A program made the position numbers and the translations under genes. The notes under the pieces are model-generated. The model did no database searches. It was given only the letters and a program-made list of their open reading frames with translations, and was not told the origin of the DNA. A stretch of 64,000 nucleotides of DNA, from positions 2,480,001-2,544,000 of the forward strand of contig NZ_AP027141.1 in NCBI RefSeq assembly GCF_027943945.1, read 5' to 3'. Positions within the stretch are counted from its first letter, which is position 1. The number at the start of each line of letters is the position of its first letter. Shown in pieces: positions 1 through 64,000 of this stretch. This stretch comes from Microbacterium terricola. Its GTDB lineage: Bacteria > Actinomycetota > Actinomycetes > Actinomycetales > Microbacteriaceae.

Positions 1-2
1 CC

Positions 3-410
3 GATCCGCGCCGCTCGCGGGCGCTGCTGCTCGGCATCGCCGGCCGGCTCGCGCCCACCGGCGGCAAGCTGCGCGTCGTGGGCCACCTGCTCCCCGAGCG
101 CGCCGCCTGGGTGCGTGCGCACGTGGCCGTGGCGCTCCTCGAGGACGCTGCCGACCCCGTGACCGAACTCAGCCGCGCCGTCCGCGGAGGCGGCCGCCTC
201 ATCGTCATCGACGGCGCCGATGTCCTCACCGGCGCGGAGCTCGATCGCGCCGCCGCCGTGCTCCGCGACGCCGACCCGTCGGCCGTCATCGTGTCGGCAC
301 GCGATGCCGCCGCCGCCCGCTCCCTGCTGATCGAGGCGCGCCGCGTGAACGCCGGCATCCTCGACCTCGACCATTCCCGCACCGCTGTGACTTCGGAGGT
401 CACCTCATGA
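3..410 (+). CDS. ABC-type ATPase, C-terminal part (cut by window edge)
   Basis: The reading frame is open from the first bases, so the start lies outside the window. The visible 135 residues have no Walker A. The stretch ending in RLIVIDGADVLT resembles a Walker B-like strand, followed by a DADPSAVIVSARD segment typical of the end of an ABC ATPase domain. It overlaps the next gene, a YhgE/Pip membrane protein, by four bases (ATGA at 407-410), so the two are translated together. ATP-binding proteins are commonly paired with YhgE/Pip proteins in actinobacteria, and this supports the assignment. The family call rests mainly on that context because the signature motifs are missing from the visible part. 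Confidence 0.5.
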   Translation, partial: DPRRSRALLLGIAGRLAPTGGKLRVVGHLLPERAAWVRAHVAVALLEDAADPVTELSRAVRGGGRLIVIDGADVLTGAELDRAAAVLRDADPSAVIVSARDAAAARSLLIEARRVNAGILDLDHSRTAVTSEVTS

Positions 411-2551
411 CGCTCCCCATCGAACGCTCCCGCTCGCGGCGCCCCGTGACGTGGCTGACGATCATCGGCGTGGTGCTGCTGCCCGTCGTGATCGGCGGCA
501 TCCTCATCGGGTCGCTGTACAACCCGACCGAGCGACTGGACAACCTCTCCGCGGCGATCGTGAACAACGATGACCCCGTGACCATCGACGGCCAGACGGT
601 GCCGCTCGGCCGCCAGCTGACGGCGGGCCTCGTCGACGGCTCGGATGAGCTGGAGAGCAACCTGACCTGGACGATCTCGAACACCGAGGACGCCGAAGAG
701 GGCCTGGCCGACGGCACCTACAACGCGATCATCACGATCCCGGAGAACTTCTCGGCCGCGGCCACCTCGACGATGCCCGACAGCACCCCCGAGCAGGCGA
801 CCATCCAGGTCACGACGCCGCCGGACAGCCTCATCGTCGACGACGCGATCACCTCGCAGGTCGCCACCACCGCCGCCTCCCTCCTGGGCGAGCAGCTGTC
901 GGCGGGCTACCTCGAGAACGTGCTGATGGGCTTCACCACGCTCGGCGACAAGCTGGGCGACGCCGCAGACGGCGCCGGCCAGCTGGCTGACGGAGCCGAC
1001 CAGGCCGCCGAGGGCACGATCTCCCTCGCCGACGGCATCGCGCAGCTCTCCGGCGGTGTCGGGCAGCTCGCCGGCGGAGCGAGCGAGCTCGCCGCCGGCG
1101 CGGACGGCATCGCCTCCGGTGCCGCACCGCTCGCCTCCGGCGCGCACCAGCTGGCCGACGGCACCGCAGCGACCGCGGCGGGCCTCGACAAGTGGGCGAC
1201 CGGCGCTCGTGGCATCGCGGACGGTCAGGCCGGGCTGGCTGACGGCCTCGACCAGATCGCCGCCGGCGTCTCGGGCCTGCCCGACGTGCCGCCTGAGCTC
1301 GCCGATGCCGCTGACGAGCTCGCGGCCAACAGCGAGGCGATCACGGGCACGGTGACCGATGCGGCCGACCAGCTCGCCGCGCTGTCCGCCGACTGTGTCG
1401 CCGAGGGCGGATCCGCCGAGCTCTGCGACGCCGTCGCGCAGGTGTCGGCACGCGTGAACGATGCTCTGCCGACCGTGACCGGCATCCTCGCCAACTCCGA
1501 CCAGATCGCGGACGGGGTTCGTCAGCTCACCGCGTTCGAGCCGACTCTCGTCGCGGCACTCCAGCAGTCGGCCGACGGCGCGCACAGCCTCGCCGCCGGC
1601 TCGGACAAGCTCGCCGACGGCGCCGCCAAGAGCGCCGACGGCCTCGGCACCATCGCAGGAGGTCTGTCGGCCGTCGCGAGCGGCGTCGGTCAGCTCGGCG
1701 ACGGCGCAGCGACCTGGAGTGCCGGCGCACGGACCTGGGCCACCGGCGCGCAGACGCTTGCGACGAAGACGGCGGAGGCCGCCACCGGCGCGGACACGCT
1801 CGCCGACGGCGTCGGGGAGATCGCGGACGGCACCGGGGAGCTCGCCACCGGGCTCGACACGGCGGTCGACGGCATCCCGTCGTACACCGATGCCGAGGCG
1901 GCTGACCTGGCAGGCGTCGTCGCCAACCCGGTCGTCGCGGAAGGCGCGGGCACCGAGCTCTTCGGCGCTTCGGCCGTGCCGCTCCTCGCGACCATCGCCC
2001 TCTGGTTCGGCGCGCTGGCGACCTTCATCGCCCTCCAGGCCGTGAGCCGTCGCACCCTCGTGTCGCGTCAGCCCTCGGCACTGCTCGCGCTGCGTGCACT
2101 CGCACCCGCAGCGGGGCTCGGCGCGCTCCAGGGCCTGCTCGTCGCCGGAGTCGTGCAGCTGGCCGCGAGCTACACCTGGGCCGAATGGTCGGTCTTCGCG
2201 GGCGTGGCCGTGGTCGCGGGTGTCGCCTTCGCCACGATCAACCAGGCGCTGCTCGCGGTGTTCGGCGGCGCGGGCCGCTGGGTCTCCGCCCTGATCGGCG
2301 TCCTCGCGGTCGCGACGGGCGTGGTCTCGACGGTGCCCGGTCTCCTGTCCGGCATCGCCGCGCTGATGCCGACGGCGCCCGCGTACAACGCGATGGTCGG
2401 TGCTCTCACCGCCGCGTCGGGCGTGGGCGCGGGACTGGCCGGTCTCGTGATCTGGTCGGTGCTCGGGTTCATCACCACCGTGATCGTGGTCAGCCGCCGG
2501 CGGACGACGTCGGTGCGGGCGCTGATGGCGGCATCCCCCGTCACCGCCTGA
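407..2551 (+). CDS. YhgE/Pip domain membrane protein
   Basis: This 714-residue protein has one N-terminal membrane segment (about residues 15-38, rich in V, L, I and G). A long extracellular region follows, then about five membrane segments in the last 200 residues. That is the layout of the YhgE/Pip (phage infection protein) family and of ABC-2-like type VII-associated proteins. Roughly residues 180-480 carry many degenerate repeats of the type LADGAxxLAxGA, expected to form long helices outside the membrane. GGAGG lies seven bases before the ATG. The transported substrate, if any, cannot be read from the sequence. The upstream overlapping gene probably supplies the ATPase. Confidence 0.85.
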   Translation: MTLPIERSRSRRPVTWLTIIGVVLLPVVIGGILIGSLYNPTERLDNLSAAIVNNDDPVTIDGQTVPLGRQLTAGLVDGSDELESNLTWTISNTEDAEEGLADGTYNAIITIPENFSAAATSTMPDSTPEQATIQVTTPPDSLIVDDAITSQVATTAASLLGEQLSAGYLENVLMGFTTLGDKLGDAADGAGQLADGADQAAEGTISLADGIAQLSGGVGQLAGGASELAAGADGIASGAAPLASGAHQLADGTAATAAGLDKWATGARGIADGQAGLADGLDQIAAGVSGLPDVPPELADAADELAANSEAITGTVTDAADQLAALSADCVAEGGSAELCDAVAQVSARVNDALPTVTGILANSDQIADGVRQLTAFEPTLVAALQQSADGAHSLAAGSDKLADGAAKSADGLGTIAGGLSAVASGVGQLGDGAATWSAGARTWATGAQTLATKTAEAATGADTLADGVGEIADGTGELATGLDTAVDGIPSYTDAEAADLAGVVANPVVAEGAGTELFGASAVPLLATIALWFGALATFIALQAVSRRTLVSRQPSALLALRALAPAAGLGALQGLLVAGVVQLAASYTWAEWSVFAGVAVVAGVAFATINQALLAVFGGAGRWVSALIGVLAVATGVVSTVPGLLSGIAALMPTAPAYNAMVGALTAASGVGAGLAGLVIWSVLGFITTVIVVSRRRTTSVRALMAASPVTA

Positions 2552-2637
2552 TCGACACGACCCGTTCCGGGGTCAGGTCGGCTGCTCACCGAGCGCCGGA
2601 CCTGGCCCCGTTTCCGTTGCCCCCGGCATCCCCGCTC

Positions 2638-2945
2638 GTTCAGGTGGCAGTTGGTGCCGCGTCGGCGCACCGATGCGACCACACCTGCCACCTCGAGGGA
2701 TGGATGCTGGTGCGCCACTGATTCAGGTGGCAGCTCATGCCGCATCGGCCCCACAGAAGCGACCACAGTCGACACCTCAAGAGCTGGATGCTGGAGCACC
2801 ACGAATTCAGGTGGCAGTTGGTGCCGCATCAGCGCACCCAAGCGACCACACCTGCCACCTCGAGGGATGGATGCTGGGGCGCCACTGATTCAGGTGGCAG
2901 CTCCTGCCGCATTGGCCCACAGAAGCGACCACAGTTGACACCTCA
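2638..2945. repeat. Four-copy tandem array of an 83-84 bp palindromic element
   Basis: Copies start at 2641, 2724, 2808 and 2891, each opening with CAGGTGGCAG. Copies 1 and 3 close with CTGCCACCT, the exact complement of the opening AGGTGGCAG, so each can fold as a hairpin of about 55 bases. Copies 2 and 4 close with an altered arm, CGACACCT or TTGACACCT. The array therefore alternates between two subtypes (1 and 3 against 2 and 4). A conserved core GCGACCACA is present in all. It fills most of the 420-base gap between the YhgE/Pip gene and ccsB, which converge here. A further copy lies at the far end of the window. No credible gene lies in the gap. Confidence 0.9.
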
Positions 2946-2971
2946 AGGGCCCGGCGGGGCCAGACCTCAGC

Positions 2972-4006
2972 TCAGCTCAGGCCGGAGTACGCGTGCAGGC
3001 CCTTGAAGAACATGTTCACGATGGTGAAGTTGAACAGCACCGCCGAGAAGCCGATGATCGACAGCCAGGCCGACCGCGACCCGCGCCAGCCGCGCGTGGC
3101 CCGCGCGTGGATGTAGCCCGCGTAGAGCACCCAGATCACGAAGGTCCAGACTTCCTTCGTGTCGAAGCCCCAGTAGCGGCCCCACGCGTCATTGGCCCAG
3201 ATGGAGCCGGCGATGAGGGTGAAGGTCCAGAAGATGAAGCCGATGATCGCGAAGCGGTAGGCCAGCGACTCGAGCGCATCCGAGCTGGGCAGTGTCCGCA
3301 GGAAGCGCGGTCCGCCGGCAGGCGCGTCGCCCTCGACGGCGGCGATGGCCTTCGCCTCACGCCGCGTCTGCATGAGCTGCAGCACCGAGAGACCGAAGGC
3401 GAGCGAGAACAGCGCGGTCGCAAGTGAGGCGACGAAGACGTGGATGACGAGCCACACCGACTTCAGCGGGTCCATCAGCGGCACGACCTCGACGTAGAAC
3501 GCCAGGCTCGCACCGCCCAGCAGGATCACGACGAGCCCGGTGATGAACGTGCCGAGGAACCGCAGGTCGTAGCGCAGCAGCACGACGAGGTACACGGCCA
3601 CGATGAGCATCGTGCCGGTGAGCGAGAACTCGTACATGTTCGACCACGGCACGCGCCCCGCGGCGATGCCGCGCGTGATGTCGCCGGCCACGTGGAACAG
3701 GAACCCGAGCACCGTCAGCGACGTCCCGATCCGCGCCCACAGCAGGCGGGGGCGCTCCCCCGGCCGGGCCGACAGCTCGGCGTCGGCGACCTGCTCGGCC
3801 GCGCGCACCTGTGAGATCGTCTCGCGCCCGCCGACCCCGACCAGCTCGCGCTGGCGGGTCGCCGCATCCTTCGCCTCGACGGCGAGAGCGCCGCGGCGCG
3901 ACAGGTCGACCGCGTACGCGATGAACGCGAGCGCGTAGATCGTGATCGCCGTCCAGACCAGCAGCACCGAGACGTCGTCGAGCGTGAGGGTTTCCGTACC
4001 GGTCAT
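2972..4006 (-). CDS. ccsB: Cytochrome c biogenesis protein CcsB
   Basis: This is a 344-residue multi-pass membrane protein of the CcmC/CcmF/CcsA family, the haem-handling half of the system II (ResB-CcsB) cytochrome c synthetase. The tryptophan-rich haem motif is visible near the C-terminus as WGRYWGFDTKEVWTF, followed by a conserved histidine in YIHARAT. The start MTGTETL was chosen because TAGACT (minus strand, 4019-4014) lies seven bases upstream as a leaderless -10 box and because the family begins here. The longer open frame upstream is a shadow of resB. ResB ends 10 bases before it. Confidence 0.92.
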   Translation of the reverse strand: MTGTETLTLDDVSVLLVWTAITIYALAFIAYAVDLSRRGALAVEAKDAATRQRELVGVGGRETISQVRAAEQVADAELSARPGERPRLLWARIGTSLTVLGFLFHVAGDITRGIAAGRVPWSNMYEFSLTGTMLIVAVYLVVLLRYDLRFLGTFITGLVVILLGGASLAFYVEVVPLMDPLKSVWLVIHVFVASLATALFSLAFGLSVLQLMQTRREAKAIAAVEGDAPAGGPRFLRTLPSSDALESLAYRFAIIGFIFWTFTLIAGSIWANDAWGRYWGFDTKEVWTFVIWVLYAGYIHARATRGWRGSRSAWLSIIGFSAVLFNFTIVNMFFKGLHAYSGLS

Positions 4007-4016
4007 GGCCTCAAGT

Positions 4017-5745
<1,729 letters not shown>

Positions 5746-5765
<20 letters not shown>

Positions 5766-6606
5766 TGGGCAGCACCCCCTGCAGCTGGACCATGAGCGAC
5801 GTCCACACGCCCGACACCATCAGGATGCCGAGGACCACCAGCATCCCGCCGCCGATGAGGTTCACCACGCGGATGTGCCGGCGCAGGAAGGAGACCGAGC
5901 GAGTCGCCCAGCCGAAGCCGAGCGTGAGGAGGATGAACGGGATGCCGAGGCCCAGCGAGTACGCGAGGCCCAGGAGTCCGGCGCGCACGGGGTCGCCGAA
6001 GCCCCATGAGATCGACAGGATCGCCGTCAGCGTCGGGCCGATGCACGGCGCCCAGCCGATGCCCAGTGCGAGGCCGAGCAGCGGCGCGCCGATGAGCCCG
6101 ATGTTGCCGCGGACCTGCGGGTGGAGGGTGCGCTGCGCGAAACCGAACACGCCGATGAAGACGAGGCCCAGCACGATGATCACGACGCCGAAGATGCGCG
6201 TGAGCAGGTCGGTGTACTCGATGAAGAACTTGCCGGCAGCACCGCCGAAGATGTTGACCGCCATGAAGACGACAGTGAAGCCCGCGATGAACAGCAGGAC
6301 GCCGCCGAGCAGGCGGCCGCGGCTCGCTTCGACAGGCTCAGCGACCGAGGACCGGTCAGCGACCGAGGCCCGATCGGCGACCGGTGCCTCGCCGGCGACC
6401 GTCGTGGGCTCGGCGCCCGACCCGGCCGCCCGGCCCGCCGCGACGACCCGCGCCGGCCGCGGAGCGACCGCGGCGCCGATGTAGCCCAGGTACCCGGGCA
6501 CGAGCGGAAGCACGCACGGCGAGAGGAACGACACCAGACCCGCGACGAGCGCGATGGGCAGCGCGAGCCACAGCGCGCCGTCCGCGACGATGGCGCCCGC
6601 GTTCAC
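5746..6606 (-). CDS. ccdA: Cytochrome c biogenesis protein CcdA
   Basis: This membrane thiol-disulfide transporter of 286 residues passes electrons from the cytoplasm to the extracellular thioredoxin-like protein encoded just upstream. Both redox cysteines are present in their usual settings, LSPCVLPLVPGYLGY in the first membrane segment and GWAPCIGP in the fourth. The start is the GTG at 6606, overlapping the stop of the upstream gene as GTGA. A linker of about 40 residues between membrane segments 1 and 2 is low in complexity, repeats VADR, and includes AEPVEAS, which is the translation of a dispersed repeat (6321-6350). Confidence 0.92.
6321..6350. repeat. Dispersed short palindromic repeat inside ccdA
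   Basis: On the plus strand this reads CTTCGACAGGCTCAGCGACC, matching a short repeat family that I recall as scattered through Microbacterium and related genomes. On the coding (minus) strand it is translated as SVAEPVEAS within a loop of CcdA. Two degenerate echoes of GTCAGCGACCGAGG follow immediately downstream on the plus strand. The related core GACGGGCTCAGGGACCGAG recurs in nadE at 27696-27722. Confidence 0.65.
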
Positions 6607-7190
6607 GCCTCGGCCTCGACGTCGTCGACGATGCTCGTGAGCACCGACGCGTCCGGCAGCTGCCCGATGATCCGCGCGGCGACCCGCCCCTCGCCGTCGA
6701 GCACGAGCGTGGTGGGCGTCGCATTGATCGGGGTCTGCTCGGCGAACGCGAGCTTGATCGAGGGGTCCTCCGAGGCGATGACGCTCGGGTACGGGACGTT
6801 GTAGTTCTCGGCGAAGGCGGCGGCGGTCGCCGCCGAGTCCACCGTGTTCACGCCCAGGAACGCGACCTCGTCCCCCGCGGTGGCGGCGTACGCCTTCTCG
6901 AGCTCGGGCGCTTCCGCACGGCATGGTCCGCACGCGGCGTACCAGAAGTTCACGACCACCACCTGGCCCGCGTAGTCCTCGTTCGAGACCGCGTCCCCCG
7001 CCTCGGTCGAGCCCTCGAAGGCGATCGGGTCGGTGCGGTCGGCGGGGGCGATCTCGACCACGCGGAAGTCGCCCGCGATGTACCCCTTGTTGTCGCCGGA
7101 GCGGTACTGCTCGGCGAGCGGGTCGGCGGCGCAGCCGGCGAGACCCGCGACCAGGCCGATGCCGAGCGCGGCGGCGAGGATCCGGCGCAT
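6603..7190 (-). CDS. TlpA-family thiol-disulfide lipoprotein (ResA-like)
   Basis: This is a 195-residue extracellular thioredoxin-fold protein that keeps apocytochrome c cysteines reduced, receiving electrons from CcdA. The N-terminus MRRILAAALGIGLVAG leads to the lipobox LAGC, so it should be lipid-anchored. The redox motif is in NFWYAACGPCRAEAPELEK, and the cis-proline region NATPTTLVLDGEGRV is intact. The start at 7190 overlaps the stop of the phosphatase gene upstream (ATGA) and gives a normal lipoprotein signal. The longer open frame is a shadow. It belongs to the cytochrome c maturation operon with ccdA, resB and ccsB. Confidence 0.9.
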   Translation of the reverse strand: MRRILAAALGIGLVAGLAGCAADPLAEQYRSGDNKGYIAGDFRVVEIAPADRTDPIAFEGSTEAGDAVSNEDYAGQVVVVNFWYAACGPCRAEAPELEKAYAATAGDEVAFLGVNTVDSAATAAAFAENYNVPYPSVIASEDPSIKLAFAEQTPINATPTTLVLDGEGRVAARIIGQLPDASVLTSIVDDVEAEA

Positions 7191-7819
7191 CACACCGCTC
7201 CCACGTCGACGGCGCCCGCGGTCGCGGCGGGTTCGGCGTACCCGACCTCGACCCAGTCGCTGCCGCGGCGCTCGAAGCTGGTCACGCTCGACAGCGCGCA
7301 CCGGCGCTTGCGGGGGTTGTGCCGCAGCGGCTCACCGGCGACCGCGAGATGGGTGATCCAGATGGGCAGCTGGTGGGAGACGATCACGACATCGCCGCCG
7401 TCCGCGCGGTACCAGGCGTCGGTCATCGCCGCGTCCATGCGCGAGACGACGCGCACGTACGCCTCGCCCCAGCTGGGCACGGACGGACGGACCAGGTGCC
7501 GCCAGTTCAGCGGGTTGAGCAGCGCCCGCTTCATGCGGCGGCCCTCGAAGACGTTGGTGGGCTCGATCACCCGCTCGTCGACGAACGGCTCGAGGCCGAA
7601 GATCTCGGTGAACGGCTCGGCCGACTCGCGCGTGCGCTGCAGCGGTGAGCAGACGAGGCTGGCGACGGGGCGCTCGAGGCCCTGGACGTAGTCGGCGGCG
7701 GCCCGCGCCATCCGGCGTCCGTCCTCGCTCAGCCGGAACTGCGGGAGGCGACCATAGAGCACTCGGCCGGGGTTGTGGACCTCGCCGTGACGCACGAGAT
7801 GGAGACGGTCGGCGGGCAC
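7190..7819 (-). CDS. Histidine phosphatase family protein (phosphoglycerate mutase-like)
   Basis: This 209-residue protein has the branch-1 catalytic motif LHLVRHGEVHN near the N-terminus, VYGR-like LYGRLPQFRLSEDGR, and the second-histidine region VVIVSHQLPIW. The substrate is not evident. It is the first gene of the cytochrome c maturation cluster on the minus strand, overlapping the TlpA-like gene by four bases. The start is a GTG placed six bases after TAGACT (minus strand, 7831-7826), so the message is probably leaderless. The cluster promoter therefore most likely lies here, divergent from aspS. Confidence 0.88.
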   Translation of the reverse strand: MPADRLHLVRHGEVHNPGRVLYGRLPQFRLSEDGRRMARAAADYVQGLERPVASLVCSPLQRTRESAEPFTEIFGLEPFVDERVIEPTNVFEGRRMKRALLNPLNWRHLVRPSVPSWGEAYVRVVSRMDAAMTDAWYRADGGDVVIVSHQLPIWITHLAVAGEPLRHNPRKRRCALSSVTSFERRGSDWVEVGYAEPAATAGAVDVGAV

Positions 7820-7945
7820 CCGTCCAGTCTACGTGCGGCTGTTCTGTGGACGGACTGGGAACGGGATGCGGCGGCCCACCGCATCCGCTCCGCCCGGAAG
7901 CAGCCCGAACGCGGGGAAGGAAATGCCCACGTAGACTGGCCGATT

Positions 7946-9307
<1,362 letters not shown>

Positions 9308-9309
9308 CC

Positions 9310-10089
9310 GTGCTCGAGGGCACCCACAACTTCCGCGACACGGGCGGCATGCCGCTGACCGGCGGCGGCGCCACGCGGCCGGGTGTCCTGTTCCGCTCCG
9401 ACGCGCTGGGCGCGCTCACCCCGGCCGGCCTGGCCGCCCTCGCCGACACCCCGATCGGCGTCGTCGTGGACTTCCGCACGCCCGCGGAGCGCGCGATGGC
9501 TCCCGACCTCCTGCCCGACGGGCGCCCATTCCAGGTGGTCGAGCTGTCCATCCTCGAGGGGGCGATGTCCGGCATGGCGCAGGACCTCATGCGCAGCGGT
9601 GCGACCGACCCCGCCCTCCTCGCGCAGGCGATGGCGCATCTTCCCACCCTCGGCGAGCTGTACGTCGGGATGCTGCAGCACGGCGCCACGGCGTTCGCCG
9701 AGGTCGCGCGACTCATCGCGGCGTCCACTGACGACGCCCCGACCGCCGTGCTGGTGCACTGCACAGCCGGCAAGGACCGCACGGGTGTCGCCACCGCGCT
9801 GATGCTCGAGGCGGTCGGCGCCGACCGCGCCGCCGTGGTGGCGGACTACGCGGCAAGTGAGACCAACCTCGCGGGGCCGTGGGCCGACGCGATGCTCGCC
9901 ACCGTCGAGCGGATGGGCGCACCCCTCACGCCGGGTCTGCGGGAACTGGTGACCGGCACGCCTGCGGCGGCCATCGCGCACGCGCTCGCCTGGATCGACG
10001 CCGAGCACGGCGGCGCCGAGGGCTACCTGCGCTCCGGCGGTCTCACCGACGCGGAGCTCGCGGCGCTGCGCGCCCGGCTCGCCGCCTGA
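9310..10089 (+). CDS. Tyrosine-protein phosphatase (DSP/PTP superfamily)
   Basis: This 259-residue protein opens with NFRDTGGMPLTGGGATRPGVLFRSD, the usual start of bacterial tyrosine phosphatases of the MptpB/IphP type. It carries the CX5R catalytic loop as HCTAGKDRTG near residue 151. Those enzymes remove phosphate from tyrosine, phosphoinositides or nucleotides; the substrate here is unknown. The GTG start follows the aspS stop by two bases, so translation is coupled to aspS. The C-terminus runs into a convergent gene with one base between stops. Confidence 0.88.
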   Translation: MLEGTHNFRDTGGMPLTGGGATRPGVLFRSDALGALTPAGLAALADTPIGVVVDFRTPAERAMAPDLLPDGRPFQVVELSILEGAMSGMAQDLMRSGATDPALLAQAMAHLPTLGELYVGMLQHGATAFAEVARLIAASTDDAPTAVLVHCTAGKDRTGVATALMLEAVGADRAAVVADYAASETNLAGPWADAMLATVERMGAPLTPGLRELVTGTPAAAIAHALAWIDAEHGGAEGYLRSGGLTDAELAALRARLAA

Positions 10090-10090
10090 C

Positions 10091-10390
10091 TCAGAGCTCG
10101 AAGTCGACCGCGATCCGCTCCTTGCGGATCGACCCGATGTAGGCGACGACCTCCTGGTGCTGCGGATGCACCTGGTAGGCGTCCAGCCCGGCCTCGTCGT
10201 CGAAATCGGCGACGAGCGCGAGATCCCAGTTCGTGCCGAGTGCGAGGGTGTTCGCCCCCGCCGTCATGGTGCGCAGCGTCGGCACCACCCCGAGGAGGGC
10301 GTTGAGCTGCCGCGCGGCCTCTGCGGCCTGCTCGGCGCGGACCGCCGGGTCTTCCGCGGCGAGGGTGAAGGCGACGATGTGGCGGATCAT
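10091..10390 (-). CDS. Dabb family (stress-responsive alpha/beta-barrel) protein
   Basis: This 99-residue protein shows the Dabb signature: an N-terminal strand MIRHIVAFTL, a helix containing AAEAARQLNALLGVVPTLRT, then NWDLALVADFDDEAGLDAYQVHPQHQEVVAYI. Members are small dimeric ferredoxin-like barrels, often linked to stress, with no single agreed reaction. It overlaps the upstream glutaredoxin-like gene by four bases (ATGA) and is the last gene of a rhodanese-glutaredoxin-Dabb operon. Confidence 0.87.
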   Translation of the reverse strand: MIRHIVAFTLAAEDPAVRAEQAAEAARQLNALLGVVPTLRTMTAGANTLALGTNWDLALVADFDDEAGLDAYQVHPQHQEVVAYIGSIRKERIAVDFEL

Positions 10391-10644
10391 GCGGAGAGCT
10401 CCTGACTGAGTGCGGCGCGCAGCCGTTCCGGCGATACGCGCCAATGCGCGTGGAGCCGGCCGTCGATGAGGACCACCGGGATCTTCTCCCACCAGAGCGC
10501 GTAGAGCTCGGGCTCGTCGGCGATCGAGCGCTCGTCGACCTCGACGGCGTCCTCGGGCAGATCGGCCACGACGGTCTCGACGACCTCGCGTGCCACATCG
10601 CAGAGGTGGCAGTCCGGCTTCCCGATGAGGGTGAGGGTGGTCAC
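10387..10644 (-). CDS. Glutaredoxin family protein
   Basis: This small cytoplasmic thioredoxin-fold protein of 85 residues has the redox pair in KPDCHLCDVARE close to the N-terminus and the cis-proline in KIPVVLIDGRL. Its C-terminal part RVSPERLRAALSQ is the usual last helix. It probably reduces disulfides, but the partner is unknown. The GTG start follows GGAGGGG by a very short spacing. It lies 14 bases downstream of a rhodanese gene and overlaps the Dabb gene, so the three small proteins form one redox or stress operon. Confidence 0.88.
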   Translation of the reverse strand: MTTLTLIGKPDCHLCDVAREVVETVVADLPEDAVEVDERSIADEPELYALWWEKIPVVLIDGRLHAHWRVSPERLRAALSQELSA

Positions 10645-10658
10645 CCCTCCACCTTATT

Positions 10659-10952
10659 TCAGCGTTCGGTGGGCAGCCCAGCGGCCACCCATTCCGCGGT
10701 GCCGCCGTCGACGTTGACCGCGTCGTGCCCGCGCACGGTGAGCGCCTCGACCACGCGACCGGAGCGGCCGCCGATCTGACAGATGACGTGGAACTCGCCG
10801 TCCGGCAGCTCATCGAGGTGCTCGCCGATCGTCGACATCGGCAGGTTCACCGCACCCGGCACGTGCCCGGCGGCGAACTCGTCGACCTCACGGACGTCGA
10901 TCAGGGGGACGCCGCTGCTCTCGCGCAGCTGCTGCACGGTGATGGACTTCAT
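10659..10952 (-). CDS. Rhodanese-like domain protein
   Basis: This single rhodanese domain of 97 residues is probably a sulfurtransferase acting in the cytoplasm. The CH2A-like motif VPLIDVREVDEFAAGHVPGA is followed by the active-site loop HVICQIGGRSGR, with the cysteine that carries the persulfide, and by the C-terminal GGTAEWVAAGLP. A GGAG ribosome binding site precedes the ATG. It is the first gene of the operon with the glutaredoxin and Dabb proteins; an inverted repeat upstream (10980-11035) separates it from the next small gene. Confidence 0.9.
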   Translation of the reverse strand: MKSITVQQLRESSGVPLIDVREVDEFAAGHVPGAVNLPMSTIGEHLDELPDGEFHVICQIGGRSGRVVEALTVRGHDAVNVDGGTAEWVAAGLPTER

Positions 10953-10979
10953 GACTCACTCCTGCCGGATGGATGCACG

Positions 10980-11035
10980 AAGCGCCCCCTTCGACGAACC
11001 CGTGGACCAGGGTCCATGAGCCGCCGGGGGCGCTT
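10980..11035. terminator. Nested inverted repeat between two minus-strand genes
   Basis: The arms AAGCGCCCCC (10980-10989) and GGGGGCGCTT (11026-11035) pair perfectly. Inside the loop a second hairpin, TGGACC-AG-GGTCCA, can form. It follows the stop of the small basic protein on the minus strand, so it probably ends that transcript, although no T-run follows. Confidence 0.55.
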
Positions 11036-11050
11036 GGTGATGGACGCCGC

Positions 11051-11149
11051 TTACTTCTTGTTGCGGCGCTGGTGGCGCGTCTTGCGAAGCAGCTTGCGGT
11101 GCTTCTTCTTCGCCATGCGCTTGCGGCGCTTCTTGATGACAGAACCCAC
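11051..11149 (-). CDS. AURKAIP1/COX24 domain-containing small basic protein
   Basis: This 32-residue protein consists almost wholly of lysine, arginine and histidine. It begins GSVIKKRRKRMAKKKHRKLL and ends in RHQRRNKK. It matches the short AURKAIP1/COX24-type proteins that actinobacteria encode near bldC; homologues have been found bound to ribosomes. The start is GTG with TGAGG placed correctly upstream. It is below the usual length cutoff for gene calling, but the composition, ribosome binding site and conserved bldC neighbour make it convincing. Confidence 0.85.
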   Translation of the reverse strand: MGSVIKKRRKRMAKKKHRKLLRKTRHQRRNKK

Positions 11150-11175
11150 GGAAAACCTCACTACGTCAGGGGTCT

Positions 11176-11196
11176 GGGCGCGGATCGTCCGCGCCC
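11176..11196 (-). terminator. Strong hairpin after bldC
   Basis: GGGCGCGGA, a three-base loop, then TCCGCGCCC forms a perfect 9 bp stem between bldC and the small basic gene. It can act as a terminator of bldC or as a leader structure for the gene after it. A weaker stem AGGCA/TGCCT lies at about 11203-11222. Confidence 0.55.
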
Positions 11197-11231
11197 GGGA
11201 TCAGGCACTTGCAGAAATGCCTCGGTCCAGT

Positions 11232-11423
11232 CTAGCCGACGTCGGCGATAGGACGTTGCAGGGCCTCTGTGACGGCCGTCTCGGGCACCCGATAGCTGCG
11301 GCCGAAGCGCACGGCGGGAAGCTCGCCGGCGTGCACGAGACGGTAGACCGTCATCTTCGACACGCGCATCAACTCCGCGACCTCGGCCACGGTCAGAAAG
11401 CGCACGTCTGGCAGCTCGGCCAT
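11232..11423 (-). CDS. bldC: BldC-family helix-turn-helix regulator
   Basis: This is a 63-residue MerR-like winged helix DNA-binding domain, nearly all of it covered by FLTVAEVAELMRVSKMTVYR and LVHAGELPAVRFGRSYRVPE. BldC proteins bind direct repeats cooperatively and control development in Streptomyces; in unicellular actinobacteria the role is less clear. The inner ATG at 11423 is preferred over one at 11462 because AAGGGA lies seven bases before it and the family starts with MAELPDVRFL. Its neighbour is the AURKAIP1-like gene, as in many relatives. Confidence 0.9.
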   Translation of the reverse strand: MAELPDVRFLTVAEVAELMRVSKMTVYRLVHAGELPAVRFGRSYRVPETAVTEALQRPIADVG

Positions 11424-11512
11424 CTCGATGTCCCTTACAATCCCCGGATGTTGCTCAGCCACACTCTATGTGGTGCGCGCGACGCGTGTAAACCTCTGTG
11501 ACTGCTGTGATC

Positions 11513-12445
11513 TCACCGAGAATCCGCGCGTGACCTCTCCCGAGCCTCTCGCGCCACCTGGCGCACGACCTTCCGGGCGTCGCGCAGCTGCTTCTCCGCA
11601 TCGCGCTGGGCACGCTGCGCCTCGCGGTAGCGCTTGTCCCCGGCGATCGCCGCATCCTCTTCCTCGAACAGCGCGCGGGCGGGCACGGCCCCGCTCTTCC
11701 GGCGTCCGTCTGCGTCGGCGATGTAGTCCGCGACACCGTCGAGGCTGATCCGCAGCCCCTCCGCGAACGGGTCGCGGTCGGCGACGAAGACGCCCGCGTC
11801 CACCGCGGCGCGCAGATCGGGGTAGGAGTCGGCGCTCACGAGCTGTCGGAACAGCGCATCCTCGCGGCGGGTGATCTCCGCCGCATCGGCTCCGGTCTCG
11901 CGCATCGACCGCGCGTAGCCTGCCGCCACGATGCCCGCCCATCGCGCGGCACCGGTCACGAGCAGGATCACCGTCATCCGCTCGTCGTGCGTGAGGGGTG
12001 TGTCGGCGAGGATGCGCAGTCCCGCATCCATCCAGGCAGCGCCGTTCGGCGTCAGCGGCGACCCGGTGATCGCCACGTCGAGCACCCAGGGATGCCGGTG
12101 ATACGACGCCAGCTGGGCGCGGTAGAGCTCCTCGAGCCCCGCACGCCAGCCGTCGGCCTCGCGGACGGACTCAGGCGGCGCTCCGGTGGCGTCCTCGTGC
12201 ATCAGGAGCACGAGATCGTCCTTCGCGCTCACGTAGCGGTACAGCGACATGGGCGTGTAGCCGAGCCGCGCCGCGACTCCCGCCATGGACACCGCCGCGA
12301 GCCCCTCGGCGTCGGCGATCTCGACCGCCGCGTCGACGATCTGTTCGACGCTCATCTCGCGCTTGGGGCCGCGCTGCGGATTCGCGGCCACGCCCCAGGC
12401 CAGCGCGATCCCGCGCGGCAGTTCGACGTCGTCAGCTTCTGCCAT
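11513..12445 (-). CDS. TetR/AcrR family transcriptional regulator
   Basis: This is a 310-residue repressor. The helix-turn-helix lies at about residues 33-80 (IVDAAVEIADAEGLAAVSMA, then GVAARLGYTPMSLYRYVSAK). An ActR-like ligand-binding domain follows. The last 60 residues form a charged, coiled-coil-like tail (REAQRAQRDAEKQLRDARKV) longer than in most of the family. It is divergent from an ABC exporter operon and probably represses it. TAGGAT on the minus strand (12457-12452) lies six bases before the start, so its own message is leaderless. Confidence 0.88.
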   Translation of the reverse strand: MAEADDVELPRGIALAWGVAANPQRGPKREMSVEQIVDAAVEIADAEGLAAVSMAGVAARLGYTPMSLYRYVSAKDDLVLLMHEDATGAPPESVREADGWRAGLEELYRAQLASYHRHPWVLDVAITGSPLTPNGAAWMDAGLRILADTPLTHDERMTVILLVTGAARWAGIVAAGYARSMRETGADAAEITRREDALFRQLVSADSYPDLRAAVDAGVFVADRDPFAEGLRISLDGVADYIADADGRRKSGAVPARALFEEEDAAIAGDKRYREAQRAQRDAEKQLRDARKVVRQVAREARERSRADSR

Positions 12446-12451
12446 GCCCTC

Positions 12452-12530
12452 ATCCTAGGACTGCGTAGAACCTAAACGGTGTGTTAAGGTCATAAACAGT
12501 TTGGGACGTACACAGTCAGGAGGAGCGACC
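12452..12530. promoter_or_regulatory. Divergent control region with candidate TetR operator
   Basis: The 85 bases between tetR and the ABC genes hold the leaderless -10 of tetR (TAGGAT, minus strand). An AT-rich segment contains AAACGGT (12473-12479) and ACAGTTT (12496-12502), an imperfect inverted repeat suitable as an operator. AGGAGGAG (12519-12526) is the strong ribosome binding site that decides the ATG at 12531. Confidence 0.5.
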
Positions 12531-13412
12531 ATGCACGCGATCGAGACCAGGGGCCTGCGCAAGGCCTACGGCGGACAGTCCGTGCTGGACGGCCTCGACC
12601 TGACCGTCGCCGCCGGCGAGGTCTTCGCCCTGCTCGGCCCCAATGGCGCGGGCAAGACCACGACGATCGGCATCCTCACCACCCTCGTGCGACCCGATGG
12701 CGGCACGGCGACGGTCGGCGGGGTCGACGTCGTCGCCGACCCGCGCGGCGTCGCACAGCGGATCAGCCTCACCGGCCAGTCCGCGGCGGTCGACGAGGTG
12801 CTCACCGGCACCGAGAACCTGGTCATGCTGGGCAGGCTCTCGGGGCTCACTCCCCGCCGGGCGCGCGATCGCGCCGATGAGCTGCTCGACCGGTTCGACC
12901 TCGCCGACGCCGCCGCACGGCGCGTCGGCACCTACTCCGGCGGCATGCGCCGACGCCTGGATCTCGCGCTCAGCTTCGTGGTGACGCCCCAGGTGCTCTT
13001 CCTCGACGAGCCCACCACCGGGCTCGACACCCGGAGCCGTCGCGAGCTCTGGGACGTCATCCGCGAGCTCGCCTCCGAAGGCACCACGGTGTTCCTCACC
13101 ACCCAGTACCTCGAGGAGGCCGACCGTCTCGCCGACCGCATCGCCGTCCTCGACGGCGGGCGCCTCGTCGCCGGAGGAACGCCCGCCGAGCTGAAGGCGC
13201 GAGCGGGTGCCGACGTCGTCGAGCTGCGCGATGCCGACGGGATGCTCCTGCACGAGGCCCACACCGACGGCACCGCCGCCGACATCCGCCGCGCGCTGGA
13301 CGCCTTCGGCGACGACGCGGGCGTGATCAGCATCCGCCGCCCGACCCTCGACGACGTGTTCCTCGCCCTCACCGGCGGAGCCACCGCCCTCGACTCACGG
13401 AGGTCCGCATGA
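12531..13412 (+). CDS. ABC transporter ATP-binding protein (drug/daunorubicin exporter type)
   Basis: This 293-residue ATPase energises the permease encoded next. Walker A is [12 protein letters not shown], the signature is [12 protein letters not shown], Walker B is [12 protein letters not shown], and the H-loop-equivalent region reads TTQYLEEAD. The DrrA-like C-terminal extension (about residues 220-285, ending in [11 protein letters not shown]) points to the drug-resistance exporter subfamily. The start at 12531 is preferred over 12501 because AGGAGGAG lies just before it. The stop overlaps the permease start (ATGA). Control by the divergent TetR protein is inferred. Confidence 0.92.
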
Positions 13413-14197
13413 CCGCTCTCACTCCCGCGCTCCGCCCGGGGATCACCGGCATCACGGCCGAGACCGTGTTCATCGGCCGGAGCCTGCGCCACTCGCTCCG
13501 CGACGGCGAATCGCTGCTGATGGCGATCATGCTGCCGGTGATACTCATGCTCCTGTTCACGTTCGTGTTCGGCGGGGCGCTCGATCCGAGCGGCGGCTAC
13601 GTCGACTACGTCGTGCCGGGCATCATCCTGCTGTGCGCCGGCTTCGGCGCCTCCTCGACGGCCGTGTACGTCGCCAACGACATGAAGACCGGCATCATCG
13701 ACCGGTTCCGCACGATGCCGCTGCGCGCCGGCGCGGTGCTCACCGGCCATGTCGTCGCGAGCCTGCTGCGCAACCTGCTCGCGACCGGCGTCGTGATCGG
13801 CGTCGCGCTCCTGGTCGGCTTCAGGCCGACGGCCGATGCGGCGGGCTGGATCGCCGCGATCGGCCTCGTGGCGCTGTACATCCTCGCGATCACGTACCTC
13901 TTCGCCGCGATCGGCCTCGCCGCGGGCAGCCCGGAGGCGGCCAGCGGATACGGCTTCATCCTGCTCTTCCTGCCCTACCTCTCCAGCGCGTTCGTCCCGG
14001 TCGAGACGCTCCCGTCCTGGCTGCAGTGGATCGCAGAGCACCAGCCGGTGACCCCGATCATCGAGACCCTCCGCGGCCTCCTCATGGGCACCCCGATGGG
14101 CACAGCGCCCTGGTGGGCGCTGGGCTGGTGCGCCCTGATCCTCGCCGTGGCCGTCGGCTGGGGCGCGTGGCTGTTCCGCCGCGAGACCGCCCGCTGA
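13409..14197 (+). CDS. ABC-2 type transporter permease
   Basis: This 262-residue permease has about six membrane segments. It contains the ABC-2 hallmark [20 protein letters not shown] near residue 50 and [36 protein letters not shown] in shorter stretches near the end. Together with the ATPase it forms a DrrAB-like exporter; the exported compound is unknown. It overlaps the ATPase gene by four bases and its stop directly abuts the stop of the convergent arsR-like gene. Confidence 0.92.
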
Positions 14198-14611
14198 CTA
14201 CCGTCCGGGGAGCTTGCGCAGCGCCGTCTGCACGACGTGCGACACGGATGCGGCGGCGCGCCCGACCGCGTCGGCCGCCTGCGCTGCCGACTCCGGCAGC
14301 GTCGAGCCCGAGGCGGCGGCAGCAGCATCCGCCTCGTCGTCGACGAGGAACGGCACGAGCCAGTCGTCCACCTCGTCCAGCGGCTCCGCCGACAGGCTGT
14401 AGTAGCGGTGCTGGCCCTCCTCGCGCACGGAGACGAGCTGCGCCTCGCGCAGGACCTTGAGGTGCTTGGACACCGTCGGCTGACTGACGCCGAGCTCCTG
14501 CACGATGTGCGAGACGCTCGTACCCCCGGTGGTGGCGGAAGAGCGCTCGAGCAGGAGGTGCAGGATGTCGCGGCGCGTGCCGTCCGCGATCACGTCGAAG
14601 ATGTCCGCCAT
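14198..14611 (-). CDS. ArsR-type winged-helix regulator with C-terminal extension
   Basis: The first 90 residues are a typical ArsR-type winged helix: FDVIADGTRRDILHLLLERS, then ELGVSQPTVSKHLKVLREAQ with wing QHRYYSL. No ArsR metal-binding cysteine set is present. The last 45 residues are alanine-rich and probably flexible or membrane-proximal (SVSHVVQTALRKLPGR). TAACCT on the minus strand (14623-14618) lies six bases before the ATG, indicating a leaderless message. It is divergent from trkH; whether it controls potassium uptake is not known. Confidence 0.85.
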   Translation of the reverse strand: MADIFDVIADGTRRDILHLLLERSSATTGGTSVSHIVQELGVSQPTVSKHLKVLREAQLVSVREEGQHRYYSLSAEPLDEVDDWLVPFLVDDEADAAAAASGSTLPESAAQAADAVGRAAASVSHVVQTALRKLPGR

Positions 14612-14645
14612 GTGCTTAGGTTAGCCGCGCCCCCTGCGGAGTACC

Positions 14646-16124
14646 ATGACGGGGATCGCCGGAGCGAAAGGCAGCCGAAGAATGACGTCCGACCCCTTCG
14701 GGCGGCGCGCGGGGAAGAGCCTGCGGGCCCGGTTGGCGCGGCTCCGGGATGATATTCGCGACCTGACCACGAACTCCCCTTCACGGTTCGCCGTCGGCAT
14801 CTTCGTCACCCTCATCCTCATCTTCACCGGCCTGTACTCGCTGCCGGCCGCGGCGGCAGACGGGCAGCGCACCCCGTTCGCGGACGCCCTGTTCACCGCG
14901 GTGTCCACGATCTGCGTCACCGGCCTGTCGACCGTCGACATGTACTCGCACTGGTCGCCGCTCGGCCACCTGATCACGTACATCGGCGTGAATGTCGGCG
15001 CGCTCGGCGTGCTCACCCTCGCGTCGATCCTCGGACTGGTGATCTCCAAGCGCCTCGGCCTGCGGGCGAAGCTGATCGCCGCCGGGGACTCGAACCCCAT
15101 GCGCGTGCACGGCGGGCCGGTGAACGAGGGCCAGACCGTGCGGCTCGGCGAGGTCGGCCAGCTGCTCGTCACGGTCGCCCTGTCGACCCTGGTGATCGAG
15201 GCCGGGCTCGTGGTCCTGCTGTATCCCTCCCTGGTCCTGGCCGGCGTCGACCCGCTCACCGCCCTCTGGGAAGCCCCGTACTACGCCGCCATGTCGTTCA
15301 CGAACACCGGCTTCGTGCCGAACGCGGGCGGGCTGACGCCGTTCGGCGACGACTACTTCCTGCTGACCGTGCTGATGACGGGCGTCTTCCTCGGCTCGAT
15401 CGGCTTCCCGGTCATCTTCGCGCTCTGGCGCCACCAGTGGCACGTCCGCCGCTGGTCGCTGCACGCGAAGCTGACGCTCATCACGACGACCGCACTGTTC
15501 GTGATCGGCGCGGGCGTCTTCGTCCTGCTCGAATACGACAACCCCGCGACGTTCGGGAGCATGGACGCGTGGGACACCACGTTCCAGGCGTTCTTCCTCT
15601 CGGCGATGACGCGGTCAGGCGGGTTCTCGGTCATCGACATCGGCGACCTGCACGGCTCGAGCCTCGTCGTCGGGTCGATGCTCATGTTCGTCGGCGGCGG
15701 CTCGGCCTCGACGGCCGGCGGCATCAAGGTCACCACCCTCGCGATCCTCGCGCTCGCCGTGGTCGCGGAGGCCAAGGGCCGCCAGTCGGTGGAGGTGTTC
15801 GGCCGCCGCGTCCCGAGCGACGTGCAGCGCGTGGCGCTGTCGGTCGTCGCCTGGGGCGCGACGATCGTGGCACTCTCGACGATCGCAGTCGCGCAGATCA
15901 CGAAAGCCCCCGTCGAGGACGTGCTCTTCGACGTGATCTCGGGGTTCGCCACCGTCGGGCTGTCCACCGGTCTGACCGCGGAGCTGCCCGACCCCGCCGT
16001 CTACGTCATGGCGCTGACGATGTTCATGGGCCGCGTTGGTACAGTGACTCTGGCCGCGGCCGTGGCCGCGACGAACCGTTCGCAGCTCTACTCGCTGCCG
16101 GTGGAAAGGCCGATCGTTGGTTGA
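14646..16124 (+). CDS. trkH: TrkH family potassium uptake membrane protein
   Basis: This channel-like subunit of a Trk/Ktr potassium uptake system has 492 residues and about ten membrane segments. Pore-loop signatures are visible as TAVSTICVTGLST, AMSFTNTGFVPNAGG, SAMTRSGGFSVIDIGDL and SGFATVGLSTG, the four filter-like repeats expected of the family. The cytoplasmic partner TrkA overlaps its end by eight bases. Two starts are possible: ATG 14646, or ATG 14682 (MTSDPFGRR). The first is reported, but the second would still leave the family core intact. Confidence 0.92.
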   Translation: MTGIAGAKGSRRMTSDPFGRRAGKSLRARLARLRDDIRDLTTNSPSRFAVGIFVTLILIFTGLYSLPAAAADGQRTPFADALFTAVSTICVTGLSTVDMYSHWSPLGHLITYIGVNVGALGVLTLASILGLVISKRLGLRAKLIAAGDSNPMRVHGGPVNEGQTVRLGEVGQLLVTVALSTLVIEAGLVVLLYPSLVLAGVDPLTALWEAPYYAAMSFTNTGFVPNAGGLTPFGDDYFLLTVLMTGVFLGSIGFPVIFALWRHQWHVRRWSLHAKLTLITTTALFVIGAGVFVLLEYDNPATFGSMDAWDTTFQAFFLSAMTRSGGFSVIDIGDLHGSSLVVGSMLMFVGGGSASTAGGIKVTTLAILALAVVAEAKGRQSVEVFGRRVPSDVQRVALSVVAWGATIVALSTIAVAQITKAPVEDVLFDVISGFATVGLSTGLTAELPDPAVYVMALTMFMGRVGTVTLAAAVAATNRSQLYSLPVERPIVG

Positions 16125-16788
16125 GCAGATCAGGGGCGATGCGCCCGTCCTGGTGATCGGACTGGGGCGCTTCGGCGCCGCGTGCGCCGGCGAACTCGAC
16201 CGGCTCGATCGAGACGTGCTCGCGATCGACGAGAGCCTCGAACTCGTGCAGAAGTGGTCAGAGCGGGTCACCCACACCGTTCAGGCCGACGCGAAGAACA
16301 TCGACGCGCTGAAGCAGATCGGCGCGCAGGACTTCCAGGTTGCCGTGGTCGCCGTGGGCTCGTCGATCGAAGCATCCGTGCTCATCACCGCGAACCTCGT
16401 CGACCTGAAGGTGCCGCAGATCTGGGCCAAGGCCGTCTCCCAGTCGCACGGCAAGATCCTCGCCCGCGTCGGCGCGAACCACGTGATCTACCCCGAGCGG
16501 GAGGCCGGCGAGCGCGTCGCGCACCTCGTGAGCGGACGGATGCTGGACTTCATCCGCTTCGACGACGATTTCGTGCTGGCGAAGATGTACCCGCCGAAGT
16601 TCATCCGCGGCGTGGGCCTGAACGAGTCGGGCGTGCGCACGAAGTACAACGTCACCGTCGTCGGCGTGAAGAGCCCCGGCAAGCCGTTCCGCTATGCCGA
16701 GGCTCAGACCGTCGTGACCAACCACGACCTGATCATCGTGTCGGGCACCAACAGCGACATCGAGCGCTTCGCCGCCCTCGATCGCTGA
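16117..16788 (+). CDS. trkA: TrkA family potassium uptake protein
   Basis: This is a 223-residue cytoplasmic gating subunit with a Rossmann RCK-N domain opening VLVIGLGRFGAACAGELDRL, the acidic ribose-binding end DVLAIDESLE, and a C-terminal RCK-C domain ending in TNHDLIIVSGTNSDIERFAAL. It binds nucleotide and gates the TrkH pore. The start is a TTG at 16117, inside the end of trkH, preceded by GGAAAGG, so translation is coupled. No other start would keep the first strand of the Rossmann fold. Confidence 0.92.
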   Translation: MVEQIRGDAPVLVIGLGRFGAACAGELDRLDRDVLAIDESLELVQKWSERVTHTVQADAKNIDALKQIGAQDFQVAVVAVGSSIEASVLITANLVDLKVPQIWAKAVSQSHGKILARVGANHVIYPEREAGERVAHLVSGRMLDFIRFDDDFVLAKMYPPKFIRGVGLNESGVRTKYNVTVVGVKSPGKPFRYAEAQTVVTNHDLIIVSGTNSDIERFAALDR

Positions 16789-16802
16789 TCAGCCGCCGGC
16801 GG

Positions 16803-16840
16803 CGTGTCTCGATACGCCGCTGCGCGCCTACTCGACAACC
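16803..16840. repeat. Dispersed REP-like element (TCGATACGCCGC type)
   Basis: GTCTCGATACGCCGCTGCGC followed by GCCTACTCGACAACC lies between trkA and proC. It has the form of a repeat I recall as common in Microbacterium intergenic regions (TTTCGATACGC...GCTACTCAACC). A related copy lies at 58375-58414. Confidence 0.6.
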
Positions 16841-16841
16841 G

Positions 16842-16875
16842 TCGCTCGCCGGCGTCGCCTACGCTCCGGCGGCGA
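16842..16875. terminator. Hairpin containing the proC stop codon
   Basis: TCGCTCGCCGG (16842-16852) pairs with CCGGCGGCGA (16866-16875) with one bulged base. The proC stop (CTA on plus, 16859-16861) lies in the loop. It lies between the convergent trkA and proC and may terminate both. Confidence 0.5.
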
Positions 16876-17701
16876 GCTCTTTCGCGCGGGCCAGCGCAGC
16901 ATCCGTCGCCTCGGTGAAGATGCCCTCCAGGCGCGCCTTCTCGAGCACGCCGATAGCCCGCTCGGTGGTGCCCTTCGGGCTCGTCACGCGGCGACGCAGC
17001 TCGGCGGGCTCCTCGCCCGAGGCCTCGAGCAGTGCGGCGGCGCCGATGAGGGTCTGCTCGGTCATGAGGCGCGCCTGCTCCTCGGTGAACCCCTTGTCGA
17101 CTGCCGCCTTGGCGAACTCCTCGATCAGGAAGTACACGTACGCAGGACCGGAGCCCGAGATCGTCGAGAGCGCGTCGATCTGGCTCTCGTCGACCGTGAT
17201 GACGGTGCCGACCGTCTGGAACAGGCGCTGGACGAGCGCGAGATCGGCCTCGCTCGTGCTCGCGCTGGCCGCGAGGCCGGTGACCGCACGCCCGACCAGC
17301 GCGGGGGTGTTCGGCATCGAGCGCAGCACGGGGATCTCGGCGCCGAGAATGCCCTCGAACGTCGAGATCGTGACACCGGCCGCGAGGCTCACGACGAGCG
17401 TTCCCGGCCGCAGCACCGCCGCGATCTCGCGGAGCAGGTCGGGAACCATTGCCGGCTTCACCCCGATGAGCACGATGTCGGCGGATGCCGCTGCCGCCGT
17501 GTTGGCGTCGGGGTGCTCCTCCAGCGCGACGCTGGTGACCCCGGCCAGGTCGGCGAGCTCGGCCGCCTTCGCCGCCGAGCGGTTCGTGGCCGTCAGGCCC
17601 GCCCCGGCGAGGCCGGAGGTGACCAGACCGTGCAGGATCGCACCGCCCATCGAGCCGGCGCCGAGGATCGCGATGGACGGGAGGGCGAGGTCGGTCGACA
17701 T
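16859..17701 (-). CDS. proC: Pyrroline-5-carboxylate reductase
   Basis: This enzyme performs the last step of proline synthesis, the NAD(P)H-dependent reduction of pyrroline-5-carboxylate. It has 280 residues, normal for the family. The N-terminal Rossmann motif is ILGAGSMGGAILHGLV; the family signature near residue 220 reads STISGSGPAYVYFLIEEFAKA. The start at 17701 (MSTDLALP) is preferred over 17710 because TAGGAT on the minus strand lies seven bases before it, and the outer ATG would fall inside that -10 box. Confidence 0.93.
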   Translation of the reverse strand: MSTDLALPSIAILGAGSMGGAILHGLVTSGLAGAGLTATNRSAAKAAELADLAGVTSVALEEHPDANTAAAASADIVLIGVKPAMVPDLLREIAAVLRPGTLVVSLAAGVTISTFEGILGAEIPVLRSMPNTPALVGRAVTGLAASASTSEADLALVQRLFQTVGTVITVDESQIDALSTISGSGPAYVYFLIEEFAKAAVDKGFTEEQARLMTEQTLIGAAALLEASGEEPAELRRRVTSPKGTTERAIGVLEKARLEGIFTEATDAALARAKELAAGA

Positions 17702-17806
17702 GCGGTCCATCCTATGAGCGCGAGCCCGGTGGCGCCCGGGGGCCGAGGGTTATAGTCGAGGAGTCCGGGGCGCGGTCGCCCTCAGGCGATGCGAAGGATC
17801 GTTCAC

Positions 17807-18919
17807 ATGGCTCTCCTCGACGGGATCACCACCCGCCTCATCGACACCGGCACGCTGAGCATCAGCATCCTCGAGCGCGCGGGCGACGACCCGGCGACGC
17901 CGCACGACCGGACGGTCGTCCTCGTGCACGACGCACTGTCGTCCGCGGCGCTGTGGCAGGAGACGATGCAGGACCTGCCCGGCGACCTCCGCGTGATCGC
18001 GCTCGATCTGCGCGGCTTCGGCGACAGCGAGCACACGCCCGTCGATGCGACGCGCGGCGTCCGCGACTTCAGCGACGACGTGCACGGGGTGCTGAGCGTC
18101 CTGGAGATCGAGATCGCCCACCTCGTCGGCTGGGGCCTCGGCGGCGCGGTGATCCTGCAGTACGCGCTGGACCACCCCTCCCTCAGCCTGACCCTGGAGG
18201 CGCCGATCTCGCCATACGGGTTCGGCGGCACGCGCCGCGACGGGTCGCGCCTCACCGACGACGACGCGGGCACCGGCGGAGGGCTGCCCAACCCCGACTT
18301 CGTGCAGCGTCTCATCGATCACGACACCGGCGAGGACGCGGAGACGTCGCCCCGGCGCGTGTTCCGGGCCGAGTACGTCGCGGCCGACTACACCGGTCCG
18401 TCGGAAGACCTCGGGGTGGAGGCGATGCTCTCGACCTCGACGGCAGCGGGCAACTATCCGGGCGACGCGGTGCCGAGCGACAGCTGGCCCGGGTTCGCGG
18501 CGGGCACCAACGGCGTCCTCAACGCCGTCTCCCCGCAGCACTTCGACGTGTCGGGGATCGTCGGTCTCGCCCAGAAGCCGCCGATCCTGTGGGTGCACGG
18601 AACGGCGGACACGCTCATCTCGGACACCTCGCTCTCCGACGTCAACCACCTGGGCTCGCTCGGCATCGTCCCGGAGTGGCCGGGCGCCGAGATCGCGCCC
18701 GCGCAGCCGATGGTGGCGCAGACACGTGACGTGCTGACCGCGTATGCCGATGCCGGCGGTGCGGTGACCGAGGTGTCGCTCGAGGGCGTCGGACACACCC
18801 CGCACCTGGAGCGCCCCGTCGAGTTCCGCCACGCGCTCCTGTCGATCATCGGCTACATCGGCGCACCCCCGTCGGTGGCTCCGCCCACCGAGGCGATCAT
18901 CCTGCGCTCGGCGGACTGA
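17807..18919 (+). CDS. Alpha/beta hydrolase fold protein lacking the nucleophile serine
   Basis: This 370-residue protein is a clear alpha/beta hydrolase: HDALSSAALWQETM, LRVIALDLRGFGDSEHTPVD, the acid region ILWVHGTADTLIS and the histidine GVGHTPHLERP. The nucleophile elbow, normally G-x-S-x-G, reads LVGWGLGGAVILQY, with glycine (GGC) where serine should be. It is therefore predicted to be inactive as an ordinary hydrolase or to use another mechanism. The start at 17807 was chosen because GAAGGA lies nine bases upstream; an in-frame ATG at 17789 has no such site. Confidence 0.85.
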   Translation: MALLDGITTRLIDTGTLSISILERAGDDPATPHDRTVVLVHDALSSAALWQETMQDLPGDLRVIALDLRGFGDSEHTPVDATRGVRDFSDDVHGVLSVLEIEIAHLVGWGLGGAVILQYALDHPSLSLTLEAPISPYGFGGTRRDGSRLTDDDAGTGGGLPNPDFVQRLIDHDTGEDAETSPRRVFRAEYVAADYTGPSEDLGVEAMLSTSTAAGNYPGDAVPSDSWPGFAAGTNGVLNAVSPQHFDVSGIVGLAQKPPILWVHGTADTLISDTSLSDVNHLGSLGIVPEWPGAEIAPAQPMVAQTRDVLTAYADAGGAVTEVSLEGVGHTPHLERPVEFRHALLSIIGYIGAPPSVAPPTEAIILRSAD

Positions 18920-18952
18920 CACGCCGCGCCGCCGGGCCAATAGGATCAGCCC

Positions 18953-19915
18953 ATGAGTGCATCCGGCGGCAACAAGGCGATCATCGCGGCCCTCCTGGCC
19001 AACCTCGGCATCGCCTTGGCGAAGTTCATCGCCTGGTTCGTGTCGGGCTCCGCCTCGATGCTCGCCGAGGCGATCCACTCGATCGCCGATTCGTGCAACC
19101 AGCTGCTGCTCCTGGCCGGCGGGCGCAAGGCGAAGCGCGCGGCCGACGCCGACCATCCGTTCGGGTACGGACGCGAGCGCTACGTGTACGCGTTCATCGT
19201 CTCGATCATCCTGTTCAGCGTCGGCGGTCTCTTCTCCCTGCGCGAGGGCTACGAGAAGCTGACGCACCCGCACGAGCTCGAGAACGTGTGGGTGCCCATC
19301 TCGGTGCTCCTCATCTCGATCGTGCTCGAGTCGTTCTCGCTGCGCACCGCGATCCGCGAGTCCAACCACGTCCGCGGCAAGGACCAGTCGTGGGTCTCGT
19401 TCGTCCGTCACTCCAAGGCCCCCGAGCTGCCGGTGGTGCTGCTCGAGGACATCGCGGCGCTCACGGGACTGGTGTTCGCGCTCTTCGGCGTCGGCCTGAC
19501 CGCCATCACCGGCAACGCCGTCTTCGACGCGATCGGCACCCTGCTGATCGGCGCGCTGCTGATCGTCGTCGCGATCGTGCTGGGCGTCGAGACCAAGAGC
19601 CTGCTCGTCGGCGAGGGCGCGAACATCGGAGACCACGCCGCGATCGTGGCGGCCATCGAATCCGGCCCCGAGGTCGAGAAGCTCATCCACATCAAGACCC
19701 TGTACCTCGGCCCGGACGAGCTCCTCGTCGCCGCCAAGCTGGGGTTCGCCTCCGACCGTGCACTCGGCGAGGTGGCCGCCGACATCAACGCCATCGAGAC
19801 GCGTGTGCGCGAGGCCGTGCCGACCGCCCGTGTGATCTACCTGGAGCCTGACATCTATCTCGACGACCGGGCGACGCCCTCGACGGCGTCGATCGTCATC
19901 AAGTCGGTCGACTGA
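18953..19915 (+). CDS. Cation diffusion facilitator family transporter
   Basis: This is a 320-residue divalent metal exporter of the CDF family with six membrane segments and a cytoplasmic C-terminal domain. The metal-site motif in membrane segment 2 is AEAIHSIADSCNQ, followed by the family DHPFGYGRERYVYAF. Segment 5 carries LEDIAALTGL, the variant seen in ZnT9-like members rather than the usual HxxxD. The metal is not evident. TAGGAT (18941-18946) lies six bases before the ATG, so the message is leaderless. Confidence 0.9.
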   Translation: MSASGGNKAIIAALLANLGIALAKFIAWFVSGSASMLAEAIHSIADSCNQLLLLAGGRKAKRAADADHPFGYGRERYVYAFIVSIILFSVGGLFSLREGYEKLTHPHELENVWVPISVLLISIVLESFSLRTAIRESNHVRGKDQSWVSFVRHSKAPELPVVLLEDIAALTGLVFALFGVGLTAITGNAVFDAIGTLLIGALLIVVAIVLGVETKSLLVGEGANIGDHAAIVAAIESGPEVEKLIHIKTLYLGPDELLVAAKLGFASDRALGEVAADINAIETRVREAVPTARVIYLEPDIYLDDRATPSTASIVIKSVD

Positions 19916-19960
19916 GGCGGAACCGCCGTCCGACGCGGCTCAGGCCGAGACCGGGAGACC

Positions 19961-20890
19961 ATGGAGTACTGCATCTTCACCGAGCCCCAGCAGGGGTTCT
20001 CGTACGGTGAGCAGCGGGCGTTCGCCCAAGCGGCCGAGCAGCTCGGCTTCGACGGGTTCTTCCGCTCCGACCACTACCTGCGCATGGGCGCGGGCGACCC
20101 GCTGCCCGGCCCCACGGACGCCTGGACGACGCTGGCCGGCCTCGCCCGCGAGACCTCCCGCATCCGGCTCGGCACGCTCGTCTCGTCCGTCACGTACCGT
20201 CAGCCCGGAATCCTCGCGATCCAGGTGGCTCAGGTCGACGAGATGTCCGACGGCCGGGTGGAGCTGGGCCTCGGCACCGGGTGGTTCGCCGAGGAGCACA
20301 GCGCGTACAGCATCCCGTTCCCCGCGAAGCGGTTCGGGATGCTGGAGGAGCAGCTGGCGGTGATCACCGGGCTGTGGCAGACGCCCGTCGGCGACAGCTT
20401 CGACTTCGCGGGAGAGCACTACACCCTGACCGACTCCCCCGCGCTGCCGAAGCCTGTGCAGGAGCGGATCCCGGTGATCGTGGGCGGCAACGGTCCCACC
20501 CGCACGCCCGCCCTCGCGGCGCGCTTCGCGACCGAGTTCAACGTCGGCTTCCAGCCCGAGGACGTCATCGCCGAGCGCTACACGGTCGTGGGCGCCGCGT
20601 GCGAGCGGATCGGCCGAGACCCCGAGTCGCTGAAGTACTCGATCGCCCTGCCGACCATCGCCGGCGACAGCGACGCGGTCATGGCTCGCCGCGCAGAGGC
20701 GATCGGCGACGACCTCGCGCGCTTCCGCGGGGACACGAACATCACGGGCGGCCGCGACGAGATCGTCGAGAAGGTGGAGCGGCTGCGCGCCCTGGGCGCC
20801 CGACGCGTGTACTTCCAGCTGGTCGACCAGCGCGATCTCGCCCACCTGGAGTTCCTGGGCACCGAGGTGCTGCCCGCGCTCCCCCGCTGA
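19961..20890 (+). CDS. LLM class F420-dependent oxidoreductase
   Basis: This luciferase-like TIM-barrel enzyme of 309 residues belongs to the actinobacterial F420-dependent group. Typical landmarks are LGFDGFFRSDHYLRM, IRLGTLVSSVTYRQPGILA, DEMSDGRVELGLGTGWFAEEH and the IPVIVGGNGPTRTPALAARF segment. The substrate is unknown. The gene ends inside the left arm of a long palindrome (20885-20976) that it shares with the convergent deaminase gene. Confidence 0.88.
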   Translation: MEYCIFTEPQQGFSYGEQRAFAQAAEQLGFDGFFRSDHYLRMGAGDPLPGPTDAWTTLAGLARETSRIRLGTLVSSVTYRQPGILAIQVAQVDEMSDGRVELGLGTGWFAEEHSAYSIPFPAKRFGMLEEQLAVITGLWQTPVGDSFDFAGEHYTLTDSPALPKPVQERIPVIVGGNGPTRTPALAARFATEFNVGFQPEDVIAERYTVVGAACERIGRDPESLKYSIALPTIAGDSDAVMARRAEAIGDDLARFRGDTNITGGRDEIVEKVERLRALGARRVYFQLVDQRDLAHLEFLGTEVLPALPR

Positions 20891-20976
20891 CCCCGGACCG
20901 TTTACGGACGGGACACGCCGTCTTGCGCAGCCTCGAAGCGGCGTGTCGTGACCGTAAACGGACCCGGGGGTCAGCG
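20885..20976. terminator. Long palindrome containing both stop codons of convergent genes
   Basis: The left arm begins CGCTGACCCCGG and continues CCGTTTACGG...GACACGCCG. The right arm returns as CGGCGTGTC...CCGTAAACGG...GGGGGTCAGCG. The arms of about 40 bases match almost throughout. The TGA of the plus-strand gene (20888-20890) and the stop of the minus-strand gene (20971-20973) sit at mirror positions. It should work as a bidirectional terminator and also looks like a REP-type repeat. Confidence 0.8.
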
Positions 20977-21438
20977 CCGTTCGCCGAAGAACGCGCGCAG
21001 CAGCGCCGCCCCCTCGGCCTCGCGGACGCCGCCGACCACCTCGGCGCGCACCGGGAGCCGGCGGTCGCGCACGACGTCGTAGACCGAACCGGCAGCACCC
21101 GCCTTCCCGTCCCACGCGCCGAAGACGAGCCGTGACACCCGCGCCTGCAGGAGGGCGCCCGCGCACATCAGGCAGGGCTCGAGGGTGACCACGAGGGTGC
21201 AGCCCTCGAGATTCCATGAGCCGATGGATGCTGCGGCCTGCCGCATCGCGACGACCTCGGCGTGCGCCGTCGGGTCGTGGTGCTCCTCGCGCAGATTCCG
21301 CCCCTCGCCGATGATCGTGCCGGCCGCGTCGGTCACGACCGCGCCGACCGGGATGTCGCCGTCGTCGCCCGCCGCCGCAGCGAGGACGAGGGCACGCGCC
21401 ATCAGCGCGTCGTCGGATTCGGAGGCGGTCAGTCCCAC
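20971..21438 (-). CDS. tadA: tRNA adenosine deaminase / nucleoside deaminase
   Basis: This is a zinc deaminase of 155 residues. The zinc and proton-shuttle motif is DPTAHAEVVAMRQA and the second zinc motif LEPCLMCAGALLQARVSRLV, the combination typical of TadA, which converts A34 of tRNA(Arg) to inosine. An N-terminal extension of about 15 residues is unusual but mild. The start is GTG with TACGCT (minus strand, 21450-21445) six bases upstream, so the message is leaderless. It is divergent from upp with 40 bases between starts. Confidence 0.88.
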   Translation of the reverse strand: MGLTASESDDALMARALVLAAAAGDDGDIPVGAVVTDAAGTIIGEGRNLREEHHDPTAHAEVVAMRQAAASIGSWNLEGCTLVVTLEPCLMCAGALLQARVSRLVFGAWDGKAGAAGSVYDVVRDRRLPVRAEVVGGVREAEGAALLRAFFGERR

Positions 21439-21478
21439 GACCCCAGCGTAGGCCGGGTGCGTGCCCTAACCTGTGCGT

Positions 21479-22111
21479 ATGCGTGTGCACGTCGCCGACC
21501 ACCCTCTCATCACCCACAAACTGACGGTCCTGCGCGACGAGCGCACCCCGTCGCCGGTGTTCCGGCAGCTCACCGAGGAGCTGGTGACGCTGCTCGCGTA
21601 CGAGGCGACCCGGAACGTGCGGGTCAGCCCGATCGAGATCCAGACGCCGGTCACCACGACCACGGGCGTGCGGATCAGCGAGCCGCGCCCGCTGGTGGTG
21701 CCGATCCTCCGTGCCGGTCTCGGAATGCTCGAGGGCATGGTGAAACTGCTCCCGACCGCGGAGGTCGGCTTCCTGGGCATGGCGCGCAACGAGGAGACCC
21801 TCGAGCCCACGACGTACGCGGAGCGTCTGCCCGACGACCTCAGCGACCGCCAGTGCTTCGTCCTCGACCCGATGCTGGCCACCGGCGGCTCGCTGGGCGC
21901 GGCGATCGACTTCCTGTTCGCGCGCGGCGCCCAGGACGTCACCGCGATCTGCATCCTCGGCGCGCCGGAGGGCGTCGCCGCGATCGAGGCGCAGGTCGGC
22001 GACCGTGACGTCACGCTCGTGCTGGGCTCGCTCGACGAGCGACTCAACGAGAAGGGCTACATCGTCCCCGGACTCGGGGACGCCGGCGACCGCCTGTACG
22101 GCACCGTCTGA
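21479..22111 (+). CDS. upp: Uracil phosphoribosyltransferase
   Basis: This pyrimidine salvage enzyme makes UMP from uracil and PRPP. The 210 residues show the family start [24 protein letters not shown]-like [14 protein letters not shown], and the PRPP loop [18 protein letters not shown]. The end, [14 protein letters not shown], forms the uracil site. The ATG at 21479 lies six bases after TAACCT (21467-21472), which excludes the GTG two codons earlier. The message is leaderless. Confidence 0.95.
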
Positions 22112-22114
22112 CCC

Positions 22115-22432
22115 TCAGTCGAGGAGGGGATCGCCGCTCTGCCGGCGGCCGGTCTCCTGCTCCCAGAACTCCAGCTGCTGGGTGAGCGCCTTCGCGAGCT
22201 CGAACACCTGCTCCGGTGGGATGCGGATGCGGCTGACCACCCGGGCCGGCACGACGGTCCGCGACTCGCCGGTCTCGGGGTCGATCTGCTCGCTGACGGG
22301 CTGCGCGAGCGTGAGGAAGTCCATCACGAACACGTTCGGGGTGTGCCAGACATTCGCGAAGTCGGCGTAGGCGCCGCCGATGAGCTCGGGCGGAAGGTCG
22401 ATCTCGAACTGGCGGGGTGCGTCGTCGGTCAT
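22115..22432 (-). CDS. DUF3467 domain-containing protein
   Basis: This 105-residue protein is of unknown function. It has the DUF3467 pattern: ELIGGAYADFANVWHTPNVF, VMDFLTLAQP, VVSRIRIPPEQVFELAKALTQQ. There is no signal peptide or membrane segment, so it is cytoplasmic. It converges on upp with three bases between stops and lies downstream of the TM0106 gene on the same strand, separated by 44 bases, so co-transcription with that gene is possible. Confidence 0.85.
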   Translation of the reverse strand: MTDDAPRQFEIDLPPELIGGAYADFANVWHTPNVFVMDFLTLAQPVSEQIDPETGESRTVVPARVVSRIRIPPEQVFELAKALTQQLEFWEQETGRRQSGDPLLD

Positions 22433-22476
22433 GGCTGCCTCCTCGGGTGTCGCGAGTCTACGCGGACGGGTGCGGC

Positions 22477-25400
22477 TCAGGCCTCGCCCGTGAGGCGGGC
22501 GAAGCCGCTCAGCCGCGCGACGCCCTCCGGCGTGTACGGGAGGTCGTCGAGCAGACGCGGCGAGTAGAACAGGTAAGCGGCCTGCTTGGCCCGGGACACC
22601 GCGACGTTGAGCCGGTTGCGCAGCAGCAGGAACTCCAGGCCGCGCGGGGCGTCGCGCCCCGACGACGCCGCCAGCGACACGATCGCGACAGCCGCCTCCT
22701 GGCCCTGGAACCGATCGACCGTGCCGACGGGGATGCGGGGGAACCCGGCGTCTGCGAGCGCCGCCTCGACGGTCACCTGCTGGGCGTTGTACGGCGTGAC
22801 CACGATGATGTCGTCCGGCGTGAGCGGGCGCGGCGCGAGCCGCGTGACCTCGCCGCTGTCGTCGACCGTGATGCCGGTCCACGCTCGCCCGACCAGGTCG
22901 CGGACCAGCTCGACGACGGCCGCCGCCTCTTCGGGCGACGAGGTGGCGTTGCCATGGTGGCGGAGGGGCCGCGGGTGCAGCCCCGGTTCGACGCCCGCGA
23001 GCTCGCGCGCCGCCGTCGACGGATGCGCGGCCAGCTCGCCCCCGTAGGCCAGCTGCGAGACCGGCTCGGCGACCGCGGGGTGCATCCGCCAGGTGCGCGC
23101 GAGGAAGTAGCCGAACTCCGGCGGCACCACGTCGGCGCCGTCCATCACCCAGCCGAGCGCCGAGGTGTCGACCGGTTCGGGGTGGGTGCCCTGACTCACC
23201 TGCGGGAGCTGCTGCGGGTCGCCGAGGAGCAGCAGCCGCGGCGAGGCGAGCGAGACGGCGATGGTCGAGGCGAGCGAGAACTGCCCGGCCTCGTCGATGA
23301 CCAGCAGGTCGAGGCTGCCGCGCGGGATGCGCCCCGCGTGCGCGAAATCCCACGCCGTGCCGCCGACCACGTAGCCCTCGTGGGCGTGCTCTGCGGTGAA
23401 CGCCGCGACGCCCGTCTTGGGGATCACGGTGAACGGATGCGTCGCCGCGGCGTCTTTCGGCGCCTTGGCGACCTGCACCGGCGGCACGCCGGCGTCAATG
23501 ATGCGTCCGAGCATGTTCTCCACCACCGCGTGCGACTGCGCGACGACGCCGACCTTGTAGCCGTGGTCGCGCACGAGGCGGGCGATGACGTGGGAGCCCA
23601 CGTAGGTCTTGCCCGTGCCTGGGGGGCCCTGAACGGCGAGATAGCTGCGGTCGAGGTCGAGGATCGAGCGGGTGATCGCGTCGACGTCGTCTCCGGCGTT
23701 GCGGACGAGCCCCCCGGAGCGGGTGCGCGGCGGCCGTCGCCGCAGGATGTCGGTCGCCGGGTCTGACGGCAGCGCGGGCGCGGCGTCGATGACGGCGTCG
23801 GCCCACGCGTCGATCGCGACCTGCTGATTCAGCGCGCGCGGCGGTGCGGCGGGCGTGAGGGCGAGAGGAAGGTCGGCCCACGTGAAGCCCTCGATCGCCG
23901 TCTCCTCGACGATCGCGCCGTCATCGAGAACCTCGACCACCTTCACCCTGTGGTCGGCGTGCATCCAGCGCGCGTGAGGGGAGAAGGGGAACGGCACGGG
24001 CAGCTCGTACAGGGCGAACGGCTCACCGCCCTCACTCAGCCGGGTGCCCGGCGCGAGCTCGCCGCGCAGCTCGAGGATGCGCCGATCGGTGCGCGCCTGC
24101 TCGGGGCGGTGCCAGTCCTCGACGATCCGGCAGCGCTCGGGGTCGAGCACGACCACGTCGCGGGTCTCATCCCAGAGCGACACCGGCTCGCGCAGTCGCA
24201 GGAAGTGCGTCGCCCAGAAGGACTTCGACTCCCGCGGGTAGTAGTCGATGGCGGCCGCGCCGAGTCGCAGGGCCTGCACGTCGGTCTCATCGGACACGGC
24301 GTCCGCGAGCCCGTTCAGCGCGACCGAGCGCGGAGACGGCTCGTACCCCTTCTCGTCAGGCTCGGCGTTCGGCGCGGGTGTCAGGCCCGCCTCGCGCGCC
24401 CGGTCGACGAGCCAGTCACGCAGCCGGAGGGTCGACACGCAGTCGTAGCGGTTGTAGTCGGCGAGATCGTCGAGGATCACCTGAGCGGCGGCATCGTCGC
24501 CGTCGTCGGCGAGCGCCCTCGCCTCGACGTATCGGACGATCGAGTCGTCGCCCTTCTGCACATCGCTCGTGCGCACGTCGGCGCCCATGTACAGCGGCTC
24601 GAGCTTCTTGATCGAGTAGGAGCGCGAGCCGACCCGCAGCGCCCTGCGCACGATGGGGTACAGGTCGACGAACACGCCGTCGCGCAGCAGCTGGTCGACG
24701 TCGGCCTCGCGCACGCCGTACCGCGCGGCCATGGCGAGCAGGTGAGAGGGCTCGTACGGCGCGTAATGGTAGATGTGCATGTCGGGATGCTGCTGCCGCT
24801 GCAGCTGCACGATGTCGAGGAAGCGCTCGAGCGTGGCCTTCTCATCGGCGAAGGAATGCGCCCACAGCGCGGTGTACTGCTCGTGCACGTCGACCCAGCC
24901 GAACAGGTAGTCGATTCCCCAGAGGGGCGTCTGCGCCGCTTCGGTGTGCAGGGGGTCGCCCTCGAAGTCGAAGAAGAGGTCGCCGCGGTCGGGCCGCGGC
25001 AGCGCCGCGAGCGCGGGCGGGACGACGACCTCGTATGTCGGCACCGAAGGCAGCGGCGCGACCGGCTCGGCGGGCTCCACCGGCGCGGGCACCGGGACCC
25101 CCGCCCGACTCGCCAGCTGCAGGCGCGCCTGCGTGCGCAGCGAGGCGAAGGCGTCTGCGCCCATCCGCTCGGGCGGTGCGGCTGCCACGGCGAGGTCGTC
25201 GATGGTGGCGATGCCCGCGGCGCGGAGGCGCTCGCGCTGCACCGGACGCATGCCGGCCACGAGCAGCAGGTCGCGGCTCGCGATGACCTCCTGCTCGCAC
25301 GTCGCGCAGCGCCCGCACGCCGCGACCGCCAGCTCGCCGCGGGGGTCGCCCCACGCGATCGCCGGGAACGCCGCCCCCTGCTCGAGCTGCCGGTCGGCCA

Positions 25401-26028
25401 CGAGGGCCTGCAGCCGGGCACGACGGAGCGTGAAGACGGGGAGCAGGTCGTCGACCTGGTGCACGCTGGTGGTGCCGTCGCCGAGCAGCAGCTCGACCCG
25501 GTCGGCGCGCGGCACTCCGAGCCGGTCGAGCTGTGCGACGTACGCGGCCAGCTGCATGAGCGCGGTGACGCGTGCGTGGCGGGCGAGCTTGGTGTCCTGC
25601 ACGATCCACGGCGCGGGTGCGTCGGCATCGGCCCGCGATGAGGGGTCGCGTACCAGGAAGTCGGCGAAGCCGACGAAGTCGGCGGTGGCGAACGCGGCCT
25701 GGTAGATGACCTCGATGTGCGGGTCGGCGAGGGCCGTGTCGGTCGCAGCGACCGCCGCAGCCAGGCCGTCGGCATCGGCCGAACGCGCCGTCGGGATCAC
25801 CGCCACCCGATCGCCGAACTCCGCGATGTACCGGTCGAGGACGCGGAGCTCGTGCTGTGTGCCGAGCGTCCCGGCACGGGCGAGCGTGAGGTCTTCCGGG
25901 TCGACCACCTCCGCGACGCGGCCGAGTCGTGCGTCGACCCGCCGCATCCAGGCGAACTCGCACTCCGCCGCTGCCTTCAGATCGCTGGCGCTCCAGACGA
26001 TCCGCTTCTCACCCTCGATGTACCGCAT
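22477..26028 (-). CDS. TM0106-family RecB-like nuclease / SF1 helicase fusion
   Basis: This 1183-residue protein holds three enzyme modules. Residues 1-250 are a RecB-type PDDEXK nuclease: H59, D123 in FADFL, D145-x-K147 in QDTKLAR, then LMQLAAYVAQL, with C23, C238, C241 and C244 placed as in iron-sulfur nucleases. Residues 350-540 resemble a DEDD exonuclease: FDFEGD (354-356), VDLY and YNRYD (525-529). The last 400 residues are an SF1 helicase: Walker A GPPGTGKT at 801-808, IDEAGQ near 912, LLGDPQQLPQ, VDRFQGQEA and RLNVAVSRAK. The start at 26028 has GGAGAGGGAG before it. The biological role is unknown; nucleic acid repair or processing is inferred. Confidence 0.88.
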   Translation of the reverse strand: MRYIEGEKRIVWSASDLKAAAECEFAWMRRVDARLGRVAEVVDPEDLTLARAGTLGTQHELRVLDRYIAEFGDRVAVIPTARSADADGLAAAVAATDTALADPHIEVIYQAAFATADFVGFADFLVRDPSSRADADAPAPWIVQDTKLARHARVTALMQLAAYVAQLDRLGVPRADRVELLLGDGTTSVHQVDDLLPVFTLRRARLQALVADRQLEQGAAFPAIAWGDPRGELAVAACGRCATCEQEVIASRDLLLVAGMRPVQRERLRAAGIATIDDLAVAAAPPERMGADAFASLRTQARLQLASRAGVPVPAPVEPAEPVAPLPSVPTYEVVVPPALAALPRPDRGDLFFDFEGDPLHTEAAQTPLWGIDYLFGWVDVHEQYTALWAHSFADEKATLERFLDIVQLQRQQHPDMHIYHYAPYEPSHLLAMAARYGVREADVDQLLRDGVFVDLYPIVRRALRVGSRSYSIKKLEPLYMGADVRTSDVQKGDDSIVRYVEARALADDGDDAAAQVILDDLADYNRYDCVSTLRLRDWLVDRAREAGLTPAPNAEPDEKGYEPSPRSVALNGLADAVSDETDVQALRLGAAAIDYYPRESKSFWATHFLRLREPVSLWDETRDVVVLDPERCRIVEDWHRPEQARTDRRILELRGELAPGTRLSEGGEPFALYELPVPFPFSPHARWMHADHRVKVVEVLDDGAIVEETAIEGFTWADLPLALTPAAPPRALNQQVAIDAWADAVIDAAPALPSDPATDILRRRPPRTRSGGLVRNAGDDVDAITRSILDLDRSYLAVQGPPGTGKTYVGSHVIARLVRDHGYKVGVVAQSHAVVENMLGRIIDAGVPPVQVAKAPKDAAATHPFTVIPKTGVAAFTAEHAHEGYVVGGTAWDFAHAGRIPRGSLDLLVIDEAGQFSLASTIAVSLASPRLLLLGDPQQLPQVSQGTHPEPVDTSALGWVMDGADVVPPEFGYFLARTWRMHPAVAEPVSQLAYGGELAAHPSTAARELAGVEPGLHPRPLRHHGNATSSPEEAAAVVELVRDLVGRAWTGITVDDSGEVTRLAPRPLTPDDIIVVTPYNAQQVTVEAALADAGFPRIPVGTVDRFQGQEAAVAIVSLAASSGRDAPRGLEFLLLRNRLNVAVSRAKQAAYLFYSPRLLDDLPYTPEGVARLSGFARLTGEA

Positions 26029-26115
26029 GCTCCCTCTCCGTAAGGAGGCTAGCCCGGGTCGCCGACATCGACGCGCGTCCGTGCCCGCGCCGCCCCGACC
26101 TGCCAGACTTGAGCC

Positions 26116-28209
26116 GTGACCACCGAGCTGCCCTTCGAGAGCGCCTATCGGCACGGATTCGCGCGCGTCGCGGCGTGCACGCTGCCCGTCCGCATCGCCG
26201 ACCCCACCGCCAACGCCGCCGCGGTGCTCGCCTCCGCGGTCGAGCTCGATGCCGAGGGCGTCGCGGTCGCGGTCTTCCCCGAGCTGTGCCTGACGGGCTA
26301 CGCGATCGACGACCTCGTGATGCAGGACGTCGTGCTCGATGCCGTGGAGGACGCCATCGCCTCGCTGGCGACAGCATCCGCCGATCTCCTCCCTGTGCTC
26401 GTCGTCGGCGCGCCGCTGCGCCATCGCAACCGCATCTACAACTGCGCCGTCGTGATCCACCGCGGCGAAGTGCTCGGCGTCGCCCCGAAGTCGTATCTGC
26501 CGACCTACCGCGAGTTCTACGAGCGCCGCTGGTACGCCGCCGGAGAGCCGTGGTCGGGCGAGGGCATCCGCATCGGCGACATCGAGACGGTCTTCGGCAA
26601 CAACCTCCTCTTCGCCGTGCGGGACGTGCCTGGTCTCGTCCTCCACGCCGAGGTCTGCGAGGACATGTGGGTGCCGGTGCCGCCGTCGTCGCGTGCGGCA
26701 CTCGCGGGAGCGACTCTGCTCGTGAATCTGAGCGGCAGCCCCATCACGATCGCGCGCGCCGACGACCGCAAGACGCTCGCCCAGTCGCAGTCGCTGCGGT
26801 GCCTGGCCGCCTATGCGTACGCGGCCGCCGGTGCCGGCGAGTCCACGAACGACGTGTCGTGGGACGGCCAGACGATGATCTACGAGGGCGGCAACCTGCT
26901 CGCCGAGACCGAGCGCTTCCCCGACGGCCCTCGGCACAGCGTCGCCGACATCGACCTCGACCGGCTGCGTCAGGATCGGCTGCGTCAGGGCACCTTCGAC
27001 GACAACCGGATCGCCGACGACGGGGAGTTCCTCACCGTCGAGCTGTACCTCGACCCGCCTGCTCGCGACATCGGACTGCAGCGCCCCCTCGACCGGTTCC
27101 CGTTCGTCCCGGACGACCCGGCCCGGCTCGCGCAGGACTGCTACGAGGCGTTCAACATCCAGGTCTCCGGGCTCGTGCAGCGGATGCGGGCCATCGGCGA
27201 CCCGAAGCCGGTCATCGGCGTGAGCGGCGGCCTGGACTCGACCCACGCGCTGCTGGTCGTCGCCCGCGCCATGGACCGGATGGGCCGTCCCCGCAGCGAC
27301 ATCCTCGCGTACACGATGCCCGGGTTCGCGACCACCGAGCACACCAAGTCGAACGCCATCGCGCTGGCCGAGGCGATCGGCGCGCAGATCGAGACCATCG
27401 ACATCCGCCCGCTGGCGACCGAGATGCTCGAGAGACTCGGGCACCCGTTCGCCGACGGCGAGCCCGTGCACGACATCACGTTCGAGAACGTGCAGGCGGG
27501 GCTGCGCACCGACTATCTCTTCCGACTCGCGAACCACCACGGCGGCATGGTCATCGGCACGTCCGACCTGTCCGAGCTCGCCCTCGGCTGGGCCACGTAC
27601 GGCGTGGGCGACCACATGAGCCACTACGCCGTGAACGCCGGCGTCCCGAAGACGCTCATCCAGCACGTCATCCGCTGGGTGATCGCACACGGCGACCCGT
27701 CGACGGGCTCAGGGACCGAGACCGCGACGACGCTCACGCCGGAGGCGAAGACGGTGCTGCAGTCGGTGCTCGACACCGAGATCAGCCCCGAGCTCGTCCC
27801 CGTGGGCCAGGACGGAACGGCCGAGTCCACCGAGGACCGCATCGGCCCGTACGCGCTGCACGACTTCACGCTGTTCCACGTGCTCCGCTACGGCATGCGC
27901 CCCTCGAAGATCGCCTTCGTCGCCGGGCACGTCTGGGCGGACGCGGACGCCGGCGCGTGGCCGCCTGGATTCCCCGCCGACGACCGATACGCGTACGACC
28001 TCGCGACCGTGACGAAGTGGCTCCGCGTGTTCCTGCAGCGGTTCTTCGCCTTCGCGCAGTTCAAGCGCTCCGCGATCCCGAACGGGCCGAAGGTGTCTCC
28101 GGCCGGTTCGCTCTCGCCCCGCGGCGACTGGCGCGCCCCCTCTGACGGCAACGCCACGGTCTGGCTCGCCGAGCTCGATGCCGCCCTCGCCGAGCGCGAG
28201 CAGGCCTGA
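26116..28209 (+). CDS. nadE: NAD(+) synthase, glutamine-hydrolysing
   Basis: This 697-residue two-domain enzyme makes NAD from deamido-NAD. The N-terminal nitrilase-type glutaminase has its triad in FPELCLTGYAIDD (Glu), APKSYLPTYREF (Lys) and AEVCEDMWVP (Cys). The C-terminal synthetase has the ATP loop GVSGGLDSTHALLV. GTG 26116 lies six bases after CAGACT (26104-26109), so the message is leaderless. A linker near residue 530 contains DPSTGSGTET, the translation of a dispersed repeat, making this stretch longer than usual. Confidence 0.94.
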   Translation: MTTELPFESAYRHGFARVAACTLPVRIADPTANAAAVLASAVELDAEGVAVAVFPELCLTGYAIDDLVMQDVVLDAVEDAIASLATASADLLPVLVVGAPLRHRNRIYNCAVVIHRGEVLGVAPKSYLPTYREFYERRWYAAGEPWSGEGIRIGDIETVFGNNLLFAVRDVPGLVLHAEVCEDMWVPVPPSSRAALAGATLLVNLSGSPITIARADDRKTLAQSQSLRCLAAYAYAAAGAGESTNDVSWDGQTMIYEGGNLLAETERFPDGPRHSVADIDLDRLRQDRLRQGTFDDNRIADDGEFLTVELYLDPPARDIGLQRPLDRFPFVPDDPARLAQDCYEAFNIQVSGLVQRMRAIGDPKPVIGVSGGLDSTHALLVVARAMDRMGRPRSDILAYTMPGFATTEHTKSNAIALAEAIGAQIETIDIRPLATEMLERLGHPFADGEPVHDITFENVQAGLRTDYLFRLANHHGGMVIGTSDLSELALGWATYGVGDHMSHYAVNAGVPKTLIQHVIRWVIAHGDPSTGSGTETATTLTPEAKTVLQSVLDTEISPELVPVGQDGTAESTEDRIGPYALHDFTLFHVLRYGMRPSKIAFVAGHVWADADAGAWPPGFPADDRYAYDLATVTKWLRVFLQRFFAFAQFKRSAIPNGPKVSPAGSLSPRGDWRAPSDGNATVWLAELDAALAEREQA
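27696..27722. repeat. Dispersed palindromic repeat inside nadE
   Basis: CCCGTCGACGGGCTCAGGGA followed by CCGAGAC contains a perfect 12 bp palindrome and the CGACGGGCTCAGGGACC core shared with the ccdA insertion at 6321-6350. In nadE it is read in frame as DPSTGSGTE, in a loop between the synthetase core and the C-terminal part. Confidence 0.65.
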
Positions 28210-28221
28210 CGGTCGCGGCGT

Positions 28222-28803
28222 CTATTCGACGGGCGCCGGCACGTAGGCGAGGGTGATGACCCAGCTGTCCCGCGACAGGTCGAAGAGCTGGTAGCGCACG
28301 TGTCGGTCGGGGATCCACCCCTTGGCGAGGTTCGTGTCGAGGCGGACGTGCTCACCGCGCACCCTGGTGCCGCGGCCGTCCGCATCACGGATCGCCTGCA
28401 CGCGCGTCCAATGCGCGGTCAGCGCGGGAATGTTCGACTCGTCGAACAGGTGCGAGTGGCGGCGCATGTCGCTGAGCGTGAGCTCGTCGGGGTGCGCGTC
28501 GCGCAGGTCGAGGCCCAGCACCACTCCCGGCTCGGCGAGGGCGGTGATCGTCGCCGCCCGGAAGCTGACGGTGCGGATCTGCAGCGGCAGCTCCCGGCCG
28601 TCGACCGTGGCGAACAGCTGGGTGTGGTGGCCGAAGGTGGTGGGCTTCTCGCGCTCGACGATGATGCCGCGAGGTTCGATGCCGAGCTTGGCCGAGAGGA
28701 GCTCCTTGGCCAGCAGCCGCTTCCGGTCGTGCTCGGGGAGCTTCGGATCCCAGCCCAGCCGGGCCGTGACCCCCGCGGGAGTGTCGAGCAGCACTGACTC
28801 CAT
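28222..28803 (-). CDS. Conserved protein resembling a 4'-phosphopantetheinyl transferase without its catalytic residues
   Basis: I do not recognise an established function for this 193-residue protein. Its order of motifs resembles PPTases: an N-terminal helix with LLAKELLSAKLGIEP, then PLQIRTVSFRAATITALAEP, a GVDIE-like strand GVVLGLDLRDAHPDE, and a WTxKEA-like helix HWTRVQAIRDADGRGTRV. The metal-binding Glu of GVDIE and the Lys-Glu pair of WxxKEA are both replaced (D-L-R and V-Q), so transferase activity is unlikely. It converges on nadE with 12 bases between stops. The similarity is by eye, and an unrelated fold is possible. Confidence 0.6.
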   Translation of the reverse strand: MESVLLDTPAGVTARLGWDPKLPEHDRKRLLAKELLSAKLGIEPRGIIVEREKPTTFGHHTQLFATVDGRELPLQIRTVSFRAATITALAEPGVVLGLDLRDAHPDELTLSDMRRHSHLFDESNIPALTAHWTRVQAIRDADGRGTRVRGEHVRLDTNLAKGWIPDRHVRYQLFDLSRDSWVITLAYVPAPVE

Positions 28804-28896
28804 GGCGTACCCCGTTCTGCAGCATCCTGCGTCTGCTCTCATCATGGCGAACATCGCACACGGATTCAAAGGACCGCGCCCTGCCAGACTGGACCC

Positions 28897-30351
28897 ATGG
28901 CGCGCCGGGCGACGATCGTGGGCAGCGGCCCGAACGGGCTCGCCGCCGCGGTCGCGCTGGCCCGCGCCGGCTATGCCGTGCGGGTGCTCGAAGCGGCCGA
29001 GACGATCGGCGGCGGCACCAGGACGGCAGAGCTGACACTGCCCGGATTCCGGCACGACGTGGGCTCGGCGGTGCACCCGGCAGCGCTGAGCTCGCCGTTC
29101 TTCCGCGCGGCAGGAGTGCACGAGCGCGTCGACTGGATCATCCCCGACGCGTCGTTCGCGCACCCCCTCGACGGCGGGCGCGCCGCGATCGCCTGGCGCG
29201 ACCTCGGCCGGACGGTCGAGGAGCTCGGCGCGGACGGGCGGGCCTGGCGTGCGGTGCTGGGCCCACTCAACGACGGGCTCCGCGACGTGCAGGAGACGGT
29301 CGGCGGACCACTGCTGCGACTGCCCCCGCATCCTTTCATGGCGGCGCGATTCGGAGCGCGGATGCTGCAGCTGGGCACCCGGCTCGGCGACCGCGTCTTC
29401 CGCACCGAAGCCGGCGCCGCGCTGCTCGCCGGTGTGCTCGCACACGCGAACACGCGGCTGCCCTCCCCCGCTGCGGCCGCCGCGGCGCTGCTGCTCGCGG
29501 CGCACACCCACTCCACGGGCTGGGGGTTTCCGCGCGGCGGCGCCCAGGCGATCGCGGACGCGCTCTCCTCCGACCTGCGCGCGCACGGCGGGGAGATCGA
29601 GACCGGTGTCCAGGTGCGCACCCTCGCCGGCCTCGACGTCGGCGACCGCGATGCGGGTGACCTGCTCCTGCTGGATACGTCGCCCCGACTGGCCGCGACG
29701 CATCCCGACGTGCCGCCGCGCTATGCACGGGCGCTGCGGCGGTACCGGTACGGGCCGGGGGCGGCGAAGCTCGATCTCGCCCTCGACGGCCCGGTGCCGT
29801 GGACCAACCCCGACCTCTCCCTGGCGCCGACCGTGCACCTCGGCGGGTCGCGCGCGGAGATCGTCGCGGCCGAGAACGCGGTCGCCGCCGGCCGCATCCC
29901 GGCCAGGCCCTACGTGCTGGCCGTGCAGCCGTCGGTGCTCGACGAGACGCGCGCGCCTTCGGGCAAGGCGGTGCTGTGGGCGTACATGCATGTGCCCAGG
30001 GACTCGCCGTTCGACCCGACCGAGGCGATCATCGCCCAGGTGGAGCGGTTCGCCCCCGGGGTGCGCGACCGCATCCTCGCCGCGCACGTCACCACGGCCG
30101 CCGACCGCGAGGCGCTCAACCCGGCCGAGGTGGGCGGCGACATCCTCGGCGGGGCGTTCAGCCTCGTGCAGGCGGTGCGCCGCCCGGTGGCCTCGCCGGC
30201 CCCCTGGCGCACACCCATGCGCGGCGTGTACCTGGCGTCCGCCGCGACGCCGCCCGGCCCCGGAGTGAGCGGCATGCCGGGGTGGTGGGCTGCGCGCCAG
30301 GCGCTCCGCGACAGCACGGGGGTGCGGATCGAGCTCGACGATCTGTTCTGA
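28897..30351 (+). CDS. NAD(P)/FAD-dependent oxidoreductase (phytoene desaturase-like)
   Basis: This 484-residue flavoprotein begins with a perfect dinucleotide-binding motif, IVGSGPNGLAAAVALARAGY, followed by VRVLEAAETIGGGTRT. The C-terminal FAD contact is YLASAATPPGPGVSGMPGWWAA. It belongs to the amine oxidase/phytoene desaturase superfamily. No carotenoid gene is nearby, so the substrate is open. The central region is shorter than in true desaturases. CAGACT (28885-28890) lies six bases before the ATG; leaderless. Confidence 0.88.
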   Translation: MARRATIVGSGPNGLAAAVALARAGYAVRVLEAAETIGGGTRTAELTLPGFRHDVGSAVHPAALSSPFFRAAGVHERVDWIIPDASFAHPLDGGRAAIAWRDLGRTVEELGADGRAWRAVLGPLNDGLRDVQETVGGPLLRLPPHPFMAARFGARMLQLGTRLGDRVFRTEAGAALLAGVLAHANTRLPSPAAAAAALLLAAHTHSTGWGFPRGGAQAIADALSSDLRAHGGEIETGVQVRTLAGLDVGDRDAGDLLLLDTSPRLAATHPDVPPRYARALRRYRYGPGAAKLDLALDGPVPWTNPDLSLAPTVHLGGSRAEIVAAENAVAAGRIPARPYVLAVQPSVLDETRAPSGKAVLWAYMHVPRDSPFDPTEAIIAQVERFAPGVRDRILAAHVTTAADREALNPAEVGGDILGGAFSLVQAVRRPVASPAPWRTPMRGVYLASAATPPGPGVSGMPGWWAARQALRDSTGVRIELDDLF

Positions 30352-30408
30352 CGGCCCCGGCCCTCCGCGCCGTCGGGCGAGGCCCCCTGGTGCGGTTACG
30401 CTCGAGGG

Positions 30409-30528
30409 GTGACCGATGACAAGAAGGGCCCGTCGACCGCGCGCATCACGATCTGGATCGTGGTCGGCGCCATCGGCGTCTACATGCTCGTGTCTGGCAT
30501 CATCGGCATCATCTCCGGCGGCGCCTGA
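30409..30528 (+). CDS. Small single-pass membrane protein (39 residues)
   Basis: The reading frame starts at GTG six bases after TACGCT (30397-30402) and encodes a charged start (MTDDKKGPSTAR) followed by one hydrophobic segment, ITIWIVVGAIGVYMLVSGII, and a glycine-rich end. The leaderless promoter spacing is the same as for the surrounding genes, and third codon positions are strongly G or C, so I regard it as a real small gene. Function unknown. Confidence 0.7.
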   Translation: MTDDKKGPSTARITIWIVVGAIGVYMLVSGIIGIISGGA

Positions 30529-30566
30529 CCGGGGGTCTCCCAGGTGCCTGCTGGGACAATGGAGCA

Positions 30567-31124
30567 GTGAAACTCCTCGTCGCCGCCCTTGATGCCGAAC
30601 TCGTCGCCTTCGAAGCCGACCTTCCCGGATTCGACCGGCTCGTCACCGGTCCGGGCAAGCTGCAGGCCACCTACGCGCTGACCCGCGCGCTCGACGCCCG
30701 CACCTACGACGAGATCCTCGTCGTCGGCACCGCCGGCGCCATCGACCCGCGCCTGCACGAGGCGATCTACGACATCGACGCCGCGATCCAGCACGACGTC
30801 ACCGACATCGACGGGATCGTCGGCCAGCACGTGTCGCTGCCGCCCCGGGTGGAGCTCGGACGCGAGGGCGTCACGATCGCGACCGGCGACCACTTCGTCG
30901 ACGACGCGGAGGCGGTCGGCGTGATCCGCCCCCTCGGCGCCGGCCTGGTCGACATGGAGACGTACGCGTACGCGTGGGTGGCCGAGCAGTTCGGCGTGCC
31001 GCTGCGGGTGCTCAAGGCCGTGTCCGACCGCGCACAGGACGACGCCATCACGGACTGGCGGGCGACCGTCGCCGCGTGCAGCGCGCTGCTGCGCGACAAG
31101 GTCAGGGCAGAGTACGGGGTCTAG
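30567..31124 (+). CDS. Nucleosidase (MTA/SAH nucleosidase-like, PNP/UDP family)
   Basis: This 185-residue member of the purine nucleoside phosphorylase superfamily is shorter than E. coli MtnN (about 230). It shows the core strand EILVVGTAGAIDP, the ribose-binding LVDMETYAYAWVAEQFGVPL with the conserved Met-Glu pair, and the catalytic aspartate in VSDRAQDD. It probably cleaves the glycosidic bond of a nucleoside such as S-adenosylhomocysteine. GTG 30567 lies six bases after GACAAT (30555-30560). Its stop codon lies in a terminator stem (31114-31161). Confidence 0.85.
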   Translation: MKLLVAALDAELVAFEADLPGFDRLVTGPGKLQATYALTRALDARTYDEILVVGTAGAIDPRLHEAIYDIDAAIQHDVTDIDGIVGQHVSLPPRVELGREGVTIATGDHFVDDAEAVGVIRPLGAGLVDMETYAYAWVAEQFGVPLRVLKAVSDRAQDDAITDWRATVAACSALLRDKVRAEYGV

Positions 31125-31161
31125 CCGAGCGTTCCCCCCAGTCCGCTCAGCCAGACCCCGT
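31114..31161. terminator. Near-perfect 18 bp hairpin overlapping the nucleosidase stop codon
   Basis: ACGGGGTCTAGCCGAGCG (31114-31131) pairs with CGCTCAGCCAGACCCCGT (31144-31161), 16 of 18 positions matching, around a loop TTCCCCCCAGTC. The TAG stop at 31122-31124 is inside the left arm. It lies between convergent genes and probably stops transcription from both sides. Confidence 0.75.
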
Positions 31162-31186
31162 GTCCCGGCGCCCAGTCACCGGGAGG

Positions 31187-32026
31187 TCATGACCGCCACT
31201 GCGTCTTCTCCCACGTCACTGCGGCGAGGGATGCCTGGCCGCTGACCGAGGGGTGGAAGTAGTCGCGCGTCGAGATGTCCGACTTCGCGAACGCGTAGCC
31301 CGCGACCGCATAGCCGTCCCACCGGCACTTCGCCGTCGCGGCGCATGCCGCCTCGAGCGCCAGGTTGTACTCGTTCACGCGCGTCTGCACGGCCTCGCGT
31401 CGCTCCACATCGGCCGCCTTGGTGCTGGTCGGGCTCGCGAGCATCGACTTGCACAGTCCGAGCAGCGCCCAGGTGAGCCGGGCGGAGACGCTGGACTTGT
31501 TGAGGTCGAGCAGGCGCTTCAGGTTCGGGATGCTGGCGACGAAGATCTCCGGCTTCGCCTGGCTGGCCGCGAGCGTGGCGAGACTCGTCTGGATGCTGGC
31601 GGCGAAGGCGTCAGTGGAGGTCATCTGCGACACGGAGTCCTTGCACGCGTCGTTCGCGCCGATCTCGATCGTCACGTACTGCGCGCCCTGACCCGCCGCT
31701 CTGGTGGCCTGGGCGGGGAGCCCTGCGGCGACCGCACCCGGGACGGCGTCGTTGTAGGTCGTCAGCTGAGCTCCGGCCTGCCGCAGCCGGGTGGCGTGCG
31801 AGGCGACCGATGCCGCCGTGCCGGTGGACCAGCTGTTGGTCGGGCAGCTCAGCAGCGCCGAGCAGGTCATGGACGCCTGGGTGATGGAGTCGCCGAGTGC
31901 GGCCATCTTGGCCGGGAGCGCGGGAGCGGCGCTGGCGGAGGCGGCTCCGACGGAGAGTCCGACGACGAGGGCGGCGGCCGTGGCGACGGCGGTGAGGGCG
32001 CGACGGACACCCGTGGTGGTGCGCAT
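31187..32026 (-). CDS. Secreted SGNH/GDSL hydrolase
   Basis: This is a 279-residue exported lipase or esterase-like protein. The signal peptide RRALTAVATAAALVVGLSVG ends near ASASAAPA. Mature blocks are all present: ALGDSITQ (block I with the serine), VTIEIGANDAC (block III) and DYFHPSVSGQ (block V, with the Asp-His pair). Six or more cysteines suggest disulfides, as in Streptomyces-type SGNH lipases. The substrate is unknown. About 200 bases upstream (32027-32228) hold no gene; part of this must carry its promoter, but no consensus stands out. Confidence 0.9.
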   Translation of the reverse strand: MRTTTGVRRALTAVATAAALVVGLSVGAASASAAPALPAKMAALGDSITQASMTCSALLSCPTNSWSTGTAASVASHATRLRQAGAQLTTYNDAVPGAVAAGLPAQATRAAGQGAQYVTIEIGANDACKDSVSQMTSTDAFAASIQTSLATLAASQAKPEIFVASIPNLKRLLDLNKSSVSARLTWALLGLCKSMLASPTSTKAADVERREAVQTRVNEYNLALEAACAATAKCRWDGYAVAGYAFAKSDISTRDYFHPSVSGQASLAAVTWEKTQWRS

Positions 32027-32228
32027 GGCAACTCCGGTTCACGACGCTGTGTGCAGAGCAGGAGGCGCGGACGAATCCGTGGCCGGACAGGCCGGCGGTC
32101 GGCGCGAACGAGCGCGTCGACGGCTGATCAGCGGGTATCGGGAGTGGTGCGAAATGGTTCTGTGGTGCTGATCTGGCGTGACACTACACCCGGCACGAGG
32201 CCCCGACAAGAGCCGAGCGCGCGGTGGT

Positions 32229-35200
32229 TCAGACCGCGACGGACGCGTGCTGCGTGATGGTGCTCGGACCATGCGGGGACGCCGTCACCGTGAGCTGCGC
32301 GGGCAGCTGCTCTTTCATCGCCTCCACGTGGCTGATGACCCCGACCGTCCGGCCACCCTGGCGCAGTTCGTCGAGCGTCCGCATCGCCAGTTCGAGCGTC
32401 TCGGCGTCGAGCGAGCCGAACCCCTCGTCGATGAACAGGGTGTCGAGGCGCAGCCCGCCCGCCCGGGCCGTGACGACCTCGGCGAGGCCGAGAGCCAGGG
32501 CGAGCGAGGCGAGGAAGGTCTCTCCGCCCGAGAGCGACTGCGCGGGACGGGCGCGACCGGTGTAGGCGTCGATGATCTCGATGCCGAGCCCGGACGCGGC
32601 GTTGCGTGCCGCGACCGCGTCGCTGTGGCGCAGCCGGTAGCGGCCCGATGACATGTCGTCGAGGCGCACGTTCGCCTGCGCGACGATCTCTTCGAGCTCG
32701 GCGGCGAGCACGAAGGTCTCGAGGTCCATCCGGCTGGCCGTGCGACCGGCGACGGCTGCGGCCAGGCCGGCGATGAGCTCGTGGGCGGAGGCCAATCCGG
32801 CGATGCCGGCGTAGGCGGCGTCGGCACGTTCGGTCAGACTGCGCAGGCGGGCGGCGGCCTGGGCCACGCGCTCCGCCGCCTGCGTCGCCGCACGGGCGGC
32901 GTCCTTCGCGGCCGCGACCGCGCGAGCCGACTGCTCGAGGTCCACGTCGTCGGAGTCGCGCCCGGCCAGATCGAGCTCGAGGGTGCGCAGCCGCTCGCGC
33001 ACCGTGCGCAGGGCGACCTCATGGTCGAGGATGCCGCGCGTCAGAGCGGAGCGGGTGGCATCGTCGCGCAGCGCCGCAACCGCATCGTCCACGTCGGAGA
33101 AGTCGGATGCGGCGACCTCGGCATCGCGGTCGACGAGCGCCTCGGCGTGCGCGACACGGCGGGCGGCGGCCGCGTCCGCGGCGTCGGCCAGCGCCCTGGT
33201 CAGGTCGCGGAGCCGGGTGGTCTCGGCGATGCGATTGGCGACGCGGGGGGCGGCACCGCGGGCGGCGGTCACGGTCGCGCGCATGGTCGTCGCCCGCTCG
33301 TCGGCCACCGCGAGGCGCTGACGCCTCTCGGTGCTCGCGACGGCGAGGGCGTCTCGCTCGGCAGCGGCCAGCGCGTCGAGGTCGGAGAGCTCGGCGCGCT
33401 GCGCGATCAGCTCGGACTGGCGTGCGGCGTCGGCCGCAGCGGCGTCGACGGCGGTGCGGGCGGCGGCGAGCGCGGCCTCGAGGTCGTCGGCGCTGCGTCC
33501 GTGGGCCCGGGCGGCCGACTCGCTGTGGGCGGCGCGCGCGGCACGGGCGGCCGTCGCGGCCGACTGCTCCGCCGCAGCCGCGTCGTCTTTCGTCCGCTCG
33601 GCAGCGGCCAGCATCTCGTCGGTCACCGGCTCGCCGTCGTGCACGGCCGGAGCAGGATGCTCGCGCGAGCCGCAGACGGCGCACGGGTCTCCGTCGACCA
33701 GCTCGCCGGCAAGCTCGCCGGCGAAGCCCTCGAGGCGGCGACGCAGCAGCGAGGTGAGAGCGCCTGCGGCGGACTCGAGGGCGGTCAGCGCAGCAGCGTG
33801 GGCCTGCTCAGCGGTACGCAGGTCGTCGGCGCGCGCCGCGGCCTCGCGTGCTGCGGCCAACTGGGTCTCGGTCGCGGCGAGCGCGGTGCGAGCGGTCGTC
33901 AGGACGACGGCGGCGCCTTCCAGACCCGCGATCGCCTCGTCGAGCGTCGCCAGCTGTGCCGGGGCTCCGGCGCGCGCGGCATCGAGCGCCACGAGCTGCG
34001 CGTCGAGGTCGGCGAGGGCGACGCGGTCGGCGGCGATACGCGTGTCGAGCGCCTGCAGCTCGGCCTCGAGTGCGGCGGCATCCGCCCAGCGGGACAGATC
34101 GCCGGTCATCTCATCGATGCGACGACGCAGCGCGGTGATGTCGACGCTCGCCTGCTGCTCTGCGTCACGGCCGACATTGGTCGACCACGCTGCGAGAGCC
34201 GCACTCTCGGCGGCGGCGGCGTCGTCGACGGCGACAGCAGCCCTGGCCGCGGCGGCGATGACCGAGCGCAGCGCCTCGGCGCGCGTGGCGCGGCCGAGGG
34301 TGGCGCGGTCGGCGGCGAACGCGGGTTCTGCGGCCTCTCGGGCGGCGAGGTCGAGTCGAGCGGCATCCCGCTCTCGGCGCTGGGCATCCAGCGCGACGAG
34401 GGCGGTGTGCGCCGCGACGATCTGGGCGACGGCCTCGTCCGCGGCGTCTCGCTCGCGAGCGAGCGTGTCGGCGCGGTATGCGGCGCGGTCGACGGCTGCG
34501 ACGGCGAGGGCGAGACGGGCGGCCGTCGCGGCGGACGCGTCGTCGTCTGCGCCGAAGCCGTGCTCGGCCGCGAGCGCGGCGGCCTCCGCCAGCAGAAGCT
34601 CGACCTGGTCGCCCGCGCGGCCGAGATCATGCTCGGACTGCTTGCGGCGCTGCTCGAGCGCCGCCTGGTAGTCCTCGTACACCCGCGTGCCGAACAGGGT
34701 GCGCAGCACGGCCTGCCGGTCGTCGTTCTTCGCGAGGAGGAACTGCGCGAACCGGTTCTGGGCGAGCAGGATGACCTGCAGGAACTGGTCGCGGCTGAGT
34801 CCGAGGATCTCGTCGAGCAGCAGCCCGACGTCGCGGGGGCCGGCTGCGCGGCCGATCCAGGCATCACCCACCCGCTCATCGAGCTGGGCCGCATGCTTCA
34901 CCGGCGTCGTGCCGACGCCGCGCGCCTTGGGGCGCTCGTAGTCGGGCGATCGCGTGACGCGGTAGCGGGCGCCGTCGACCGTGAACTCGAGCACGGCCGT
35001 GGTCGCGTCTTCTGGCGCTGCATGGTCGCTGCGGATGCGCTTGTCGCCGCTGTCGTAGCGGGGCACGCTGCCGTACAGCGCGAAGCAGACACCGTCGAGG
35101 ATGCTGGACTTGCCGGCGCCCGTGCGCCCGGAGATCAGGAAGATGCCGTCTCCGTCGAACGCATCGAAGTCGACGCACTGACGGTGCAGGAAGGGTCCGA

Positions 35201-35231
35201 AGCCTTCGAGCTCGAGGCTGTGAAGCTTCAT
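32229..35231 (-). CDS. sbcC: Exonuclease subunit SbcC
   Basis: This 1000-residue SMC-like ATPase joins SbcD (Mre11-type) to open hairpins and process DNA ends. Walker A is SGRTGAGKSSILDG at residues 34-47. Long alanine-rich coiled coils follow, broken in the middle by the zinc hook DGDPCAVCGSREH (about residue 517). The C-terminus carries the signature SLSGGETFLASLALALGLAE and Walker B LFIDEGFGSLD. It overlaps sbcD by four bases. Confidence 0.94.
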   Translation of the reverse strand: MKLHSLELEGFGPFLHRQCVDFDAFDGDGIFLISGRTGAGKSSILDGVCFALYGSVPRYDSGDKRIRSDHAAPEDATTAVLEFTVDGARYRVTRSPDYERPKARGVGTTPVKHAAQLDERVGDAWIGRAAGPRDVGLLLDEILGLSRDQFLQVILLAQNRFAQFLLAKNDDRQAVLRTLFGTRVYEDYQAALEQRRKQSEHDLGRAGDQVELLLAEAAALAAEHGFGADDDASAATAARLALAVAAVDRAAYRADTLARERDAADEAVAQIVAAHTALVALDAQRRERDAARLDLAAREAAEPAFAADRATLGRATRAEALRSVIAAAARAAVAVDDAAAAESAALAAWSTNVGRDAEQQASVDITALRRRIDEMTGDLSRWADAAALEAELQALDTRIAADRVALADLDAQLVALDAARAGAPAQLATLDEAIAGLEGAAVVLTTARTALAATETQLAAAREAAARADDLRTAEQAHAAALTALESAAGALTSLLRRRLEGFAGELAGELVDGDPCAVCGSREHPAPAVHDGEPVTDEMLAAAERTKDDAAAAEQSAATAARAARAAHSESAARAHGRSADDLEAALAAARTAVDAAAADAARQSELIAQRAELSDLDALAAAERDALAVASTERRQRLAVADERATTMRATVTAARGAAPRVANRIAETTRLRDLTRALADAADAAAARRVAHAEALVDRDAEVAASDFSDVDDAVAALRDDATRSALTRGILDHEVALRTVRERLRTLELDLAGRDSDDVDLEQSARAVAAAKDAARAATQAAERVAQAAARLRSLTERADAAYAGIAGLASAHELIAGLAAAVAGRTASRMDLETFVLAAELEEIVAQANVRLDDMSSGRYRLRHSDAVAARNAASGLGIEIIDAYTGRARPAQSLSGGETFLASLALALGLAEVVTARAGGLRLDTLFIDEGFGSLDAETLELAMRTLDELRQGGRTVGVISHVEAMKEQLPAQLTVTASPHGPSTITQHASVAV

Positions 35232-36382
35232 CCGCGCACCTCGGCGGCGACCTGATCGTCGATGACGTCGCGGAGGAGGTCGCGCTCGCCCTCGCCGGCT
35301 CCGACGCCGTTGCGCACGTGGCGGAGGAAGGCGTCGACCAGGGCGAGGTCATCGCGCGCCTCGCGCACCCGCGCCGCATAGCTGCGGCCGTCGTCGGCGT
35401 GCACGACCGACGGCGCGTGGGCGACCATCGCGCAATGCGGGAACCGCGCCTGCAGCCGGCGCATCGGGTCGGGCTGCGGGGCCGCGTCGGTGTAGCGGGC
35501 GCTGACCCATGCGTCGCGCATGTCGTCGAACCGCGGGTCGGTCAGCAGCTCGTCGAGGGTGCCTTCGAGGGTGACGAGGCGCCGCGGCACCGGCAGCTCG
35601 AGCCACTGGACGGACGCCAGGCCCCCCGCATCCAGCTCGACGATCCACGAGCCGCGCGGCTTGTCGCCTTCGCCGAAGCTGTAGTGCAGCGGCGCGCCCG
35701 CGTAGCGGACGCGATCGGTCAGATGCTGGCGCCCGTGGATGTGCCCGAGCGCGATGTAGTCGGGCCCGTCGAACGCACCGAGCGGCACGACGTCGAGGCC
35801 GCCCTGCTGGATGTCGCGCTCGAGGTGAGGCGTGGGCTCGACGCCCGCGGCGAAGCAGTGCGCCACGGCGACGGAGCGTCCGCCGCGCCCGGCCAGGTCG
35901 GCGCGGATGAGATCCATCGCGTGGGTGAGGGTCTGCGCCTGCGAGCGCAGCTCGACGTCCGGCCACAGGTGGCGGACGAGGCTCGGCTCGAGGAACGGGA
36001 TGCCGTAGACGTGCACCGGGCCGTCCGCGTCGTCGATCGTGAGGGGTGTGCCGACCGAGAGCGGGTCGGTGAGCACGTGGATGCCGTCGCGCAGCAGCTT
36101 CGCCTGGAAGCCGAGCCGCGCGGCGGAGTCGTGGTTGCCGCTCGTGACGACCACGCGGGCGCCGGTGTCGCGGAGCGCCACCAGCGTGTCGGTGAGCAGC
36201 GTGTACGCGGCAGCGGCAGGAGTAGCCGAGTCGAAGACGTCGCCGGCGACGATGACGAGATCGACGCGCTGTTCGCGCACCTGCTCGGTCAGCGCCGCGA
36301 GCACGCCACCGAGGGCCTCGAGCGTGGAGTGACCGTGGAAGGTCCGCCCGATGTGCCAGTCGGAGGTGTGCAGGATGCGCAT
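35228..36382 (-). CDS. sbcD: Exonuclease subunit SbcD
   Basis: This 384-residue Mre11-type nuclease has the metal phosphoesterase motifs in order: ILHTSDWHIGRTFHG, VIVAGDVFDS, VVTSGNHDSAARL, VAVAHCFAAG and ALGHIHGRQ. The start is the ATG at 36382, where the family begins (MRILHTSDWH). TACCGT on the minus strand (36395-36390) lies seven bases upstream, giving a leaderless message. A longer open frame upstream has no family similarity. Confidence 0.94.
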   Translation of the reverse strand: MRILHTSDWHIGRTFHGHSTLEALGGVLAALTEQVREQRVDLVIVAGDVFDSATPAAAAYTLLTDTLVALRDTGARVVVTSGNHDSAARLGFQAKLLRDGIHVLTDPLSVGTPLTIDDADGPVHVYGIPFLEPSLVRHLWPDVELRSQAQTLTHAMDLIRADLAGRGGRSVAVAHCFAAGVEPTPHLERDIQQGGLDVVPLGAFDGPDYIALGHIHGRQHLTDRVRYAGAPLHYSFGEGDKPRGSWIVELDAGGLASVQWLELPVPRRLVTLEGTLDELLTDPRFDDMRDAWVSARYTDAAPQPDPMRRLQARFPHCAMVAHAPSVVHADDGRSYAARVREARDDLALVDAFLRHVRNGVGAGEGERDLLRDVIDDQVAAEVRG

Positions 36383-36470
36383 GCCATCAACGGTATGGCG
36401 GGCTTCCGACATCGCCCCAGAGGCCGGCGGTGCGCCGCCCGAATGCGGCGCGCTGCTCGCAGGGAGCGGC

Positions 36471-36785
36471 TCAGGATGCCGCCCGCGCGGTCCGCTTCTC
36501 CTGCTGGTACACCCGCAGCGCCTCATAGCGGTCAGCCGACCGCGCCCTGCGCTTGGCGGCCTCCTCCTCGCGCTTCTTGGGCGGGGCGGTGGTGACGAGA
36601 TCGTCGATGAGGTGACGGGTCGCGTGGGCGATCTCAGCGACAGCCCGATCGAAGACGGCTTGATTCACCTTCGCCGGCTTGGTCGTGCCGGCGATCTTGC
36701 GCACGAACTGCAGTGCGGCGTCGTGGCACTCGTCGTCGGTGGCGGCCGGCTCGAAGTTGTTCAGCGGGACGATGTTGCGGCACAT
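36471..36785 (-). CDS. DUF2277 domain-containing protein
   Basis: This is a 104-residue conserved protein. The start MCRNIVPLNNFEPAATDDE and the following ALQFVRKIAGTTKPAKVNQA and LVTTAPPKKREEEAAKRRAR are the DUF2277 pattern. The function is not established. The basic C-terminus might bind nucleic acid, which is inference. TACCGT on the minus strand (36797-36792) lies six bases before the ATG (leaderless). The gene is divergent from the following hydrolase. Confidence 0.85.
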   Translation of the reverse strand: MCRNIVPLNNFEPAATDDECHDAALQFVRKIAGTTKPAKVNQAVFDRAVAEIAHATRHLIDDLVTTAPPKKREEEAAKRRARSADRYEALRVYQQEKRTARAAS

Positions 36786-36843
36786 GCGGCCACGGTACGC
36801 CGCTCGGGGCGGAGACGGAACGGCCACGGGATAGCCTCGGACG

Positions 36844-37596
36844 GTGACCGACGCGATCTCGCACTTCTCTTACCAGGGCGCGACGCTCGTGGTCGAGGAG
36901 CACCCCGCCGAGGGCGCGGCGGGCGGTGAAGCCGTCTTCGTGCTGCTGCACGGCATCGGGATGGGACGCGGAGCCTTCGGAGACCTGACCGCGCACCTGA
37001 CTCCCCACGGCAGGGTCATCTCGCTGGACCTGCCAGGGTACGGCGATGCCCCCGAACCGGATCGCACGCCGACGATCGAGCGGATGGCCGACATCGTCGC
37101 GGCCCTGCTGCGTGATCGCGGCGTCAGGCGCCCGGTGCTGATCGGGCACTCGATGGGCACCCAGGTGGCCATCGAGGCGGTCGTTCGCCACCCCGGTCTC
37201 ACGGACCGGATCGTGCTCGCCGGTCCGACCGTCGATCCGCGTGCCCGCTCGATCTGGGGCCAGTTCCGCCGGCTCGTGCACGACCTGGCGATCGAGAGCC
37301 CCCGCGTGCTCTGGATCGGCGCCGGCGAGTACCTGCACGCGGGTCCGCACCTGCGCCGCAAGATGCGCGCGATGCTCACCCACCGGCCGGAGGACGTCTA
37401 CCCGCGCGTGCCTGCGCGCACCCTCGTGCTGCGCGGGGCCAGTGACGCGGTCGCGCCGCGCGACTGGTGCCTGCAGGTGGTCGCGCTGCTGCCCGACGCG
37501 TCACTGGAGGAGATCGACGGCCACGGTCACGAGACGATGATCCGGGATGCTGCACCCGCCGCCGCGCGGATCGTCGGATTCGCGCAGCGGCCGTAG
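36844..37596 (+). CDS. Alpha/beta hydrolase
   Basis: This 250-residue hydrolase has an intact triad: HGIGMGRGAFGDLT oxyanion region, nucleophile elbow LIGHSMGTQVAIEAV, acid in LVLRGASDAVAPRDW, and histidine in EIDGHGHETMIRDA. The substrate is unknown. GTG 36844 is placed six bases after TAGCCT (36832-36837), so leaderless. It converges with a small acidic protein gene with seven bases between stops. Confidence 0.88.
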   Translation: MTDAISHFSYQGATLVVEEHPAEGAAGGEAVFVLLHGIGMGRGAFGDLTAHLTPHGRVISLDLPGYGDAPEPDRTPTIERMADIVAALLRDRGVRRPVLIGHSMGTQVAIEAVVRHPGLTDRIVLAGPTVDPRARSIWGQFRRLVHDLAIESPRVLWIGAGEYLHAGPHLRRKMRAMLTHRPEDVYPRVPARTLVLRGASDAVAPRDWCLQVVALLPDASLEEIDGHGHETMIRDAAPAAARIVGFAQRP

Positions 37597-37603
37597 CCGC
37601 AGC

Positions 37604-37942
37604 TCAGGGTGCCGGCGGGGCGTCGACGCCGAGTCCGGTGGCCTGATGCGTCGGCGCGGGCGGGTCCTGCCGGTGCGGTGCACGCGGCTCTTGGCCCGGA
37701 TCCTTCTCGGTGCTCGGGCGGTCGGCGTCCTCGGCCTCCGTGTCGGCGTCGGCGGAGAGATCGGGGTCGGCGCCCTCGACGGACTCCTCCACGGTGCCGA
37801 CGTCCAGCCCGTCGGGTGCCGAGACCGGCTCGGTCGCCTCGTCGGTCGACTCCTGAGTGGTCTCATCCGCGGCGGCGCCGGACTCCCAGCCGCCGGCCGG
37901 ATCGGCGTCGATGACGCCCTCGGGAAGATCGCGTTCAGTCAT
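37604..37942 (-). CDS. Hypothetical acidic, disordered protein
   Basis: This 112-residue protein is rich in Asp, Glu, Ala, Pro and Thr, with no hydrophobic core and no recognisable domain. It starts MTERDLPEGVIDADPAGGWE. AAAGGGG lies at a normal distance before the ATG, which supports expression. A similar style of small acidic protein is encoded at 48824-48997. Function unknown. Confidence 0.6.
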   Translation of the reverse strand: MTERDLPEGVIDADPAGGWESGAAADETTQESTDEATEPVSAPDGLDVGTVEESVEGADPDLSADADTEAEDADRPSTEKDPGQEPRAPHRQDPPAPTHQATGLGVDAPPAP

Positions 37943-37999
37943 GGCTGACCCCTTTCGTCCCCTCCAGCCTCGCCTGACCCGGTGCGCGGCGCAGCGGGG

Positions 38000-38028
38000 T
38001 TGACGTCTGCCACGCCCCCGGCTACAGA
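38000..38028 (+). promoter_or_regulatory. Candidate promoter antisense to the GNAT gene
   Basis: TTGACG (38000-38005), a 17-base spacer and TACAGA (38023-38028) make a good sigma-70-type promoter pointing into the 3' end of the convergently oriented acetyltransferase gene. No plus-strand gene follows, so it would give an antisense RNA. It could be a chance match. Confidence 0.3.
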
Positions 38029-38029
38029 G

Positions 38030-38323
38030 TCAGGCGGAGTGACGCGACCGGAGGATGCCGGCGCGTTCGGGGTGGGCGGCGAACCAGTCGGCGACGTACC
38101 AGCACACCGGGATGACCTCGCGGCCGCCCTGCTGCTCGAGCGCTGCGACCGCCCGGTCGACCAGCTCACCCGCGTAGCCGTGGCCCCGGAAAGTCGGCAC
38201 CGTGTAGGCGCGGGTCAGGGCGACGGAGCGCCCGTCGTCGCGGTAGTCGAGCACGCTGACGAGGTGGTCGCCCTCGTGGAGGGTGTAACGCGCCGCATCG
38301 GGTTCATGCGTGAAGGTCAGCAC
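38030..38323 (-). CDS. GNAT-like N-acetyltransferase (YjdJ/GTL3B type)
   Basis: This compact 97-residue acetyltransferase has the small-GNAT pattern: MLTFTHEPDAARYTLHEGDH, VALTRAYTVPTFRGHGYAGELVDRAVAALEQQGGREVIPVCWYVADWFAAHPE in parts. The acetyl-CoA loop is RGHGYAGEL. Its substrate is unknown. GTG 38323 is preceded six bases upstream by TAGCGT on the minus strand, so it is leaderless. Confidence 0.85.
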   Translation of the reverse strand: MLTFTHEPDAARYTLHEGDHLVSVLDYRDDGRSVALTRAYTVPTFRGHGYAGELVDRAVAALEQQGGREVIPVCWYVADWFAAHPERAGILRSRHSA

Positions 38324-38393
38324 CCTTCCACGCTACGCCCGCTGTGCCGCATCGGGGTCGAGCGCGCCGGGCGTGGTGGACGACGGCCGGAGC

Positions 38394-39848
38394 TCACCCG
38401 ACGGGGAGGACGTGCGTGGTCGCGAGCTCGCGGAACCAGTGCGCGCTGCGCTTCGGCGTGCGCTCGAGCGTGTCGAAGTCGACGCGCACGATGCCGAACC
38501 GCTTCGCGTAGCCGTAGCCCCACTCGAAGTTGTCCAGCAGCGACCACACGAAGTAGCCGCGCAGGTCGACGCCCGCCTGCAGCGCACGATGCGCGGCGGT
38601 GAGGTGGCGACGCAGGTAGTCGACCCGGTCGGCGTCGTCGATCGATCCGTCCGCCGCGACCTCGTCGGCGAATGCTGCGCCGTTCTCGGTGATCATGAGC
38701 GGCTGCTCGGGGAACTGCTCCGACAGCGACAGCAGCAGCTCCTCGAGACCCTCTGGAGCGATGTTCCACCCCATCTCGGTGTACGGACCAGGCTGCTCCA
38801 CGAACTCCACGAGTTGATCGCTGCCCGGCCACGCGGTGCCGCCCGCCGCGCCCTTGTGACCGTCGTTCATCTGCTTCGGCGACAGGCCGTCCCAGAGCCG
38901 CACGGTGGCGGTGGAGTAGTAGTTGACACCGAGCACGTCGATCGGCTGGTGGATCGTCGCGAGGTCGCCGTCCTGCACGAACGACCAGTCGGTGACCGAG
39001 CGCGTGTCCTCGAGGAGGTCCGCGTCGTATTCCCCGCGGAGCATAGGCGAGGTGAAGGCCCTGTTCGCGAGTGCGTCGATCCGGCGCATGGCTTCGTCGG
39101 CGCCGTCGCCGACGCCGCGGAGCACGTGGAAGTTGAGGGTCGCGGAGTACTGCGGCGAGCCGGTCGACGTGGCGCGCAGCGCCTGCAGTGCACGCCCGTG
39201 TGCGAGGTTGAGGTGGTGCACCGCGGCGAGCGCGGCGGCGGGCTCGTGGCGGCCGGGGGCGTGACCGCCCTGCCCGTAGCCGAGGTACGCCGAGCACCAC
39301 GGCTCGTTGAGGGTGGTCCAGGTGTGCACGCGGTCGCCGAGGGCGGCGCCCATCACGGCGGCGTAGTGCTCGAACACGTCGGTGGTGGACCGGACGGCCC
39401 AGCCCCCGGCATCCTCCAGCGTCTGCGGCAGGTCCCAGTGGTAGAGCGTCGCGACCGGCTTGATGCCGCGGGCGAGCAGCCCGTCCACCAGCCGGGAGTA
39501 GAAGTCGACGCCCGCCTGGTTCACCGCTCCCGTCGCGGGGTCCGGCACGATCCGCGACCAGGCGATCGAGAAGCGGTAGGCGTCCAGGCCCAGCGAGGCC
39601 ATCAGATCGAGGTCCGACTCCCACCGGTGGTAGTGGTCGCACGCGACGTCGCCGGTGTCGCCGTTCCACACCCGTCCGGGCGTCTTGGCGAAGGTGTCCC
39701 AGATCGAGGGTGTACGACCGTCCTCGTCGAACGCCCCCTCCACCTGGTACGACGCCGTCGCGGACCCGAAGGTGAATCCGGGCGGGAACGCCAGTCCGGC
39801 GTCGCGATAGTCGGTCGAGCCCTGGGCCGCGTTCTGCACGCCACTCAT
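38394..39848 (-). CDS. Family 1 glycoside hydrolase (beta-glucosidase)
   Basis: This 484-residue GH1 enzyme carries the acid/base glutamate in [13 protein letters not shown] and the nucleophile in [10 protein letters not shown]. The N-terminus [20 protein letters not shown] is the family signature. No signal peptide is present, so it acts on imported sugars. It is the last gene of the LacI-controlled operon and overlaps the GH31 gene by four bases. Removing beta-linked glucose or galactose from oligosaccharides after the GH31 enzyme acts is the natural inference. Confidence 0.93.
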
Positions 39849-42076
39849 CGTGTCACGTCACCGAGGTCGACCGTGAACGTCTCCGCGCGGCCGTCAGGGG
39901 CGGTCACGGTGATGTCGCGGGTGCCCGATCCGCCGGGGAACACCCGCAGCTGCAGCCCCTCGAGGTAGTCGTAATCGGCTCGGTCGGAGCGGGCACCCCA
40001 CGGGATGACCGCTCCCGGTCGCGCGTAGAGCGGCAGCGAGTCGAACCCGTGCCGCTCGCGGCGCCACCCGCCGCCCTGCACCGTCTCGCCGGTGAGGAGA
40101 CTCGTCCATTCGCCGGCGGGGAGGTAGAAGTCGACATCCCCCGTCTCCGTGAACACCGGGGCGACGAGCACGTCCGGCCCGAGCAGATACTGACGGTCGA
40201 GGTAGGCGACGGCGGGGTCCGCGGGGAACTCGAACTGCATCGGCCGCATCACCGGCGCACCGGTCTGCGCCGCCTCGAGCCCCAGCTGGTAGAGGTACGG
40301 CATCAGCCGCATCTTCAGCTGCGAGAAGGTGCGGGTGACGTCCACCGCCTCGTCGTCGAAGGCCCACGGCACCCGGTACGACTCGGAGCCGTGGAACCGG
40401 CTGTGGCTCGACAGCAGCCCGAAGGCCGTCCACCGCTTGAAGACGGCGGCGTCGGGCGTGCCCTCGAACCCGCCGATGTCGTGGCTCCAGTGCGCGAAGC
40501 CGCTCATCGCGAGCGACAGCCCGCCCCGCAGGCTCTCGGCCATCGAGGCGAACGTCGAGGTGGAGTCGCCGCCCCAGTGCACCGGCATCGTCTGCCCGCC
40601 CGCGGTCGCCGACCGCGCGAACAGGACCGCGTCGCCCTCGCCCCGCTCGGCGACGAGCAGGTCGTGCACCGCACGGTTGTACAGCTGCGTGTAGAGGTTG
40701 TGCATGCGCGCGGGGTCGGATCCGTCGTGCCACACGACATCCGTCGGGATCCGCTCGCCGAAATCGGTCTTGAAGCAGTCGACGCCCTGATCCATCAGGC
40801 GGCGCAGCTTCGACTGGAACCACGCGGTCGCGTCGGGGTTGGTGAAGTCGACCAGGCCCATGCCCGCCTGCCAGAGGTCCCACTGCCACACCGATCCGTC
40901 GGCGCGCGTGACGAGATAGCCGGATGCTGCGGCCTCCGCGAACAGGGGCGAGCGCTGAGCGATGTAGGGGTTGATCCAGACCGAGATGCGCAGCCGGCGC
41001 TCGCGCAGTCGCGCCAGCATCCCCTCGGGGTCGGGGAAGACCCGCGCGTCCCATTCGAAGTCGCACCAGTTGAATTCGCGCATCCAGAAGCAGTCGAAGT
41101 GGAAGACCGACAGCGGCAGGTCGCGCTCGGCCATCCCCTCGATGAACGAGGTGACGGTCGCCTCGTCGTAGTCCGTCGTGAACGAGGTCGACAGCCAGGT
41201 GCCGTACGACCAGGCAGGCACGACGGGCGGCCGGCCGGTGAGCGCCGTGTAGCGGGCGAGCACGTCGCGGGGGGTGGGGCCGGCGAACACGAAGTATTCG
41301 AGCACCTCCCCCGTCACGGCGAACTGCACGCGCTCCACCGACTCCGACCCGACCTCGAACGAGACGTGGCCGGGGTCGTTGACGAGCAGGCCGTACCCGC
41401 GCGACGAGAGGTAGAACGGCACGCTCTTGTACGCCTGCTCGCTGGAGGTGCCGCCGTCGGCGTTCCAGATGTCGACCGACTGGCCGTTCTTGACGTACGG
41501 ACCGAACCGCTCGCCGAGACCGTAGATCGTCTCCCCCACGCCGAGGTCGAGCTGCTCGTGCACGAAGGTGCGCTCCTCGGGCAGTCCGGTGTCGGCACGG
41601 GCATTGCCGACGATGCCGTGATCGACCGCCGCGTCGGGAGACAGTCGCATGAACGCCTGAGCCTTGTGACCGCTGCCGGTCACGCGCTCGCCGTCCACCT
41701 CGAACGCCAGCGACCACGGTGCTCCTGGCGCGATCCGCGCGGTCAGCGGGCCGGTCGTGAGCGTGCCGGCCTCAGCATCCGCCGTCCCTGCGCCGCCTTC
41801 TGCGGCGCCGGGCAGCTCGAAGCCGCCGTGCCATGCGCCGCCTTCGTGGTGCGCGATGCGCACCCGGACGACGCCCTCGATCGGCGAGGAGAGCGTCACC
41901 GTGAGCGCCGCCCGGTTGAGCACGTCGCCGCGCTTGGCGATGACGGCGGTCGGGGCGGTGACGACCAGCCCTGCGCCGTCGGGCGCTGTGTCGGTCTGCC
42001 AGATGTCGTACGCCTCCTGGGCGTACAGGGCGGTGACACCGGGGCGCAGCTGCCAGAACCCATCCGTGAACTTCAT
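39845..42076 (-). CDS. yicI: Family 31 glycoside hydrolase, YicI-type alpha-xylosidase
   Basis: This 743-residue GH31 enzyme starts [20 protein letters not shown], the N-terminus typical of YicI. The nucleophile region is [19 protein letters not shown], which marks alpha-xylosidases within GH31, and the acid/base aspartate lies in [11 protein letters not shown]. It should release xylose from alpha-xylosides such as isoprimeverose or xyloglucan oligosaccharides. Its ATG shares one base with the permease stop (TAATG). Cytoplasmic. Substrate specificity is inferred from the motif. Confidence 0.9.
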
Positions 42077-42966
42077 TACTTGACTGCTCCTGCCGTGATG
42101 CCGCGCGTGAGTGTGCGCTGGAAGATGAGGAAGAAGACGATCGTCGGGATGATGCTGAGCAGCGCCGCTCCCGCCGTCGTCGTGACGTCCATGAGCCGAT
42201 CGCCGGTCAGGACGCTGATCGCGACGGGGACCGTCTGATTGGCGTTCGACGGCAGGAACGTGAGCGGGATGAGGAACTCGTTCCACGTCCAGATGAAGAA
42301 GAAGATCAGCAGCACCGACAGCGTCGGCCGCGTGATCGGGAAGACGACCCGCCACAGGATCTGCCAGCGGGTGGCGCCGTCGATGGACGCCGCCTCGAGC
42401 ACCTCCTTGGGGAACGTGCCGAGCACCGACGCGAGGAGGTAGGTGCCGAACGCCGCCTGGATCACCGTGAAGACGATGATGACCGACCACACGTTGTCGT
42501 ACAGGTGCACCGACTTGAACATGTAGTACAGCGGGTAGAGCAGCGCTTCCTGCGGCAGCAGGTTCGCCATCAGGAACAGCAGCACGATCCACGAGCGTCC
42601 GCGGACTCGTCCGATGCCGATCGCGAAGGCGTTCAGCAACGAGATGAGCACGGCCAGCACCGCGACGGTGCCGGAGATGAGGATCGAGTTCCACACCTTC
42701 TCGGGGAAGTTCACGCGCTCCCAGAAGTTCTGGATGCCGGTGAGGTCGATCTCCTGCGGGAACGCGAACGGACCGGATGTCGCGTAGTCGATGGGCGACT
42801 TGAAGGCGTTCACGAGGATCAGGTAGAAGGGCACGAGCACGACGATCCCGCCGGCGATGACGGCCACCAGGAGCAGCCAGTCGACGGGACGCTTCTTGGT
42901 CATGCCGCCGCGGGGACGAGGCCTGCGTGCATTGGCAGGCATGACGATGACGGATGTCGCGGTCAT
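42076..42966 (-). CDS. Carbohydrate ABC transporter permease (MalG type)
   Basis: This 296-residue inner subunit of the sugar importer has six membrane segments. The EAA loop that docks the ATPase reads EAASIDGATRWQILWRVVFP, followed by ITRPTLSVLLIFFFIWTWNE. The start ATG overlaps the stop of the upstream permease (ATGA). No ATPase gene is present in the operon; such importers commonly use a shared MsiK-type ATPase encoded elsewhere. Confidence 0.92.
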   Translation of the reverse strand: MTATSVIVMPANARRPRPRGGMTKKRPVDWLLLVAVIAGGIVVLVPFYLILVNAFKSPIDYATSGPFAFPQEIDLTGIQNFWERVNFPEKVWNSILISGTVAVLAVLISLLNAFAIGIGRVRGRSWIVLLFLMANLLPQEALLYPLYYMFKSVHLYDNVWSVIIVFTVIQAAFGTYLLASVLGTFPKEVLEAASIDGATRWQILWRVVFPITRPTLSVLLIFFFIWTWNEFLIPLTFLPSNANQTVPVAISVLTGDRLMDVTTTAGAALLSIIPTIVFFLIFQRTLTRGITAGAVK

Positions 42967-43937
42967 CACAGACCAGCCCTTTCCTTGCGCTCCGCCGAGT
43001 TCTGCACCCGGATGAAGATGATCGAGACCACGACGACGAGGACGGTGAGGACGGTCGCGATGGTCGCGCCGTAGCCGATGTTCCGCTTCGTGAAGAACTC
43101 GCTGTACGCGTAGTAGGCGGGAACGAGTGTCGCGCCGGCAGGACCGCCCTGCGTGATGATGTACACCGGGCCGAAGACCTTGAGCGCCGCGATCGTGCAC
43201 GTGAGCGTGACGACGAACACCTCGGGGCGGATGATGCTGAGGGTGATCGCGGTGAACCGCTGGTACCAGTTGGCGCCGTCGAGCTCGGCGGCCTCGTACA
43301 GCTCGGGGTCCACGCGCTGGAGCGCCGCCATGAACACGACGACCGGGTAGCCGATCTGGACCCAGACGAGGACGCCCATCAGGACGAGCAGCGCCGACGG
43401 CATCTGCCCCAGCCAGTCGTACGCGGGGATGCCGAACACCGCGAGCATCTGGTTCACCGACCCCGTCTCACCGGGGCGGAACATCCAGCCGATCACGATG
43501 CCGGCGACGGCGATGGGGAGGATCTGCGGAAGGTAGTAGGTGGCCCGCAGGAAGCTGCCGACCTTCCCGCCGAACTTGCGGCCGACGACGTCGAAGAGGA
43601 GGGCCGCGACCATGAGGCCGACCGTCGTCGGGATGACGACCATCGCGAGGACCATCCAGACGGAGTTCGTGAAGGAGGTCCAGAAGTCCTCGTCGGTGAA
43701 GATCGTGAACCAGTTCTCGAGGCCGATGAAGTCGGGGGCCCCGACGCCGCGCCACTTCGTGAACGTCAGATAGACGTTGAAGACGAGCGGGATGACGACG
43801 ATGACGAGGAGGAGGACGAACCCGGGCAGCAGGTAGAGCCAGTACCCCGCGGTGCCGCCCTTGCGCTGCGGGATCGAGGGCTCCTCCGGAGGAAGCTTCG
43901 TGCGCGCGCCGCGTTCGGCGCGGGTGATGACAGACAT
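42966..43937 (-). CDS. Sugar ABC transporter permease (MalF type)
   Basis: This 323-residue permease pairs with the MalG-type subunit downstream. Hydrophobic segments include GYWLYLLPGFVLLLVIVVIP at the N-terminus. The EAA loop reads YEAAELDGANWYQRFTAITL. It follows the binding-protein gene by 51 bases with GGAG before the start. Part of the LacI-controlled operon. Confidence 0.92.
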   Translation of the reverse strand: MSVITRAERGARTKLPPEEPSIPQRKGGTAGYWLYLLPGFVLLLVIVVIPLVFNVYLTFTKWRGVGAPDFIGLENWFTIFTDEDFWTSFTNSVWMVLAMVVIPTTVGLMVAALLFDVVGRKFGGKVGSFLRATYYLPQILPIAVAGIVIGWMFRPGETGSVNQMLAVFGIPAYDWLGQMPSALLVLMGVLVWVQIGYPVVVFMAALQRVDPELYEAAELDGANWYQRFTAITLSIIRPEVFVVTLTCTIAALKVFGPVYIITQGGPAGATLVPAYYAYSEFFTKRNIGYGATIATVLTVLVVVVSIIFIRVQNSAERKERAGL

Positions 43938-43988
43938 GGCGACTCCTGTGGGGCGGGGGCGGCGCGTGACGCCGCCCCCGCGGGTCGG

Positions 43989-45296
43989 TCAGCGGAAGTC
44001 CGCTGTTCCTTCTTCGTACTCGGCGCCGAGGTTGGCGTTCGTCGTCGCGGCATCCTGCGAGCCGGTCACGAGGCCCTGCAGTTCGCGGACGATGACGTCG
44101 TAGAAGCCGGCGGCGGGCCAGTCCGGGTAGAACGAGAGACCGTCGTTCTCGAGGACGCCGTTGAACGTCGCGATGAGCTCCTGGCTCTTCGGGTCGGTGA
44201 TGTCGGCCGGGTCGGCGGCGACGGGGACGCCGCCGTTGTTGCCGATGATCGCCTGGATCTCCGGGCGCATCGTGATGTCGATGAACTCGTACGCGAGCTC
44301 CTTGTTGGCCGCGTTCTCCGGCACGACCCACAGGTTGCCCGACGAGCCGAGCGAGAGCGTCGAGTCCGGGAAGGACTGCAGCGTCCAGTCGAAGCCGGCC
44401 TGCTCGACGAAGCGCCCGTACCACCACGAGCCGGACACGAAGATCGGGGCGGAGCCGTTGATGAACGAGACGCCCGCGTCCTCTGCCTTGACCGACGACA
44501 CGTCGCTGGCGATGTAGCCCTTGTCGACGTACTCCTTCAGGGTGTCGGTCGCGTAGGTCACCTCGGGTCCCTGCCAGTCCACGGGGTTCTCGTAGAGCTG
44601 GTAGTCGTTGACGAACTGACGGTCGGCCTGGCTCAGTGCGAGCTGGTACCACAGCTGACCCAGGGGGTATTCGGCGCCGGCCTCGGCCAGCGGCGTGATG
44701 CCCTGGTCGACGAACGCGTCCAGCACATCGACGAACTCGTCGTAGGTGGTCGGGATCTCGAGGCCCGCCTCCGCGAAGGCGTCCTTGTTGTAGTAGACGC
44801 CGACGAACTCGCCGTAGTTCGGGATGCCGTACCAGGTGTCGCCGCCCATGACTCCGTCTTCGGAGTACTTCGCCGTGGTCTGCAGCGAGGGCGCGAGCTT
44901 GTCCGCCCAGCCGTACTCGTCCACGGCGTCCGAGATGTCGGCGATGAGGCCGGTCGAAGCGAGGAAGCCCGCCGTGGCGTTGCCCTTGTTGAACTCCATG
45001 AGGTCCGGCGCGGCGTCCGAGTCGAGCACCTGGCTCGCGGTCTTCTGGATCTGCTCGAACGACTTCTGCTCGAACTCGACGGTCGCGCCGGTCTCCTCTT
45101 CGAAGACCTTGATCGCCTCGTCCCACGCCTTGGCCATCGCGCTGTCTTCGCCCTCGTAGTGCCAGAGCTTGAGGGTGTCGCCGTCGCCGGTGTCGCCGCC
45201 GCCGCCGGAGCAGCCGGCCAGCGCGAGCGCGCCGGCGGTCACCACCCCCACGGCCGCGAGAGCGCGGGTTGTCGACTTCTTCGTCATGCGTGCCAT
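43989..45296 (-). CDS. Extracellular sugar-binding lipoprotein of ABC importer
   Basis: This 435-residue solute-binding protein opens with a basic N-terminus (TKKSTTR), a hydrophobic signal and the lipobox ALAGCSGGGG, so it is a lipoprotein on the outer face of the membrane. The body has cluster 1 binding-protein features: TLKLWHYEGEDSAMAKAWDE, YGIPNYGEFVGVYYNKDAF and a C-terminal region IDITMRPEIQAIIG. The ATG at 45296 is chosen because AAGGAG lies eight bases upstream. It is the first gene of the transport and hydrolase operon. Confidence 0.92.
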   Translation of the reverse strand: MARMTKKSTTRALAAVGVVTAGALALAGCSGGGGDTGDGDTLKLWHYEGEDSAMAKAWDEAIKVFEEETGATVEFEQKSFEQIQKTASQVLDSDAAPDLMEFNKGNATAGFLASTGLIADISDAVDEYGWADKLAPSLQTTAKYSEDGVMGGDTWYGIPNYGEFVGVYYNKDAFAEAGLEIPTTYDEFVDVLDAFVDQGITPLAEAGAEYPLGQLWYQLALSQADRQFVNDYQLYENPVDWQGPEVTYATDTLKEYVDKGYIASDVSSVKAEDAGVSFINGSAPIFVSGSWWYGRFVEQAGFDWTLQSFPDSTLSLGSSGNLWVVPENAANKELAYEFIDITMRPEIQAIIGNNGGVPVAADPADITDPKSQELIATFNGVLENDGLSFYPDWPAAGFYDVIVRELQGLVTGSQDAATTNANLGAEYEEGTADFR

Positions 45297-45339
45297 CGTC
45301 GGCACTCCTTTCTCGTGTCCGGCTGCGCCGGGCGGTTCA

Positions 45340-45353
45340 TCGAAGCGCTTCGA
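45340..45353. promoter_or_regulatory. LacI-family operator before the sugar operon
   Basis: TCGAAGCGCTTCGA is a perfect 14 bp palindrome 44 bases before the binding-protein start. A half site TCGAAGCGC follows at 45355-45363. The same sequence recurs before the regulator gene, which ties the two together. Confidence 0.8.
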
Positions 45354-45389
45354 CTCGAAGCGCAGAGCTATTGAGTTGTGGGTGGAACG

Positions 45390-46406
45390 TCAGTGCGAGC
45401 GGGGAGCCGCGACCGATCCCCGATCGATCAGGGTGGGCGCGATGAGGTGCAGACCGGGCAGGGGCGGGTCGTCGGTGAGGCTGCGGATGGCCAGGGCGAC
45501 GGCGAGGTCGCACGAGGGCTCCGGCTGCAGCGGGATCACGTCCAGCGGAACCGACAGGGCCGACGTGTCGAAAGACGCCGCGACCGAGACCACGGAGATG
45601 TCCTCCGGCACCCGCAGCCCGCGCTCGTCGAGCTCGGCGAGAACGGCGTTGTGCACGTCGTCCGCGGCGTGGATGAGGATGGCGGTGACCCCCGAAGCGA
45701 GCATCTCCGACACCGCGGACCGCGACGTGGCGGCGTGGGAGGTGCGCGTTCCCGACGCCCGGAAGGTCAGTGACGCGCCCCGCTCGGCGGCACGCCGCTC
45801 GCTGGCGCGTCGCAGCCTGGGCGGGAAGTTCGACTTCTCGTAGGCCACCTCGGGCTGTCCGACCAGTCCGATGCGGGTGTGCCCGGCGTCGGCGAGCCGG
45901 TCGACGGCGAGCTCTGCGGCGCTCTCGAAGTCGAGGTCGACGCAGACGAGGCCCTCGTGGTCATCGGGCACGCCGATGAAGACGGTCGGCGTCGAGACCC
46001 TGCGCGAGAGGGCGACGCGCTCGTCGTCGGGGGCGACGTCGAGCACGAGGATCGCGTCGACGAGTCCGCTCGAGGCGACGCGGCCCATGCCGGCTGATGC
46101 CTGCTCGTCCGTCAGCAGCAGGACGTCGTAGTCGTGGCGGCGTGCGGCGATCGCCGTCGCCAGCACGAACGACATGTGGGTCGGCGCGTGCGAATCGGTG
46201 CGCAGGGGCTCGGTCAGCGCGAAGATCTGGGTCCGGCTGCCCGCCAGCATCCGCGCTCCCGCGTTCGGGCTGTATCCGAGCTCGCGGACCGCGGCCTCGA
46301 TGCGTCGCCGCGTCGAGGGCGACACCGGCCGCTTGCCGCTGAGGGCGTACGAGACGGTGCTGATGGAGACACCGGCGGCCTTGGCCACCTCGTCGATCTT
46401 CGCCAT
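45390..46406 (-). CDS. LacI family transcriptional regulator
   Basis: This is a 338-residue repressor. The DNA-binding headpiece is IDEVAKAAGVSISTVSYALS followed by GKRPVSPSTRRRIEAAVREL and hinge GYSPNAGARMLAG. The rest is a periplasmic-binding-protein-like sugar sensor. The ATG at 46406 has CGGAG before it and is where the family starts. It lies directly upstream of the binding-protein gene in the same direction. Matching operators lie before both genes, indicating control of the operon and of itself. Confidence 0.93.
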   Translation of the reverse strand: MAKIDEVAKAAGVSISTVSYALSGKRPVSPSTRRRIEAAVRELGYSPNAGARMLAGSRTQIFALTEPLRTDSHAPTHMSFVLATAIAARRHDYDVLLLTDEQASAGMGRVASSGLVDAILVLDVAPDDERVALSRRVSTPTVFIGVPDDHEGLVCVDLDFESAAELAVDRLADAGHTRIGLVGQPEVAYEKSNFPPRLRRASERRAAERGASLTFRASGTRTSHAATSRSAVSEMLASGVTAILIHAADDVHNAVLAELDERGLRVPEDISVVSVAASFDTSALSVPLDVIPLQPEPSCDLAVALAIRSLTDDPPLPGLHLIAPTLIDRGSVAAPRSH

Positions 46407-46438
46407 CCGAGACTCCGTCGTCTTGTGTGAGTGAACTG

Positions 46439-46465
46439 TCGAAGCGTTTCGCGGAAGCGCTTCGA
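46439..46465. promoter_or_regulatory. Double LacI operator before the regulator gene
   Basis: TCGAAGCGTTTCGC (46439-46452) and CGGAAGCGCTTCGA (46452-46465) are two imperfect operator copies. Together they also form one larger inverted repeat, CTGTCGAAGCG...CGCTTCGACAG. They lie just downstream of the -10 box of lacI, fitting autorepression. Confidence 0.8.
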
Positions 46466-46470
46466 CAGCG

Positions 46471-46499
46471 ACTGTAGGGCCATCTTCGGAGATGCGCAA
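46471..46499 (-). promoter_or_regulatory. Promoter of the LacI-type regulator gene
   Basis: Read on the minus strand: TTGCGC (46499-46494), 17-base spacer, TACAGT (46476-46471). The operators follow immediately downstream at the expected transcription start. Confidence 0.6.
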
Positions 46500-46602
46500 G
46501 ACATTTGTCGGAAGAAACCACAAATCGGTGGGCGGCCATGTGCGGCGGCGATTGAGCAAAGTGACATATTTCGTCACAGAACGGATGCTGCAGCTGGGCG
46601 AT

Positions 46603-46632
46603 TTGACGCGCGCGGACGCATTCGGTCATAAT
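46603..46632 (+). promoter_or_regulatory. Strong sigma-70-type promoter of the short leader ORF
   Basis: TTGACG (46603-46608), 18-base spacer, CATAAT (46627-46632). The ATG of the short ORF at 46640 lies seven bases after the -10 box, so the transcript should start at the codon itself. This is the best consensus promoter in the window. Confidence 0.75.
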
Positions 46633-46639
46633 CGGCCTC

Positions 46640-46741
46640 ATGACTGACACCGCACGTTCTCTGTCCGCCTGGGAGGCGAACGGGACTGCCGGCACCATGA
46701 TGGCCGGCCGCGTTGTCATGTGTTGTCGAATGTGCCGCTGA
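46640..46741 (+). CDS. Leaderless 33-residue leader peptide ending in MCCRMCR
   Basis: A short reading frame starts with MTDTARSLSAWEANG and ends in VVMCCRMCR followed by TGA. Three cysteine codons (TGT TGT, then TGC) crowd into the last six positions, including the less common TGT. It is driven by a strong promoter with no leader and lies 195 bases before an orphan winged-helix gene, with hairpins between. This matches the plan of leaderless polycysteine short ORFs shown in mycobacteria to act as cysteine-responsive attenuators. Here the target would be a regulator gene instead of sulfur metabolism genes. The role is inferred; the frame, promoter and codons are seen. Confidence 0.65.
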   Translation: MTDTARSLSAWEANGTAGTMMAGRVVMCCRMCR

Positions 46742-46757
46742 CACGGTGACCCCCGCT

Positions 46758-46914
46758 GGACTCCGTTCGCGCTTCTGAAACACGCGAGCACCGAGTCCCC
46801 GAGCACCGGATGCGCCTCACCGCCGCGCACACCGACTGCTCCGCACACGGTCCACAACCAGGACCGCGACTGACAACACCGCCGAACCCGCTCACAGGCG
46901 AATCGCCCGGGTTC
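46758..46914 (+). promoter_or_regulatory. Three-hairpin leader region (candidate attenuator)
   Basis: Hairpin 1 is GGACTC...GAGTCC (46758-46798) enclosing TCGCG/CGCGA. Hairpin 2 is CGGTCC-loop-GGACCG (46848-46866). Hairpin 3 is GAACCC...GGGTTC (46884-46914), with GGCGAATCGCC inside, just before the ribosome binding site AAGGA at 46922-46926. No clear T-run follows, so control may act through translation or Rho. Confidence 0.5.
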
Positions 46915-46936
46915 TCATCCCAAGGACTCTCCTCTC

Positions 46937-47659
46937 ATGTCGAACACCGCGATCCTCGACCGACCGACCGACAACCGCCCCAGCCTCCGCCTCGTCCCCG
47001 ACGTGGCCGAGACCGCCGAGGCAGCTCCCGCCGCCCCGCAGCGCCACCTGCCTCCGGGGGTCGCTCCCCGCGGCTTCGCCCTGTACGTGGGGCTCGATGA
47101 GGCGAAGGCGGCAGCATCCGGCGTCAGCCTGAACGTGCTCGTCGACGCGCTGCGCCGCACGATCGCCGAGCTCTCGCCCGAGGCCGAGACCTACGCCACC
47201 GTCGCCCTCGCGCCGGTCGGCGCCGGTGGCCGCGACGTCGACGTCGTGCGCCTCGCGCTGCACGAGCCGTCGGCCGTCGCCCGCACCAAGGCCGAGGAGA
47301 CCGAGGACGAAGACCGCGCGCCCGGCGGCGTCGTGGTCGACATCTCGCGCAAGCGCGTGCTCATCGACGGCGAGTCGGCCGCGTTCACCTTCAAGGAGTT
47401 CGAGCTGCTGCAGTACCTCGTCCTCCGTGAGGGCCGCACGATCGAGCGCACCGAGCTCGTCGGGTCCCTCTGGCAGCAGGGCGACGCCGATGCACCCGGC
47501 GAGCGCACCATCGACGTGCACGTGCGCCGCCTGCGCGCGAAGCTCGGCCGCTACGAGGACATCGTGCGCACCGTGCGCGGCGTCGGGTACCGGTTCGACC
47601 GTCACGCCGACGTCGTGATCCGCTACGGCCACGGCACGCCGTCGCCCGACCGCTTCTAG
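46937..47659 (+). CDS. Orphan winged-helix (OmpR/PhoB-type) DNA-binding protein
   Basis: This is a 240-residue protein. The C-terminal third is an OmpR-type winged helix: DGESAAFTFKEFELLQYLVL, then REGRTIERTELVGSLWQ, TIDVHVRRLRAKLG and wing VRTVRGVGYRFDRH. The N-terminal part has no receiver domain and no phosphorylation aspartate. It includes LYVGLDEAKAAASGVSLNVL, DALRRTIAELSPEAETYATV and an acidic linker. It is therefore an orphan regulator not controlled by a standard histidine kinase. AAGGA lies ten bases before the ATG. It follows a cysteine-codon leader peptide and hairpins, which probably set its level. Confidence 0.85.
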   Translation: MSNTAILDRPTDNRPSLRLVPDVAETAEAAPAAPQRHLPPGVAPRGFALYVGLDEAKAAASGVSLNVLVDALRRTIAELSPEAETYATVALAPVGAGGRDVDVVRLALHEPSAVARTKAEETEDEDRAPGGVVVDISRKRVLIDGESAAFTFKEFELLQYLVLREGRTIERTELVGSLWQQGDADAPGERTIDVHVRRLRAKLGRYEDIVRTVRGVGYRFDRHADVVIRYGHGTPSPDRF

Positions 47660-47699
47660 CCCGCAAGCCCGCTCGGTCTCTCCCCCGCCCTTCCGCTCA

Positions 47700-47739
47700 C
47701 CTGTCGCAATCGGTCGCGAAACCCGCAGATCGCGACAGG
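47700..47739. repeat. Intergenic hairpin CCTGTCGC / GCGACAGG
   Basis: The 8-base arms at 47700-47707 and 47732-47739 pair perfectly, with an alternative inner pairing TCGCGA/TCGCGA. It lies between the winged-helix gene and the glycosylase gene and may be a terminator or a REP-like repeat. Confidence 0.45.
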
Positions 47740-47795
47740 CGAACAGCAGGGCGAGCAGCCTCGGGATGTCGGATGCGGCGGCGTAGGGTTGCTGC

Positions 47796-48797
47796 GTGAC
47801 TCCGGGCGTGCGTGAACTCAGCGGGCAGATGCTCGCGGAGCCGCGCCCCGCGCCCGCTCGCGACCCGCGCCCGGCGGCGACGCGCCCGCTCGAGTCCGAG
47901 TATCGGCCGCGGGGTGCGCTCGACCTCCACCGCACCGTGGTGTTCCAGCGGCGCGGAGCGAACGACCCGACTCTCGTCACGGCCGGCCCCGTCATCTGGC
48001 GCGCGAGCCGCACGCCGCAGGGTGTCGCCACCCTGGCGCTGCGCGCGACTGCCGACGGCGCCGTCCGCGCCGCAGCGTGGGGCCCCGGCGCCGCGTGGGC
48101 TCTCGACCAGGTCCCCGGCCTGTGCGGCGCGCACGACGAGGCCGAAGGGTTCGATGCCACCACGCATCCCCTCATCGCCGACGCCCACCGTCGGCACCCC
48201 GGCCTCCGGCTCAGCCGCACCGACCTCGTCTTCGACGCGCTCGCCAGCGCGATCTTCGAGCAGAAGGTCACCGGCCTGCAGGCGTTCGCGGCGTGGCGCC
48301 GCATCGTCACCTGGTTCGGCGACCGGGCGCCCGGACCGACCCCGCGCCCGATGTTCGCACCGCCGTCCATCGACGGCTGGCGGCACGTTCCGTCGTGGTC
48401 GTGGCATCGTGCCGGGCTCGAACCGCCGCAGTCGCGCGCCGTCGTCGAAGCCGCTCGCCGCGGCGAGGCGATCGTCCGCGAGACGCTCCTCGCCCCCGAC
48501 GGGCCTGGCCGCGACCGCGTCCTCACGAGCGTGCGCGGCGTCGGGCCGTGGACCGCGGCCGAAGCACGCATCCGCGCCTTCGGCGATCCCGACGCGGTCA
48601 GTGTCGGCGACTTCCACCTCGCCCATCACGTCGGCTACGCCCTCGCCGGCGCACGCACCGACGATGACGGGATGCTGCGCCTCCTGGCCCCGTGGTCCGG
48701 TCACCGGCAGCGGGTCATCCGACTGATCGGTGCGGCCGGTCTCATGGAGCCCCGTCGTGCACCGCGACTTCATCCGGAGGACCACCGCGACCGCTGA
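47796..48797 (+). CDS. DNA-3-methyladenine glycosylase 2 family protein (AlkA-like)
   Basis: This base-excision repair glycosylase of 333 residues belongs to the HhH-GPD superfamily. The core starts with LVFDALASAIFEQKVTGLQA. The hairpin-helix-hairpin is VRGVGPWTAAEARIRAFGDP and the catalytic aspartate lies in AVSVGDFHLAHHVGYAL. The first 120 residues correspond to the AlkA N-terminal beta domain. It would remove alkylated bases from DNA. GTG 47796 follows TAGGGT (47784-47789) by six bases; leaderless. Confidence 0.9.
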   Translation: MTPGVRELSGQMLAEPRPAPARDPRPAATRPLESEYRPRGALDLHRTVVFQRRGANDPTLVTAGPVIWRASRTPQGVATLALRATADGAVRAAAWGPGAAWALDQVPGLCGAHDEAEGFDATTHPLIADAHRRHPGLRLSRTDLVFDALASAIFEQKVTGLQAFAAWRRIVTWFGDRAPGPTPRPMFAPPSIDGWRHVPSWSWHRAGLEPPQSRAVVEAARRGEAIVRETLLAPDGPGRDRVLTSVRGVGPWTAAEARIRAFGDPDAVSVGDFHLAHHVGYALAGARTDDDGMLRLLAPWSGHRQRVIRLIGAAGLMEPRRAPRLHPEDHRDR

Positions 48798-48823
48798 GCC
48801 GCCGGGGTCCCCTGGCCCGCACC

Positions 48824-48997
48824 TCAGGCGGGTGCGTCCTCGTCCTCCTCGGGGTTGAAGTTGGAGGGCTCGTCGGTGTGCCCCGCTGCGACGCCGGTCG
48901 GGTCGGGCGGAATCGTGCCGTCCTTCCCGAGCCCACCGGGCTTCTCGGTGACCTCGGTGTCGTCGGACTCGCTCGACGGCTTCTCGTCATCGGCCAT
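48824..48997 (-). CDS. Hypothetical small acidic protein (57 residues)
   Basis: The start MADDEKPSSESDDTEVTEKP and end NFNPEEDEDAPA show an acidic, flexible protein without a domain. AAAGGGG lies before the ATG at a normal spacing, and a longer open frame upstream is unsupported. Function unknown. Confidence 0.6.
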   Translation of the reverse strand: MADDEKPSSESDDTEVTEKPGGLGKDGTIPPDPTGVAAGHTDEPSNFNPEEDEDAPA

Positions 48998-49171
48998 GAT
49001 CGCCCCTTTCGCATTGGCGACCCGGGAGGTCGCCGGTCGGGCAACCGTATGTCGCCGTCCGGGCGTGCGTCTGCAGGGTTGACGAAGGCCATCCCGTGGA
49101 GTAACCGGGACGCCGTCAGGGTGCCCGCACCACCCCTGGTGCACCCCGCGGACGACGGACAGGATGGGGAC

Positions 49172-49591
49172 ATGACCAGTCTCAACCCCTACCTCTCGTT
49201 CCGTGACAACGCCCGCGCCGCGATGGAGTTCTACCAGTCCGTGTTCGGCGGGGACCTCACCGTGTCGACGTTCGGCGACTTCCCCGGTCAGAACGACGAC
49301 GCGTCGGAAGACCATCTCGTGATGCACGCGCAGCTGACGACGCCCGACGGCATGGTGCTGATGGGATCCGACACCCCCAGCCGGATGGGATTCACCGAGC
49401 CGGCCGGCTTCTCCGTCTCGGTCAGCGGCGACGACGAGGCCGAGCTCGAGAAGTACTGGAACGGTCTCGTCGAGGGCGGCACCCCGATCGTGCCGTTCGA
49501 GGTGCCGCCGTGGGGCGGGCGCTTCGGCATGCTCACCGACAAGTTCGGCGTCGACTGGATGGTGGCCCTGAACGCCGCAGACCAGCCCTAG
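49172..49591 (+). CDS. VOC family protein (PhnB-like)
   Basis: This 139-residue member of the glyoxalase/bleomycin-resistance superfamily, PhnB-like branch, starts MTSLNPYLSFRDNARAAMEF with YQSVFGGDL following. Later parts include GMVLMGSDTP, FSVSVSGDDEAELEKYW and PPWGGRFGMLTDKFGVDWM. These proteins are usually small dimers and often lack a known reaction. ATG 49172 lies six bases after CAGGAT (49160-49165). The 170 bases upstream hold no gene; a distant TTGACG...TAACCG pair is the only other promoter-like feature. Confidence 0.9.
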   Translation: MTSLNPYLSFRDNARAAMEFYQSVFGGDLTVSTFGDFPGQNDDASEDHLVMHAQLTTPDGMVLMGSDTPSRMGFTEPAGFSVSVSGDDEAELEKYWNGLVEGGTPIVPFEVPPWGGRFGMLTDKFGVDWMVALNAADQP

Positions 49592-49600
49592 GCTGACGGC

Positions 49601-49825
49601 ATGACCTCACGTCAGACCGGCTGGCCCCGGGGCCGCACGCAGTGGCTGATCGGCACCGTCGTCCTGTTCGCACTCGGCATCGTCATCGGCAACCTGCTCG
49701 GCAGCATCTGGCTCGGCCTCGCGATCGCCCTGCTCATCTCACTGGGCTGGCTGATCGCCTACGAGTCCTGGCGCGGGCGCACCGTCGGCTTGGACGACCC
49801 GGACGACAACGGCGCCCAGCTCTGA
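49601..49825 (+). CDS. Small two-pass membrane protein
   Basis: This 74-residue protein has two hydrophobic segments (WLIGTVVLFALGIVIGNLLG and IWLGLAIALLISLGWLIAYE) and a short acidic tail. It is unknown but plausibly expressed: the -10 box TAGGCT (49589-49594) is made from the stop codon of the VOC gene, six bases before the ATG. Confidence 0.75.
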   Translation: MTSRQTGWPRGRTQWLIGTVVLFALGIVIGNLLGSIWLGLAIALLISLGWLIAYESWRGRTVGLDDPDDNGAQL

Positions 49826-49837
49826 CGTCGTGCCTGC

Positions 49838-50311
49838 TCAGGGCGAGACGGGCAGCTGCAGTTCCGTGACCCACTCGGACTGCGACATCGGGCCGCTCAC
49901 GAGATAGACCTCGCGGCTGGGGCCGGCGATCTCCCCGCCATCGGCCGCGACCGTCTGCATGAGGTGCTGCCACGCCGAACCGATGCCCGCCATCTCACCA
50001 TGGTGCGTCAGGGTGGCCGCGCGAGACACGGCGGGAAGGTCCACGACCTCCCACCCGTCGCCGCTCACCGCCTCGCCGCCGCCCGCCACCCACGACACCC
50101 AGACACGGAGCTCGTCACCCGCGCCCGTCGGCTCGTACCAGAAGATGCCGGGCTCCTCGAAGTCGACGCCCGCGGACTGCAGCGCCGTGAGCAGCGGCGG
50201 GAGGATCTCGTCGATGACGGGTGGGACGTAGTCCGGGCCGGGTCCCTGCGCCGTCCCGCTGGCCGCGTAGACCGTGACGGGCTCGATGCTCTTGTACTCG
50301 ACCTCGGACAT
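49838..50311 (-). CDS. GyrI-like / AraC effector-binding domain protein
   Basis: This 157-residue protein has the GyrI-like small-molecule-binding fold: a start YKSIEPVTVYAASGTAQGPG, DEILPPLLTALQSAGVDFEEPGIF in parts, ELRVWVSWVAGG and the paired half HHGEMAGIGSAWQHLMQTVA. There is no DNA-binding domain, so it is a stand-alone sensor or ligand-binding protein. It converges with the small membrane protein gene and is divergent from the next gene. Confidence 0.83.
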   Translation of the reverse strand: MSEVEYKSIEPVTVYAASGTAQGPGPDYVPPVIDEILPPLLTALQSAGVDFEEPGIFWYEPTGAGDELRVWVSWVAGGGEAVSGDGWEVVDLPAVSRAATLTHHGEMAGIGSAWQHLMQTVAADGGEIAGPSREVYLVSGPMSQSEWVTELQLPVSP

Positions 50312-50359
50312 CGGTGTCGTTCCTTTCGGCCGGCTTCGCGGCGATGGGAGGATGGCACC

Positions 50360-51088
50360 ATGAGGATAGCGGTCGCCGGGGGCACCGGCCAGGCGGGAGC
50401 GCAGGCCGTCGCAGCGGCCACCGCTCGTGGTCACGAGGTGGTCGTGCTGGCCCGATCGGCGGGCGTCGATCTCGTCACGGGTGCCGGTGCCGCGCAGTCG
50501 CTCGACGGAGTGGATGCGGTGATCGACGCGTCCGGCGTCCGCAAGGGCGATGAGCCCACCGCCTTCCACGAGGCCGTGACCCGCACGCTCGCCGCTGCAC
50601 GTCCTGCGCACCTCGTGGTGCTCTCGATCGTCAACTGCGAGAGCGCCGCGACGTATCCGCTCTATGCCGGCAAGCTCGCCCAGGAACGCGCCACCGAGGC
50701 CAGCGGGATCCCGTTCACGATCGCCCGCACCACCCAGTTCCACGAGTTCTCGCGACAGGTGCTCGCGATCGGCAAGCTCGGTCCGCTGCACTTCGCGCCG
50801 CGGATGCGCACGCAGCCGGTCGCCGTCCGCGAGGTCGGGGCCCGCCTCGTCGACCTCGCCGAAGCCGGCGCCGTCGGCCGGGCGCCCGACTTCGCCGGCC
50901 CGCGCGAGGAGTCCCTGCCCGAGATGGCGCGTGCGTACGTGCGCGCGGTGGGCAGGCGCACGCCGGTGTTCGCGATCAGCCTCGGGGGCGACTTCGGCAG
51001 GGCGATGCGCAGCGGCGCACTGCTGCCGGGGCCTCATGCCGAGCACGGCGCCCAGACCTTCGCCGAGTGGATCGCCGCCCTCGGCTGA
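50360..51088 (+). CDS. NAD(P)-binding protein, NmrA/SDR-a type
   Basis: This is a 242-residue atypical short-chain dehydrogenase. The N-terminal nucleotide motif MRIAVAGGTGQAGAQAVAAA has the GxTGxxG form. There is no complete YxxxK pair (YAGKLAQE is the nearest), so it is close to NmrA or NADH-flavin-reductase-like sensors. The ATG follows GGGAGGAT, which can serve as a ribosome binding site or as a leaderless -10 box (GAGGAT, six bases). Confidence 0.85.
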   Translation: MRIAVAGGTGQAGAQAVAAATARGHEVVVLARSAGVDLVTGAGAAQSLDGVDAVIDASGVRKGDEPTAFHEAVTRTLAAARPAHLVVLSIVNCESAATYPLYAGKLAQERATEASGIPFTIARTTQFHEFSRQVLAIGKLGPLHFAPRMRTQPVAVREVGARLVDLAEAGAVGRAPDFAGPREESLPEMARAYVRAVGRRTPVFAISLGGDFGRAMRSGALLPGPHAEHGAQTFAEWIAALG

Positions 51089-51129
51089 GAGCCGATGAGA
51101 GGTGGCGTCGCCCGGAGCAGCGGCGGCCG

Positions 51130-51963
51130 CTACATCTCCTCGTGCGTGTCGGGGTCGGCGTCCCACAGCCGTCCGCGCTCGAGCGCGGAGATCGCCGCGA
51201 CCTGCTCGGGGGTGAGCGAGAACCCGAAGACGTCGGCGTTCTCGCGCTGGCGATCCGGGTCGCTCGACTTCGGGATCGGCGTGCTGCCCAGCTCGACGTG
51301 CCAGCGCAGCACGACCTGGGTGGGCGTGACACGGTGGATCTCGGCCAGCTCGACGATCACCTGCTCGGTGAGCAGCTCGGTGCGACGGGCGAGCGGGCTC
51401 CAGCTCTCCGTGCGGATGCCGTGCTCTGCGTGGAACGCGCGCAGCGCGCCCTGCGGGAAGTAGGGGTGCAGCTCGACCTGGTTGACGGCGGGGACGACGC
51501 CCGTCTCATCGACCAGGCGCGTCAGCATCCGCTCGGTGAAGTTCGAGACCCCGATCGAGCGGATCCTGCCCTCGTCACGGAGGGCGATCATCGCGCGCCA
51601 GGTGTCGACGTAGCGGTCCACGCTCGGGTTCGGCCAGTGGATGAGGGACAGGTCGATGCGATCGAGGCCGAGCACCGAGAGCGATCCGTTCGTGGACTCG
51701 ATGGCCTCGTCGTAGCCGTGCGCGCGGCCGGGGATCTTGGTCGCGACGATGAGCTCATCGCGGTCGATGTCGCTGCGTCGCACCGCCTCGCCGACCTCGC
51801 GCTCGTTCTTGTAGTTGACGGCGGTGTCGAGCAGCCGATAGCCGCTGTCGATCGCCGACACGATCGCGCGGGTGCCGTCTTCGCCGGTCAGGTTGTAGGT
51901 GCCGAGTCCGAGCTCGGGGAAGGTGGTGCCGTCGTTCAGGGTCAGGGTGGGGATCGTCAGCAT
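51130..51963 (-). CDS. Aldo/keto reductase
   Basis: This 277-residue NADPH-dependent reductase of the AKR5-type group has its tetrad visible: Asp in GYRLLDTAVNYKNE with Tyr, Lys in LIVATKIPGR, and His in LSLIHWPNP. The cofactor end reads IPKSSDPDRQRENADVF. It probably reduces sugar-derived or xenobiotic carbonyls. The ATG at 51963 is preferred over 51972 because TAGCGT on the minus strand (51976-51971) lies seven bases before it. Confidence 0.9.
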   Translation of the reverse strand: MLTIPTLTLNDGTTFPELGLGTYNLTGEDGTRAIVSAIDSGYRLLDTAVNYKNEREVGEAVRRSDIDRDELIVATKIPGRAHGYDEAIESTNGSLSVLGLDRIDLSLIHWPNPSVDRYVDTWRAMIALRDEGRIRSIGVSNFTERMLTRLVDETGVVPAVNQVELHPYFPQGALRAFHAEHGIRTESWSPLARRTELLTEQVIVELAEIHRVTPTQVVLRWHVELGSTPIPKSSDPDRQRENADVFGFSLTPEQVAAISALERGRLWDADPDTHEEM

Positions 51964-51987
51964 GCTCTCCACGCTACGCCGGTCCCG

Positions 51988-52824
51988 CTAGGCGGGCGCG
52001 GCGCCGTCGCCGTCGCCGTCGAGGAAGGCCTCGACGATCGAGATGACGCCCTCCTCCGCGTTCGACGGCGCATGGTGCCGGGCTGCCGCCAGCACATCGG
52101 GGTGCGCGTTCGACATCGCGTACGACCAGTCGGCCGCGCGAAGCAGCTCGAGGTCATTGAGGTAGTCGCCGAACGCCATGGTCTGCGCGGGGGTGATGCC
52201 CAGCGCGCGCTGCAGGGTGCGCAGCGCGATGCCCTTGTCGACGGTCGCGTTCATGATGTCGACCCAGTGCTGCCCCGAGACGACGACCTGGTGGCTCGCC
52301 GCAAGGTCGTCGAAGGCGGGTGCGGTGTGCCCCTCGCCGCCGTCGAAGTCGTAGATCGCCAACTTGAGCACCTGATCGTCGACGGCGAGCAGATCGTCGG
52401 TGATCTCGAGCTTCTCGTAGTACTTCTCGACCTCGGCGTGGAACACGGCGCCGGTGTCCTCGATGTGGGCGGAGCGCTTGCCGCACAGGACCAGTCCCGC
52501 GTGCAGCTCCCCCGCCGCGACGAGCGAGCGCAGCCGTGTCACGACCGTCGCGACCAGCGCCGGATCCAGCGCATCCGACGAGATCTCGACGTCGCCCCGC
52601 ACGACGTACGCGCCGTTCTCCGCGATGTAGTCGAGCTCGACCTCGACACCGCCGAACATGCGCTGCAGGGTGGCGAGCTGGCGCCCGCTCGCCGGGGCGA
52701 ACGCGATGCCGCGCTCATGCAGGCGCTCGAGCAGCGCCCAGAGCCGGTCGGGGATCACGCCGTCCGGCCGCAGCAACGTGCCGTCCATGTCGGCGGCGAT
52801 CAGGCGGATGTCGGGAGCTGTCAC
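51988..52824 (-). CDS. HAD superfamily phosphatase (Cof type)
   Basis: This 278-residue Cof-type sugar phosphate phosphatase has motif I IRLIAADMDGTLLRPDG and motif IV TMAFGDYLNDLELL with the paired aspartates. The C2-type cap lies between (about residues 85-200). Its GTG start and its -10 box GAGGAT lie in the right arm of a perfect hairpin (52822-52865). It is downstream of the PTS permease and may dephosphorylate the imported sugar phosphate, which is inference. Confidence 0.9.
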   Translation of the reverse strand: MTAPDIRLIAADMDGTLLRPDGVIPDRLWALLERLHERGIAFAPASGRQLATLQRMFGGVEVELDYIAENGAYVVRGDVEISSDALDPALVATVVTRLRSLVAAGELHAGLVLCGKRSAHIEDTGAVFHAEVEKYYEKLEITDDLLAVDDQVLKLAIYDFDGGEGHTAPAFDDLAASHQVVVSGQHWVDIMNATVDKGIALRTLQRALGITPAQTMAFGDYLNDLELLRAADWSYAMSNAHPDVLAAARHHAPSNAEEGVISIVEAFLDGDGDGAAPA

Positions 52825-52865
52825 CGCTCCATCCTCCCAGCACGGACGGGGAGGATGGAGCGGTG
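52822..52865 (-). terminator. Perfect 17 bp hairpin covering the start of the HAD gene
   Basis: CACCGCTCCATCCTCCC (52822-52838), ten-base loop, GGGAGGATGGAGCGGTG (52849-52865). On the minus strand it lies 11 bases after the PTS stop and ends with the GTG start of the HAD gene. It can terminate the PTS transcript, and in read-through RNA it would bury the HAD start. Confidence 0.8.
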
Positions 52866-52876
52866 CGTCGACGGCG

Positions 52877-54919
52877 TCAGGCGCTGGGCTCCGCGGCGGC
52901 CGCCTGCTTCGAGGTCACCGTGATCAGTTCGTCGCCTGCCTTCACCGGTCCCTCGGCGGCGTCGTCGATCGTGCCGAAGTCGTCGGCGTTGAGCACGATG
53001 ACCGGGGTGATCAGCGGGTAGCCGGCCTTCTCGATGACCGCCCGGTCGAAGACGACGAGCGGGTCGCCGGTCTTGACGCGGTCGCCGTTCTTGACCTTCA
53101 CATCGAACCCTTCGCCCTTCAGGTTGACCGTGTCGATGCCGACGTGGATGAGGAGCTCCACGCCGCCGTCGAGCACGAGCCCGAAGGCGTGGCCGGTCGG
53201 CTGCGCGGCCGCGATCAGGCCGGGTCCGGGCGCGTAGACCGTGTCGCCGCTCGGCTCGATCGCGAACCCCGGCCCCATCGTCCCGCCGGCGAAGACCGGA
53301 TCGGGCACGGTGGACAGCGGCACCACGGTGCCGTCGAGCGGCGACGAGATGAGCACGCCGCCCGCGGGGACGGATGCTGCGCCGGCCGCCGCAGCGCCGG
53401 CGGCCGCCGGGGCGTTCTCGTACTCGCTCGGCTCCGCCTCGGCCGGCTGCTCCTTGGGCTTGTAGCCGGAGATGACCACGAGCACCATCGCGGTGGCGAA
53501 GGCGAGGCCGACGGCGATCGCGTACAGGCCGATCGGCTCGAAGGCCGGGATCGTCAGCAGCGAGGTGAACACGAACGCCTGCGTCGTGATGCCGTTGGGC
53601 AGGCCGAGCAGCAGGCTGCCCACGCCGATCGTGAGTCCGCCGACGAAGCAGCCCACCAGCATCCGCGGATAGATGCGCTTGAAGCGCAGATGGATGCCGT
53701 ACAGCGACGGTTCGGAGATGCCGCCGAGGAGACCCGCGGCGAGCGCGCCGGTCGCCGTCTGCTTCATGTCCTTGTCCTTCTCGCGCCAGGCGAGCAGCAG
53801 GACGCCGGCGGTCGCACCGAAGCACGCGAAGTTCCATGCGCCCATGGGGCCCTGGATGAAGTCGTAGCCGAGGGTCTGGATGTTCAGCAGCATGATCGCG
53901 TTGATCGGCCAGTGCAGACCCAGCGGGACCATGAACGGGTACGCCAGCGGGATCACGATCGCGAAGATGAACGGCGAGAACGTGTTGATCGACGCGAGCA
54001 CCTGGGCGAGGCCCGCACCGAGGTAGACGCCGATCGGGCCGATCAGGAACGCCGTGAGCGGGATCATGATGAGCATCGCGAAGAACGGCACGAAGATGAG
54101 GTGCAGGTTGTCGGGGATGATCTTCTTCAGCAGCTTCCACAGCGGCCCGAGCACCGCGGCCATCAGCAGCGGCGGGAACACCTGCGAGCTGTAGTCGAAG
54201 ATCGTGAGCGGGATGCCGAAGATCGGCACCGTGGTGATGTCGGAGCCGAGGAACGAGATCTGCTGCGCGGTGTCGGCGTTGCCGAGCGCCGCGAACCCGG
54301 GGAGCATCACGACCGCCATGATCGAGAAGCCGACCCAGGGGTCCGCACCGATCTTCTGCGACGCGTTGTAGGCGACCATCAGCGGCAGGAAGACGAAGAC
54401 GCACTGCCACATCAGGTTGACGAAGGCCCATGAGGGTTCGAGCGTGACACCGGGGGCGTTCCAGTCGGGGATGACGTCGAGCGTCGCCAACAGCGCCATG
54501 AAGGTGATGAAGAAGGATGCGCCGAGCAGGGCGCCGAGGATCGGGCGGAACGAGTCGGAGAGGAACTCGAACAGGGTGTCGAGCCAGGCCACCTTGCCGC
54601 GCGGCCCCTTCGCACGCTCGCGGGCCTTGATGGATGCGGCATCGTCGCCGTCGCCGCCGCCCCCGCCGCCCTTCATCGCGGGCAGCGCCAGGATGTCGTT
54701 GTAGACGGTCTGCACGCCGCCGCCGATGACGACCTGGTAGCGCTCGCCCGCCTGGGGCACGGCGCCCATCACACCGGGGATGGCCTCGACGGCCTCTTTG
54801 TCGACGCCGCTGGCGTCGTGCAGCTGGAAGCGCAGCCGGGTGGCGCAGTGCGTCAGGCTCGCGACGTTGCCGGCACCCCCCAGGCTGTTGATGATTTCGG
54901 ATGCGGGACTCGTAGCCAT
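52877..54919 (-). CDS. bglF: PTS beta-glucoside-type transporter, EIIBCA
   Basis: This 680-residue sugar permease of the phosphotransferase system has three fused domains. EIIB has its phosphocysteine C25 in ASLTHCATRLRFQL. EIIC (about residues 105-470) has around ten membrane segments and motif GGISEPSLYGIHLRFKRIYP. EIIA at the C-terminus has the histidine region ELLIHVGIDTVNLKGEGF. It imports and phosphorylates a beta-glucoside or related sugar. GGAG precedes the ATG. No LicT-type antiterminator gene is adjacent, so control is unclear. Confidence 0.92.
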   Translation of the reverse strand: MATSPASEIINSLGGAGNVASLTHCATRLRFQLHDASGVDKEAVEAIPGVMGAVPQAGERYQVVIGGGVQTVYNDILALPAMKGGGGGGDGDDAASIKARERAKGPRGKVAWLDTLFEFLSDSFRPILGALLGASFFITFMALLATLDVIPDWNAPGVTLEPSWAFVNLMWQCVFVFLPLMVAYNASQKIGADPWVGFSIMAVVMLPGFAALGNADTAQQISFLGSDITTVPIFGIPLTIFDYSSQVFPPLLMAAVLGPLWKLLKKIIPDNLHLIFVPFFAMLIMIPLTAFLIGPIGVYLGAGLAQVLASINTFSPFIFAIVIPLAYPFMVPLGLHWPINAIMLLNIQTLGYDFIQGPMGAWNFACFGATAGVLLLAWREKDKDMKQTATGALAAGLLGGISEPSLYGIHLRFKRIYPRMLVGCFVGGLTIGVGSLLLGLPNGITTQAFVFTSLLTIPAFEPIGLYAIAVGLAFATAMVLVVISGYKPKEQPAEAEPSEYENAPAAAGAAAAGAASVPAGGVLISSPLDGTVVPLSTVPDPVFAGGTMGPGFAIEPSGDTVYAPGPGLIAAAQPTGHAFGLVLDGGVELLIHVGIDTVNLKGEGFDVKVKNGDRVKTGDPLVVFDRAVIEKAGYPLITPVIVLNADDFGTIDDAAEGPVKAGDELITVTSKQAAAAEPSA

Positions 54920-55173
54920 GGGAGGTTCTCCTTCGAGGTGCCGTCTTGCGGCGACTCTATACCCGTCGATATGGGCGATGCGAGGGGTCTTGGTGACCGT
55001 CGCCTGGGGCGCGGGAGAGCCGCCGCTCCCACGATTCGCCCAGGAGAAGCAGGGCGTTCGTCCAGGCGAGACGCACAGACTCGTGAACTTGTGCCCCGGC
55101 CTCGTACCCGACGAGGGCGCCAGGCAGGTCCTGGTCGCGGCACGGAGATACCCCGAAGGAATACCGCCCCACC
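54920..55173. other. 254-base gap between divergent PTS and cell-wall genes
   Basis: It holds the PTS leader with GGTATAGAG (minus strand, about 54965-54957) as a possible -10 region, and GCACA...TGTGC, a small hairpin near 55072-55095. I looked for a cyclic di-AMP (ydaO) riboswitch because such RNAs precede cell-wall genes in actinobacteria, but its conserved elements are not recognisable. No gene is supported. Confidence 0.4.
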
Positions 55174-56043
55174 ATGCTCTTCGCGCGCACCCGTCGCCCC
55201 GTGTCCACGTTCCGTCATTCCCTCACCCGCCCTGCTGTCGCCATCGGCGTCGGCCTCGGGCTCGTCCTGTCGACGGGCGCCGGCGCCGTCGCCGCCACCG
55301 CCGCCGACTCGTTCGCCACGCCCCTGCGGGCGATCACGAACGACGCGAAGGCCACCCTCGTCGACGCGGAGGCGACCCTCGACGAGGCAGCGGAGGTCTC
55401 CGCAGACGCCGCCTCGCCCGACCTCGACCTGAAGGCGACGGACACCACCATCGACACCGCCGGTCTGCGCTCGGAGATCGCCGTGCTCTCCGACCTCGAG
55501 CTGCTGCCGACGTTCGTCCTCACGGACGTCGCGGACGCGACCGCCGAGGAGGCAGCCGCCGTCGAAGCCCAGACCGCACGGCTGCAGGACGCCGTCGACG
55601 ACGCACAGGCCGCCAAGCAGGCCGCCGCAGAGAAGGCTGCGAAGAAGGCCGCCGAGAAGAAGCGCGTCGCCGAGGCGAAGAAGAAGGCCGCCGCCAAGGC
55701 GGCGAAGGAAGCCGCCGCCCTGGCGAACGTCAACACGGTCGCGGGCGCCCAGGCGACCGCGGCGCGCATGGCCGCCGACACCTACGGCTGGGGCTCGGGC
55801 GAGTTCTCGTGCCTGGTGTCTCTGTGGAGCAAGGAGTCGGGCTGGAACTACCAGGCGTACAACGCCGGCAGCGGCGCGACCGGCATCCCGCAGGCACTGC
55901 CCGGCAGCAAGATGGCGAGCGCCGGTTCGGACTGGCAGACCAACGCGGCCACCCAGATCAAGTGGGGCCTCGACTACATCTCCCGCGCCTACGGCAGCCC
56001 GTGCTCCGCGTGGGGTCACTCGCAGTCGGTGAACTGGTACTGA
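55174..56043 (+). CDS. Secreted coiled-coil protein with lytic transglycosylase-like C-terminal domain
   Basis: This 289-residue exported protein has an N-terminal basic stretch, the hydrophobic segment AVAIGVGLGLVLSTGAGAVA and a likely cleavage near VAATAADS. Residues 130-185 form a coiled coil very rich in Ala, Lys and Glu. The C-terminal 90 residues read GWGSGEFSCLVSLWSKESGW, then NYQAYNAGSGATGIPQALPG, typical of aggregation-promoting-factor or transglycosylase-like domains with the catalytic glutamate in KESGW. It should cleave peptidoglycan at the cell wall. Confidence 0.85.
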   Translation: MLFARTRRPVSTFRHSLTRPAVAIGVGLGLVLSTGAGAVAATAADSFATPLRAITNDAKATLVDAEATLDEAAEVSADAASPDLDLKATDTTIDTAGLRSEIAVLSDLELLPTFVLTDVADATAEEAAAVEAQTARLQDAVDDAQAAKQAAAEKAAKKAAEKKRVAEAKKKAAAKAAKEAAALANVNTVAGAQATAARMAADTYGWGSGEFSCLVSLWSKESGWNYQAYNAGSGATGIPQALPGSKMASAGSDWQTNAATQIKWGLDYISRAYGSPCSAWGHSQSVNWY

Positions 56044-56084
56044 GCCCCTCCGGTCGCGTCGCGCCGGATCGGTAGGGTCGGCAC

Positions 56085-56930
56085 GTGCCGCTCTTCCCCG
56101 TCTACAGCATCGGCAAGACGCTGGCCGCGGCCGCCGTGCTCGCGCTCGGCCACGACCTCGACGCCCCGGTCGGCGACCTCGTCGATCTGCCGGCATCCCT
56201 GCACGGCGCGCGCCTCCGCGACGTGCTGCGCCATCGCGCAGGGCTGCCCGACTACGGGGCGTGGCCCGACTACGCGGCGGCGATCGCCGGTGACGAGCCG
56301 TGGTCCTTCGACGAGCTGATGGCGCGGACGGATCGGGCGGGCGGGGTCGCGCGGCCGAGCGGGTTCCGCTACTCGAACATCGGGTACGCGATCGTGCGCC
56401 GGATGCTGGAGCACACCCATCAGGCGGACTTCTTCGACGTCGTGCGATCGGCAGTGCTCGACCCGCTCGGTATCACTGAGATCGCTCCGTTCGCCGAGCC
56501 GGGCGACTGGGCGCGGTGCGCCCCGTCGCAGGTCGACGTGTCGTGGTACCACCCGGGCTGGGTGCTCACGGGGACCATCGCCGCCTCGCCCTCGGCCATC
56601 GAGGCGGCGATGCGGGGCATCCTCGCCGGGGCTCTGTTCGATCCTGCGCGGATGCTCGACACCCGGGCCGTCGATGCGCCCGGCACGGTGCTCGATCAGC
56701 CGGGCTACGGACTCGGCCTCATGACGAGCGGCTGCCCGACACCGCGCTGGGCCGGGCACGGCGGCGCGGGGCCCGGGTACACGACCTTCGTGCTCGCCGA
56801 CGCTGACGGCTCGGCGGCGAAGGCGTCGTTCGTGCCGGCCGAGGTGGATCAGAACGACCTGATCCGCGAGTGCCTCGCCGGGCTGCCGGCCGGCGACGAC
56901 CGACACCCGGCGGACGGGGTCGGTGAGTAG
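56085..56930 (+). CDS. Serine hydrolase, beta-lactamase class C family
   Basis: This 281-residue protein has the penicillin-binding-protein-like triad: Ser8 and Lys11 in YSIGKTL, the YSN motif in FRYSNIGYAIVRR, and HGG in AGHGGAGPGYT. The SxxK motif sits only eight residues from the start, while relatives have about 50 residues before it. The start cannot be further upstream because the TAG of TAGGGT (56073-56078) is an in-frame stop and that box is the -10 promoter. No signal peptide, so it is likely cytoplasmic. Substrate unknown. Confidence 0.87.
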   Translation: MPLFPVYSIGKTLAAAAVLALGHDLDAPVGDLVDLPASLHGARLRDVLRHRAGLPDYGAWPDYAAAIAGDEPWSFDELMARTDRAGGVARPSGFRYSNIGYAIVRRMLEHTHQADFFDVVRSAVLDPLGITEIAPFAEPGDWARCAPSQVDVSWYHPGWVLTGTIAASPSAIEAAMRGILAGALFDPARMLDTRAVDAPGTVLDQPGYGLGLMTSGCPTPRWAGHGGAGPGYTTFVLADADGSAAKASFVPAEVDQNDLIRECLAGLPAGDDRHPADGVGE

Positions 56931-56941
56931 GCTCCCGTCAC

Positions 56942-58147
56942 ATGAGCGCGAACACCCGCGAGCACGACATCGTCCTCCTGGGCGCGACCGGGTTCGTCGG
57001 CCGCTTCACGGCGGCGCACCTCGCGCGATCGGCACCCGCCGGTGTGCGGATCGCGATCGCGGGCCGCTCGCGGCAGCGGCTGGAGAAGCTGGCCGGCGAG
57101 CTCGGGGTCGACTGGCAGATCGTGCAGGTCGACACCGCCGACGCGGCGGACGTCGCCCGCATGGCTGCGTCGGCCTCCGTCGTCGCGACCACCGTGGGCC
57201 CGTACCTGCGCTACGGCCTGGGCGTGGTCTCTGCCTGCGCCGCGGCGGGCACCTCGTACGCCGATCTCTCCGGCGAGAGCGCGTTCGTCACGCGCAGCAT
57301 CGCGCACAATCACGACCTCGCGGGCCGCACGGGAGCGCGCATCGTCCACTCCTGCGGGTTCGACTCGATCCCGTCGGACCTCGGCGTGGGCCTCGCGCAC
57401 GCGGCCGTCGGAGGCGTCCCGATCGTCGCCGCGGTGCTGCGCGTGCGGGCGCTGCGCGGCGGCATCAGCGGAGGCACGATCGACTCGCTCCGGCAGCAGC
57501 TGAAGGAGGCGGAATCGGATCCGGCGGTGCGCCGCGCCATCCGCAGCCCCTACGCCCTCACGCCCGGACCGTCGGCGCGTCTGCCGTATGGGTCGGGCAG
57601 CGGATGGGGCAAGGACCGCGCGTCCGCGGCATGGCAGGCGCCGTTCGTCATGGGCGCCTATAACCAGCAGATCGTGCAGCGCTCGAACTATCTGACGGGC
57701 TGGGGCTACGGCCAGCTCATGCGGTACCGCGAGGTCGTCATGACCGGTCGCGGCGCGCGGGGCGCCGCTCGTGCCGCCGCCCTGACGGCCGGAACCGCGG
57801 CCCTGGTGGGCGGCCTGGCATTCCCCCCGACCCGCGCGCTCCTCGATCGGATGCTGCCCGCCCCGGGCAGCGGGCCCGACGCGGACGCCATCGCCCGCGG
57901 ACGCTTCGCCCTCGACATCGACGTCTACCCGGTGGAGGGCGAGCCGGTGCGCACCACCATCAGCGCCCCGTTCGACCCCGGCTACGGCGGCACGGGCGTC
58001 ATGCTCGGCGAATCGGCGCTGAGCCTCGCTCGAGACGACCTGCCCGAGCACGCCGGCGTGCTCACGCCGATGGTCGCGATGGGCGAGGTGCTGGCCGACC
58101 GGCTGCGCGCGAACCGGTTCACGATCGCCGTCGCGCCGCTCGGCTGA
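56942..58147 (+). CDS. Saccharopine dehydrogenase-like / trans-acting enoyl reductase family protein
   Basis: This 401-residue protein has a clear N-terminal Rossmann fold, DIVLLGATGFVGRFTAAHLA, then VRIAIAGRSRQRLEKLAGEL and VVATTVGPYLRYGLGVVSAC. The family motif SCGFDSIPSDLGVGL follows. Homologues in mycobacteria act as trans enoyl reductases in lipid synthesis, but most members are uncharacterised. The -10 box TAGGCT (56928-56933) includes the stop codon of the preceding gene. Confidence 0.88.
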   Translation: MSANTREHDIVLLGATGFVGRFTAAHLARSAPAGVRIAIAGRSRQRLEKLAGELGVDWQIVQVDTADAADVARMAASASVVATTVGPYLRYGLGVVSACAAAGTSYADLSGESAFVTRSIAHNHDLAGRTGARIVHSCGFDSIPSDLGVGLAHAAVGGVPIVAAVLRVRALRGGISGGTIDSLRQQLKEAESDPAVRRAIRSPYALTPGPSARLPYGSGSGWGKDRASAAWQAPFVMGAYNQQIVQRSNYLTGWGYGQLMRYREVVMTGRGARGAARAAALTAGTAALVGGLAFPPTRALLDRMLPAPGSGPDADAIARGRFALDIDVYPVEGEPVRTTISAPFDPGYGGTGVMLGESALSLARDDLPEHAGVLTPMVAMGEVLADRLRANRFTIAVAPLG

Positions 58148-58150
58148 GGG

Positions 58151-58168
58151 TGTCCGCGAAGGGCGGAC
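58151..58168 (+). terminator. Short terminator hairpin
   Basis: GTCCGC and GCGGAC pair around GAAGG just after the stop of the saccharopine dehydrogenase-like gene. Confidence 0.5.
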
Positions 58169-58242
58169 CTGAGCGTTTGCCATGCACCGGAAAAGAATTA
58201 CGAAAAGATAACGCCCGGCCCTTCCCTTCCGTTACCTGGCCG

Positions 58243-58356
58243 TTATAGAGTGCAAGCACGGTAGTTGTTTTGCTGTGGCAGCTACCGACATGTGATTGCA
58301 GGACACTCTTGGTGCAAGGGACAAGGGCCGGTCGGAAGCCTCTCCGACCGGCCCTT
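58243..58356 (+). ncRNA. Candidate structured small RNA with intrinsic terminator
   Basis: TTATAG (58243-58248) is a -10 box, so transcription would start near 58255. The next 100 bases fold as three consecutive hairpins: CGGTAG/CTACCG (58259-58287), TTGCA/TGCAA (58296-58317), and a perfect 14 bp stem AAGGGCCGGTCGGA/TCCGACCGGCCCTT (58323-58356). No reading frame or ribosome binding site is present. Base composition is less GC-rich than in neighbouring genes. I do not recognise it as a known family. It could be the leader of an unseen gene, but the downstream gene is on the other strand. Confidence 0.55.
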
Positions 58357-58374
58357 ACTCTTGCCGGGACGTCG

Positions 58375-58414
58375 GGTGGTTTCGATTCGCGCTTCGCGCT
58401 ACTCAACCCGCGGG
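58375..58414. repeat. Dispersed REP-like element overlapping a gene end
   Basis: GGTGGTTTCGATTCGCGCTT then CGCGCTACTCAACCCGCGGG belongs to the same type as 16803-16840. The stop codon of the DUF1684 gene (58403-58405) lies inside it, so the element supplies the last residues of that protein. Confidence 0.6.
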
Positions 58415-59035
58415 GGCGTAGAGCTCACCGACCGGCACTCCGGTGCGGAGCACGTTGCCGGGCGGTGCGAGCGGGCACGCCCAGGCCGGGTCGTACGCGC
58501 ACGACGGGTTGTACGCGAAGTTGAAGTCCACGACGAGCGTCCCCGCCTCGGGATCGCCGCCGAGATACGCGCCCTTGATGGTGTCGAGCAGGTAGCGGCC
58601 TCCGCCGTACGTGCCGCCCGGCTTCCCTGCCAGCGCATCGCGCAGCGGCACGAAGATGCCACCGCCGTATGAGGCCAGCCGCCAGACGTCGAGCGATCCG
58701 ACGTCCGGGATCTCCAGCATCCCGATCCGCTCGAACGGGACGATCCCGTCGGTGCCTGTCGCGAACTCGAAGCTCAGGGGCTCCGCCTCGACGACGGGCA
58801 GCTCGAACCGCCACTGCGGGTCGTACGGCGCGACCGGGAGTCCGGCGAACCCGGGCCGATCATCCTCCAGCACGGGCGTCGCGGGATGGTGCGCCATCAG
58901 CTCGTCGCGGCCGAGCCGCCAGCGCTCGTGCGCTGCACGCGGGTCGTCCGCGTCGCGGACGGCGTCGTACAGGGCGAACACCCGCCGCCGCCAGTCGGCG
59001 GTGGTGAGCGCGGTGCGAGCGGGGTGGGTGGGCAT
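58403..59035 (-). CDS. DUF1684 domain-containing protein
   Basis: This 210-residue cytoplasmic protein shows the DUF1684 pattern: WRRRVFALYDAVR, RWRLGRDELMAHHPATPV, WRLASYGGGIFVPLRDAL, GGGRYLLDTIKGAYLG and VVDFNFAYNPSCAYDPAWAC. The last motif, asparagine and tyrosine rich with two cysteines, is strongly conserved and may be the active site. The function is unknown. TAGCCT on the minus strand (59047-59042) lies six bases before the ATG; leaderless. Confidence 0.87.
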   Translation of the reverse strand: MPTHPARTALTTADWRRRVFALYDAVRDADDPRAAHERWRLGRDELMAHHPATPVLEDDRPGFAGLPVAPYDPQWRFELPVVEAEPLSFEFATGTDGIVPFERIGMLEIPDVGSLDVWRLASYGGGIFVPLRDALAGKPGGTYGGGRYLLDTIKGAYLGGDPEAGTLVVDFNFAYNPSCAYDPAWACPLAPPGNVLRTGVPVGELYAPAG

Positions 59036-59088
59036 GGGTTCAGGCTAGGTGCCCGTGGGCGGCGCGCACGACCGGCCGAAACCTCCGG

Positions 59089-60891
59089 TCACACCCCGCC
59101 TCCGCCGCCGCCTCCGCCGCCACCCCCGGCGGAGCCGCCTCCGCTCGAGCCCCCGCTCGACGACGAGGAGGTGGACGCCGCGGACAAGGTCGAGATGCCC
59201 GACGAGAACGCCGACGCGTCGAACCCGTGCGTGCCGATGTACCACGCAGGCGCCGCGGCGCCGTAGAGCACAGCGAGATGCTTGGCCCACTGCTTCTCCT
59301 GGCCGAAGACGACCGCGTACGGCAGCAGCCGCTCGTAGAGCATCAGCATCTGCCGCGGGTCGTTCACGTCGACAGGCGCCCGCTCGGCGCCGGCCGGGGA
59401 CTGGAGCATCTGGATCCGGTCGGCCTCTGCCCAGTCGATGAAGACCTTGAGGCCGGCGAGGTGGTCGCGGACTTCGGCGCCGAGCGCGGTGAGGGGCTTG
59501 CGGGAGAGGATCACGCCGGTGATCGTCGCGAGCAGCACCGCCAGGATCAGCAGCAGCACGGGCGCAGCCGGCGAGACCCAGGAGACGAGCGCGAAGATCG
59601 CGAACAGCACGACCAGCGCGGCCGCACCGAAGACCGCCAGCATCGGCCGCAGCCGCACGCCCGACGGCACGACCCGTCGCAGTCCGGTCAGCTCGAGCTG
59701 CCGCTGGGCGGACTTCAGGATGGCCTGCGCCGCGGTCGAGAACGCCGTGTCGCTGCGACCGAACTCGTACACATCGCCCGGCGCCCCGTCGCGACCGAAG
59801 AGGCCGTCGAGCAGCATGCGGCCGTCGCCGTCGGCGCGGGAGCGGTCGAGCAGCTCCGCCTGCAGCTTCACCCCGCCGAACAGGCGCTGCTCGCCTTCGA
59901 CAATGCGGATGCTGCCCACCACGGCCTGCTCGAGCACCTCCGCCGGGATGCCCTTGTTCGGCCGACCGAGCAGCACCGAGCTCTCCAGGGCATCGATGAC
60001 CGCGGGCGACGTGTACTCGGCGATGATCGTCGGACGCCCCGGATCGTCGCTCAGCCGGCGCACACGCACGGTGACCGCCCACACGAAGGCGACGACCGCA
60101 CCGGCCGACGCGATCAGCAGCAGCCATCCCCACACCGACGCGAACAGCGAGGGGTTGAAGGGCACGAAGGTGCCGGCCGCGAACCCGACGGCGACCGTCA
60201 CCGACTGGTACGGCAGCAGATTCGACGCCGACGCGGTGATGGTGGCCGAACCGTCCTCCTCGCGCGCGACCGCGATCTCGCACTGCGTCGTCGAGCCGGT
60301 GTAGCCGGCGTAGCACGTCTGCTCGCCCGTCAGGGCCGGTGCGAGCGCAGGGTCCACGTGCAGGGTCATGCCGACGCGGCCGAACGGCTGCGCCCATTCC
60401 TCGCCGAGCACGTCCCAGTAGAACTCGTCGGCATCGGTGTCGGAGAAGTACCTCGTCACGTTCTCGAGCTCGTACGTGAACACGTAGGTCTGCGCCCCGT
60501 GCACGTACGAATCTGCGGCGCTCGTCACGATCAGGTAGCCGTCGTCGCTCTCGGTCTCGACGGGGCGGCCCGCGCCGCTCTCGTCCGCGACCGACACGAG
60601 GTGCGGGTTCAGCGGCGCTCCCTCGTAGGAATCGGGGATGCTGCGCCGCATGCCCCTGTTCTGGTCGTACTCGGGAAACTCGGCGACGAACGTCTCCACC
60701 ACGCGCAGCCGGCTGGTTCCGTCGTCCGCGGCGGTGAGCGTGAAGTCGACGTCGAGGCTGGCGAACGTGAAGTCCTGCACGTCCGCGCGCGCGGGTGCGG
60801 AGGGGACGAGGAGCAGGGCCGCGGCGACGAGGAGGACGGCCAGCATCCCGCCCGTCCGCATGGTGACGGCCCGCCGCGAGATCGTGCTCAT
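59089..60891 (-). CDS. DUF2207 domain-containing membrane protein
   Basis: This 600-residue protein has an N-terminal signal segment (AVLLVAAALLLVPSAPARA) and an extracellular DUF2207 domain (QDFTFASLDVDFTLTAADDG, RGMRRSIPDSYEG). Membrane segments lie near residue 255 (WGWLLLIASAGAVVAFVWAV) and at about 415-460, with a large cytoplasmic part between. It ends in a serine and glycine-rich tail with about 11 glycines in a row, typical of this family. TAGGGT on the minus strand (60903-60898) lies six bases before the start. Function unknown. Confidence 0.88.
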   Translation of the reverse strand: MSTISRRAVTMRTGGMLAVLLVAAALLLVPSAPARADVQDFTFASLDVDFTLTAADDGTSRLRVVETFVAEFPEYDQNRGMRRSIPDSYEGAPLNPHLVSVADESGAGRPVETESDDGYLIVTSAADSYVHGAQTYVFTYELENVTRYFSDTDADEFYWDVLGEEWAQPFGRVGMTLHVDPALAPALTGEQTCYAGYTGSTTQCEIAVAREEDGSATITASASNLLPYQSVTVAVGFAAGTFVPFNPSLFASVWGWLLLIASAGAVVAFVWAVTVRVRRLSDDPGRPTIIAEYTSPAVIDALESSVLLGRPNKGIPAEVLEQAVVGSIRIVEGEQRLFGGVKLQAELLDRSRADGDGRMLLDGLFGRDGAPGDVYEFGRSDTAFSTAAQAILKSAQRQLELTGLRRVVPSGVRLRPMLAVFGAAALVVLFAIFALVSWVSPAAPVLLLILAVLLATITGVILSRKPLTALGAEVRDHLAGLKVFIDWAEADRIQMLQSPAGAERAPVDVNDPRQMLMLYERLLPYAVVFGQEKQWAKHLAVLYGAAAPAWYIGTHGFDASAFSSGISTLSAASTSSSSSGGSSGGGSAGGGGGGGGGGGV

Positions 60892-60926
60892 ACGAACACC
60901 CTAGGTGCGCCACTACGCTGGTGCGC

Positions 60927-61367
60927 ATGACCGACCGCCGCCTTGCCGCTGAAGCATGGGAGAGCCTGTTCCGCGCTCAGCACGAGGTGTTCGCGGAGAT
61001 CTCGAGCGACTTCGAAGGCGCCCCTCTGACGAACGCGGAGTACGACGTGCTGCTGACCGTCGTGCGCGCCCCCGGAATGCAGGCACGGCTGCGCACGGTC
61101 ACCGCGAATCTGCTGATCAGTCAGCCGTCGGTGTCGCGGCTCGTCGACCGCATGGTCGCCGAGGGCCTCGTCGAGAAGCTGCCCGACCCGGATGACGGTC
61201 GCGGCGCGATCGTGAAGGCCACCCCGAAGGCGGGCGCGCTGTTCCGCAAGCTCGCCTCGGCCCACGCCAGCACGATCGCCGGCCGGATGTCGGTGCTCAG
61301 CGATGACGAGCTCGCCCAGCTCCTGACGCTCACGCGCAAGCTGCGTGGCGACCGCGCGAACGCCTGA
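60927..61367 (+). CDS. MarR family transcriptional regulator
   Basis: This 146-residue winged-helix regulator has its recognition helix in TANLLISQPSVSRLVDRMVA and wing in LPDPDDGRGAIVKATPKAG. TACGCT (60914-60919) lies seven bases before the ATG, so it is leaderless. The gene lies 35 bases from the divergent DUF2207 start. It converges with the ABC exporter genes, whose start carries a palindrome typical of MarR operators, so control of that exporter is likely. Confidence 0.88.
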   Translation: MTDRRLAAEAWESLFRAQHEVFAEISSDFEGAPLTNAEYDVLLTVVRAPGMQARLRTVTANLLISQPSVSRLVDRMVAEGLVEKLPDPDDGRGAIVKATPKAGALFRKLASAHASTIAGRMSVLSDDELAQLLTLTRKLRGDRANA

Positions 61368-61400
61368 GATCCGGCGGCCGTCGGCGCCCGCGCGGGGCTG

Positions 61401-62135
61401 CTACGGGGTGCGGCGGCGGAGCGTCAGCGAGGCGAGGATCAGCGCACCCAGCGCGAAGGCCGAGACGATGAGCAGCGGCCCGCTCACGTCCCACCCCTCT
61501 TCGCCCGCGGTGACCGCGTTGATCGCGTCGATCGCGTAGCTGAGCGGCAGCCAGTTGCTGATCGCGTAGAGCACGTCGGGCATGTCCTCGCGCGGCATGA
61601 ACAGGCCGCCCAGGATGATCTGCGGGAACACCAGCAGCGGCATGAACTGCACCGCCTGGAACTCGGTGCGCGCGAAGGCGCTGGCGAGCAGACCGAGGGC
61701 GGTGCCGAGGATCGCGTCGACGACGGCGACGAGTCCGAGCTGCCAGATGGGCCCCTCGACCTCGAGGCCGCACACCGCCACCGCGAAAGTGACGGTGATC
61801 ACGGCCTGCAGAGTCGCCATCAGGCCGAACGCGAGCGCGTAGCCGATGATGAAGTCGGCCTTGTCGATCGGAGTGGTCATCAGCCGCTCGAGCGTGCCGG
61901 AGCGCCGTTCACGGAGCGTCGTGATCGAGGTGATGAGGAACATCACGATGAACGGGAAGAGCGCGAGGATCGGGCCGCCGAACTGGTCGAACACGCCCTC
62001 CTGGTCGGTGAACAGCCAGGCGAACAGCCCCACCAGCAGGCTGGGGGCGACGAGCATGAGGGCGATGGAGCGCGGGTCGTGCCGCAGCTGCCGCAGCACG
62101 CGCGCGGCGGTGGAGAGCGTGCGCATCGGGTTCAT
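61401..62135 (-). CDS. ABC-2 type transporter permease
   Basis: This 244-residue permease has six membrane segments. Landmarks are SIALMLVAPSLLVGLFAWLF, ERRSGTLERLMTTPIDKADF (the ABC-2 loop), and VQFMPLLVFPQIILGGLFMP. The start MNPMRTL at 62135 overlaps the stop of the ATPase (ATGA). Together they form an exporter of unknown substrate. Confidence 0.92.
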   Translation of the reverse strand: MNPMRTLSTAARVLRQLRHDPRSIALMLVAPSLLVGLFAWLFTDQEGVFDQFGGPILALFPFIVMFLITSITTLRERRSGTLERLMTTPIDKADFIIGYALAFGLMATLQAVITVTFAVAVCGLEVEGPIWQLGLVAVVDAILGTALGLLASAFARTEFQAVQFMPLLVFPQIILGGLFMPREDMPDVLYAISNWLPLSYAIDAINAVTAGEEGWDVSGPLLIVSAFALGALILASLTLRRRTP

Positions 62136-62920
62136 CGCTCGCCTCCCCGATGACGTCGAGTGCGACGCGGATGCTGTTCGGCCGCGGTGGAGGGAGCGGC
62201 AGCGGGCGCCGCATCGCGTGCGATCAGGGCGAGGAACGCGGCATCCGGGTCCAGTGCGCCGGTGTCGGCGAGCAGCCCCTGCGGCGTCGTGTCGGCGATG
62301 ATCCGGCCCGCGCGCATGAGCAGCAGTCGGTCGCACCGGAGCGCCTCGTCCATCACATGGCTCGAGACGATGAGCGTCGCCCCCGCGTCCGCGAGCGCCC
62401 GGAACACCGTCCACAGCTCGGCGCGCAGCAGCGGATCGAGGCCGACGGTCGGCTCATCGAGCACGATCAGCTCGGGCGACCCGAGCATCGCCACGGCGAG
62501 CGACACCCGGTTCTCCTGTCCCCCACTCAAGGACCCGATCGTCTGACGCGCCTGGTCGGCGAGGCCGACCTGTCCGATCACGCGGTCCACGTCGCTGCGC
62601 GGGGCGCCGATCAGCCGGGCGAAGTACTCGAGGTTCTGGCGCACGGTCAGGTCGGCGTAGACCGATGCGGCCTGGGTGTCGTAGGCGACGCTGCGGCGCA
62701 GCATCCGGCTCCCCGCCGGATTGCCGAGCACCGACACGGTGCCGCCGGCCACTTTCTGCACGCCGACGATGGAGCGCATCAGGGTGGTCTTGCCGCAGCC
62801 GGACGGACCGAGCAGGCCGGTGATCTGGCCGCGCGGGATCGTCACGTCGAGCCCGGCGAACACCTCCGTGCTGCCGCGGCGGACGCGGAGCCCGGCGATC
62901 TCGACCGCGTTATTCATCAC
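62132..62920 (-). CDS. ABC transporter ATP-binding protein
   Basis: This 262-residue ATPase of the ABC-2 exporter shows Walker A LLGPSGCGKTTL, signature SLSGGQENRVSLA, Walker B LIVLDEPTVGLD and switch SSHVMDEA. Two adjacent starts exist, GTG 62920 and ATG 62917; CATAAT on the minus strand (62933-62928) lies seven bases before the GTG. A perfect 18 bp palindrome covers the promoter-start junction. Confidence 0.92.
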   Translation of the reverse strand: MMNNAVEIAGLRVRRGSTEVFAGLDVTIPRGQITGLLGPSGCGKTTLMRSIVGVQKVAGGTVSVLGNPAGSRMLRRSVAYDTQAASVYADLTVRQNLEYFARLIGAPRSDVDRVIGQVGLADQARQTIGSLSGGQENRVSLAVAMLGSPELIVLDEPTVGLDPLLRAELWTVFRALADAGATLIVSSHVMDEALRCDRLLLMRAGRIIADTTPQGLLADTGALDPDAAFLALIARDAAPAAAPSTAAEQHPRRTRRHRGGER

Positions 62921-62929
62921 GTGATGAAT
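62912..62929. promoter_or_regulatory. Perfect 18 bp palindrome over the exporter start codon (probable MarR operator)
   Basis: ATTCATCACGTGATGAAT spans the first codons of the ATPase gene and the end of its -10 box CATAAT. MarR proteins bind palindromes of this size, and a marR gene lies at the other end of the exporter operon. Binding here would block a leaderless promoter at its start point. Confidence 0.75.
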
Positions 62930-62953
62930 TATGCGCCGACGGAGCTCGGGCGG

Positions 62954-63244
62954 TCAAGCGTTCGGGTTGCTCGCAGCGCCGTCGAGCCAGAGCGTGTCGG
63001 ACTTGTCGCTGTGCGCCGTGCCGGTGCCGACGTGCTTCTGGTCGATCTGCGGACCCTTCGTGATGACGTGCACGAGCGCCATCGCGTGGCCGCGCCCGAG
63101 CCCGTAGTCCTCGGCGAGCCAGGCGACGATCTCGCCGGACTTCGTACCGGGGCCGAAGCCCTTCTCCTCCGCTTTCGCGATGAACTCGCGGGGCGTCAGG
63201 CCGGTCTTGTCTTCGATGTTGTCGAGGTATGCCTGGAATGACAT
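62954..63244 (-). CDS. DUF4287 domain-containing protein
   Basis: This 96-residue protein starts MSFQAYLDNIEDKTGLTPRE and contains FIAKAEEKGFGPGTKSGEIV, LAEDYGLGRGHAMALVHVI, the DUF4287 pattern. It is soluble, helical and of unknown function. AGGAG precedes the ATG. It lies 21 bases downstream of the TetR gene on the same strand and is probably co-transcribed with it. Confidence 0.87.
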   Translation of the reverse strand: MSFQAYLDNIEDKTGLTPREFIAKAEEKGFGPGTKSGEIVAWLAEDYGLGRGHAMALVHVITKGPQIDQKHVGTGTAHSDKSDTLWLDGAASNPNA

Positions 63245-63265
63245 GGTTTCTCCTGTGGGTGGTGC

Positions 63266-63874
63266 CTACTCGGTGAGGTAGCGCTGCACGGTGGGCGCGA
63301 CGCGTGCGACGAGGTCATCGACCGAGGCACTGGCCACGGCCGGGAGCTTCAGCAGGTAGCGCGCGACGATCAGCCCGGCGACCTGCGAGGCGACGAGCCC
63401 CGCGCGCAGCTCGGCATCGGGCGTGCCGATCGACGCCGCGATGCGTCCGAGCAGCTCGCGCGCGAGGAAGCCGGAGAGCAGCGGCGTCGCGAGCTTGTTG
63501 CCGAGCGCCGAGCGCATCAGCACGACGCCGCGCTTGCGGACATCTGGCCGCTCCCACTGCTCGAGGAGGTAGCGGACGATGCGCTCGCCGAGACCGTCGA
63601 GCGGCCCGTCGAGCAGCAGGGGCACCTGCACGTCCGGGCGGATCGGCGAGCCGATCGTCTCGGCGAACAGATCGGCCTTCGTGCCGAAGTAGTGGTGCAC
63701 GAGCGCGGAGTCGACGCCCGCGCGCGCGGCGATGCCGCGGACGGTGGCGCCGTCGTAGCCGAGCTCGCCGAACTCGTCGACCGCGGCGGTCAGAATGCGC
63801 TCGCGTGAGCCGGACTCCCCCGCCCGCGGGCGGCCGCGGCCCCGCTTCGGGGTCGGCACGGCGAACTCGGGCAT
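63266..63874 (-). CDS. TetR family transcriptional regulator
   Basis: This is a 202-residue repressor. A basic leader (PKRGRGRPRAGESGSRERIL) precedes the helix-turn-helix GATVRGIAARAGVDSALVHH YFGTKADLF. The C-terminal ligand domain resembles the TetR_C_17-type group (VLMRSALGNKLATPLLSGFL). The ATG at 63874 is chosen because TAGGCT on the minus strand lies seven bases upstream; the longer frame has no support. Its target is unknown; the co-directional DUF4287 gene follows. Confidence 0.88.
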   Translation of the reverse strand: MPEFAVPTPKRGRGRPRAGESGSRERILTAAVDEFGELGYDGATVRGIAARAGVDSALVHHYFGTKADLFAETIGSPIRPDVQVPLLLDGPLDGLGERIVRYLLEQWERPDVRKRGVVLMRSALGNKLATPLLSGFLARELLGRIAASIGTPDAELRAGLVASQVAGLIVARYLLKLPAVASASVDDLVARVAPTVQRYLTE

Positions 63875-63929
63875 GGCGCTCAGCCTAGGGCGCGCGTCCG
63901 ACGCGGGGCACCCTCGGGCCCGGGGTGGT

Positions 63930-63992
63930 TCCGGTGACGGTTGCTGCCGCATCTTGCTGTCGCAGCGACCACAACTGACACCTCGCGGGCCA
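63930..63992. repeat. Single copy of the palindromic element seen at 2638-2945
   Basis: GGTGACGGTTGCTGCCGCAT followed after a few bases by GCGACCACAACTGACACCTC and GGGCC matches the array unit, especially copy 4 (CTGCCGCATT, GCGACCACAGTTGACACCTC, GGGCC). It lies upstream of the TetR gene in the last 70 bases of the window and may continue beyond it. Confidence 0.8.
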
Positions 63993-64000
63993 TCCCTGTG

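Follow-up and report, generated by a model that had tools for sequence, protein, structure and literature searches.

A 33-codon leader ORF ending in cysteine codons was found ahead of the gene for an orphan winged-helix regulator in Microbacterium terricola, within the 64,000-nucleotide stretch of DNA that was analysed as a whole (the window) and whose nearest named proteins come from Microbacterium. This leader is probably the sensor of a ribosome-mediated attenuator that tunes the regulator to the supply of Cys and Met. The sequence basis of this reading consists of the ORF, its promoter, its conservation, its coupling to the regulator, the interchange of Cys and Met between families, and complementary RNA arms. 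A wider claim, that one ancient Micrococcales circuit uses such a leader to set the amount of a sulfur/thiol transcription factor, its control codons having been switched between Cys and Met from family to family, is tentative, with the balance somewhat against it.

The leader ORF occupies 46640–46741 on the forward strand and encodes MTDTARSLSAWEANGTAGTMMAGRVVMCCRMCR, with the C-terminal end MCCRMCR and the stop codon TGA. Its Cys codons are TGT at 46721, TGT at 46724, and TGC at 46733, in agreement with the earlier note on this DNA, which had described Cys-Cys-Arg-Met-Cys-Arg with two TGT codons just before the stop. The putative control codons, TGT TGT CGA ATG TGC (Cys-Cys-Arg-Met-Cys; 46721–46735, forward strand), are conserved in Microbacterium, and Met or both Cys and Met take their place in other families. 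A sigma-70-type promoter was predicted at 46603–46632 on the same strand (TTGACG from 46603, an 18-nt spacer, and CATAAT to 46632), with 10/12 matches; 50 shuffles yielded 0.1 such promoters on average, compared with the one observed. Seven nucleotides separate the end of the −10 hexamer from the leader ATG at 46640, which bears out the near-consensus promoter and the spacing claimed in that note. This geometry is compatible with a leaderless start at the leader ATG in the window and in relatives, where the same spacing recurs, and leaderless-type promoters scoring at least 9/12 preceded 58 of 90 Microbacteriaceae leaders. On the two strands of the 64-kb window, two ORFs of 15–60 codons had at least three Cys in the last six codons, and only the leader had a leaderless-type promoter of at least 9/12. 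The string TGT-TGT-CGA is unusual here because TGT and CGA are rare in the five adjoining genes, whose 1674 codons include no TGT, five TGC, and five CGA (of 122 Arg codons). The leader ORF and the regulator gene are separated by a spacer of 195 nt.

The finding was taken as real because of its conservation. The Cys-end 15-mer TGYTGYCGNATGTGY was present in 141/149 Microbacterium genomes, and the fetched locus of a genome without it (L016, from G047) had a leader with PCRMC. When Microbacterium loci were selected solely through the regulator, 30/30 had a leader; 28 of these leaders ended in CCRMC, one (L024) carried CCRMC and five further codons, and one had PCRMC. The frame and Cys codons on which the earlier note had staked its reading were kept in these relatives (CCRM in 29/30 and PCRM in 1/30). 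CGA lay within the last six codons in 29/30 of the same leaders, and L024 also carries CGA; the loci for this codon count were selected through the regulator only. The first 60 loci of an earlier codon table had been selected by a pattern fixing Cys and CGA, which makes its Microbacterium counts of these codons circular. Its 36 other-genus leaders (CGA in 36/36 and Cys32 in 35/36) were not fixed by the pattern but were chosen with a score favouring CC-R-M-C, and the table omitted the 12 of 90 distinct leaders that are not of 33 codons. Across relatives, the Cys codons alternate between TGT and TGC. Amino-acid identity of the leader was high within Microbacteriaceae. The synonymous-biased conservation of the ORF suggested earlier was absent, since the whole-ORF pN/pS was 0.94 in Microbacterium and 1.46 in other genera. 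Values near or above 1 indicate that constraint on the nucleotides is as tight as that on the peptide.

A profile built from 15 peptides matched in 170/249 Microbacteriaceae genomes and 67/85 genera (E ≤ 0.01). The order-wide search of 297 genomes with the leader profile gave 22 Microbacteriaceae matches at E 7e-12 or better and three further matches at chance level (E 0.003–0.01); leaders of the other families were located only via the regulator. The N-terminal motif of the regulator was found downstream of the leader in 47/49 fetched loci (control, 0/49), and at one of the two remaining loci the contig ends too early. Rfam gave no match in the window at the gathering threshold and none across 11 loci with E values of 1 or less, and NCBIfam gave none for the two leaders tested. 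The idea that the circuit had been lost from small genomes negative for the profile proved wrong, as the regulator was present in 19/20 of them and a divergent leader in 15/19. Leaders of the profile-negative Microbacteriaceae (19 loci) include MTTRAQLDGAPQGAMMPCSMCMCMCMCR and MTTQAFSPAPTIMVARVDMCACRMCCCC; some have a single Cys (e.g., ...VLRRRMCR), and the leader of one Microbacteriaceae with a 1.5-Mb genome contains MCMCMCMCR.

The regulator gene (46937–47659, forward strand) encodes a 240-aa wHTH protein of the OmpR/PhoB type with orthologues in four families. Its only Pfam match was Trans_reg_C (residues 146–220, E 4.1e-21), and no receiver domain was among its Pfam and NCBIfam matches, all those shown beginning at residue 103 or later; the description of an OmpR-type regulator without a receiver was thus upheld. 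The N-terminal part matched no family in these searches. In the predicted structure (pTM 0.45), the DNA-binding domain was confident, and the N-terminal part mostly had pLDDT of 66–84. The protein shares its winged-helix DNA-binding domain with the OmpR/PhoB response regulators and GlnR but, unlike them, lacks a receiver and has an N-terminal part that is unrelated or unrecognised. In an order sample of 79 genomes, orthologues including the N-terminal part were found in Microbacteriaceae and three further families. An orthologue was present in 80/80 Micrococcaceae genomes and 47/47 Dermabacteraceae genomes, and also in Brevibacterium. The gene that follows the regulator (47796–48797) had no match in Pfam or NCBIfam at E 0.001.

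The orthologues in Micrococcaceae, Dermabacteraceae, and Brevibacterium were preceded by leaderless-type ORFs of different sequence, so that leader and regulator are not confined to Microbacteriaceae, the family named in the earlier note; the four related families concerned are soil and skin bacteria. Across these families, the leaders carry Cys codons (CCRMHA), Met runs (MMSMMMMPMMHRQPSL), or both. Micrococcaceae leaders are GTG-started (e.g., VNKNSTAPAAAEYWPSTSAAADMRCCRMHA) and have ends of the type CCRMHA/CCCRMQA. An ORF with RM near its end was found in 71/80 named loci of this family, with Cys in the last eight residues in 71/71. The codons preceding its invariant CGA-ATG are often Cys-Cys and also Cys-Leu, Cys-Tyr, and Cys-His, the invariant codon being CGA and not Cys. 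Dermabacteraceae leaders read MTSIATRCQTTRRVVRSAMRAMMSMMMMPMMHRQPSL or MFTNAPSREVATTAARSMMRSMMMCMCMMHRQPSL, and Met made up 42.5% of the last 14 residues in 20 leaders. These Met runs contradict the idea that cysteine is the sole amino acid involved. The Brevibacterium leaders MTSTTHSTRMCPAGMCMLCVRCR and MFFLQRMPMLCVRDLTC, read by eye from the DNA, both contain Cys and Met; an ORF scan gave longer, GTG-started versions. A uniform test, in which a promoter score of at least 6 and at least four Cys or Met in the last 14 residues were demanded, was passed by 26/26 loci of Dermabacteraceae, 4/5 of Brevibacterium, 15/19 of profile-negative Microbacteriaceae, and 41/80 of Micrococcaceae, and the opposite-strand control by 0/26, 0/5, 0/19, and 4/80, respectively. 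Four profile-negative Microbacteriaceae loci and 39 Micrococcaceae loci failed it, and 5 of 31 Dermabacteraceae loci, which lie on short contigs (L177, L181, L188, L189, and L192), were omitted. In these comparisons, Cys or Met near the stop appears as the feature kept across families, and a sulfur-amino-acid signal would be the simplest common factor of the replacement.

Three hairpins between the leader and the regulator had been pointed out before and were seen in the predicted fold, but alone they are weak evidence because the fold of 46640–46960 improved only slightly on that of shuffles (z = −1.58; 4/100 shuffles equally good) and because no intrinsic terminator-like site was found in 46380–46960, where ending may yet depend on Rho. 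In the predicted fold, a 5′ stem arm, GTGTTGTC, lies inside the Cys codons (46720–46727, forward strand) and has modest support in Microbacterium; the window pairing joins GUGUUGUC at these positions with the 3′ arm GACAACAC (46872–46879, forward strand). Another predicted stem on this strand joins GGACTC (46758–46763) with GAGTCC (46793–46798), and in several other genera its arms seem to be swapped (GAGTCC, then GGACTC) in alignments read by eye. A possible hairpin, GAACCCG/CGGGTTC (46884–46890 with 46908–46914), and a Shine-Dalgarno-like AAGGA (46922–46926) were read from the forward strand.

The leader tail was paired with the 90 nt immediately preceding the regulator, and the result was compared with that for shuffled versions. 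The pairing in Micrococcaceae was −17.5 vs −13.6 kcal/mol for shuffled versions, with 33/65 loci in the best 5%, and that in Microbacterium was a modest −14.8 vs −12.8, with 9/38 in the best 5%. Microbacteriaceae outside Microbacterium showed weak pairing (5/31 in the best 5%) and a consensus fold of −6.2 kcal/mol. The putative complementary arms are accordingly described as strong in Micrococcaceae and modest in Microbacterium. In Micrococcaceae, the regulator starts 89–189 nt past the leader stop (one wrongly assigned ORF excluded), and GCATTCG, the complement of CGAATGC in the leader, lay downstream in 63/71 loci, compared with two for the reversed 7-mer. The stem formed by the last codon and stop in this family scored 5.05 vs 4.74 (maximum, 4.95) with G-U pairs allowed, better than all 300 arm shuffles; with Watson-Crick pairs only, it scored 4.86, below the arm-shuffle maximum of 4.88. 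In the Micrococcaceae CGAATG stem, the bases that vary showed no covariation. The consensus folds were −151 kcal/mol in Dermabacteraceae (22 sequences) and −50 kcal/mol in Micrococcaceae (67 sequences). The near-invariant Dermabacteraceae fold has its 5′ arm in the codons directly after the Met run, and little covariation is visible in it because the sequence hardly varies. In L165–L194, the leader-regulator spacer of about 170 nt in this family is almost invariant and strongly folded, and ACCGGGA can pair with TCCCGGGT downstream; the spacer is a suitable candidate for a new RNA-family entry. A pairing between the Met triplet and the regulator start (CATCATCATG) was rejected as a general feature, as it occurred in 2/25 other-genus loci and was absent in the window; it spanned at least nine bases in 24/35 Microbacterium loci (own, 9.20; arm-shuffle mean, 8.70). 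At 46937–47056, the regulator start context is CCATCATCATG in many Microbacterium, complementary to ATGATGATGG of the leader, and the window has CTCCTCTCATG.

In the proposed mechanism, the transcript would start with the ATG of the leader, which a ribosome would begin to translate immediately. When charged Cys-tRNA (Met-tRNA in other families) is scarce, the ribosome would slow at the Cys or Met codons close to the stop. The control codons, or the codons just after them, would constitute one stem arm, and the other arm would precede the Shine-Dalgarno site of the regulator. A stalled ribosome would hold the stem open, and regulator expression would therefore change, an increase being most likely. 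Stalling, its direction, and control of the translation or transcription of the regulator are what we infer here, together with service of the regulator to sulfur or thiol metabolism; the "master sulfur switch" is hypothetical. Of the cysteine-attenuator reading in the earlier note, the predicted leaderless ORF, the kept Cys codons, the coupling to the regulator, and the complementarity at the leader end stood, and the synonymous bias and the restriction to Cys fell. If the mechanism is true, the target of amino-acid attenuation here is a transcription factor rather than a biosynthetic operon, and evolution exchanged the sensed amino acid while the circuit stayed. The Cys/Met switch would then be a natural experiment on whether the quantity sensed is "sulfur supply" or "one amino acid". 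The mechanism would also offer the first lead on the function of an orphan regulator that is almost universal in four bacterial families, and how these families control their use of sulfur could be tested with a single reporter and a single knockout.

Leaderless polycysteine short ORFs act as attenuators in mycobacteria, according to the available portions of Shell 2015 (PMC4633059) and to papers citing Canestrari 2020, and the precedent invoked in the earlier note was found there (PMC4633059). Like those ORFs as these portions describe them, the Microbacterium leader is a short, putatively leaderless ORF with adjacent, conserved Cys codons beside the stop, kept in relatives and located upstream of the gene presumed to be controlled. 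The mycobacterial ORFs precede cysA2 and other cysteine-related genes, whereas the gene downstream here encodes the wHTH regulator and not a sulfur- or cysteine-metabolism protein; our case also differs in that Met replaces Cys in Dermabacteraceae and in the complementarity of the leader end to the sequence ahead of the regulator start. The leader most likely works like the mycobacterial attenuators, by analogy, minus one defining feature, the sulfur operon downstream. Candidate Cys leaders were described in 2005 upstream of cys operons in Mycobacterium and P. acnes and upstream of cbs in B. longum; they share with ours the Cys codons near the stop and the lack of an obvious terminator, but concern other genes and other families, and no Met-type case is reported for Actinobacteria in the portions available (Seliverstov 2005, PMC1262725). 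The uORF attenuator of M. tuberculosis ilvB1 is likewise an actinobacterial leader reading amino-acid supply and differs in its branched-chain codons, intrinsic terminator, and biosynthetic operon, as far as the available text goes (PMC13236596). The copper-responsive upstream ORF CruR resembles the leader as a translated upstream ORF controlling downstream genes in the part of the report at hand (PMC9426467). Unlike a trp-type transcription attenuator, the locus has no intrinsic terminator before the regulator gene (46380–46960). New relative to known Cys leaders are the gene targeted, the spread over four families, the variants that use Met, and the complementarity between RNA arms. No description of the leader or regulator was found in the open-licence PubMed Central literature, outside which most subscription papers fall.

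An operator-like site, GTGACATATTTCGTCAC, lies 5′ of the promoter at 46561–46577 on the forward strand in an alignment of 16 loci, and other Microbacterium read GTCACATTTCGTCAY at this site. The motif TGTCACATTTCGTCAY, with up to one mismatch, occurred in 15/59 Microbacterium genomes with no control matches; 13 of the 15 places were at the regulator, one (L237) was at the leader, and one (L235) was not placed. The site of the window itself does not fit this motif. A Microbacterium regulon based on the motif was rejected because 14/15 places sit at the regulator or leader, and the site is possibly used for autoregulation. In 61 Micrococcaceae genomes, the tandem TRTTAC-N14-TRTTAC gave 34 places, 28 of them with the TTACTTGC signature of the leader promoter, and 10 control matches, and a RTCTCACNATGTGGAC-like site with at most one mismatch was found in 39/61 genomes with two control matches in all. 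Thirty fetched RTCTCACNATGTGGAC sites lay at the regulator (12), at acetolactate synthase (ilvB)-like genes (9; L195, L196, L202, L203, L205, L212, L213, L214, and L219), at 3-isopropylmalate dehydrogenase (leuB)-like genes (3; L206, L215, and L217), and elsewhere (6), the ilvB-like and leuB-like names being our own reading of the genes. In the available portions of two reports (PMC4340878, PMC8222616), NdgR binds a 15-bp palindrome at ilvB and leuB, and its control extends to cysteine genes in Streptomyces. An NdgR/LtbR-like operator may be common to the Micrococcaceae leader promoter and the ilvB- and leuB-like genes, a link that is only suggestive because the Micrococcaceae motif, at 16 bp, is one base longer than the published one. 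The RTCTCACNATGTGGAC palindrome possibly marks a BCAA regulon of Micrococcaceae. Similar NdgR-like sites were visible by eye in Dermabacteraceae and Brevibacterium promoters; the RTCTCACNATGTGGAC form was not found in Microbacterium, where promoters carry GTCACATTTCGTCAY.

The main rival to the attenuator reading, which we consider rather improbable, is that the leader is a metal-sensing nascent peptide, metal on the emerging peptide altering the stall as in CruR, which belongs to another phylum and controls other genes. Cu(I) is bound by Cys, Met, and His, and the Cys/Met interchange and the His in MMHRQPSL, RMHA, and MCCRMCH would also suit soft-metal ligands. Copper control via an upstream ORF is published, as the available part of the CruR report states (PMC9426467); unlike for CruR, no metal link was found for the present leader. 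Many Micrococcaceae leaders are poor in ligands (e.g., RCYRMHA), peptide length and spacing vary greatly, and the Micrococcaceae operator is common to ilvB- and leuB-like genes, not to genes reading as metal genes (6/30 sites unassigned), all of which argue against this rival. It is also rather unlikely that an RNA element, either riboswitch-like or bound by a protein, is what is conserved and that the ORF mainly overlaps it. The pN/pS near 1, the invariant CGAATG, and the strong structure in Dermabacteraceae and Micrococcaceae would fit such an element, but Cys/Met codons are kept at the ORF end despite quite different RNA in the families and small genomes, leaderless promoters are positioned at the ATG or GTG, and Rfam has no match.

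Leaders of the whiB7 type are gauges of general translation speed or translation inhibitors, and slow decoding of the rare TGT, TGT, and CGA might report on these rather than on sulfur amino acids. The rarity of TGT and CGA in the five adjoining genes and the CGA in 29/30 leader ends of the unselected Microbacterium set agree with this possibility, which is nevertheless improbable, as Dermabacteraceae leaders have Met runs instead of such codons and the CGA is explicable by pairing. That the leader is a small protein acting in trans is very improbable. The high amino-acid identity within Microbacteriaceae would be expected of such a protein, but synonymous change is not in excess over replacement change, the peptides of the four families have little in common beyond Cys/Met, and the position ahead of the regulator is constant.

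As for the genes that an attenuated regulator might serve, motif scans and sulfite reductase loci revealed no sulfur genes tied to it. In 13 sulfite reductase loci of the genus, neither a promoter-linked Cys leader nor a common motif was found; one locus (L246) had a Cys-rich ORF far upstream without a placed promoter, and two (L242 and L251) had single GTCAC pairs. A NIR_SIR match was absent in 9/29 Microbacterium genomes, and the role of the regulator is not sulfite reduction alone because all nine keep the leader 15-mer. A contig titled Vibrio cholerae strain 35D (L272) carried a 95%-identical Arthrobacter-type regulator with its leader and is most likely a mislabelled or contaminated assembly. 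In the window, a divergent LacI-type regulator gene (45390–46403) stands beside a sugar-ABC transporter set (SBP at 43989–45305) and belongs to an ordinary sugar-uptake locus.
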